Below, piece after piece: positions 1 through 33,788 of a stretch of DNA of 33,788 nucleotides. The DNA lies in the NCBI GenBank assembly GCA_020060625.1, contig JAGUZU010000043.1, forward strand, positions 1 through 33,788, given 5' to 3'. Made by a program: the position numbers and the translations under genes. Within the stretch, counting starts at the first letter, position 1; every line of letters starts with the position of its first letter. Under the pieces are notes generated by a model that was not told the DNA's origin, made no database searches, and worked only from the letters and a program-made list of their open reading frames with translations. This DNA comes from Anaerolineales bacterium. GTDB lineage: Bacteria > Chloroflexota > Anaerolineae > Anaerolineales > Villigracilaceae.

Positions 1-21
1 TTCTGCGTGCAGGGTTGGCAT
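1..21 (-). CDS. Start of a divergent gene, cut by the window edge
   Basis: An ATG at position 21 reads leftward as MPTLHAE and runs off the window. On the minus strand AAGAGG lies 6 bases before the ATG, a good ribosome-binding site, and a -35/-10 pair sits 30-60 bases further upstream (51-79). Seven codons are far too few to name a product. The call rests on the coincidence of promoter, ribosome-binding site and start codon. Confidence 0.35.
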
Positions 22-50
22 CGGCGACCTCTTGGTGGAGTGTTTGCCTT

Positions 51-79
51 AGCTTACCCTGCTTTCTGTTAATGTTCAA
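51..79 (-). promoter_or_regulatory. Sigma-70-like promoter for the leftward partial gene
   Basis: On the minus strand TTGAAC (79-74) and TAAGCT (56-51) are separated by exactly 17 bases. Transcription would start near 44, giving a leader of about 22 nt that contains the AAGAGG ribosome-binding site of the gene starting at 21. Confidence 0.4.
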
Positions 80-146
80 ATGGATAAAGTCCAGCTCAGA
101 AAATGGAAACAGGTTCGGTCCGGGAGTGAGGCGAAAACGTCAAGGG

Positions 147-152
147 TATAAT
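147..152 (+). promoter_or_regulatory. Consensus -10 box just upstream of the membrane-protein gene
   Basis: A perfect TATAAT ends 10 bases before the ATG at 163. Transcription would start within about 4 bases of the start codon, so the mRNA would be nearly leaderless, which fits the lack of a ribosome-binding site there. No good -35 box is seen at 16-18 bases. Confidence 0.4.
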
Positions 153-162
153 CACAGGCAAT

Positions 163-2229
163 ATGAATCGGGTTAAATCCTTTTTGTTGAAATTTTCCTT
201 TTCCGAATCCAGCGCGCCGATTGCGTTCTTCATATTGTGCGTCCTCAGTTTCGGATTGCTCATCCCGCGCCTCGGCTTTTATATGGACGACTGGCCCTAT
301 GTGTTTTACGCAAGGCTGATGGGTATCCACAGCCTGCGCGAAATGCTGGCGTATGACAGCCGCCCGAACGCCGCGTGGCTTTACATTTCGGCGTTCAGGC
401 TGTTGGGGTTCAACCCCATCGCGTGGCACGTGTTCGCGCTGTCGATGCGTTTCGCAACGGTTGTCACCTTCTGGCTCTTTCTGCGCGCGATGTGGCGCGA
501 CCGCAAAAGGGAAGTGATTGCAGCCTCTCTTTTGTTTGCCGTTTTTCCCTTTTTCATGCTCCAACCGTTTGCAGTTGGCTCCACTCATCACTGGTTTGGG
601 TTTCTCGCGTTCAACACGTCGCTGATCTTGATGACGCTGGCGTTTCAAGACCAACCGCCCCGAAAATGGATGTACGTCGGCGGCGCGTTGATCCTCGAAG
701 CCGCGCATCTTTTCACCAGTGAATATTTTTCGGGCTTGGAATTAATCCGTATTGTCATCTTGTGGATTTTGATTTCCCGAACGGAAGCGGGCGTTTCAAA
801 AAAAATATCGCGCTCCTTTTTCAACTGGCTTCCCTATCTGCTCGTCCTCGGCGCGTTCTTTTACTGGCGCATCGCGGTGTATCAAAACCCGGAAGGCGTG
901 ACGCGCAACGAACCTGTCATCCTCGCGCAGTTGCTGGGCGAGCCATTCGCTGCGATCCGCTTTCTCGTCACCGCGTTCGTCACCGATGCCATCTCGGTGC
1001 TGACCATCGGCTGGGGCAAGGCAGCCGACGCAAGTTTGCTCAACCTCGCCTCGCCCTTTGTATTGTTCAAAATCTTCGTTTGCGCCGTTGGTTTTGCGCT
1101 GGCGTATTTTTATCTTCACAACCTTCTTCCGCGCGATACGGAAAACGGGAAATCCGGCTGGCGAAAGGACACAACAATTCTTGCCCTCGCCGCCTTGATG
1201 ACGGGCGGGCTGCCGATCTGGTTCATTGGACGCTCGATTGTGGAAAGCAAAAATCTGCTCTCCGCCTCCCGCTTCGGGATTCCGGCGATGTTTGGCGCGG
1301 CGCTTCTGACCTTTCTCCTCGCCGATTACTTCATCTCCGAACGGAGCAAAAGGAATCTCTTCCTCGCATTTTTGCTGGCGCTGGCGATCAACTTCCATTT
1401 GGATAACACAAAGGAATTTCAATATTCGTGGGAAAAGCAGGAACGCTTCGCACGGCAATTGCTTTGGCGCGCGCCAAGCATCGCGTCGGGGACCGCGATC
1501 CTTACCGACCAGGAAGTGATGGGAATGATGGGCGAATACGCGGTTTCATTTTCGATCAACACCGCCTATCGAGTTGAAGGCTTCGGAAACACGCCGCCTT
1601 ACTGGTATTTTCCTTTTCTTTACACCAATCCAAATGTGGATGACCTTCTGCAAGGCGCGCCGCTCGAATACGAAAAACTGACGATGCAATTCAACGGGAA
1701 CAGCAGCCAAATGCTCCTGCTGGACTTCAACCCCGAAATGCAGCGTTGCCTTTGGGTTCTCCAACCGCAGGATACCAACCTGCGCCTTGTCAGCAGCGAT
1801 GTCCGCAAACTGGCGGCGGGCTCGGACATTGACCTTATCCAATTAACGGATACAGAACCAATCCTGCCAAAGGAAATCTACGGCACAGCAAACACACAGA
1901 CGTGGTGCTATTACTTCCAGAAAGCCGATCTCGCCCGCCAATACGGGCAATGGGATGAAATTGTCAGGCTTTGGGACGAGACGCAATCCGTCGGTGAGCG
2001 GGCAGATAACGGCTTCGAGTACATCCCGTTCATCGAGGGATTTGGTCACACCGGCAATTGGGAACAGGCGGCGGAGTTGACAAAATTCTCCAAGCGCATC
2101 ACTTCCGGACTGGAGCCAAGCCTCTGCAGCGCGCTGGATCGTCTCGCGGAAAATGCGCCAGAGTCTGCGGAACGGGATGAGACAATAAACGACTTGAAGG
2201 AACATCTCGATTGCAGTTCGTATCAATAG
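163..2229 (+). CDS. Polytopic membrane protein, GT-C glycosyltransferase-like
   Basis: The 688-residue protein has about 9-11 hydrophobic segments in its first ~400 residues and a hydrophilic C-terminal half. After the first membrane helix comes YMDDWPY (Asp42-Asp43). An acidic pair in the first extracytoplasmic loop is typical of GT-C enzymes of the ArnT/PMT type, which move sugars from polyprenyl-phosphate carriers. The soluble part (from about residue 430) has no motif I recognise; its end (about 590-688) is helical and TPR-like. The start is the ATG ten bases after a TATAAT, with no Shine-Dalgarno. The gene converges on mfd, with a strong hairpin between them. The GT-C assignment rests on topology plus the DD motif, so a non-enzymatic membrane protein is possible. 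Confidence 0.6.
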   Translation: MNRVKSFLLKFSFSESSAPIAFFILCVLSFGLLIPRLGFYMDDWPYVFYARLMGIHSLREMLAYDSRPNAAWLYISAFRLLGFNPIAWHVFALSMRFATVVTFWLFLRAMWRDRKREVIAASLLFAVFPFFMLQPFAVGSTHHWFGFLAFNTSLILMTLAFQDQPPRKWMYVGGALILEAAHLFTSEYFSGLELIRIVILWILISRTEAGVSKKISRSFFNWLPYLLVLGAFFYWRIAVYQNPEGVTRNEPVILAQLLGEPFAAIRFLVTAFVTDAISVLTIGWGKAADASLLNLASPFVLFKIFVCAVGFALAYFYLHNLLPRDTENGKSGWRKDTTILALAALMTGGLPIWFIGRSIVESKNLLSASRFGIPAMFGAALLTFLLADYFISERSKRNLFLAFLLALAINFHLDNTKEFQYSWEKQERFARQLLWRAPSIASGTAILTDQEVMGMMGEYAVSFSINTAYRVEGFGNTPPYWYFPFLYTNPNVDDLLQGAPLEYEKLTMQFNGNSSQMLLLDFNPEMQRCLWVLQPQDTNLRLVSSDVRKLAAGSDIDLIQLTDTEPILPKEIYGTANTQTWCYYFQKADLARQYGQWDEIVRLWDETQSVGERADNGFEYIPFIEGFGHTGNWEQAAELTKFSKRITSGLEPSLCSALDRLAENAPESAERDETINDLKEHLDCSSYQ

Positions 2230-2260
2230 GCGTCTTGCAAAAGTCCAGAAGCAAGGCGCG

Positions 2261-2316
2261 GGATTCCGAAAGTTCTACTTTCGAAGTGCCTGCCTGAAGT
2301 AAAACTTCAGGATTCC
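2261..2316. repeat. Two-hairpin palindromic element, copy A (56 bp)
   Basis: Bounded by GGATTCC on both sides. It holds two small hairpins: CGAAAGT-TCT-ACTTTCG, then CCTGAAGT-AAA-ACTTCAGG, joined by a segment containing AGTGC. The outer arms can also pair with each other. A relative at 33720-33777 has the same plan, the same TCT loop and AGTGC joint, and paired changes in both stems. It lies between two convergent genes. Confidence 0.75.
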
Positions 2317-2333
2317 AAGCCGCTTAAACAGAT

Positions 2334-2358
2334 CGCCCCGGCGCAAATCGTCGGGGCG
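2334..2358. terminator. Hairpin terminator between convergent genes
   Basis: CGCCCCGGCG and CGTCGGGGCG form a 10-bp stem (one G-U pair) around a CAAAT loop. It is followed on the plus strand by AAGAATTTT, a weak U-tract. It sits between the stops of the membrane-protein gene (2229) and mfd (2392) and could serve both. Confidence 0.6.
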
Positions 2359-2391
2359 AAGAATTTTCAGGAAACAGAAGCAGGTTTCGGG

Positions 2392-5300
2392 TCAGGGTGA
2401 GGCGCCGTTGAGTTGACGAAGCACATCCAGCAGTTTTGCCGTCCAGATTTCCTCCTTCGTCAACGTAATCCAATATTGACTTTTTCCTCCCCGCACGCCA
2501 TTCGGCAGATCAGGCAGGCGCTTCGGCTCCGACCCGTCGGCTGACGCGGGATACCGAAGCAGGATCTGCCCCGATTCCCAACTAACCGATGTCAGCCCCG
2601 CTTTTTCGGCGCGGAGTTTGACGCGCATTTGATAGAGCAGGTTTTGCGTCATCTCCGGCAGTTGACCGAACCTATCGCGAAATTCCGAGCCGAGCGCGTC
2701 GAGTTCGGTTTCGTCGCGCAGGTCCGCGATGCGGCGGTAGAGGCGCAGGCGCAAATCCTGGTCGGGGATGTAGTCGGCGGGGATGCCGACGGCGAGCGGG
2801 AGGTCTACATTAACAGGGATAGAAAGTGGGAAGTGGAAAGTGGAAAAGGCGCCTTCCAACTTTCCACTTTCTACTTTCAGCATATCCGATGCAATTCTTC
2901 TCAAGCGCCTCACCGCATCCGCGAGCATCCTTGTATAAAGATGAAACCCGACGGATTGAATGAATCCATGCTGGCGCGTGCCGAGCAATTCGCCGGCGCC
3001 GCGGATTTCAAGGTCGCGCATGGCAATCGAATACCCCGCGCCAAGTTGTGTGTTTTCGGCGATCACTTCCAGCCGCTGCTGCCCGTCCATGGTCGGCGTC
3101 AGTTTGTTGTGGCGGAAGAAATACGCATACGCGCGCATCGCGCCGCGTCCCACGCGCCCGCGCAGTTGATAGAGCTGCGCCAAGCCGAAGGTGTCGGCGC
3201 GATCCACGATAAGAGTATTGGCGTTGGGAATATCCAAGCCTGATTCGATGATGGTGGTGGAAAGCAGGATGTCAATCTCGCCGTTCGTGAAGCGATGCAT
3301 TACCGCCGAAAGTTGAGATTCAGGCATCTGACCATGACCAATGTCAATCCGCGCTTCAGGGACGAGTTTCTCCAAATGCGCTTTCATTGCATCAATCGTC
3401 TGCACGCGGTTGTGAACGAAGAAGACCTGTCCGCCGCGCTCCAGTTCGCGCAGGATGGACTGGCGCACCAAACGCGGCGAATACGGTCCGACGTGGGTGA
3501 TGATGGGCAGGCGTTCCTCGGGCGGCGTGTTGAGGTTGGAAATGTCGCGGACGCCCGTCAGCGCCGTGTAGAGCGTGCGCGGAATCGGCGTGGCAGTGAG
3601 CGTGAGTACATCCACTTCGGTGCGGAGTTTCTTGAGATGCTCCTTGTGCGTCACGCCGAAGCGCTGCTCCTCGTCAATGACGACCAACCCCAAATCCTTG
3701 AACACAACATCGGATGAAATGAGACGATGCGTCCCAATAACGATGTCCACTTCGCCGACGGCAAGTTTGTACAAAATCTCGGTCTGCTCGCGCGGCGTGC
3801 GGAAGCGCGAAAGCATTTCCACTTTGACGGGAAAGGCGGCAAGACGTTGGGAGAAGGTCTCGAAGTGCTGCTGCGCGAGAACCGTCGTCGGCACGAGAAC
3901 GGCGGCTTGCCTCCCGCTCATCACAGATTTAAATGCGGCGCGTAATGCGACTTCGGTCTTGCCGTAACCCACATCGCCGCACAAAAGGCGGTCCATCGGG
4001 CGGGCGCGTTCCATGTCGCGTTTGATGTCTGCGAGGGCGCGTTTCTGGTCTTCGGTTTCGACGTAGGGAAAACTATCTTCAAGTTCCTTTTGCCACGCCG
4101 AATCGGGCGCAAACGAAAATCCTTCCACCACCTGACGACGCGCGTACAGGTCGAGCAAATCCTCGGCGACCTTCTGCACCGCCTCCTTAACCCGCGACTT
4201 GGTCTCCGCCCACGCCTGCCCGCCAAGATTATCCAGAGACGGCTTGCCGCCGTCCGCGCCGACGTAACGCGTGAGCCGGTCCGCCTGATGGACAGGGACG
4301 TAGAGGATGTCTCCGCGGTCATATTCAACGGCAAGATACTCCCGCTCGTGTCCGTCCAACTGTCGCTGAATCAGACCCGCGAAGCGTCCGATGCCATGAT
4401 CCACGTGGACAACGTAATCGCCCGACTGCAAATCCGCATACAACGACTCAGGCGTATCCGCCGCTTTGCGCTGACGCGCGCGCGGCTGCGGACGCTCCCA
4501 CCCGAAGACTTCGGAATCAGTGATTAAGTGAATAGTGAATAGCGAATCGGTCTTAAGGGTAAAACCCTCTGAAAGCGAGGCTTCGGTAAATTCGAGATTG
4601 GGATGTTCGGAGGTTGGATAGTGTTCGCTCCAAAGTTCGCGCAAACGCTGCGCCTGGCGCGAGATAATGAAAACTTGTTCGCCGCTTTCGACAATCGGGG
4701 CAAGATACTCAATGAACGGCTTGAGCCGTCCGCCAAAACGTTCGTCGTGACCGAAGAGCGAAGCGAGATCGCCCTCACCCCCATCCCCTTTCCCTGAGGG
4801 AGAGGGGCGTAGGGGTGAGGGACGATGCGTCGAGTGCCCCAATTCCAAGTGTACAAATTCCCCGAGCTCGTCGTTCAACTCCGACCACGGCACATAAGGC
4901 ATCGGGAAGTCCGTCGAAAGCGTGCCTTCTGCAATGCTCTCCTGCCGAAACTTGACTGCCTGCTCTTCGACCTCGTTCGCCATTGCATCAATCAGGCTGA
5001 GGTCATCCACCAGCACGAGCGTTTTCTGCGGAAGGTAATCAAGTAATGAAGCGGGCTGTCCATGCAGCAATGGAATATGAAATTCGGAAACGTTTTCGTC
5101 GTAAGTCGGATTGTCAATCCGACCTACGAATTCGCGCGCGGGTGTGACGAGAATATCGTTTAGTTTTTCGATGGTGCGCTGGGTGGCGGGGTCGAAGCGG
5201 CGGATGGTTTCGATCTCGTCGCCGAAGAAATCGAGGCGGACAGGGTTCGCCTCCGTCGGCGTCCACACGTCGAGGATGCCGCCGCGATGCGAGAATTGAC

Positions 5301-5832
5301 CCGGCTCGAGGACGGTGTTCACCCGCTGATAACCAATCCTCGCCCACTCGCGCATCAGAACATCGGGTTGGCTGGTCTGGTTTACTGACAGTTTTTTACA
5401 CGCCTTGAGAAAATCCCGCCGCGGCAGGGTGCGCGTCATCAGCGAGCGGGCGGACGCGATAATGATGGGCGGGGTTTCGGGTTTTTTAGCAAACGGCAAA
5501 TGGAAAGCGGAAAGCGCCGTGAGCGTTTGTAGCCTTTCGCGGCGTGTCGTCGCGCCCCAGCCGGCTTCTTCATAAAAGAGCGGATTCGGTTCCGCAAACA
5601 AATATCGCGGCGACCTGACCCAGAATCCAAGCTCGTCGAACATCGCCAGCGCATGGTCGGCGCGGTCCGTGATGAGCAGGATGGGTTGGTTGAAGTCCGC
5701 ATGAAGCGCTGCGAGGATGGGCAAACGCGCGGAACGCGGCAACCCAAGTCCGGGGATGAGGTTGCGTGTGTTGAGTTCGTTCAGCAGACGCTGATACGGC
5801 GGGAGGGCGCGAAGGTGGGAGAGGAGTTGCAT
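2392..5832 (-). CDS. mfd: Transcription-repair coupling factor Mfd
   Basis: The 1146-residue protein removes RNA polymerase stalled at DNA lesions and recruits UvrA to start repair. Domains in order: UvrB-like N-terminal region (about 1-420); CarD-like RNA-polymerase-interacting domain with the [12 protein letters not shown] stretch (about 470-540); superfamily 2 translocase with Walker A GDVGYGKT (619-626), DEEQ box (720-723) and motif [10 protein letters not shown] (889-896); C-terminal TRCF domain (about 1005-1140). Total length is close to E. coli Mfd, but three loops carry foreign-looking peptides, at residues 235-245, 338-354 and 985-1004. Each coincides with a palindromic DNA element. 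A fourth, at 429-435, is a heptamer track. Conserved motifs are intact, so the protein is probably functional. The ATG has no clear Shine-Dalgarno. pth lies 81 bases upstream on the same strand. Confidence 0.97.
2822..2878. repeat. In-frame palindrome built of heptamers inside mfd
   Basis: The left arm contains AAGTGGG-AAGTGGA-AAGTGGA and the right arm (from 2854) nearly complements it, with one extra base and one mismatch, around an AAGGCGCC centre. It encodes Mfd residues 985-1004, between the translocase and the TRCF domain, where Mfd proteins normally have a short variable linker. Reading frame is kept. Confidence 0.7.
4528..4548. repeat. Three in-frame heptamers inside mfd
   Basis: GTGAATA-GTGAATA-GCGAATC, three units of seven bases, make exactly seven codons (Mfd residues 429-435), just before the conserved ITDSEVFG stretch. 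A 21-base addition cannot shift the frame. Similar heptamer tracks occur outside coding DNA at 5840-5909 and 6497-6538. Confidence 0.5.
4772..4821. repeat. In-frame 50-bp CCCTCACCCC palindrome inside mfd
   Basis: The element starts CCCTCACCCC and ends GGGGTGAGGG, with CCCCTTTCCCT facing AGGGAGAGGGG around a short centre. Elements of this look are widely dispersed between genes in many bacterial genomes. Here it is translated as the low-complexity Pro/Ser then Gly/Lys stretch of Mfd residues 338-354, in a poorly conserved part of the N-terminal half. Confidence 0.75.
5099..5129. repeat. In-frame 31-bp palindrome inside mfd
   Basis: TCGTAAGTCGGATTG, a single central T, then CAATCCGACCTACGA: 15-base arms with one mismatch. 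On the minus strand it encodes Mfd residues 235-245 (within [12 protein letters not shown]), directly after the conserved PARE motif, in a loop. It shares no sequence with the other two palindromes in this gene. Confidence 0.75.
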
Positions 5833-5839
5833 GGGGGGC

Positions 5840-5909
5840 GAGTTACGAGTTACAGGTTACAGGTTACAGGTTGCAGGTTGCGGGTTATGAGTTGCGTTTT
5901 GCGTTTCGC
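5840..5909. repeat. Ten degenerate heptamers filling the pth-mfd spacer
   Basis: Seventy bases divide exactly into ten heptamers: GAGTTAC twice, AGGTTAC twice, AGGTTGC twice, then GGGTTAT, GAGTTGC, GTTTTGC and GTTTCGC. GTT, or GTT with one change, is kept in register throughout. The track occupies almost the whole 81-base gap between the pth stop (5914) and the mfd start (5832), so any mfd ribosome-binding site would have to lie in or beside it. Confidence 0.85.
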
Positions 5910-5913
5910 ACAA

Positions 5914-6492
5914 TCATTCCACCGCCCCGTTGTACTTATTCATCGCCGCGTTCAAACCGCTCATCACGAATTCGAGGGCGGCATCGGCGGCACGGTTGAG
6001 AACATCGGGCAGGAGTTTGAAGTCATCCTTCGAGAAATTTTGCAGGACGTAATCCTTCGGGTCCATGCGCCCGGGCGGGCGTCCAATGCCAAGTCGCAAG
6101 CGCGGAAAATCTTTCGTGCCAAGCAATTGGATCGTATTCGCCATGCCGCGCTGACCGCCCGGTCCGCCTGTGGGGCGGATACGGATCGTGCCAAAAGGCA
6201 AATCCAAATCATCGTGCGCGACGAGCAAATGTGTTTGCGGAATTTTGTAGAAATGCAACAGCCCCTGTACCGAGTGACCGGAGAGATTCATGTATGTTTG
6301 CGGCTTGGCAAGGATGATCTTTTGTTCTTCGTACAACGCCGAAGTGACAATGGCTTTGGATTGCAGCTTCATGCCGCGCGCATCCAAACGGACAGCGAGC
6401 AGGTCAATCAACATGAAGCCAATGTTATGACGGGTGTCTTTGTATTCGCGCCCCGGATTGCCGAGACCGATGATGAGGTAGGGGTTAGTCAT
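5914..6492 (-). CDS. pth: Peptidyl-tRNA hydrolase
   Basis: The 192-residue protein cleaves peptidyl-tRNA that drops off ribosomes, recycling the tRNA in the cytoplasm. The family signature is clear: LIIGLGNPG near the start with Asn12, the catalytic His22 in TRHNIGF, YMNLSG with Asn69, and HDDLDLPFG with Asp94. The GGQRGM stretch replaces the GGHNG form of E. coli, a variant I recall in other bacteria. Length matches the family. It reads in the same direction as mfd. Both flanking spacers are filled by heptamer repeats (5840-5909 downstream, 6497-6538 upstream). No clear Shine-Dalgarno precedes the ATG because the heptamer track begins five bases away. Confidence 0.97.
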   Translation of the reverse strand: MTNPYLIIGLGNPGREYKDTRHNIGFMLIDLLAVRLDARGMKLQSKAIVTSALYEEQKIILAKPQTYMNLSGHSVQGLLHFYKIPQTHLLVAHDDLDLPFGTIRIRPTGGPGGQRGMANTIQLLGTKDFPRLRLGIGRPPGRMDPKDYVLQNFSKDDFKLLPDVLNRAADAALEFVMSGLNAAMNKYNGAVE

Positions 6493-6496
6493 GTGT

Positions 6497-6538
6497 CAAG
6501 TTCCAAGTGTCAGGTTGCAAGTGTCAGGTTGCAAGTCA
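6497..6538. repeat. Six degenerate heptamers upstream of pth
   Basis: Forty-two bases divide into CAAGTTC, CAAGTGT, CAGGTTG, CAAGTGT, CAGGTTG and CAAGTCA. All start with CAAGT or CAGGT. The track fills the 50-base gap between the pth start (6492) and the stop of the upstream gene (6543). Sequence differs from the 5840-5909 track, but the seven-base period is the same. Confidence 0.8.
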
Positions 6539-6542
6539 GGTG

Positions 6543-7181
6543 TCAGGCGCTCCTCCGCAGGCGGAGGAGGAGAGAGATAAAAATGAAAGCGCCGAGAATG
6601 GCGAGGGCGCTTTTGCCAAAGATGGAGAGAATGGAAGTGGTGGTAAGAGAAGCGGGGTTGGGCGGCAGCGGCGTGGACGTGGGGAGCGCTGCGATTGGCG
6701 TTGGATCGCTGAATGACGACTCCCCGCTGGAAGGTTCGTTCAATGGTTGGAAATTGAAATCTGCAAATGTTTGCGTCGGCTGCGGGGTGGGAAGCGGCTC
6801 GTCGTTGCGGACTTTCAAATCGGTGACGAGGGCATCCTGAAACGAGCCGTCTTGCAGGAAGACGCGCAGCCGCAGGCTGTAATCGCCATCGCTGATGGAT
6901 GTCGTGTCCCAGGCGGCGATGGCGGGACCCGCCGTCGGTTGAGAGAAGGTTTGGATGGCGAACCAGTTATCGGCGGAGTCTGAGGCGCCCCCTGAAGGGG
7001 ATGCATAGGCGAATGCCAGTTCAGCGGATTCGAATCCCGGAACGTCCATCCCACCTGTGATTTCCACCCGTCCGCGCAAAGTGTCACCCGCCTGCGGGGA
7101 GGATATCGAGACTATGGTTTCCTGGAAGAGCAAGGCGAAAATCAAAATGGCTTTGAGCATGGCAACCGTTAAGTTTAACAT
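6543..7181 (-). CDS. Exported membrane-anchored protein with Ig-like fold
   Basis: The 212-residue protein has an N-terminal signal segment (MLKAILIFALLF, from residue 8), a beta-rich domain (about 22-125) with VSISSPQAGDTLRG and SDGDYSLRLRVFL, a Pro/Thr-rich linker (about 130-178), and one C-terminal membrane helix (about 183-205) followed by Arg residues. This is the plan of a cell-surface protein held by a C-terminal anchor. The domain resembles Ig-like modules that describe what is gained or lost on modification (Big/Gmad2-like), but I cannot name the family. The start could be the second Met (7160); neither has a clear ribosome-binding site. The final codons lie in a perfect inverted repeat (6550-6569). 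It is the first gene of the pth-mfd strand group. Confidence 0.7.
   Translation of the reverse strand: MLNLTVAMLKAILIFALLFQETIVSISSPQAGDTLRGRVEITGGMDVPGFESAELAFAYASPSGGASDSADNWFAIQTFSQPTAGPAIAAWDTTSISDGDYSLRLRVFLQDGSFQDALVTDLKVRNDEPLPTPQPTQTFADFNFQPLNEPSSGESSFSDPTPIAALPTSTPLPPNPASLTTTSILSIFGKSALAILGAFIFISLLLRLRRSA
6550..6569. repeat. Perfect hairpin at the 3' end of the surface-protein gene
   Basis: CTCCTCCGC, AG, GCGGAGGAG: a 9-bp GC-rich stem with a two-base spacer, inside the last codons (LLLRLRRSA) of the 6543-7181 gene. No U-tract follows on the minus strand; the heptamer track begins beyond the stop. It could slow transcription or be another small palindromic repeat. Confidence 0.45.
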
Positions 7182-7256
7182 GAAGGAATGGCAGGGTCAA
7201 TTGCGGCATTGAAAACGGATTGAAATGTGCGGGCAATTCTCGAATGGGAATTTTTC

Positions 7257-7265
7257 TGGTAAACT
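7257..7265 (+). promoter_or_regulatory. Extended -10 promoter for the roadblock gene
   Basis: TGG-TAAACT gives a TGn extended -10 element. The -35 region at 17 bases is weak, as is common with extended -10 promoters. The expected leader is about 40 nt and carries the AGGAG ribosome-binding site before the ATG at 7311. Confidence 0.4.
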
Positions 7266-7310
7266 CTAGCCGTCCAACATACTGAATGCACCCGCTTAGG
7301 AGACCGAGTT

Positions 7311-7685
7311 ATGGCACAATCCCGCTCTGACCAAATGGTGGAACGCCTCCGCAATATGCAGGCTGCCGCACCTGACATCGAAGCCTCTGCCGTCGTTTCG
7401 GTGGACGGTTTGATTATGGCGTCCGCCCTGCAACAAGGCGTCGAGGAGGACCGCGTTTCCGCCATGTCTGCGGCGATGCTTAGCTTGGGAGAGCGGATTT
7501 CCGGCGAGCTCGGACGCGGCGGACTGGAGCAGGTTTACATCAAAGGCGACAAGGGCGCCATCGTGCTGACCGCCATCGGCGAGGAAGCCGTGTTGACCGC
7601 CATGGCGCGTCATGAAGCGAAACTTGGCATGATCTTTCTCGAGATGCGGCGCGCCGCCGAAGATTTGGTGAAATTGGTCGGATGA
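7311..7685 (+). CDS. Roadblock/LC7 domain protein
   Basis: The 124-residue protein is a single roadblock/LC7 domain: an N-terminal helix (MVERLRNMQ), then VSVDGLIMASAL, a long helix with AAMLSLGERI, LEQVYIKGDKGAIVLTAIG, and a final helix. In bacteria such domains form dimers that bind small Ras-like GTPases (MglB acting on MglA) or serve in other signalling. No GTPase gene is adjacent, so its partner is not visible here. AGGAG lies about 8 bases before the ATG. A strong terminator follows (7725-7756), so it is probably transcribed separately from pyrG. It diverges from the surface-protein gene at 6543-7181. Confidence 0.85.
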   Translation: MAQSRSDQMVERLRNMQAAAPDIEASAVVSVDGLIMASALQQGVEEDRVSAMSAAMLSLGERISGELGRGGLEQVYIKGDKGAIVLTAIGEEAVLTAMARHEAKLGMIFLEMRRAAEDLVKLVG

Positions 7686-7724
7686 AACAAATAAACAAAT
7701 CGCGACCCACAGGAACGAACCCCC

Positions 7725-7756
7725 GAATGGGGAGGGCTTAAACGCCCTCCCCATTC
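7725..7756 (+). terminator. Strong hairpin terminator after the roadblock gene
   Basis: GAATGGGGAGGGC and GCCCTCCCCATTC form a perfect 13-bp stem with a TTAAAC loop, followed by TCTTTG. It separates the roadblock gene from pyrG. Confidence 0.8.
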
Positions 7757-7765
7757 TCTTTGTAT

Positions 7766-7807
7766 ATGTCATTGCGAGTGGCGCGGGGCGTCACGAAGCA
7801 ATGACAT
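7766..7807. repeat. Inverted repeat in the pyrG leader, TGTCATTGCGAG type
   Basis: ATGTCATTGC and GCAATGACAT are perfect 10-base arms around 22 bases, in a 42-bp element reading GTCATTGCGAG to CACGAAGCAATGAC. Elements with GTCATTGCGAG and CGAAGCAAT ends are recalled from many bacterial genomes as dispersed repeats. Here it ends 16 bases before the pyrG ATG, so it is probably transcribed as a hairpin just ahead of the ribosome-binding site. Confidence 0.65.
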
Positions 7808-7823
7808 GGAATGGAGATGAATC

Positions 7824-9434
7824 ATGACCACAAAATATTTATTTTTTACCGGCGGCGTGGTATCGTCGGTTGGGAAAGGTGTGACCGCCGCGGCGACGGG
7901 CCTGCTTTTAAAAGAACGCGGATTCAAAGTGGCGGTGCAAAAACTCGACCCGTATATCAATGTGGACCCCGGCACGATGTCGCCGTATCAGCATGGCGAA
8001 GTGTACGTGCTGGATGACGGCGCGGAAACGGACCTCGATCTCGGTCACTACGAACGCTTCGTTGACATCCGCCTGAGCCGGGTCAGCAACTTCACGACGG
8101 GGCAGGTGTACGCGGAGATCATTTCGAAGGAGCGGCGCGGCGATTATCTCGGCGGGACGATTCAGGTCATTCCGCACATCACGAACGAGATCAAGCGCCG
8201 CATCGGGCTGGTGGCAAAAGAGACGGGCGCGGAGATCGTCATCCTCGAAGTCGGTGGCACGGTGGGCGATATCGAGTCGCAGCCGTTTCTTGAGGCGTTA
8301 CGTCAACTGCGCAATGAGGTCGGGCGCGAGAACTGCCTCTTCGTGCATGTCACCTGGCTCCCCACCATCGGCGCGACAGGTGAGATAAAGACAAAACCAA
8401 CACAGCATTCCGTGGCGGCGCTGCGCTCCATCGGCATTTCGCCCAACGTCATCATCGCGCGCGCCGATCAGAATGTGGACAAGGGTTTGTGCGAAAAGAT
8501 CGCGCTCTTTTGCGACGTGGAAAAAGACTCGGTCATTCCGATGAAAACGGCGGACGTTTTATATGAAGTTCCGCTCCTGCTCGAAAAATTAGGCGTGGGC
8601 GAATTGATGTTAAACAAACTCGGTTTGAAAGCCATGCGCAAACCGAACATGCGTCCCTGGAAAAAACTGGTGGAGGAAGTCCGCAAGCCGAAGCCGACGG
8701 TCAACGTGGCGCTCGTCGGAAAATATGTCGAATTGCAGGATGCCTACATGTCTGTGCGCGAGGCGCTCAAACACGCCGGAATCGCCAACAGCGTGGAAGT
8801 GGAGATCGGCTGGGTTCATTCCGCCGACCTCGAAAAAGACAAGGGCTGGGACGTGATCAAAAAAGCGGATGCGATCCTCGTGCCGGGCGGCTTCGGTTCG
8901 CGCGGCGTGGAAGGCAAGATCATGGCGGCACGTTACGCCCGCGAAAATAAAATCCCCTATCTTGGTCTGTGCCTGGGGATGCAGGTGATGTGCATAGATT
9001 TTGCGCGTCACGTTTTGGAATTGGAGGAAGCCAATTCCTCGGAATTCGACCGAAGCACCGAACACCCCATCATTGACTTAATGCTCGACCAGCGTTCCAT
9101 CACCGACATGGGCGGGACAATGCGCCTCGGACTCTACCCGTGCCTGCTCCAAAAAGGGACGAAGGCTGCCAACGCCTATGCCGTCCCCCGCGTGGACGAG
9201 CGTCATCGTCACCGCTTCGAGTTCAACAACGCCTACCGCGATTCATTTGCGGAACATGGCATGGTCTTTTCGGGTCTATCCCCCGACGGAAAACTGGTCG
9301 AGATCGTCGAACTGACAGACCACCCCTACATGGTGGCGAGTCAATTCCACCCCGAATTTCTCTCCCGTCCGATGAAGCCGCATCCGCTGTTTGTGGGGTT
9401 GTTGAAGGCGGCGAAGGAGAGGAGGAGGAAGTGA
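7824..9434 (+). CDS. pyrG: CTP synthase
   Basis: The 536-residue enzyme makes CTP from UTP, ATP and glutamine, the last step of de novo pyrimidine nucleotide synthesis. The N-terminal synthetase half opens with FFTGGVVSSVGKG (P-loop-like, 10-19) and includes DPYINVDPGTMSPYQHGEV and LEVGGTVGDIES. The C-terminal class I glutaminase half has PYLGLCLGMQ with nucleophile Cys383, and FHPE with His509 and Glu511. Length matches the family. GGAG lies before the ATG. A 42-bp inverted repeat stands in its leader. The gene converges on the lipoprotein gene, with 13 bases between the two stop codons and a hairpin spanning both. Confidence 0.98.
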   Translation: MTTKYLFFTGGVVSSVGKGVTAAATGLLLKERGFKVAVQKLDPYINVDPGTMSPYQHGEVYVLDDGAETDLDLGHYERFVDIRLSRVSNFTTGQVYAEIISKERRGDYLGGTIQVIPHITNEIKRRIGLVAKETGAEIVILEVGGTVGDIESQPFLEALRQLRNEVGRENCLFVHVTWLPTIGATGEIKTKPTQHSVAALRSIGISPNVIIARADQNVDKGLCEKIALFCDVEKDSVIPMKTADVLYEVPLLLEKLGVGELMLNKLGLKAMRKPNMRPWKKLVEEVRKPKPTVNVALVGKYVELQDAYMSVREALKHAGIANSVEVEIGWVHSADLEKDKGWDVIKKADAILVPGGFGSRGVEGKIMAARYARENKIPYLGLCLGMQVMCIDFARHVLELEEANSSEFDRSTEHPIIDLMLDQRSITDMGGTMRLGLYPCLLQKGTKAANAYAVPRVDERHRHRFEFNNAYRDSFAEHGMVFSGLSPDGKLVEIVELTDHPYMVASQFHPEFLSRPMKPHPLFVGLLKAAKERRRK

Positions 9435-9453
9435 GCCGGCATCCCGCTCACTT
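9429..9453. terminator. Hairpin spanning the stop codons of two convergent genes
   Basis: AAGTGAGC and GCTCACTT make perfect 8-base arms around a 9-base loop. The left arm contains the pyrG TGA; the right arm contains the stop of the minus-strand lipoprotein gene. No U-tract follows on either strand, so an intrinsic terminator is uncertain. Its symmetry suits a shared 3' end. Confidence 0.45.
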
Positions 9454-10146
9454 GGACACAACCACACTCAACCCCAGCGTTGCGCCAAAAGCAGTTCCGC
9501 CTCCATCGGACAAACGGTAATAGGTAGTGTAAGTTCCTTCCTTTTTGGGCGCTTCCACCACAACGGATAATTCCGTCCAATCCCATGGTTTTACAACCCT
9601 GTTGATCTGGGACCATGTTGAACGAAAGTGGTCTTCGCCTATGGTGGTCAAATGGTATCCGTACAGCCAGTCACACGTTCCGATATTTTGCACCTTCCAG
9701 GTTTTGGTGAAAGTCTCGCCGGGCGACACAGTCGTCCCACTGGGATAATTCACATCACGGATGAATGCCAGATTGTTACAGCCACTCCCCAGGGCAAACG
9801 GGTCGACAGTGGCGGTGGGAAGAGTGCCCGTCACCGAGGGAGTTATCGAGCCTCCCGGCGTTGCGGTGAAGTAAATATAGATTGGTGTCCACGTCGCGGG
9901 AACCACTATTGGATTGGATGTCATCGTTGGATAGAAAGTGTTTGTTGGAGTCGGCGTATCGGTGGAGGGAATCGTCGGCGTGACCATGGCGGTCTGTGTG
10001 CCGAAGAACCCGGAGACCATCGTGCCAACAGCCGCAGTCAAAAGGTCGCCATCCGTGGCAACCGATTCGCTGGTCTCACCGCCACAGGCGGAGAGGATCG
10101 CGATTGCGGCGAGAAAAAGCGCCAGAAATTTTTGATTGAAACGCAT
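9448..10146 (-). CDS. Surface lipoprotein with NBR1-type Ig-like domain
   Basis: The 232-residue protein starts at MRFNQKF and has a lipoprotein signal with lipobox LSAC followed by GGE. A long Thr/Pro-rich spacer follows (TPTIPSTDTPTPTNT onward), then a C-terminal domain with TKTWKVQNIGTCDW and a YRLSDG stretch, the hallmark of the Ig-like domain first described next to BRCA1 (NBR1). Such lipoproteins are frequent in Chloroflexota; the domain is usually taken to bind other proteins or cell-surface material. An upstream in-frame ATG at 10179 is rejected because a TATAAT at 10183-10178 overlaps it, which would place the transcript start downstream of that codon. AGAGG precedes the chosen ATG at 8 bases. 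It diverges from eno. Confidence 0.85.
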   Translation of the reverse strand: MRFNQKFLALFLAAIAILSACGGETSESVATDGDLLTAAVGTMVSGFFGTQTAMVTPTIPSTDTPTPTNTFYPTMTSNPIVVPATWTPIYIYFTATPGGSITPSVTGTLPTATVDPFALGSGCNNLAFIRDVNYPSGTTVSPGETFTKTWKVQNIGTCDWLYGYHLTTIGEDHFRSTWSQINRVVKPWDWTELSVVVEAPKKEGTYTTYYRLSDGGGTAFGATLGLSVVVSK

Positions 10147-10177
10147 TGAAATAACCTCTTTCCGTTGTAGGTTAATC

Positions 10178-10183
10178 ATTATA
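10178..10183 (-). promoter_or_regulatory. -10 box of the NBR1-Ig lipoprotein gene
   Basis: A perfect TATAAT on the minus strand, about 31 bases before the ATG at 10146. The -35 region is not recognisable. Its position over the in-frame ATG at 10179 decides the start codon choice. Confidence 0.5.
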
Positions 10184-10232
10184 AGGGAATTTTCATTTCG
10201 TCATCTTTCCATCCCAACGCTAAAAATCGGAT

Positions 10233-10238
10233 TATACT
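10233..10238 (+). promoter_or_regulatory. Possible -10 box for eno
   Basis: TATACT lies about 110 bases before the eno start. No convincing -35 box is at 16-18 bases. This would give a leader of about 105 nt, in which I see no known riboswitch. Confidence 0.25.
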
Positions 10239-10262
10239 TGCGGCTGTCACTGTGAGATTTAG

Positions 10263-11648
<1,386 letters not shown>

Positions 11649-11682
11649 GTCAGGGCGTGTGCGAAGTTCCAGAAAACAGAAG

Positions 11683-11730
11683 CAGGCTCGAGGTCCGAAA
11701 TGAAGCGGATTTCGAGCCTGTAATTTTTTA
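11683..11730 (+). terminator. Rho-independent terminator of eno
   Basis: CAGGCTCGAGGTCCG pairs with CGGATTTCGAGCCTG (15 bp with two G-U pairs) around an 8-base loop, followed by TAATTTTTTA. It ends three bases before the -35 box of the next gene. Confidence 0.9.
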
Positions 11731-11732
11731 AT

Positions 11733-11777
11733 TTGACATATCATTTCAAATCGCTATAATTAGTTCGTTGTCACAAC
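11733..11777 (+). promoter_or_regulatory. Near-consensus promoter of the ROK regulator, with a palindrome at the start site
   Basis: TTGACA (11733-11738) and TATAAT (11755-11760) are 16 bases apart, both perfect. The transcript would start near 11767. There the palindrome GTTGTCACAAC (11767-11777) would be well placed to block transcription if bound, possibly by the ROK protein itself. The promoter is read directly; the operator role is inferred. Confidence 0.8.
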
Positions 11778-11784
11778 ATACTAA

Positions 11785-13017
11785 ATGACGAAGAACACAG
11801 CAGACCAGGCTTTCGTTCGCGAGACGAATCTCTCGCTTGTATTGCGGCTCATTCATAACCAGCCGCCTGTTTCGCGCGCGCAGCTGGCAGCCATCACCGG
11901 CTTGAACAAGTCCACCGTATCGAGTCTGGTGGATGAGTTGTTGGAACGCGGTCTCGTCCACGAGATCGGAAGCAATGCCGGCGGCGCGGGCAGACCCGCA
12001 ACGCTGCTGGAGGTGGACCCGCAGGCGGGACATATCATCGGCGTGGAACTTGGCGTGGATTTTGTTTCCGTCGCTGTAACCGACTTTTTTGGAAACATCA
12101 TCTGGCGCAGGCGGGAGGACGCCGACTCGACGGAAGACCAGGAAAAAATGATCAACCAGACATTGCGCATCGTGAAAGATGCAATGTCGTTTGGGAAGAA
12201 GAAGAATTTCCATTTCCTGGGGCTGGGACTGGCGACGCCCGGAACCGTTGATTTGAACGAAGGGCTGTTGATCTTTGCGCCAAATCTGCACTGGCGCAAC
12301 GTGCCGTTTGGGAAGATATTCTCCGAGCAAACAAAGTTAAAAGTATTTGTCGAAAACGACGCAAACGCGGCTGCCATCGCCGAACATCTCTTTGGCACTG
12401 CGCGCCGATGTCAGAACTTTATATTCGTATTTGCAGGGGTCGGAATCGGCGGCGGGTTATTTCTCAATGGCAGGTTGTATCGCGGCAACAACGGATACGC
12501 CGGGGAGATCGGTCATTCCCCCATCATGGCGGAGCCGTCGCAAACCGTATGTCATTGCGGCAACCGCGGCTGCTGGGAGACCTACGCCAACCAGTATTCG
12601 ATCATCCAGCGCATCCAGGCGCGGCTGGAAGTGAAGCGGTCGAGCATCATCCCTAAATTAATGACCGATCAAAACAGCGTATTGAGCATCCCACTCATCA
12701 AACAGGCGGCAGACGCGGGCGATATCGAAGCCGTCGAATCGTTCAACGAAGCGGGGCAAGCCATGGGGCAGGGCTTTGCGGGGTTGATCAACATTTTCAA
12801 TCCGGAGATGATCATTCTGGGAGGTCCGCTTAGCGTGGCGGGCGAGTATTTGCTGCCCGCCATAAAAGAGACGGTGGCGCGTCATTCCCTGCCGGAAATT
12901 GACCGGCAAGCCGAGGTGCTTCTATCTCCCTTCGGTCCGGATGCGAGCCTGATCGGAGCAATCGCCATCGTCGTGGACGACGCGCTTTCACATCCCGCAT
13001 ACGTCGCGCGGAAATGA
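11785..13017 (+). CDS. ROK-family transcriptional regulator
   Basis: The 410-residue protein has an N-terminal winged helix (about 15-75, with SRAQLAAITGLNKSTVSSLV) followed by a ROK sugar-kinase-like domain. ROK repressors such as NagC, Mlc and XylR sense a sugar or its phosphate and release DNA. The zinc site is complete (His244 in EIGH, then Cys256, Cys258 and Cys263 in CHCGNRGCWE). ENDAN keeps the kinase-type Asp192, so sugar binding and even residual kinase activity are possible. The near-consensus promoter predicts a leader of only about 18 nt without a Shine-Dalgarno. It precedes an MFS sugar permease and the maltodextrin ABC genes, which it probably controls. Confidence 0.92.
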   Translation: MTKNTADQAFVRETNLSLVLRLIHNQPPVSRAQLAAITGLNKSTVSSLVDELLERGLVHEIGSNAGGAGRPATLLEVDPQAGHIIGVELGVDFVSVAVTDFFGNIIWRRREDADSTEDQEKMINQTLRIVKDAMSFGKKKNFHFLGLGLATPGTVDLNEGLLIFAPNLHWRNVPFGKIFSEQTKLKVFVENDANAAAIAEHLFGTARRCQNFIFVFAGVGIGGGLFLNGRLYRGNNGYAGEIGHSPIMAEPSQTVCHCGNRGCWETYANQYSIIQRIQARLEVKRSSIIPKLMTDQNSVLSIPLIKQAADAGDIEAVESFNEAGQAMGQGFAGLINIFNPEMIILGGPLSVAGEYLLPAIKETVARHSLPEIDRQAEVLLSPFGPDASLIGAIAIVVDDALSHPAYVARK

Positions 13018-13079
13018 TCCGCATCCGATTCGCTCCGCTCTTTTTTCAACAGAACCATACACATTTTCTTGCAAAGGCA

Positions 13080-13104
13080 GGCTGGCTTTCATAAGAAACC
13101 AGCC
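13080..13104 (+). promoter_or_regulatory. Stem-loop just upstream of the MFS gene
   Basis: GGCTGG-C-TTTC, ATAA, GAAACCAGCC: a 10-bp stem with one bulged base, ending 14 bases before the MFS start codon. No U-tract follows. It may affect translation of the permease or stabilise the mRNA end. Confidence 0.35.
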
Positions 13105-13118
13105 AAATCACCCCGTCC

Positions 13119-14291
13119 ATGCGCGATAATTTATCCAGATCGACTGTAACCCTCCTTACCATCGGCTGTTTTTTCGCCTTCTTTCTCTTTGGGCTGACCG
13201 ACAATCTGAAGGGACCCACCCTGCCCATGATGCTGGCGGAATTGAACATCAACTATGGCACAGGCGGCAATATCTTTTTCGGACAATACGTCGGCTTTTT
13301 CATTGCCACCCTGCTCACCGGCATCCTCGCCGACCGCTTCGGACTCAAGCCTGTCATCCTGCTGGCGGGAGTCTGTCTCGCTCTCGGCGTCGGCGGATAC
13401 AGCACGTTCAAGACCGCCGCGCTGCTTTCGCTCTCCCTCTTCATCATCGGGCTGGGATTGGGCGCCTTCGAACTCGGTCCAAACGCGGTCATCATCAGCC
13501 TGTACAAGAAGCAAAAGGGGCTTTACCTCAATCTAATGGCGGTCATGCACGGGCTGGGGTCCACAATCGCGCCGTTGTTCGCAGGCTGGCTCCTGAGCCT
13601 GAACGAAACCTGGCGCGTGATCTATCGCTGGGACCTCCTCATGATCGGCGCATTCATTCTATTTGCGCTCTTTCTGCGGTTTCCAAAGCCCGAGGAAAAG
13701 ACCGCCTTCGATTTTCGGAACATCTCGCGCGTCGCATTCAAAGACGCAATGCCTCTGTATTATCTTGCCATCGCATTTTATGTCGCCGCAGAAATCGGAA
13801 TCTCATCCTGGCTGGTGATCTACCTTCAGAAAATTCACGCCGTATCCGTATCAGCCAGCGCCCAGGCGTTGGCGCTCTTTTTCGCCATGCTCATGCTCGG
13901 ACGTTTCATTGGCGGGTTCATTGTGCATCGCTTCGGCTACCTTCGTTCGATCCTGACCGCATCCCTTTTCTCGATCTTTACCATCGCAATTGGCACATTC
14001 ACCAGTCTGTACTTCCTCCTGCCCTTCACCGGCTTTTTCTTCTCCATCATTTTCCCCACCCTCACCGCCGCAGTTTCGGATACCCATCACGAAAACGTCA
14101 ACACCCTGCTCGGGCTGCTGTTCACCTTTGCCGGATTGGGCGGGCTGTTCGGTCCCTGGCTGGTGGCGTGGGGCAGCGAATTCTTTGGGCTGCAAATCGG
14201 TTTTGCCGTCAACCTGATTATCGTATTCATGATGTTTACCTTTGCCCTGATCCTTTTCAGAATGGACGAAAAAAAGAGAACAGTTAACTGA
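13119..14291 (+). CDS. MFS permease, FucP/GlcP-like sugar transporter
   Basis: The 390-residue protein has 12 predicted membrane helices in two halves. The first half carries the MFS signature LADRFGLKP after helix 2; the second half has the matching FIVHRFGY. Spacing, length and helix pattern resemble the FucP/GlcP sugar:proton symporters, though the substrate cannot be read from sequence. It lies 101 bases after the ROK gene in the same direction and may be cotranscribed with it; a glucose or oligosaccharide role fits the neighbourhood. No clear Shine-Dalgarno is seen before the ATG. Confidence 0.85.
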   Translation: MRDNLSRSTVTLLTIGCFFAFFLFGLTDNLKGPTLPMMLAELNINYGTGGNIFFGQYVGFFIATLLTGILADRFGLKPVILLAGVCLALGVGGYSTFKTAALLSLSLFIIGLGLGAFELGPNAVIISLYKKQKGLYLNLMAVMHGLGSTIAPLFAGWLLSLNETWRVIYRWDLLMIGAFILFALFLRFPKPEEKTAFDFRNISRVAFKDAMPLYYLAIAFYVAAEIGISSWLVIYLQKIHAVSVSASAQALALFFAMLMLGRFIGGFIVHRFGYLRSILTASLFSIFTIAIGTFTSLYFLLPFTGFFFSIIFPTLTAAVSDTHHENVNTLLGLLFTFAGLGGLFGPWLVAWGSEFFGLQIGFAVNLIIVFMMFTFALILFRMDEKKRTVN

Positions 14292-14301
14292 CATCCGCCC
14301 C

Positions 14302-14333
14302 CGCCCGCCTCAAACGGGACCCGGGAGCGGGCG
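14302..14333 (+). terminator. GC-rich hairpin after the MFS gene
   Basis: CGCCCGC and GCGGGCG, perfect 7-base arms around an 18-base loop, begin 10 bases after the MFS stop. There is no U-tract, so this may be a weak or Rho-assisted stop, or an mRNA 3'-end barrier. Confidence 0.35.
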
Positions 14334-14434
14334 CCACGCCCAGAGCATATCCCTCCGCCGATACCCGCCTCTGCGCGCCTCCCTTTGTTCGATCAAGCAA
14401 CTAACTCGTCTTTCAAAATCATGGCTCAAAAACG

Positions 14435-14473
14435 GTCTTGGTGGTTATAATAAAATTACCATATTCTTAAGAC
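14435..14473 (+). promoter_or_regulatory. Promoter with possible operator for the maltodextrin ABC operon
   Basis: A perfect TATAAT (14446-14451) lies 34 bases before the ATPase start; the -35 box is weak. Around it TGGTTAT (14442-14448) and ATTACCA (14455-14461) form an imperfect inverted repeat (6 of 7 bases), with GTCTT and AAGAC further out. A dyad over the -10 box of a sugar operon next to a ROK gene is a reasonable operator candidate. Confidence 0.4.
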
Positions 14474-14485
14474 TGGAGGCATCCC

Positions 14486-15586
14486 ATGGCAAGCGTCACA
14501 TTCGACAACGTAATAAAAAGATTTGGCGATCTTGAGATCATCAAAAAACTCAACATCCGTGTTGAGGACAAGGAATTCCTTGTATTGGTCGGTCCCTCAG
14601 GCTGCGGAAAAACAACCGCCCTGCGCCTGCTGGCTGGACTGGAAGAGATCACCGAAGGCGAGATCCGCATCGGTGACCGCGTGGTGAACGATGTCGCCCC
14701 GAAAGACCGCGACATTGCCATGGTGTTCCAGTCCTATGCTTTATATCCGCATCTTTCGGTTTACGATAACATGGCGTTCGGTTTGAAATTAAGAAAGACT
14801 CCCAAAGACGAGATCAAGCGGCGCGTAAACGAAGCCGCCGAAATTTTGGGAATTACCGATCTGCTGGACCGCAAACCCCGCCAGCTTTCCGGCGGTCAAC
14901 GACAGCGCGTGGCGGTTGGGCGAGCCATCGTCCGCGAGCCCAAGGTCTTCCTGTTCGATGAGCCGCTCTCGAACCTCGACGCCAAATTGCGCGTGCAAAT
15001 GCGGGCGGAGATCAGCAAACTGCACCAACGCCTGCAAACCACCTTCATTTACGTCACGCACGACCAGACCGAAGCCATGACCATGGCATCCAGGATCGCG
15101 GTGATTACCAAGGGCAGTCTGCAACAATTGGACACTCCGCAAAATCTCTACGACCATCCCAATAACATTTTCGTAGCCGGATTTATCGGCTCGCCCGCCA
15201 TGAATTTCTTCCCGGCGAAACTCGCTGTCAGCGGCGGAAAGGTTGTGGTGGACACCGGCGACTTTCAGGTCCAGGTACCCGAGGCGCTGGCGGGACCGTA
15301 TAAAGGCATGGATGGCAAAAACATCGTCTTTGGCATCCGCCCCGAAAATATCCACGATCCCAATTTTGCGCCGCCCAATATTCACGGGGAGAAGGTCGCT
15401 GCCAAGGTGGATGTCACCGAATTGATGGGCAATGAAACCCTCCTCTATCTCGTCAGCGGCAAAAACACATACGTCGGTCGTGTGGACCCGCGCTCGAATA
15501 CCCGGGTCGGCGATACCATGCAAGCGGTTTTTGATATGGATAAATTCCATATTTTCGATGCAAGCACGGAAGAAGCAATTCGATAA
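14486..15586 (+). CDS. MalK/UgpC-type sugar ABC transporter ATPase
   Basis: The 366-residue cytoplasmic ATPase drives sugar import. It shows Walker [10 protein letters not shown] (Lys42), Q-loop in [12 protein letters not shown], signature LSGGQRQR (134-141), Walker B VFLFDEP with Glu159, and H-loop THD with His192. Residues from about 235 form the TOBE/MalK regulatory region ([22 protein letters not shown]). This class often serves several sugar transporters, but here it sits directly ahead of its binding protein and permeases. GGAGG lies 7 bases before the ATG. MalT or EIIA interaction cannot be judged from sequence. Confidence 0.95.
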
Positions 15587-15591
15587 CCCTT

Positions 15592-15646
15592 CATGAAAGG
15601 AGGTGGTCTGTAAAAGGATAAGTCAAATCACGTCAACGCTTTCATG
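15592..15646 (+). promoter_or_regulatory. Strong isolated Shine-Dalgarno and dyad in the spacer before the sugar-binding protein
   Basis: The spacer contains GAAAGGAGGTGGTC, which matches the complement of a typical 16S rRNA 3' end almost fully, about 75 bases before the binding-protein start. No normal start codon follows at a usable distance; the site is inside a six-codon frame (15593-15613, MKGGGL). CATGAAAG (15592-15599) and CTTTCATG (15639-15646) are exact inverted arms, and AAGGAT/ATCCTT lie nearby. The binding-protein gene has its own AGGAGA. The motif resembles the ribosome-bound mRNA stabiliser known from Bacillus cry3A. Confidence 0.5.
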
Positions 15647-15685
15647 CAATAACGATCCTTCCATACCTTTCAAGGAGAAAAGAGA

Positions 15686-16864
15686 ATGAAAAAGAATTTG
15701 CTCGTTTTATTGAGCGCGCTGATCATTGCATCGCTTGCGCTCTCCGCCTGCGGCGGGGGCGGCGCGCCCGCTTCCGGCGTGACCGAAGTCACTTTCTGGC
15801 ATGCATACGGCACCGGCTCCGCAGAAGAAATTGCCCTTGCAAAACTTCTCGAACAGGCTGCCACAGACATGCCTCAGTACAAGATCAACGTCCTGCAGGT
15901 TCCTTTCAACGACATCTTCAACAAATATGACACGGATGTCGCCGCGGGCGGCGGTCCGGATATGTTCATTGCCCCGAACGACAACCTCGGCAATCAGGTC
16001 CGCACTGGCACCATCCGCGACATCACCGAACTAGCGGAAGGCAAACTCGGCGACTACAGCGAGCTTTCCAAGGGCGGCATGATGTACGACGGCAAACTGT
16101 ACGGCGTCCCCGAATCCCTCAAGGCTGTTGTGTTCTGGTATAACAAGGACATGATCAGCGCCCCGCCCGCCACCACCGACGATCTCAAGGCGTTGATGGA
16201 AGGCGGCACGTCAATTGCAATCAGCTACGGCTGCTACCATCACTGGGGCTTCTTCGGCTCCTTCGGCGGTCAAATCTTCGATGCGGATTTCAACTTCGTC
16301 ACCAGCGATGCAAATCAGGCAAAGATGACCGACTCGATCTCCTACCTCAACGATCTCTATCAGATATCCAAGGAGAACAACTGGCCCAAGAACGATAGCG
16401 ACGGTCTCGCGCCCTTCTCGGAAGGCACGGTTGCCGCCATCACGAACGGCAACTGGGCGATGGGCGATTACCAGAAAGCCCTCGGCGATAAACTCGGCGT
16501 GGCTCCCATTCCTGCCGGACCCGGCGGCGCCTCCAACCCGCTCCTCGGCGTTGACGGTTTCTACTTCAACCCGAACAGCCAGAACGCTGAAGCCGCGCTC
16601 GATGTGGCAATGTACCTGACCAATGCCGCCGCGCAAACCATGATGATGAACGAAGCCGGTCACGTTCCCGCCAACACCAAGGTGGAAGTCACCGACCCGC
16701 TCATCCAGGGTTTGCTGGATGCGTTCTCCACATCCTATTTCCGCCCACAGGTGGAAGCTCTCGGCGGCTACTGGAGCAATTTCTGCGGAACCGACCAGGT
16801 CTTTGAAGCCGGCACCGCGCCCGAAGAATGGGTTGCGACTGCCTTTGAAAGCGCGACCAAATAG
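15686..16864 (+). CDS. Maltodextrin-type sugar-binding lipoprotein of the ABC transporter
   Basis: The 392-residue protein is the extracellular receptor of the importer. The signal peptide ends in lipobox LSAC (Cys22), so it is lipid-anchored. The mature part has the type 1 solute-binding pattern of the MalE class: VTFWHAYGTGSAEE, the GGGPDMFIAPNDNLG segment, YGVPESLKAVVFWYNKDM and FSEGTVAAITNGNWAMGDY. Maltodextrin is inferred mainly from the GH13 genes in the same block. AGGAGA lies 9 bases before the ATG. A strong isolated Shine-Dalgarno-like motif upstream and a hairpin downstream (16887-16917) suggest that its mRNA segment is kept at a higher level than the rest of the operon. Confidence 0.94.
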   Translation: MKKNLLVLLSALIIASLALSACGGGGAPASGVTEVTFWHAYGTGSAEEIALAKLLEQAATDMPQYKINVLQVPFNDIFNKYDTDVAAGGGPDMFIAPNDNLGNQVRTGTIRDITELAEGKLGDYSELSKGGMMYDGKLYGVPESLKAVVFWYNKDMISAPPATTDDLKALMEGGTSIAISYGCYHHWGFFGSFGGQIFDADFNFVTSDANQAKMTDSISYLNDLYQISKENNWPKNDSDGLAPFSEGTVAAITNGNWAMGDYQKALGDKLGVAPIPAGPGGASNPLLGVDGFYFNPNSQNAEAALDVAMYLTNAAAQTMMMNEAGHVPANTKVEVTDPLIQGLLDAFSTSYFRPQVEALGGYWSNFCGTDQVFEAGTAPEEWVATAFESATK

Positions 16865-16886
16865 GTTTTAGATCGTCATGCAAATT

Positions 16887-16920
16887 GGGAGCGGGCAAGG
16901 GTTTCCTGCCCGCTCCCTTT
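16887..16920 (+). terminator. Hairpin between binding-protein and permease genes
   Basis: GGGAGCGGGCA and TGCCCGCTCCC form a perfect 11-bp stem with a 9-base loop, followed by only three T. It would end part of the transcripts or protect the 3' end of the binding-protein mRNA, giving more receptor than permease. Confidence 0.7.
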
Positions 16921-16948
16921 GGAAAACCTCTGGTTCAAGGAGAGACCA

Positions 16949-17962
16949 ATGGCAATTGCAAAAACGCCTGCCAAACGCCGCACACAAATACGGCGAGCGG
17001 CTCTTCCATACTTGTATCTCTTGCCCGCGTTTCTGGTCATGGGGGTGATCACATTCTATCCGCTCGTTTACCAATTCATCATTTCATTTACCAATTTCGA
17101 TACGACCCACCTCCTTCTGGGCTTAAAATCCCCGGACCTTAAAATCATCGGGTTCAAAAACTACGTGGACATTTTCACCGCGTCTCTCCCGGTTGAAAAT
17201 TTCAACTTTTTTCGAGTCCTGATCTTCAATTTCTGGTGGGCGATCAGCAACGTGGCGCTGCACGTCCCAACGGGAGTCTTGATTGCCGCGATGCTGAACA
17301 CGGAAGGTCTATGGATGAAGCGCATCTACCGCGCCGTGTATATCCTGCCTGTTGTCGTCCCGCCATTGGTCGTCGCCACTGTCTGGCGTAACATCTTCGA
17401 CGAGCAATACGGCGCGATGAACCAACTCCTCACCTTCTTCGCCTCTCTGATCGGACAAACCGACCCCGTCACGATCCGCTGGATGAACGAATATCCCCCC
17501 CCCATTCCGGGCTTCCTGCCGGGCGCGCCATTGACCCTCGCCTACTACGCCATGATGATTGCCAATTTCTGGCTCGGTTGGCCCTTCATGTCTGTAGTGG
17601 CGACAGGCGCGCTGCAAAGCATCCCCCGCGACCTGTACGAAGCCGCCTCGATCGACGGCGCGACAGGGGGGCAGCAATTTTGGAATATCACCGTCCCGCT
17701 CCTGCGCCCGGCAATGATCCCCGCCGCAGTATACGGCTTCACGCTTTCCTTTAACCTGTTTAATTTTGTCTTCTTTATGACAGGAGGCGGACCGGCGCGC
17801 TCGACCGAACTTCTCGTCACCTTTGCCTACAACCTTGTCCGCAACCTGCGCTGGTACGGCGTCGCCGCCGCCTTTGCAGTCATCATCTTCTTCGTGGCGC
17901 TGATCGTCTTCCTCATAACCAATCGCATCACCCGCGCCACCCAGAACTACCTGGAGGCTTAA
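16949..17962 (+). CDS. MalF-type sugar ABC permease
   Basis: The 337-residue inner-membrane subunit has about six helices, the first near residues 20-45 (YLYLLPAFLVMGVITFYPLV). The EAA motif, which docks on the ATPase, is EAASIDGATGGQQFWNITVPLL from residue 231. It lacks the large periplasmic loop of E. coli MalF, as is usual outside enteric bacteria. The ATG at 16949 is chosen over an in-frame one at 16919 because AGGAGA lies six bases before it and the earlier codon falls right beside the hairpin. It ends one base before the next permease, so the two are translationally linked. Confidence 0.93.
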   Translation: MAIAKTPAKRRTQIRRAALPYLYLLPAFLVMGVITFYPLVYQFIISFTNFDTTHLLLGLKSPDLKIIGFKNYVDIFTASLPVENFNFFRVLIFNFWWAISNVALHVPTGVLIAAMLNTEGLWMKRIYRAVYILPVVVPPLVVATVWRNIFDEQYGAMNQLLTFFASLIGQTDPVTIRWMNEYPPPIPGFLPGAPLTLAYYAMMIANFWLGWPFMSVVATGALQSIPRDLYEAASIDGATGGQQFWNITVPLLRPAMIPAAVYGFTLSFNLFNFVFFMTGGGPARSTELLVTFAYNLVRNLRWYGVAAAFAVIIFFVALIVFLITNRITRATQNYLEA

Positions 17963-17963
17963 G

Positions 17964-18977
17964 ATGACAACCGCCCAAACCGTCAAAGCCAAAACCCCCA
18001 TCCTCCGCTTCCTGACCATGAATACCTCCGGGCAAACCAGCGGACGCAGCCTGCCCCTCTGGCGGCAACTACTCCTGCAATTGCTGTGCATCTTCATCCT
18101 TGTCACTGTGATGTTCCCCATCATGTACATCGTGACGCTGTCCTTCAGTTCGCAAACCTCGCGCCCATCCTCCCTCGACCTCTTCCCAAAAGAAATTTCA
18201 TTCGTCGCCTATCGCCAAGTGCTGGATCGTCCGACCGGCAACCCTGTCACCTTCATCGAACTATTGAGCAACAGTTTCAAACTCTCTGTCGGCGTCGGGC
18301 TCGTCGCCCTGTTCATCGCCGTTACCGCCGCGTATGCCTTCTCACGTTTCAAATTCAAGGCGCGCGAAGTGCTGATGATCATGGTCTTCATCCCGCTGTT
18401 AATGCCCGCCGTCGGGCTGGCGACCCCTCTCTACCTCCTGCTCAATAACGTGCGCATCTCCGACTGCGGCGGCGGAGTCATCTCCATTCTGCCATTTTCT
18501 GCCTGCGCAGACGGCGCAAGAGGGCTGCTTCTCTTCAACCTGCGCGATTCCCTCCTCGGCGTCGGCATCGCCATGACCGCCACCGCCCTGCCCTTCGCCG
18601 TCTGGAACCTCAAAGGCTACCTCGACACCATTCCAAAAGAACTCGAAGAAGCCGCAGCCATTGACGGCGCGGACGCCAACCAGACCTTCTGGAAGATCGT
18701 CCTGCCGCTCGCCGTACCGCAGCTTGCCGTCACCTTCTTCCTCGGCTTCATCGGTCACTGGCAGGAATTCGTCCTCACCTGGCTCTTCCTTTCCCAGCCA
18801 AAAGACTACACCCTCGCCATGACCCTCTACAACATGACCGGTCAATACGCCAACAGCATCCCTTGGAACCGCTTCGCCGCCATGGCAGTCATCGTTGCGC
18901 TTCCGGTTGCCATCGTGTACATCGGTCTGCAAAAACAGATCGTCGGCGGATTGACCACAGGAAGCGTAAAAGGTTAA
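17964..18977 (+). CDS. MalG-type sugar ABC permease with an unusual insert
   Basis: The 337-residue second permease subunit has about six helices and the EAA motif EEAAAIDGADANQTFWKIVLPLA from residue 228. It ends in GGLTTGSVKG, the typical MalG tail. GGAGG precedes the ATG, which starts one base after the stop of the other permease. Compared with E. coli MalG, about 20 extra residues sit at 165-191 (ISDCGGGVISILPFSACADG onward), with two Cys and an Arg, between the GLATPLYLLL helix and the FNLRDSLLGVGIAM segment. The corresponding DNA (about 18456-18536) may be an insertion of repeat type. The rest of the protein looks intact. Confidence 0.93.
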   Translation: MTTAQTVKAKTPILRFLTMNTSGQTSGRSLPLWRQLLLQLLCIFILVTVMFPIMYIVTLSFSSQTSRPSSLDLFPKEISFVAYRQVLDRPTGNPVTFIELLSNSFKLSVGVGLVALFIAVTAAYAFSRFKFKAREVLMIMVFIPLLMPAVGLATPLYLLLNNVRISDCGGGVISILPFSACADGARGLLLFNLRDSLLGVGIAMTATALPFAVWNLKGYLDTIPKELEEAAAIDGADANQTFWKIVLPLAVPQLAVTFFLGFIGHWQEFVLTWLFLSQPKDYTLAMTLYNMTGQYANSIPWNRFAAMAVIVALPVAIVYIGLQKQIVGGLTTGSVKG

Positions 18978-18998
18978 TTTTTCCCCAAATCACCCGGA

Positions 18999-19040
18999 TT
19001 TCCTCTTCCCTCTTTCCAGAGAAGGAAGGGGAAATTTTTT
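18999..19040 (+). terminator. Terminator or attenuator between permease and amylase genes
   Basis: TTTCCTCTTCCCTC and GAAGGAAGGGGAAA form a 14-base stem with one G-U pair and one mismatch around CTTTCCAGA-like loop bases, followed by six T (19035-19040). It ends 13 bases before the amylase ATG, so amylase expression may depend on readthrough or on a separate start. Confidence 0.7.
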
Positions 19041-19053
19041 CTCCCAGACTTTT

Positions 19054-20637
19054 ATGTCCAAACGGATCGTTTCGACCTTTCTGCTTTTTCTCCTGATACC
19101 TTCCTGCGCCTCCCCCGCGCCGACAACTGATTCAGTTTCCCAATCCGCATCCACTCCGAACGATTGGTGGCGCTCCGTCGTCTTCTACGAGATATTCGTC
19201 CGCTCGTTTTACGACACGAACAACGACGGCATCGGCGATTTCAACGGCGTAACCGCCAAACTCGCCTACCTTGAAGAACTCGGCGTAAATGCCATCTGGC
19301 TCATGCCCATCCACCCATCTCCTTCCTATCACGGCTATGATGTGGCTGACTATTACTCTGTCAATCCCGAATATGGCGCAATGGACGATTTCAAGAACCT
19401 GCTTGCCGAGGCGCATCAACGGGACATCCGCATCATCATTGACCTCGTCCTCAATCACACCTCCAGCGAACATCCCTGGTTTATAGAAGCCAATAACGAC
19501 CCCAATTCCATTTACCGTGATTATTACGTCTGGGAAGACGAGGATAAAGGCAACGGCTGGCATCAAGGCAATCAGGGATATTACTTCGGGCTATTCTGGG
19601 AGGGCATGCCCGATTTGAATTACAACAACCCCGCCGTGACCGAAGACATGCTCAAGGTGACCGATTACTGGTTGAACGAGATTGGCGTGGACGGCTTCCG
19701 CGTGGATGCGGTGAAACACCTCATCGAAGCGGAGGGCAAAACCGAGAACACGCCCGCCACGCATGAATGGCTGGAAGATTTTTACAAGGCATACAAAAAA
19801 CAAAACCCGCAGGCATACGCCGTCGGTGAAGTGTTCAACGCAGGCTCGTCCGTAGTCAAATCGTACACGGGTGATGAACTCGACCAGGTCTTCAACTTCG
19901 AAATATCCAGCGGATTTGTGAACAGCGCGAACGGCGGCGCAAATTCAGGCGTTATTAGCGCGGTCAAATTTGCGTTGATGGACACGCCCGATTTCAACTT
20001 TGCAACTTTCCTCACCAACCACGACCAGGCACGCGCCATGTCCGTGTTCTATGGAAACGCGGATAAGGCGAAAGTCGCGGCATTTTTGATGTTGACATCG
20101 CCCGGCACGCCGTTCATCTACTACGGCGAAGAAATCGGGATGCAGGGACAAAAACCTGATGAAGACATCCGCCTGCCGATGCAGTGGAACGCGGACGAGT
20201 ACGCGGGTTTTTCGACCACAACGCCTTGGCGCACACCACATCATGACTACACGCAAGTCAATGTAGAGGCGCAGCATGGTGACTCCGCTTCCCTGCTGGA
20301 GCATTACCAGACATTGATTCACCTCCGAAAGGCGCATCCCGCATTACAAACGGGTGACATCACTTTGCTGGACGCGGGAAGTTCTGGTATCTTTGCCAGC
20401 CTGCGGCGTCACGGCAAGGAAACGTTTCTCGTCCTTGCGAATCTGACGGACAAAGAAATTTCAGAGTACGAAATTAAACTCGATGACACGGCATTGGCAG
20501 AGTCCGCTTTCGGCGTGGAAACGGTTTTTGGGGCAGAGCAGGCGCGAGGTCGGGAAAGAGGCGGCGAAGCAGTCGCTTATAAACCGTACGATGTTTTGCA
20601 TCCGTATGCGATGTATATTTTGAAGGTAAATCCATAG
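19054..20637 (+). CDS. GH13 alpha-amylase-type lipoprotein
   Basis: The 527-residue secreted enzyme has a lipoprotein signal ending IPSC (Cys18). The (beta/alpha)8 barrel starts at WWRSVVFYEIFVRSFYD with a calcium-type loop DTNNDGIGD (54-62). Catalytic residues are complete: nucleophile Asp218 in GFRVDAV, acid/base Glu259 in AVGEVFN, and Asp324 in TNHDQAR; DLVLNHT is also present. A small C-terminal beta domain follows (about 430-527). It would cut alpha-glucans at the cell surface and feed the ABC importer encoded just upstream. The exact bond specificity (alpha-amylase, oligo-1,6-glucosidase or glucanotransferase) is not settled by sequence. No clear Shine-Dalgarno precedes the ATG. Confidence 0.93.
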   Translation: MSKRIVSTFLLFLLIPSCASPAPTTDSVSQSASTPNDWWRSVVFYEIFVRSFYDTNNDGIGDFNGVTAKLAYLEELGVNAIWLMPIHPSPSYHGYDVADYYSVNPEYGAMDDFKNLLAEAHQRDIRIIIDLVLNHTSSEHPWFIEANNDPNSIYRDYYVWEDEDKGNGWHQGNQGYYFGLFWEGMPDLNYNNPAVTEDMLKVTDYWLNEIGVDGFRVDAVKHLIEAEGKTENTPATHEWLEDFYKAYKKQNPQAYAVGEVFNAGSSVVKSYTGDELDQVFNFEISSGFVNSANGGANSGVISAVKFALMDTPDFNFATFLTNHDQARAMSVFYGNADKAKVAAFLMLTSPGTPFIYYGEEIGMQGQKPDEDIRLPMQWNADEYAGFSTTTPWRTPHHDYTQVNVEAQHGDSASLLEHYQTLIHLRKAHPALQTGDITLLDAGSSGIFASLRRHGKETFLVLANLTDKEISEYEIKLDDTALAESAFGVETVFGAEQARGRERGGEAVAYKPYDVLHPYAMYILKVNP

Positions 20638-20644
20638 CGCGGTC

Positions 20645-20701
20645 TGTACCGCAACATTCATGTTGCCCCCGCTTGCTGCGCAAGATAAATCTTGCGGTAC
20701 A
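20645..20701. repeat. Two-hairpin palindromic element, structural look-alike C (57 bp)
   Basis: Perfect 10-base ends TGTACCGCAA and TTGCGGTACA enclose two hairpins, GCAACAT-TC-ATGTTGC and CGCAAGAT-AA-ATCTTGCG, joined by a C-rich segment. Size and plan match copies A (2261) and B (33720), but the sequence is different. It fills most of the 86 bases between the two GH13 genes. Confidence 0.7.
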
Positions 20702-20723
20702 AAATTCACATAACGAGGAAACC

Positions 20724-22187
20724 ATGACGACACCAGACTGGGTGAAAGACGCGATCTTTTATCAAATATTCCCGGACCGTTTTGCGAAGAGCAAGCGGCT
20801 GCCTGACATTGGCTTTGAGGCGTGGGACAGCCCGCCGACGAATTTCGGTTTCAAAGGCGGCGACCTGTACGGCGTAATCGAAAAATTGGATTATTTGCAG
20901 GAATTGGGCATCACTGCCATATATTTCAATCCAGTGTTTGCCTCGGCGTCGAATCATCGGTACCACACCTTCGATTATTACAATGTAGACCCGCTCCTGG
21001 GCGGCAATGAAGCGCTGAAGGAATTGCTGGATGCGGCGCATAAACGGGGCATCAAGGTTGTTCTGGACGGCGTGTTCAACCATGCGTCGCGCGGGTTCTG
21101 GCAGTTCCATCACGTGTTGGAGACCGGCGCGGGTTCGCCGTATAAGGATTGGTTTCATTTCGACGAAGAACGTTTGAAAGGACATAAACACTGGGGCGCG
21201 TACCCCACGCCGCACGAACAGAAATTACTGCATCACGAAGACAGCCTGACCGCAATCGGGTATCGCGCGTGGTGGAATATCCCCGCGCTGCCAAAATTCA
21301 ACACGAATACGCCCGCTGTGCGCGAGTTTTTGTTCGGCGTGGCGGAGCATTGGATCAAGTTCGGCATCGACGGCTGGCGGCTGGACGTGCCCGCCGAGAT
21401 CGATGACGATGAATTCTGGCGCGAGTTCCGCCGCCGCGTGCGGGCGGTCAACCCGGAAGCGTACATTGTCGGCGAAATCTGGCATGAGGCGCAGAGATGG
21501 CTTCAAGGCGACCAGTTTGACGCAGTAATGAATTATCTGGTGACCGCCGCCTCGCTGAGTTTCTTTGCGGGTCCACACCTGAACATGCACGTGATCCCCC
21601 AAGCAGGCGGACTCAAAGACCGCGTTCACCCGATGGATGCCCACAGCTTTGCAAACGAAGTGGAGCGTATTTTGAATTTATACCCGCAGGATATTACCTA
21701 CGCCCAACTCAACCTGCTGGACAGCCACGACATGCCGCGCTTCCTTTCCTGCGCCAGCGGAGACAAGAACTCGCTCAAACTGGCATGGTTATTCCTTTTT
21801 ACACAACCCGGCGCGCCGTGCATCTATTACGGCGACGAAGTCGGCGTGGACGGGGCGCATGACCCCGATTGCCGCAGGTCCTTTCCATGGGACGAATCAA
21901 AATGGGATGAAGACCTGCTCGATTACGCAAAGGCTTGCATCGCTTTGCGCAAGGCTCACCCGTCCCTGCGGCGCGGCGATTACAGGCGCGTTTATGCCGA
22001 AGGCGATGTGATGGCATATTCACGGAAGCTCGATAACGAGACTCTGGTCACTGCTTTCAACGTTTCGAATGAGGAACGTACCGTGGAACTGCATTTGCAG
22101 AAAACGCCTCAAACGCTTTTCGGCTCGCCCGCATTTTCGGGCAAAAAAGTCGCCATTCCGCCGCGAAGCGGGGTCGTTCTGAAATAA
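20724..22187 (+). CDS. Cytoplasmic GH13 glycosidase, cyclomaltodextrinase/neopullulanase-like
   Basis: The 487-residue enzyme lacks a signal peptide. It begins at the barrel (WVKDAIFYQIFPDRFA) and has FNPVFASASNHRYHTFDYYNVDP, a motif typical of cyclomaltodextrinase, neopullulanase and maltogenic amylase relatives. Catalytic residues are Asp221 (GWRLDVP), Glu251 (IVGEIWHE) and Asp336 (LLDSHDMPRF). The N-terminal N domain of many such enzymes is missing. It probably degrades imported maltodextrins. The ATG at 20724 is preferred over the in-frame one at 20673: GAGG precedes it, and the extra 17 residues would be encoded by the 20645-20701 repeat region. A strong terminator follows. Confidence 0.93.
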   Translation: MTTPDWVKDAIFYQIFPDRFAKSKRLPDIGFEAWDSPPTNFGFKGGDLYGVIEKLDYLQELGITAIYFNPVFASASNHRYHTFDYYNVDPLLGGNEALKELLDAAHKRGIKVVLDGVFNHASRGFWQFHHVLETGAGSPYKDWFHFDEERLKGHKHWGAYPTPHEQKLLHHEDSLTAIGYRAWWNIPALPKFNTNTPAVREFLFGVAEHWIKFGIDGWRLDVPAEIDDDEFWREFRRRVRAVNPEAYIVGEIWHEAQRWLQGDQFDAVMNYLVTAASLSFFAGPHLNMHVIPQAGGLKDRVHPMDAHSFANEVERILNLYPQDITYAQLNLLDSHDMPRFLSCASGDKNSLKLAWLFLFTQPGAPCIYYGDEVGVDGAHDPDCRRSFPWDESKWDEDLLDYAKACIALRKAHPSLRRGDYRRVYAEGDVMAYSRKLDNETLVTAFNVSNEERTVELHLQKTPQTLFGSPAFSGKKVAIPPRSGVVLK

Positions 22188-22191
22188 AGGA

Positions 22192-22221
22192 AAAGGTCAG
22201 GCGCAGCGCCTGGCCTTTTTT
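22192..22221 (+). terminator. Rho-independent terminator of the sugar locus
   Basis: AAAGGTCAGGCG and CGCCTGGCCTTT form a 12-bp stem with one G-U pair and a CAG loop; the T-run continues to 22221. Confidence 0.92.
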
Positions 22222-22297
22222 GATAAAACAGCGTCACACCCGATGATATTTTGGGTTAATATTCAGGGAACGTAATCGCAAAATCATGGAGACCAAC

Positions 22298-25200
22298 ATG
22301 ACGGAAAACGAGCCGCGCAAACCGGAAGAAATTCTCGCCGAACTTCTCAGAAACCTCCAGAGTGACAATGACACCGTTATCCTGCAAGCCATTGACTCAA
22401 TGAAAAGCCTTGAGTTCGGCAGCGAGGCGGTGCGGCGTCAGTTGGAAAAACTTTCACTGGAGAGCGGCAGTAACGAGGTCCGCAGGGAGGCGCTTGCCGC
22501 GTTGGATCTTCCCGCCAACCGCACGGTGCAAAGGCGTATCAACTTCAACAAAATGGATCGCGGCGCGCGCAATATCATTCTGCGCGAGATCGAAGAATGG
22601 GTCAAAAGCAATTTGCTGGACAGCCAAAATGCGGAAGTGATCCGCCGCCGGTATGACTTTGACAGCGCGCCTCAAACCGCGCTCCCGCCTGCTCCTTCCC
22701 TCCAACCGACTCCACAGCCCGCGCCGACTCCCCCACCCGCCCCGCCTGCGGCTCCGCGCCCAACCCTCCTGCAAACGTTGACGAGCGAATCGAGCATCAA
22801 AATTTATTTATATCTCGGCGCATTCTTCGTCATTGCCGCTGCCGCAATCCTTGCCGCCGCCATTCCCGAACTGCGGCTCCCCATCCTTATCCTCGGCACG
22901 TTCATCTTCGGCGGACTCGCCATCGCCATCAAAAAGCGGCTGCCCCAGCCGAGCTTTGCGCTTTTCATTGTCTTTTCATTCCTTTTACCCATCACCGCGA
23001 ACAGCCTCGAAGAGACATTGAAAACCATGTTGAATTATCCATCCTCTGTGAGCGCGGGATACTGGGTGGTGGTGTACCTGCTCATGGCGTTCATTTGGGG
23101 CGGAAGCGCATGGTTGTACGAATCGCGCCTGTTCAGCGTGACCGCCTTCGGCTCGCTGATGCTTTCCTCCCTGCGCATCGGCGGCATCTTTGACGCACAG
23201 CCAGAGTTCTACACATTGATGGCTGGTCTTGCCTCCATTGCCGGATTGGGCGGCGTGTGGTTGATAAAGAAATGGAAGGATGAAAAGTTCGCACTTCCGC
23301 TGTTCCTCGCGGCGCAATTCGCCCAAGCCGCTGTGCTTGCCGCCTCCTTTTCCATTTTCGTCATTCACCTGTTCGAGCCTTCCATTCCGCCGTTATGGCA
23401 TCTCGCCCCGTTTTTCGTGTGGGGGCTGGCGTGCGCATTCTACGTGTTCTCCAACCTGCTTTACCCCTTCTTCCTTTTCCCCTGGCTGGCGGCGGGCGCG
23501 CTTGTAGCCATGCCGTGGTTCCTCGCCGCCGCATTCGACCTCGAAAGCCTCGGCTCGACCATCCTGCTCTTCTTCTGGGGAGCGGCATTATCCGCGCTGA
23601 GCGAAGCCCTGCGCCGGTTCGAGCGGACGCGCAAATACAGCCTGCCGGTTTTGATCGCGGCTCTCCCGGCATTTGGCGTGAGCCTGATCACAGCCATCGA
23701 GTACGAGACCTGGCTGGTCATGACCGCCGCGCTCGGCGTGGGAGTCATCTGCGCCGTTTTGCATATTCTCCGCACCCGCTGGTGGCTGTGGGTTCTCGCC
23801 CTGCTAAATTTCATCGTTGCCTACTTCGCCTTCTTTAACCTCGGCTTCATGCAAAAACTCGACATCTTCCCCGGTTACCTCGTGCTTGGAATCGTCATCC
23901 TCTTCCTGCTTCCCGACTTGTCCCTAAAAAAAGATTGGAAAGCAAACCTCGAATGGCGGCTTCCGCTGCGCATCTTCGGCGCGTTGTTCACATTCTTTCT
24001 GACCGTCGCTCTCCTTCTCCCGGGCGAACGATTCGGCGGCGCATCGGTTTGTTATACCGCGCTCGCCATCCTCTTCACCGGCTATGCGCTTGCCTATCGC
24101 AAGGCATGGCTCGCCTACCTGCCCGCCGCCTTCCTGCCGCTGGCGCTGGTCTTCATGTTCAAATACCTTGAAGTTGATGCCTGGCTTCCCACGCTCACAG
24201 CCCTTGCCGTCCTTTACTTTGGCTTCGGCATGGTCATTCGCGCGAAAGAGGGATGGTCGCTCACGCTGCGTAACAGCGCGCTTGCGCTTGGCTCCATCGT
24301 CTCGATTGCGGCGCTTTCCACGTTGAAAGAAACAGGCGGATGGTACGCATTGGTCATCGGTCTGCTTTTCATCACGGAGATGTACCTGCGCCGGAACGGT
24401 TGGTTCGAACTCGGCGCGCCGTTCCTGTTCACGCTGGGCGCATTCCTCATCCTGCGTGATTTTGAAGTGGAACGCGCGGCGTATCACCTGCTCGCCTATA
24501 GTTTGGTTTGGATTCTCGGCGACCTGCTTGCGCATTTGACGTTCGCCAATCCGCGCCCGCTGGCTCTCATTGTCCGCATCGTCGGCGGGTTGCTGGCGTT
24601 GACGAATTATGCGCTTCTCTTCGGAGAGAGCGACGCCGCCATCGCATCGTTTGGATTCGGCGCGTATGCGCTTCTCTTCCTGACCGTGAGCCTGCTCTAC
24701 CGCCAATCGAATCTGTTCTACGCCTTTACCTTGACCCTGCCGCTTTTCGTCGCGTTCCTCTTCCGCGCCTTCGATGTGACGAAGTGGATTCACCCGGTCA
24801 TTGCGCTGGCAGTGACCTATTATGCGGCGGGATTCATTTTACGCGCCATGAAGCGGGCAGGGGGTTGGGATGCCGTCCTGCTGAATAGCGGTCTCGGCGC
24901 AGGGTCTTTTGTTTCGGTTGCCGCGCCAGTTCTCGGCGGGTTGGATGCGGCAATCCCCGTCGCCATTGCCGCTACATTGTGGGCGGTCGAAGCGTTCGCA
25001 AAACGGAATGCGATGCTGGCGTTCCCCGCGAATGGTTTGTACCTGCTGGGATATTTCATCATCCTGTTCGAATTGCAGGTGGACGAGCCGCAATATTATT
25101 CGATGGGCGCGGCGCTGTTGGGGTTGATTCAGCATTATCTGCTGGTGCGCGCGGGGAGCCGGACGGGCGCGTTCATCATGGGAATGCTTTCGCAGTTCGT

Positions 25201-25504
25201 CTTGCTCGGCACGACGTACATTCAACTGCTGGGCGATATTGCATATTTCTTCCTACTGTTCCTGCAATCGCTGGCGGTGCTGGTGTACGGGATCGTGATC
25301 CGGTCACGCAGCCTGACGTTCTTCCCGATTGGGTTCGCGGCGCTGGGCGTGGTGACGGTGGTGTACGGCGCATTCAAGGACATCGGCTCGATCTTCCTGA
25401 TCGGCTGTACAGGCATTTTGCTGTTGATGCTGGGCATTCTGGCGGTGCTGCTGCGCGAAAGGATTGCAAAACTCGGCGAACGGATGAGCGAATGGAAGCC
25501 ATGA
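22298..25504 (+). CDS. Giant polytopic membrane protein with repeated ~100-residue modules
   Basis: The 1068-residue protein has a soluble helical N-terminus with HEAT-like character (about 1-90), then WVKSNLLDSQNAEVIRRRYDF, which resembles the N-terminal part of DUF2157 proteins. A Pro-rich linker (about 125-155) precedes very many membrane helices to the end. A short signature recurs about every 100 residues: FDAQPEFY, FDLESLG, KLDIFPGY, LEVDAWLP, FEVERAAY, FDVTKWIH, LQVDEPQYY (first bases near 23190, 23534, 23855, 24167, 24461, 24770 and 25073). It may belong with the large SCO7613-type membrane proteins; no biochemical role is known to me. The second ATG is chosen because GGAGA precedes it. 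It appears to be a single-gene unit after a strong terminator. Confidence 0.75.
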   Translation: MTENEPRKPEEILAELLRNLQSDNDTVILQAIDSMKSLEFGSEAVRRQLEKLSLESGSNEVRREALAALDLPANRTVQRRINFNKMDRGARNIILREIEEWVKSNLLDSQNAEVIRRRYDFDSAPQTALPPAPSLQPTPQPAPTPPPAPPAAPRPTLLQTLTSESSIKIYLYLGAFFVIAAAAILAAAIPELRLPILILGTFIFGGLAIAIKKRLPQPSFALFIVFSFLLPITANSLEETLKTMLNYPSSVSAGYWVVVYLLMAFIWGGSAWLYESRLFSVTAFGSLMLSSLRIGGIFDAQPEFYTLMAGLASIAGLGGVWLIKKWKDEKFALPLFLAAQFAQAAVLAASFSIFVIHLFEPSIPPLWHLAPFFVWGLACAFYVFSNLLYPFFLFPWLAAGALVAMPWFLAAAFDLESLGSTILLFFWGAALSALSEALRRFERTRKYSLPVLIAALPAFGVSLITAIEYETWLVMTAALGVGVICAVLHILRTRWWLWVLALLNFIVAYFAFFNLGFMQKLDIFPGYLVLGIVILFLLPDLSLKKDWKANLEWRLPLRIFGALFTFFLTVALLLPGERFGGASVCYTALAILFTGYALAYRKAWLAYLPAAFLPLALVFMFKYLEVDAWLPTLTALAVLYFGFGMVIRAKEGWSLTLRNSALALGSIVSIAALSTLKETGGWYALVIGLLFITEMYLRRNGWFELGAPFLFTLGAFLILRDFEVERAAYHLLAYSLVWILGDLLAHLTFANPRPLALIVRIVGGLLALTNYALLFGESDAAIASFGFGAYALLFLTVSLLYRQSNLFYAFTLTLPLFVAFLFRAFDVTKWIHPVIALAVTYYAAGFILRAMKRAGGWDAVLLNSGLGAGSFVSVAAPVLGGLDAAIPVAIAATLWAVEAFAKRNAMLAFPANGLYLLGYFIILFELQVDEPQYYSMGAALLGLIQHYLLVRAGSRTGAFIMGMLSQFVLLGTTYIQLLGDIAYFFLLFLQSLAVLVYGIVIRSRSLTFFPIGFAALGVVTVVYGAFKDIGSIFLIGCTGILLLMLGILAVLLRERIAKLGERMSEWKP

Positions 25505-25646
25505 GGAAATGTTGAATATGCGGGGCTGCTGTTATTGTGTTTGCCAGTTCAACGAGGGTGCAACACAAAGGAAATTGCGCCGCTTTTGGATAAAACTGGT
25601 TCTTCTAAAGTAAAGTTCTTTGCGAACGTGAAGTTGCAGGAGTCAA

Positions 25647-26021
25647 ATGCAATCCATTGGAAGATTGATAAATTTTGCGCAGCCATTTGCCTCTATTTTG
25701 CTGGGATTATCTTACTTTTTGCCCTTCTATCAGTCTGCAAATGGCACAGTCAGGTACGCCGACGAATGGGGCTTATTCTTCTGGACCATACCTGTTTTAG
25801 TCATTATATTCAAAGTATCCAATCGTTGGCTAAAAGCTGCCGTATGTTTCCTTTCGGCAATTGGGGGCTTGCTTGACTTGTTTCTTCTTACCGTCCTGGC
25901 TGCCTTCAAGAGCACGCCTCTTATTGGCTTCCATATCGCAAGAATGTCCATCATCATTCTTGTCGTTAGTTGGCTTGCCCTTATTGTAATTTCACTATCA
26001 ACACCCAAAGATAAAAATTGA
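25647..26021 (+). CDS. Small four-helix membrane protein, unknown function
   Basis: The 124-residue protein has about four hydrophobic segments (residues 10-27, 42-57, 63-86 and 97-116) and a short charged tail. GGAG lies 4 bases before the ATG. By eye this gene and the 142 bases before it are richer in A and T than neighbouring genes, which may mean recent acquisition. No motif is recognised. The 142-base gap after the large membrane-protein gene shows no clear terminator or promoter. Confidence 0.6.
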   Translation: MQSIGRLINFAQPFASILLGLSYFLPFYQSANGTVRYADEWGLFFWTIPVLVIIFKVSNRWLKAAVCFLSAIGGLLDLFLLTVLAAFKSTPLIGFHIARMSIIILVVSWLALIVISLSTPKDKN

Positions 26022-26082
26022 GAATTAATCAAAGCGGCTGATTTCGCGGGCATGTCAAAGGATTTAACCGCAAAGCGCGCCG

Positions 26083-27048
26083 TTAGAGCGCGTCCCTGCC
26101 GCGGAACAACTCCCGCAAATCTTCGCGCGGCTCGTCGAAACTGCAGCTTCCAAAGGAAACTGCAAAGAGGCGGGCTTTGGCAATCTCCGAAGCGGCTGCG
26201 CGCAAGCCCTTCCACGCAAAACCGTCTGAGTCGAACGTAAAATTTTCAGGGTCTTCATCTTCGAGAATGGATTGAATCGCCGCCTGCGACAAGTTCTTCG
26301 CAGCCGCAAGTATCCCCGCCCCGAAGACGTTGAGAAAGCCGTGCATCTTCGTCTGCACGCTTTCATTGAAATGGCGGATTGGATGGTGAAGTCCCGCCGT
26401 GCATTTGATCGGCACGCCCGCATCACGGACGGAAACAATCGCCCGCGCAATCTGTTCGGCAGACGGGAACATATTCGCAATGACGCCGCCTGTGCGGAGT
26501 TTGAACCCGACGCGCCTGTTTTTGAGTTTGCGCAAGGCGCGGACAAGGCTGTCCACGCGCGACTGCCAGCCTTCACCAAAAGGCTTGTCTTGAGCCGCGT
26601 CGAAAGGCGCTTCGAAGAAAACGGTTAACCCGGTTTTATTAAGCAGGTCGGATGATGTCTTGACCAGGTTGTGAATGGTATCATTCAAGGCAGAGGCAGG
26701 GAGGGCTGTTTCAAACATGTCCACAAGAACGCGCGAACTGTGCGTTTCACGGAAGGCTTGAATATCAGCGATATCGAGTTCGAGATTCGAAAGAAATTCG
26801 TCGGCGGATGCGCCGGACCGCCCAAGGGCGGTGAAAGATAATTCGTTTACAGAATCAGGCATGAGCGGGGAAAGATGCGGGAGCCGTTTGGCGGGAATCA
26901 CAAACCGGGAGAGCATCCAGGAATCAGGCGAATCCTGAAATTCCACAAAATTCCGAAAGGCATCCTCCAACGATAAATTTGCAGGCGGATACAAACCGGC
27001 GTAGTCGATGATGCGGGACATGAACAGGCGAAAGGATTCGGTGGTCAT
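26083..27048 (-). CDS. Conserved protein of unknown function, with an in-frame repeat
   Basis: The 321-residue soluble protein begins FRLFMSRIIDYAGLYPPANL and has a conserved-looking core VGFKLRTGGVIANMFPSAEQI and IKCTAGLHHPIRH, with alternating strands and helices that would suit a TIM-barrel-like fold. I have a recollection of such proteins as hypothetical in several phyla, but no function. Residues 149-157 (FDAAQDKPF) look like the translation of a dispersed repeat inserted in a loop. A perfect TATAAT lies only 7 bases before the ATG, so the transcript is probably leaderless. It diverges from the dehydrogenase gene at 27084. Confidence 0.75.
   Translation of the reverse strand: MTTESFRLFMSRIIDYAGLYPPANLSLEDAFRNFVEFQDSPDSWMLSRFVIPAKRLPHLSPLMPDSVNELSFTALGRSGASADEFLSNLELDIADIQAFRETHSSRVLVDMFETALPASALNDTIHNLVKTSSDLLNKTGLTVFFEAPFDAAQDKPFGEGWQSRVDSLVRALRKLKNRRVGFKLRTGGVIANMFPSAEQIARAIVSVRDAGVPIKCTAGLHHPIRHFNESVQTKMHGFLNVFGAGILAAAKNLSQAAIQSILEDEDPENFTFDSDGFAWKGLRAAASEIAKARLFAVSFGSCSFDEPREDLRELFRGRDAL
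26578..26607. repeat. In-frame dispersed-repeat fragment in the 26083-27048 gene
   Basis: AAAGGCTTGTCTTGAGCC and the following CGCGTCGAAAGG encode FDAAQDKPF on the minus strand. Peptides such as FDAAQDRPF are recalled as translated repeats in Chloroflexota annotations. The 13 bases CCGCGTCGAAAGG at its end occur again at 27999-28011, between two other genes. Confidence 0.5.
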
Positions 27049-27083
27049 GCGCGCAATTATAGTCGAGTAAAATTGAATTCGAC
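27049..27083. promoter_or_regulatory. Compact divergent promoter region
   Basis: Only 35 bases separate two divergent start codons. On the minus strand TATAAT (27061-27056) ends 7 bases before the ATG at 27048. On the plus strand TAAAAT (27068-27073) ends 10 bases before the ATG at 27084. Both imply leaderless or near-leaderless mRNA. GTCGA (27062-27066) and TCGAC (27079-27083) form a dyad across the plus-strand -10 box. No -35 boxes are clear. Confidence 0.5.
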
Positions 27084-27998
27084 ATGCACACCCTCCTCAT
27101 CCTCTCCAGCGAACAGAAAACCTATCGCTCCATCATCGGGTCCGCGAACCCGCCGGATTTAAAAATCATTTCAGAGCCATCGGATGAATGCGACATCCTC
27201 CTCGGCGACCCTTCCTTGATTCGCCGCGCGCTCGCCTCGCTCCCGAACTTGAAATGGGTTCAGTCCATTTGGGCTGGGGTCGAGCCGTTGATGGACCCCG
27301 CCCTCAAACGCGACTACATCCTCACCAACGCGCGCGGCGTGTTCGGTCAGTTGATGTCCGAATATGTGCTGACGTATCTGCTGGCGCGCGAACGGAAAAT
27401 TTTTCATTTGCGCCAATTGCAAACAGAAAAGCAATGGGACGATTCCAACAATGGCACCTTGCGCAGCAGGACGATCGGTCTGCTTGGCGTCGGTTCGATT
27501 GGCGCGGACGTAGCGCGGATGGCGAAGTTCTTCGGCATGACGGTGCGCGGGTACACGCACAGCCGCGAAGAAAGCGCCGATGTGGACGAGTATTTTCACG
27601 GCGATTCGCTCATGGAGTTCGCGGGCGGGCTGGATTATCTCGTCAATATTTTACCCAGCACAAAAGCGACTCACGGCATCATCAACGCGGATTTGCTGAA
27701 TGCCCTGCCGAATCACGCCCTGTTCATCAACGTCGGGCGCGGCTCGGCGGTGGACGAATCCGCATTGGTCGAAGCGTTGACCCAAAACAAAATCGCAGGC
27801 GCGGTGTTGGATGTCTTTCAGCAGGAACCGCTTCCGAAGGATCATCCGTTTTGGGAAACGCCGAACCTGACAATCACCTTCCACACTGCCGCGCCCAGCC
27901 TGCCGGAAGATATTGCAGGGATTTTCATCGAGAACTATCGGCTTTATATTGAAGGGAAGCCGCTCAAGTATCGGGTTGATTTCGAGAAAGGCTATTAA
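27084..27998 (+). CDS. D-2-hydroxyacid dehydrogenase, GhrA-like
   Basis: The 304-residue NAD(P)-dependent enzyme reduces 2-oxoacids or oxidises D-2-hydroxyacids. The nucleotide-binding motif is GLLGVGSIG (132-140). Catalytic residues follow the family: Arg219 in NVGRGSAVDE, Glu248 in FQQEPLP, and His267 in TFHTAAPS. The N-terminal half carries the WAGVEPLMD substrate-domain pattern of the glyoxylate/hydroxypyruvate reductase (GhrA) branch. The ATG has no Shine-Dalgarno and lies 10 bases after a -10 box. The downstream PLP enzyme begins 21 bases after the stop, so an operon is likely, which suggests hydroxy- or amino-acid interconversion. Confidence 0.9.
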   Translation: MHTLLILSSEQKTYRSIIGSANPPDLKIISEPSDECDILLGDPSLIRRALASLPNLKWVQSIWAGVEPLMDPALKRDYILTNARGVFGQLMSEYVLTYLLARERKIFHLRQLQTEKQWDDSNNGTLRSRTIGLLGVGSIGADVARMAKFFGMTVRGYTHSREESADVDEYFHGDSLMEFAGGLDYLVNILPSTKATHGIINADLLNALPNHALFINVGRGSAVDESALVEALTQNKIAGAVLDVFQQEPLPKDHPFWETPNLTITFHTAAPSLPEDIAGIFIENYRLYIEGKPLKYRVDFEKGY

Positions 27999-28019
27999 CC
28001 GCGTCGAAAGGACTTTGCC

Positions 28020-28964
28020 ATGACCGTTACCTTATCTGATATTCAGCAGGCGGCAGGACGCATCGAACCGTATGCACACCGCACGCCCATCATGACGAAC
28101 AAAAGTTTGAACGAACAGGCGGAGGCGCAGGTTTTTCTCAAATGCGAAAACCTGCAAAAGGTGGGCGCGTTCAAATTTCGCGGCGCGACGAATGCCGTCT
28201 TTTCATTGAGCGATGAAGAGGCAAAGCGCGGGGTTTGCGCGCATTCGTCGGGGAATCATGCGCAGGCGCTGGCATTGGCGGCGAAACTGCGGGGCATCCC
28301 CGCGTATATCGTCATGCCGGGCAATGCGCCGCAGGTCAAGAAGGATGCGGTTGCCGGGTACGGCGGTCAGATCACGTTTTGCGAGCCGACGCTCGAAGCG
28401 AGGGAAAACATGCTGGACAGTATCAGGATCGATACGGGTGCGAGCGTTGTACATCCTTATAATGACGAGCGCGTCATCGCAGGTCAGGGGACGGCGGCGC
28501 TGGAACTTCTCGCAGAAGTCCCCGATCTGGATGTGATCATCACACCCGTCGGCGGCGGCGGATTACTGAGCGGCACGTCCATTGCGGCAACGGAAACGAA
28601 GAAGGGCATCCGCGTGATCGCGGGCGAGCCGGAAATGGCGGACGACGCCTTCCGCTCGATGCAAGCCGGAGCGATCATCCCTTCGGTGAATCCAAAGACC
28701 ATCGCAGACGGATTGCTGACTTCGCTTGGCACGCTCACCTTCCCCATCATTCAAAAGCGCGTCGAGCAGATTGTAACAGTCAGCGAGCAGGGCATTATCG
28801 ATGCGATGAAGTTCGTTTGGGAACGCGCGAAGATCGTCATCGAGCCGTCGGCGGCGGTGGCGGTGGGCGTATTGTGGGAAAAGAAAATTGACTTGCGCGG
28901 CTTGAAGGTCGGTGTGGTCCTCAGCGGCGGCAATGTGGATTTTGGAAAACTTCCCTGGTTATAA
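28020..28964 (+). CDS. Threonine dehydratase or serine racemase, PLP fold type II
   Basis: The 314-residue enzyme has the PLP-binding Lys52 in AFKFRGA, the SSGNHAQA loop (76-83) that holds the substrate carboxylate, the phosphate-binding Gly-rich stretch GGGGLLSG (from 178), and SGGNVDF near the end. It lacks the C-terminal ACT-like regulatory domain of biosynthetic IlvA, so it belongs to the catabolic threonine dehydratase/serine racemase group; the two activities cannot be separated by eye. AAAGGA precedes the ATG. Its stop interlocks with that of the convergent amidase: bases 28959-28964 read TTATAA, so the last Leu codon of each gene is the stop codon of the other. Confidence 0.92.
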   Translation: MTVTLSDIQQAAGRIEPYAHRTPIMTNKSLNEQAEAQVFLKCENLQKVGAFKFRGATNAVFSLSDEEAKRGVCAHSSGNHAQALALAAKLRGIPAYIVMPGNAPQVKKDAVAGYGGQITFCEPTLEARENMLDSIRIDTGASVVHPYNDERVIAGQGTAALELLAEVPDLDVIITPVGGGGLLSGTSIAATETKKGIRVIAGEPEMADDAFRSMQAGAIIPSVNPKTIADGLLTSLGTLTFPIIQKRVEQIVTVSEQGIIDAMKFVWERAKIVIEPSAAVAVGVLWEKKIDLRGLKVGVVLSGGNVDFGKLPWL

Positions 28965-30443
28965 CTTTGCCGCGCGCAAAAACTTCGGCGGCTTGCGGAT
29001 TTTGGTCGCCTGCTCGAATGCGTAAGCCAGTTTGATCAAGGTCGGCTCCTGCCACGCCTTCGCAAAGAACGAAATCCCAACCGGCAGCCCGAATATATAA
29101 CCCGCCGGCACAGTGATATGCGGATACCCCGCCACTGCGGCGGGCGATGTGCTTTCCATATCCCAGTTGATCGCGTCGCCGTTCGCCAGGTCGATCATCC
29201 ACGCCGGTCCGCCCGACGGCACGACCATCGCATCGAGTTTGTATTTTTTCATCGCGGCATCGATGCCGTTCCTGCGGGTCAGCAAGCGGTTCTTCGCAAG
29301 CGCCTCGCGGTATTTTTTATCGCGCAAGCCGCCCTTCTCCTGCGCCGCGAGCATGTGTTCCTGCCCGAAATACGGCATCACCCGCGCCCGGTTCTCTTCA
29401 TTGAACTTGATGATCTCCGCCATCGTTTTCAAGCGCGCGTTCGATCCGGCAAGGTATTTGTTCAAATCCGCCTTGAACTCGTAATGCAGCACGTCGATCT
29501 CGGTCTTGCTGAATTTGTCGAAGTTTGGCACGTTCGCAGGGTCAACGATGACCGCGCCCAGTTGTTTCATCGCATCGAGACATGCCTCGAAGATGGCGAT
29601 GATGCGTTTATCGGTGCCGACCATGTTTCGGGCGACGCCGATGCGCGCGCCCTTGAGACCGTCTTTATCGAGGAATTTTGTGTAATCCGAAAGCCTGCGC
29701 TTCGCACCGGACTTTGTGGCTGGGTCCCGTCCATCCACTCCCGTCATCGCTCCAAGCAGGGTCGCCGCATCTGCGACAGTCCGCGCCATGGGACCAGCCG
29801 TATCCTGGCTGTGCGCAATCGGGATAATCCCGCTCCGGCTGAGCAGACCCAACGTGGGCTTGATGCCCACGATACCGTTCGTCTGCGCCGGGCAGATGAC
29901 CGAGCCATCCGTTTCCGTGCCAACCGCCGCGGATGCAAAATTCGCCGCCACCGCCGCCGCCGACCCTGACGACGAGCCGCACGCGGAACGGTCCAACGCA
30001 TAGGGGTTGCGGGTCAAGCCGCCGCGCGAAGACCACCCACTGACAGAGTGCTTTCCGCGGAAGTTCGCCCATTCGCTCAAATTCGTTTTTCCGAAAATGA
30101 CCGCGCCCGCCTTGCGCAACTGCTTCACGATGAAAGCGTCGCGCGGGGCGATGTGTTCTTCCAAGGCGAGCGAGCCGGAGGTCGTTTGCATCTTGTCGCG
30201 CGTATCGATATTGTCCTTGAGCAGAATGGGAATGCCGTGGAGTGGACTCCGCACCTTTCCTTGAGCCCGTTCCCGGTCGAGGGATGAAGCGATTTCCAAA
30301 GCGTCCGGGTTCAACTCGATGATGGCATTCACCTTCTTATCGAGCGTCTCGATCCGCCCTAGAAACAGTTCGGCGAGTTGACGCGCGGTCAACTCGCCGG
30401 ATGACATTTTTTCCTGTGCCTCGAGAATGGTCAGTTCGTCCAT
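28959..30443 (-). CDS. Amidase signature family hydrolase
   Basis: The 494-residue enzyme has the Ser-cisSer-Lys triad: Lys76 in LLKDNID, Ser157 in CGSSSGSAAA, and nucleophile Ser181 in GTETDGSVICPA. It would hydrolyse amides to acid and ammonia; the substrate is not predictable. It is not likely to be GatA, because no gatB or gatC is nearby and the C-terminal part (about 390-494) looks like peptide-amidase-type members. No signal peptide is seen. It lies one base downstream of the CBS gene stop on the same strand, so the two are probably cotranscribed. Its final bases interlock with the stop of the dehydratase gene. Confidence 0.93.
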   Translation of the reverse strand: MDELTILEAQEKMSSGELTARQLAELFLGRIETLDKKVNAIIELNPDALEIASSLDRERAQGKVRSPLHGIPILLKDNIDTRDKMQTTSGSLALEEHIAPRDAFIVKQLRKAGAVIFGKTNLSEWANFRGKHSVSGWSSRGGLTRNPYALDRSACGSSSGSAAAVAANFASAAVGTETDGSVICPAQTNGIVGIKPTLGLLSRSGIIPIAHSQDTAGPMARTVADAATLLGAMTGVDGRDPATKSGAKRRLSDYTKFLDKDGLKGARIGVARNMVGTDKRIIAIFEACLDAMKQLGAVIVDPANVPNFDKFSKTEIDVLHYEFKADLNKYLAGSNARLKTMAEIIKFNEENRARVMPYFGQEHMLAAQEKGGLRDKKYREALAKNRLLTRRNGIDAAMKKYKLDAMVVPSGGPAWMIDLANGDAINWDMESTSPAAVAGYPHITVPAGYIFGLPVGISFFAKAWQEPTLIKLAYAFEQATKIRKPPKFLRAAKL

Positions 30444-30444
30444 C

Positions 30445-30882
30445 TCACCGCCCGCCGCCTGTGATGTAATGTTCCAGTTGGGAGATCATGAACTTCTGCA
30501 CATCCACAACTTCCTTCAACACATCGCGCACGGAAATGAGACCGAGCAATTCCTTGCCGTCGAAGACGGGCAAATGGCGGATGTTCTTGTCGATCATCAG
30601 CGCCATACATTCCTCCAGGGGCTGCCCCGCCTCCACATAAATGACTTTTTTCGTCATGATCTCGCTGACTTTCGTGTTCTTTGAACTTTTCCCCGCCAAA
30701 TCCACCCGGCGAACACAATCCCGCTCAGATAGAATTCCCTCCACCTTGTTGCCGTTCACCACCATCAACGCGCCGGTGTTATATTTCTCCATCATGATGA
30801 GAGCGTCGTACACGGCTGCATCGGGAGAAATGGAGAACACTTCGCTTCCTTTTTTGCGGATCATATCTCGGACGGTGGACAT
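30445..30882 (-). CDS. CBS-domain pair protein
   Basis: The 145-residue protein consists of two CBS domains: residues about 1-60 (VRDMIRKKG, TGALMVVNGNKVEGILSERD) and about 70-130 (VSEIMTKKVIYVEAG, IRHLPVFDGKELLGLISVRDVL). CBS pairs bind adenosine nucleotides or SAM and regulate partner proteins; stand-alone pairs like this are often of unknown target. The start is the second ATG, with AGGAG six bases before it; the first ATG (30888) directly abuts that AGGAG and is unsuitable. The stop is one base from the amidase start, suggesting coupling. A TATACT lies about 28 bases upstream. Confidence 0.9.
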   Translation of the reverse strand: MSTVRDMIRKKGSEVFSISPDAAVYDALIMMEKYNTGALMVVNGNKVEGILSERDCVRRVDLAGKSSKNTKVSEIMTKKVIYVEAGQPLEECMALMIDKNIRHLPVFDGKELLGLISVRDVLKEVVDVQKFMISQLEHYITGGGR

Positions 30883-30909
30883 GGTCATCTCCTGGTTGAA
30901 TTTTTCCGA

Positions 30910-30915
30910 AGTATA
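30910..30915 (-). promoter_or_regulatory. Possible -10 box of the CBS-amidase unit
   Basis: TATACT on the minus strand, 27 bases before the CBS start codon, with TTTGCC 17 bases further upstream as a weak -35. It lies between the feoC-like stop (30947) and the CBS start. Confidence 0.35.
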
Positions 30916-30946
30916 ACAATAAATGAAAGAATGGCAAACGGGGAAA

Positions 30947-31183
30947 TCAACCGCAAACGACGTACCGCTTCCCCTTCAATGCCAGCAATTGACAGTTCGA
31001 TTCCAGCCCGCACGCCGCGCACACTTTGCCGTCGGGACCGACCTCCGCCAGCCTGCCTTTTTGCACGAGCAGTTCCAACATCGCCCGCACCGCGGAAGGC
31101 TGGGCGTTCATCAACCGGCTGATCTCGAAGAGACTCAAGCCGTCTTTTTTATTTTCCAGTAAATTGACCAGTTGGCTCAACAT
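30947..31183 (-). CDS. feoC: FeoC-like winged-helix protein with a Cys cluster
   Basis: The 78-residue protein has a winged-helix part (MLSQLVNLLENKKDGLSLFE onward, RLMNAQPSAVRAMLELLVQKGRL) and a C-terminal Cys cluster: Cys55, Cys58, Cys64 and Cys77. FeoC proteins carry an oxygen-sensitive Fe-S cluster and bind FeoB, affecting its stability. It is encoded last in the feo operon, 37 bases after feoB. A TTG four codons upstream (31195) is an alternative start; the ATG is preferred because the family normally begins right at MLSQL-like sequence, though neither has a strong ribosome-binding site. Confidence 0.8.
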   Translation of the reverse strand: MLSQLVNLLENKKDGLSLFEISRLMNAQPSAVRAMLELLVQKGRLAEVGPDGKVCAACGLESNCQLLALKGKRYVVCG

Positions 31184-31195
31184 AATCTCGTCCAA

Positions 31196-31210
31196 AGACC
31201 TGACAGGTCT
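31196..31210. repeat. Perfect 15-bp palindrome between feoB and feoC
   Basis: AGACCTG, A, CAGGTCT: perfect 7-base arms around one base. It lies in the 37-base gap between the feoB stop and the feoC ATG. It could be an operator, an mRNA-processing site or another small dispersed palindrome. Confidence 0.45.
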
Positions 31211-31220
31211 GAATTTTCAA

Positions 31221-32900
31221 TTACCCAAACCCCAACAGCAGTCCGCCTTGATACAGCAGGAACGCCGCAATCCACGCTACGGCGGTCTGGTACACCGCCG
31301 AAATCACCGCCCACGACATGCCGAATTCATGTTTAATCGCGCCCAGTGTAGCAACGCATGGCACATACAACAGCACAAAGACCAGGAGCGCCATTGTACT
31401 TAATGGGGTGAAATGCTCGCGCAAGGCGCGGCTCAGGATCGTATCCTGCGCTTCGGCTTCTTCATCCACCAAATCCACGCCGGGAATGATGCTCAGTAAA
31501 ATTTCCCCCGAATTCACAGCCGCATCCATGAAGCCCAAGCCGATGCCCGCCAAATCCTCGCCAAAGGTGGTCGGCTTGGCGGCTTCCACGCCGCCATTGG
31601 CATTGATGTAAATCTGACTCAACGTGCTGACCACGATCTCCTTTGCCATGAAGCCCGTCACCAATGCGCCGCTGGTTTGCCAATCACCAAACCCAAGCGG
31701 AGAAAACGCCGGGGCGATTGCGCCGCTCACCTGCCCAAAATACGAATCGCGTTTATCCGTCACGCCCCAGGGGAAGTTGAGCAAAATCCACATTACCAGC
31801 GACGCCAGCAGGATCACCGTCCCAGCCTTGCGGACGAACTCGCGCGTGTTCTCCCACATGTGAATCAGCACGCTCTTCAACGCAGGCTGGCGGTACGGCG
31901 GCAGTTCCAGCACAAAAGCGGACGACGCGTCGGGCTTTAAGATGGTGCGCGTAAAGACCATACCCGCCAGCATCGCCACCACAATCCCAAGCGCATACAT
32001 CGCCCAGATCACCGTCCCTGCGCGCGCGCCGAAGAACGCCAGACCAAACACCACATACACCGGGAGGCGAGCCGAGCAGGACATGAGCGGAACAAGCAAC
32101 GCCGTCAATATCCTGTCGCGGCGGCTGGCAATCGTCCGCGTGGCGTAGATCGCAGGAACCGCGCATCCAAACCCGAGGATCATCGGAATGAACGATTTTC
32201 CGTGCAGTCCCACCACGCGCATGAAGCGGTCCATCACGAACGCCGCGCGGGACATATAACCGGAGTCTTCCAACAAGGCGAGGAAGAAATACAGAATCAG
32301 CAAGCCGGGGACAAAAACAAGCACGCCTCCGACTCCGCCGATCACTGCCTCCACGACGAGAGAATGCATCCACGCTGGAGCAGATACGAGGTCGAGTAGA
32401 AGCGAGAACCAGCCCGCAACGGGACCGGTAATGACCGCATCCGTCCAATCCAAAAACGGCGCGGAGACGTCAATCACGAGGCGGAACATCACATACATCA
32501 TTGCAAAGAAGATCGGCAGACCGAGCCATTTGTGCGTGACGATGTCATCGATGCGGTCGGTCAGCGTAATGCGATCCAAATGCGGGCGGTGCAGCGACTG
32601 GCGCACGACGCCGTTGATGAAACCGTAGCGGCGGTCGGCGATGAGCATGTCCACATCGTCGCCCAGCATGGACTTGAGTTTCTCCGCGCTTTGCGCCGCC
32701 AGTGAAATGACCTGCTCCCCATTCGGCATAGCGCGGATATGCGTAAGAATGTCCGCATCCGCTTCCAAAAGTTTTATCGCCAGCCAGCGCTGCGGGTAAC
32801 GCCCGGTATCGATCTGAAATTCGGAAAACGATTCGATGATACGTGAAATCTCGCGCTCGAGCTTGCCGCCGTAATCGAGACGAAAGAGGGTTGTCGTCAT
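31221..32900 (-). CDS. feoB: FeoB membrane permease subunit (split FeoB, C-terminal part)
   Basis: The 559-residue protein holds the ferrous-iron channel of FeoB without the G domain. After a helical region of about 120 residues, which corresponds to the regulatory S-domain of full FeoB, come the membrane helices with the two Gate motifs: GFGCAVPA (243-250) with LMSCSARLPVY, and YVPCVATLGAIKHEFG (from 512). Conserved Cys residues of both gates are present. Its ATG overlaps the G-domain gene stop as ATGA, so translation is coupled. Together with the 166-residue G domain it reaches the length of normal FeoB. Confidence 0.95.
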   Translation of the reverse strand: MTTTLFRLDYGGKLEREISRIIESFSEFQIDTGRYPQRWLAIKLLEADADILTHIRAMPNGEQVISLAAQSAEKLKSMLGDDVDMLIADRRYGFINGVVRQSLHRPHLDRITLTDRIDDIVTHKWLGLPIFFAMMYVMFRLVIDVSAPFLDWTDAVITGPVAGWFSLLLDLVSAPAWMHSLVVEAVIGGVGGVLVFVPGLLILYFFLALLEDSGYMSRAAFVMDRFMRVVGLHGKSFIPMILGFGCAVPAIYATRTIASRRDRILTALLVPLMSCSARLPVYVVFGLAFFGARAGTVIWAMYALGIVVAMLAGMVFTRTILKPDASSAFVLELPPYRQPALKSVLIHMWENTREFVRKAGTVILLASLVMWILLNFPWGVTDKRDSYFGQVSGAIAPAFSPLGFGDWQTSGALVTGFMAKEIVVSTLSQIYINANGGVEAAKPTTFGEDLAGIGLGFMDAAVNSGEILLSIIPGVDLVDEEAEAQDTILSRALREHFTPLSTMALLVFVLLYVPCVATLGAIKHEFGMSWAVISAVYQTAVAWIAAFLLYQGGLLLGFG

Positions 32901-33397
32901 CGCTTCGCCGCCTTCACCGCCTTCGAGATCAATTCGGGAATTCCCACGCCGCGGTTTGCCGCGGTGGAGACGATGGGAATATCGCCGAGAAATTGCGAAA
33001 GATGATCGAGGTTGATTTGCGAGCCGTCCTTTTGCAGATCGTCGGTCATGTTGAGCGCCATCACCACCGGGGCTTCCAACTCAAGCAATTGAACGGTGAG
33101 GTACAGATTGCGTTCGAGGTTGGTCGCATCCACCACGTTGATGACCACATCGGGGCGGTTTTCAAGGATAAAATCGCGCGCGATGATCTCCTCAGGCGAA
33201 TAGGCGGTCAGGCTGTACGTGCCGGGCAAATCAACAACGTTGATCTTCAGCCCGCCATATTCGATCATGCCTTCTTTTTTCTCAACGGTCTTGCCGGGCC
33301 AGTTGCCCGTATGCTGGCGCAAGCCGGTCAACGAATTGAAAATGGTGGTCTTCCCCGCATTGGGATTCCCCGCCAGCGCAATGGTCATATCCGCCAT
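32897..33397 (-). CDS. feoB: FeoB G-domain subunit (split FeoB, N-terminal part)
   Basis: The 166-residue protein is a complete small GTPase domain: G1 GNPNAGKT (10-17), G2-region GNWPGKTVEKKEG, G3 DLPG (56-59), G4 NMTD (116-119) and G5-like STAANRG (144-150). In ordinary FeoB this domain is joined to the permease and controls iron uptake. Here it ends at the natural domain border (SKAVKAAKR) and a separate gene continues. The start MADMTIALAG is chosen over a long upstream extension that would run through feoA in another frame; the ATG lies two bases after the feoA stop, with AGG before it. Confidence 0.93.
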   Translation of the reverse strand: MADMTIALAGNPNAGKTTIFNSLTGLRQHTGNWPGKTVEKKEGMIEYGGLKINVVDLPGTYSLTAYSPEEIIARDFILENRPDVVINVVDATNLERNLYLTVQLLELEAPVVMALNMTDDLQKDGSQINLDHLSQFLGDIPIVSTAANRGVGIPELISKAVKAAKR

Positions 33398-33399
33398 GA

Positions 33400-33639
33400 T
33401 TACGCCTGCAAAACGACTTCGATCTGCGCGGCTTCTTCCCTGCGCAGCGCGAGATGATAGCCCTTGATGAAATACGCCACCGGGTCGCCAAGCGGCGCGT
33501 CGCGCTCGATCAAAATGGTCTCGCCTTTGACGATGCCCATTTCCACGAAACGCCTGCGCAGCGCCGATGTGCCGTTGACCTTTGAAATCGTTCCCCGTTG
33601 ACCGGGTCGTAATAAATGCAGTTGAATTGATTCGATCAT
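33400..33639 (-). CDS. feoA: FeoA, SH3-like cytoplasmic partner of FeoB
   Basis: The 79-residue protein has the typical FeoA pattern: LRPGQRGTISKV, RRRFVEMGIVKGETILIERDAPLGDPVAYFIKGYHLALRREEA. FeoA is a small SH3-like protein needed for FeoB function. GAGGA lies about 8 bases before the ATG. It is the first gene of the feo operon and its stop is two bases from the FeoB G-domain start. No recognisable Fur or DtxR box is seen in the 149 bases between its start and the window end. Confidence 0.93.
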   Translation of the reverse strand: MIESIQLHLLRPGQRGTISKVNGTSALRRRFVEMGIVKGETILIERDAPLGDPVAYFIKGYHLALRREEAAQIEVVLQA

Positions 33640-33719
33640 GTTCGTTTTCCTCGGGAGTAATTCTTTCGTACACAGACATGAGTTTTTTTAGAGAGTGTCT
33701 GAAAACTTCTTGGTTTTTT

Positions 33720-33777
33720 GGAATCCCGAAGTTCTACTTCGGAGTGCGGGTTTCCGAAAGTAGAACTTTCGGATTCC
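33720..33777. repeat. Two-hairpin palindromic element, copy B (58 bp)
   Basis: Ends GGAATCC and GGATTCC are inverted. Inside are CCGAAGT-TCT-ACTTCGG and CCGAAAGT-AGA-ACTTTCGG, joined by a stretch containing AGTGC. It corresponds position by position to copy A (2261-2316), with changes on both sides of the stems. It stands about 80 bases upstream of feoA. Confidence 0.75.
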
Positions 33778-33788
33778 TCGCCCGAAAA

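Follow-up and report, generated by a model that had tools for sequence, protein, structure and literature searches.

The window, by which is meant the whole 33,788-nucleotide stretch of Anaerolineales DNA analysed here (an entire contig), carries on its reverse strand two neighbouring genes which we take to be pth and mfd, with a track of short tandem repeats in the spacer at either end of pth. Among named records, the nearest that contain mfd are MAGs assigned to Chloroflexi and Anaerolineales, and one bears the label Candidatus Villigracilaceae. The features considered below are:

2392-5832, reverse strand: mfd (transcription-repair coupling factor), 1146 aa
2822-2878, no strand assigned: palindrome of heptamers within mfd (arm of GAAAGTG type, loop, arm of CTTTCCA type), encoding a 19-residue linker of Mfd
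4527-4547, reverse strand: weak heptamer stretch in mfd, AGTGAAT-like in three copies (score 12, equalled by 12 of 200 shuffles), in a variable Mfd segment
5489-5516, reverse strand: weak heptamer stretch in mfd, around residues 106-115 (score 13, equalled by 4 of 200 shuffles)
5839-5909, reverse strand: track 1, about ten heptamers, in the sense direction GTAACCT, GCAACCT, GTAACTC and similar, from the lag-7 score and TRF
5914-6492, reverse strand: pth (peptidyl-tRNA hydrolase), 192 aa, with matches in 58 of 61 genomes
6493-6542, reverse strand: pth upstream spacer, 50 bases, composed as 7 + 3 x 14 + 1
6497-6538, reverse strand: track 2, about three copies of a 14-base unit, from the lag-14 score, TRF and relatives

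Track 1 covers 71 of the 81 bases of the pth-mfd spacer, and positions 5840-5909 divide exactly into ten heptamers (GAGTTAC, GAGTTAC, AGGTTAC, AGGTTAC, AGGTTGC, AGGTTGC, GGGTTAT, GAGTTGC, GTTTTGC and GTTTCGC). At lag 7 the track (5839-5909) reaches a score of 40; the best lag-7 score of each of 200 order-2 Markov shuffles of the whole window had a mean of 9.1 and a maximum of 16. Track 2 covers 42 of the 50 bases of the upstream spacer, and the original prediction was right that repeats occupy most of both spacers and that 6497-6538, too, can be divided exactly, into six heptamers. However, the lag-7 score of track 2 is only 13, a value equalled by 4 of 200 shuffles, while its lag-14 score is 27 (shuffle maximum 14), and it is therefore better described as a 14-base repeat. 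TRF reports the 14-mer GTGTCAGGTTGCAA in 3.1 copies with a 93% match.

The gene-proximal copy of track 2 resembles the leader CTTGGAACTTGACA of relatives that have no track, and a GGAA core resembling a ribosome-binding site is kept only in this copy, the two added copies reading GCAA. In L169, the locus with the most similar Pth (88.5% identical), the pth leader has 22 bases, CACCTGAAACTTGGAACCTCCC; the leader of L170 has 17 bases, CACTTGGAACTTGACAC, and those of L118 and L123 have 22, with the 3' end CTTGGAACTTGAC[AG]C. Since the 50 bases of the window equal 22 + 2 x 14, i.e. two additional 14-mers compared with L169, track 2 probably grew from the native pth leader. A 21-base leader unit occurs once in L130 (31 bases) and about twice in L131 (51 bases), and the leaders of further relatives contain other words (ACTGACC, TCTCCAG/TTACCAA, TTCATCC) or none. 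In some relatives' spacers 8-mers (AATTCTCT) and 7-mers are mixed. A short palindrome, CTCCTCCGC/GCGGAGGAG, is found at window positions 6548-6575, at the extreme end of the gene upstream of pth.

A period-7 track with a score of at least 12 lies within 140 bases upstream of pth in 22 of 73 pth loci, in the pth-mfd spacer in 12 of the 62 that are measurable, and in either place in 27; the 140 bases take in the end of the upstream gene, a few of the loci perhaps come from one genome or from nearly identical ones, and the upstream track of the window itself, with a score of 11, is not counted. For the 43 loci with a Pth identity of at least 79%, the corresponding numbers are 12, 8 of 37 measurable, and 14. 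Many relatives have an open pth frame with a track in neither spacer. Across relatives, the orthologous pth and mfd spacers differ in tracks, words and lengths; identical track lengths in different species, an outcome regarded beforehand as contrary to amplification, were not found. These differences do not support the proposal that track length tunes the output of pth and mfd, and neither do the presence of similar repeats in Mfd loops and the unchanged GGAA core of the gene-proximal copy. L118 and L123, which are 93.6% identical overall, differ strongly in the pth-mfd spacer: in one locus the spacer holds a heptamer hairpin, and in the other it is longer and holds another palindromic repeat, which contains CCCGAAGGGATG.

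Repeats are also found inside the mfd reading frame. The palindrome at 2822-2878 has arms at 2822-2841 and 2859-2878 and an RNA fold of -33.4 kcal/mol, and the linker that it encodes is a variable segment of the Mfd alignment. It had been described as built of heptamers, and two heptamer stretches are indeed present; they score 14 and 13 (equalled by 2 and 4 of 200 shuffles), and the element is an inverted repeat within the frame. In the alignment of 67 Mfd sequences, the window's included, variable segments at residues ~336-355, 429-441 and 986-1006 hold short, repetitive-looking peptides that differ between species (e.g. NLQSPVSNLQSPI, SDQSSV and KVESGK). Tracks of relatives lie near base 305-355 of mfd (main unit AAATGGT at 10 loci, AAAGTGG at 5 and AAGTGGT at 2), a first site at which the word may be common by descent; the region of residues 106-115 has heptamer tracks in relatives as well as in the window. 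Others lie at residues 413-435 (AATTACC, five loci; in L116 at 476) and at residues 984-1009 (AAGGATG, four loci). As period-7 DNA occurs at variable Mfd segments, the process would act on DNA wherever insertions are tolerated.

Two further palindromes were observed in the frame. An imperfect C-rich/G-rich palindrome at window positions 4780-4830 encodes a 20-residue loop that is shorter in most aligned relatives, with similar Ser/Pro/Gly-rich stretches in L095, L102 and L116; the other, GTAAGTCGGATTGTCAATCCGACCTAC, is at 5100-5130.

The period was surveyed in the window plus 80 pieces of the host genome (1.317 Mb together) and in 20 fresh pieces (0.290 Mb), out of a genome of 3.668 Mb; contigs C21, C126 and C92 were chosen for earlier hits, while the fresh pieces were chosen by contig number. 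The lag detector counts tracks at a score of at least 14, and the scoring of tracks and hairpins and the cut-offs are our own. The first sample contains 83 period-7 tracks, compared with 20 of period 8 and 0-13 for any other period between 2 and 30 that is not a multiple of 7; periods 14, 21 and 28 give 44, 25 and 10 tracks, respectively. One order-2 shuffle of this sample, the single one made, contains 0 period-7 tracks. In the fresh stretches there are 19 period-7 tracks, a density equal to that of the first sample, and the next period outside the series is again 8, with 7 tracks. The central claim of the original prediction, that amplification of seven-base units is at work in this genome, is therefore borne out: compared with other periods, period 7 is strongly enriched, intergenic DNA included. 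Period 8 is the strongest host period outside the 7 series.

Compositional chance is rejected by the shuffles, and codon periodicity because 7 is not a multiple of 3. An assembly artefact is likewise rejected; the tracks occur in other assemblies too, including the one-contig genomes G021 and G026.

The loci of 71 relatives (1.209 Mb) contain 112 period-7 and 23 period-8 tracks, and four genomes of the same genus have 9 period-7 tracks in 320 kb. Twelve genomes from other families of the order and class (193 kb) have 2 tracks of period 7, with 8 of period 6 and 11 of period 12, and five stretches from elsewhere in the phylum (100 kb) have 15 of period 7, all from G093. No period-7 track was found in 40 kb of the genome G223, in six mfd loci from outside the Chloroflexota (104 kb) or in 200 kb of E. 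coli K-12. Of 301 genomes from the phylum, 20 have the word family RGTTRMA in three copies: 8 of the 17 that belong to the host's family and 12 of the other 284. On the track counts across the host, its relatives and other genomes of the phylum, the period-7 excess is strong in the host and its kin and patchy beyond. The 15 tracks of G093, a member of a distant family of the same phylum, lie within the 20 kb of locus L216 and include long TCATCCT/TCATTCT arrays.

By density the heptamer tracks are mainly intergenic (45 in 151 kb of host spacers, compared with 38 in 1165 kb of called genes), while by count nearly half lie within called genes. Tracks are present in 38 of 725 co-directional, 2 of 101 convergent and 1 of 103 divergent host spacers; in relatives the numbers are 27 of 515, 8 of 140 and 4 of 149, and in the fresh host pieces 8 of 149, 3 of 27 and 0 of 30. 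In 20 fresh same-genus stretches they are 11 of 207, 2 of 33 and 0 of 40; four of these stretches (G131, G096) belong to contigs where hits were already known, and two were located at pth. Some of these spacer classes are wrong, since the genes were called by our own codon-usage script; the 'divergent' spacers of L125 and L161 are an example, as L181 and L195, with the same pth leaders, have an upstream frame that is co-directional with pth.

The vocabulary of the tracks is restricted. The 101 host tracks have 49 distinct main units, while a null model in which bases were permuted within units gave 90 on average and never fewer than 78 over 1000 draws; only this test, on the host genome, is used, and coding tracks of relatives were left out because orthology (the same Mfd positions) inflates the result. 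Adjacent copies differ by 1.59 mismatches per 7 bases and copies at a distance of at least 4 by 2.6-2.7, the differences between neighbouring copies comprising 343 transitions and 277 transversions. Across 12 pairs of relatives (79-92% identity), indels in or beside tracks are of mixed lengths, 7, 14 and 28 occurring without dominating; such divergence is too great for a clean comparison, and tracks are split by the aligner. The commonest units (AACCTTC, AAAGTGG, AAAGAGG and AATATCG) contain at most GG or CC, short of the runs of at least three Gs per unit that characterise G-quadruplex-forming heptamers. A few other units do carry GGG; 4 of 240 tracks, for example, have AATAGGG as their main unit.

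We lean, with moderate confidence, towards the tracks being products of a mutational process and not regulatory devices. Short, often near-repetitive stretches, such as the pth leader, would be duplicated in place by slipped-strand synthesis in steps of 7 bases, and also of 14 and 21; the copies would then drift by substitution, and renewed slippage would partly homogenise them. Less often, the nascent strand (as a rule the strand with the G-richer array) would fold back and copy itself, adding an inverted array and so producing a hairpin whose 5' arm is rich in G. Tracks would persist at sites that tolerate insertions, either the stop-to-start gap between co-directional genes or a flexible part of a protein, as in Mfd. 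Stepwise local duplication together with fold-back copying fits the evidence, tolerance deciding survival; slippage and fold-back as enzymatic events, and the neutrality of their products, are what we infer from it. A reason for the number seven may be that it matches the DNA segment held by the polymerase, an idea already published; the preference of bacterial repeats for seven has been an open remark since 2007 (both points via excerpts of PMC4692102 and PMC4679880). Slippage alone accounts for neither the shortness of the word list nor the G-first rule. The restricted words count against slippage because a sequence-blind process does not predict them; the mixed indel lengths between relatives, the scarcity of period 7 in other families of the order and class, and a polarity of unproven cause also count against the slippage and fold-back account.

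Some tracks run on into their own reverse complement. Among tracks with a score of at least 12, overlap with a palindrome is seen in 16 of 62 intergenic and 8 of 60 coding tracks of the host (fresh pieces: 7 of 17 and 0 of 6), in 9 of 60 and 6 of 99 tracks of the relatives, and in 2 of 17 and 4 of 20 of the fresh same-genus stretches. Such hairpins could instead be functional RNA elements, selected in operons as terminators, attenuators or stability elements, with the heptamers a by-product of the growth of the arms. Consistent with this, inverted repeats are found where transcripts end or cross between genes (in 24 of 84 convergent but only 2 of 93 divergent host spacers, with 56 of 552 co-directional), several of the track hairpins have stable folds (about -25 to -36 kcal/mol), and co-directional tracks sit close to both genes: the median distances from stop to track and from track to start are 6.5 and 11.5 bases in 40 host spacers, and 8.5 and 11 bases in 24 spacers of relatives. 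However, few track hairpins have the T-run of an intrinsic terminator, with at least five Ts in the next eight bases in 2 of 10 cases in the host and 0 of 4 in relatives; two could still be terminators. In convergent spacers, where the better side was scored and the hairpins are hence favoured, T-runs follow 9 of 23 host hairpins and 24 of 47 in relatives. The scarcity is not peculiar to tracks in the host, since trackless co-directional hairpins have a T-run in 6 of 39 cases there (32 of 69 in relatives). Similar palindromes also occur within called genes, including mfd, most tracks have no palindrome at all (46 of 62 in host intergenic DNA), and an Rfam search of the window at gathering scores returned no family match. 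Selected RNA hairpins are thus possible but unlikely as the explanation of the tracks.

The palindromes have a marked polarity. Of 33 track palindromes, each counted once, 27 have a 5' arm richer in G than in C, 2 have the reverse and 4 have equal numbers; those of relatives may include some that are common by descent. The G-richer and C-richer 5' arms split 13-0 in host intergenic, 4-1 in host coding, 6-1 in relatives' intergenic and 4-0 in relatives' coding tracks. With the fresh data (9, 0 and one tied, n=10) the pooled count is 36 of 43 with the G-richer 5' arm, two opposite and five tied. Inverted repeats of trackless spacers are less skewed, 60 to 44 in the host and 111 to 53 in the relatives and same-genus genomes. 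The polarity is independent of the strand read, and therefore neither gene direction nor the direction of replication can explain it. In the arms of co-directional inverted repeats the best self-match is at lag 7, with 0.389 in the host (0.21-0.33 at other lags from 3 to 12) and 0.347 in relatives (0.19-0.31).

Convergently oriented pairs of heptamer arrays number 70 and 75 in two xanthomonads (Rehm and colleagues; excerpt of PMC4692102), and by analogy these may be read as the same G-first polarity. It could then be supposed that the restricted words, the G-first palindromes (36 of the 38 that are not tied) and the Xanthomonas pairs all come from one shared activity with a seven-base ruler, in which a G-rich array would fold back at its 3' end and be extended with itself as template. 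We regard this as a speculative and rather improbable step beyond slippage with fold-back; if true, several phyla would carry a repeat-building reaction with a defined step and a strand preference, not random slippage. In either case the polarity is a constraint for any mechanism.

Copying of arrays from locus to locus, by template switching between arrays or by a transposase of the Y1/RAYT type, would suit a restricted word list within one genome, and word-sharing pairs are more frequent between host tracks (4.8%) than between host and relatives (2.7%). The relatives' intergenic tracks, by contrast, show no excess of sharing within genomes (1 of 35 as against 32 of 1134 pairs, with 146 of 500 permutations giving at least as much), a weak test with few pairs; over all tracks of the relatives the figures are 5.9% and 5.0%, blurred by orthologous Mfd sites and by a permutation without the distance rule. 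The host has 7 matches to the Y1 transposase (PF01797). Across the 12 genomes looked at, however, its presence does not follow the tracks, as G093 and G199 have heptamer arrays in their stretches and 0 matches, while G026 has 5 matches and 1 track in 80 kb. With the growth of the pth leader looking local as well, dispersal is very unlikely to be the source of the arrays. REP/MITE-type palindromic elements were also considered and rejected; the 49 distinct units are not one dispersed sequence family.

Arrays on the mRNA leader that bind proteins of the S1, cold-shock, Csr or Rho type, the first three of which have been proposed for TAACTGA repeats in Beggiatoa (excerpt of PMC4679880), would be another way of giving the tracks a function. 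Co-directional tracks are indeed C-richer on the sense strand (C>G in 24 and G>C in 12 of 39 in the host, 22 and 9 of 32 in relatives), but the bias is modest, with 280 and 216 of all 527 co-directional spacers in the host and 236 and 150 of 402 in relatives, and words and lengths differ or are absent at orthologous genes, which makes this reading highly improbable.

Among the repeats of cyanobacteria known as STRR, the words are CCCCART, TTGGTCA and CAACAGT. The comparison with them in the original prediction was apt in kind, but the words differ: CCCCAAT is the main unit of 1 of 240 tracks and CCCCAGT, TTGGTCA and CAACAGT of none, and the closest named records are Chloroflexota. A heptamer excess, the polymerase-slippage idea and paired convergent G-rich heptamers are already in print for other bacteria, and the host repeats are a multi-word version of these known repeats; what looks distinctive here is the many words, the hairpins of fixed polarity in some tracks and the one run apparently grown from a gene's leader. 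In the literature on heptamer repeats in Chloroflexi, Anaerolineae and Villigracilis, as far as it was surveyed, the repeats of this clade are not described. With many words per genome, a probable case of leader growth and repeated invasion of the same protein segments, the clade is a natural test bed, and it gives warning that a heptamer track beside a start codon need not have a regulatory role.

Bacterial heptameric simple sequence repeats include the Xanthomonas word GGGAATC and the Nostoc word GGGGA(T/C)T, and, in the excerpt of PMC4692102, these agree with the host tracks in their period, in being mainly intergenic with few between divergent genes, and in varying in length and sequence among related species. 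They consist of one G-rich word per clade and have been studied for quadruplex formation; the host, unlike them, has dozens of words, the commonest without GGG, long-stem hairpins and probable growth from a native leader. The TAACTGA direct repeats of Beggiatoaceae, cyanobacteria and Bacteroidetes are, in the excerpt of PMC4679880, mostly intergenic, often just upstream of starts and sometimes in frames, as the host tracks are, but have a single favoured word, related words being rare as repeats; the host and relative samples contain 0 exact tandem pairs of TAACTGA, which is the main unit of 1 of 240 tracks. In the same phylum, the (GATAGRA)n satellites of Chloroflexus aurantiacus (excerpt of PMC6749651) are likewise heptamer-derived and scattered, with one word in 22 satellites; GATAGGA is the main unit of 1 of 240 tracks and GATAGAA of 0, with no exact tandem pair of either in the samples. 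Similar to the host hairpins is the P6b stem of the Nostoc trnL intron, which in the excerpt of PMC4476775 is made of the degenerate heptamers TDNGATT / NNTGAGT, changes in 7- and 14-base steps and has repeatedly had one word class replaced by the other; that stem is a single intron locus, whereas the host arrays occupy many spacers and protein segments.
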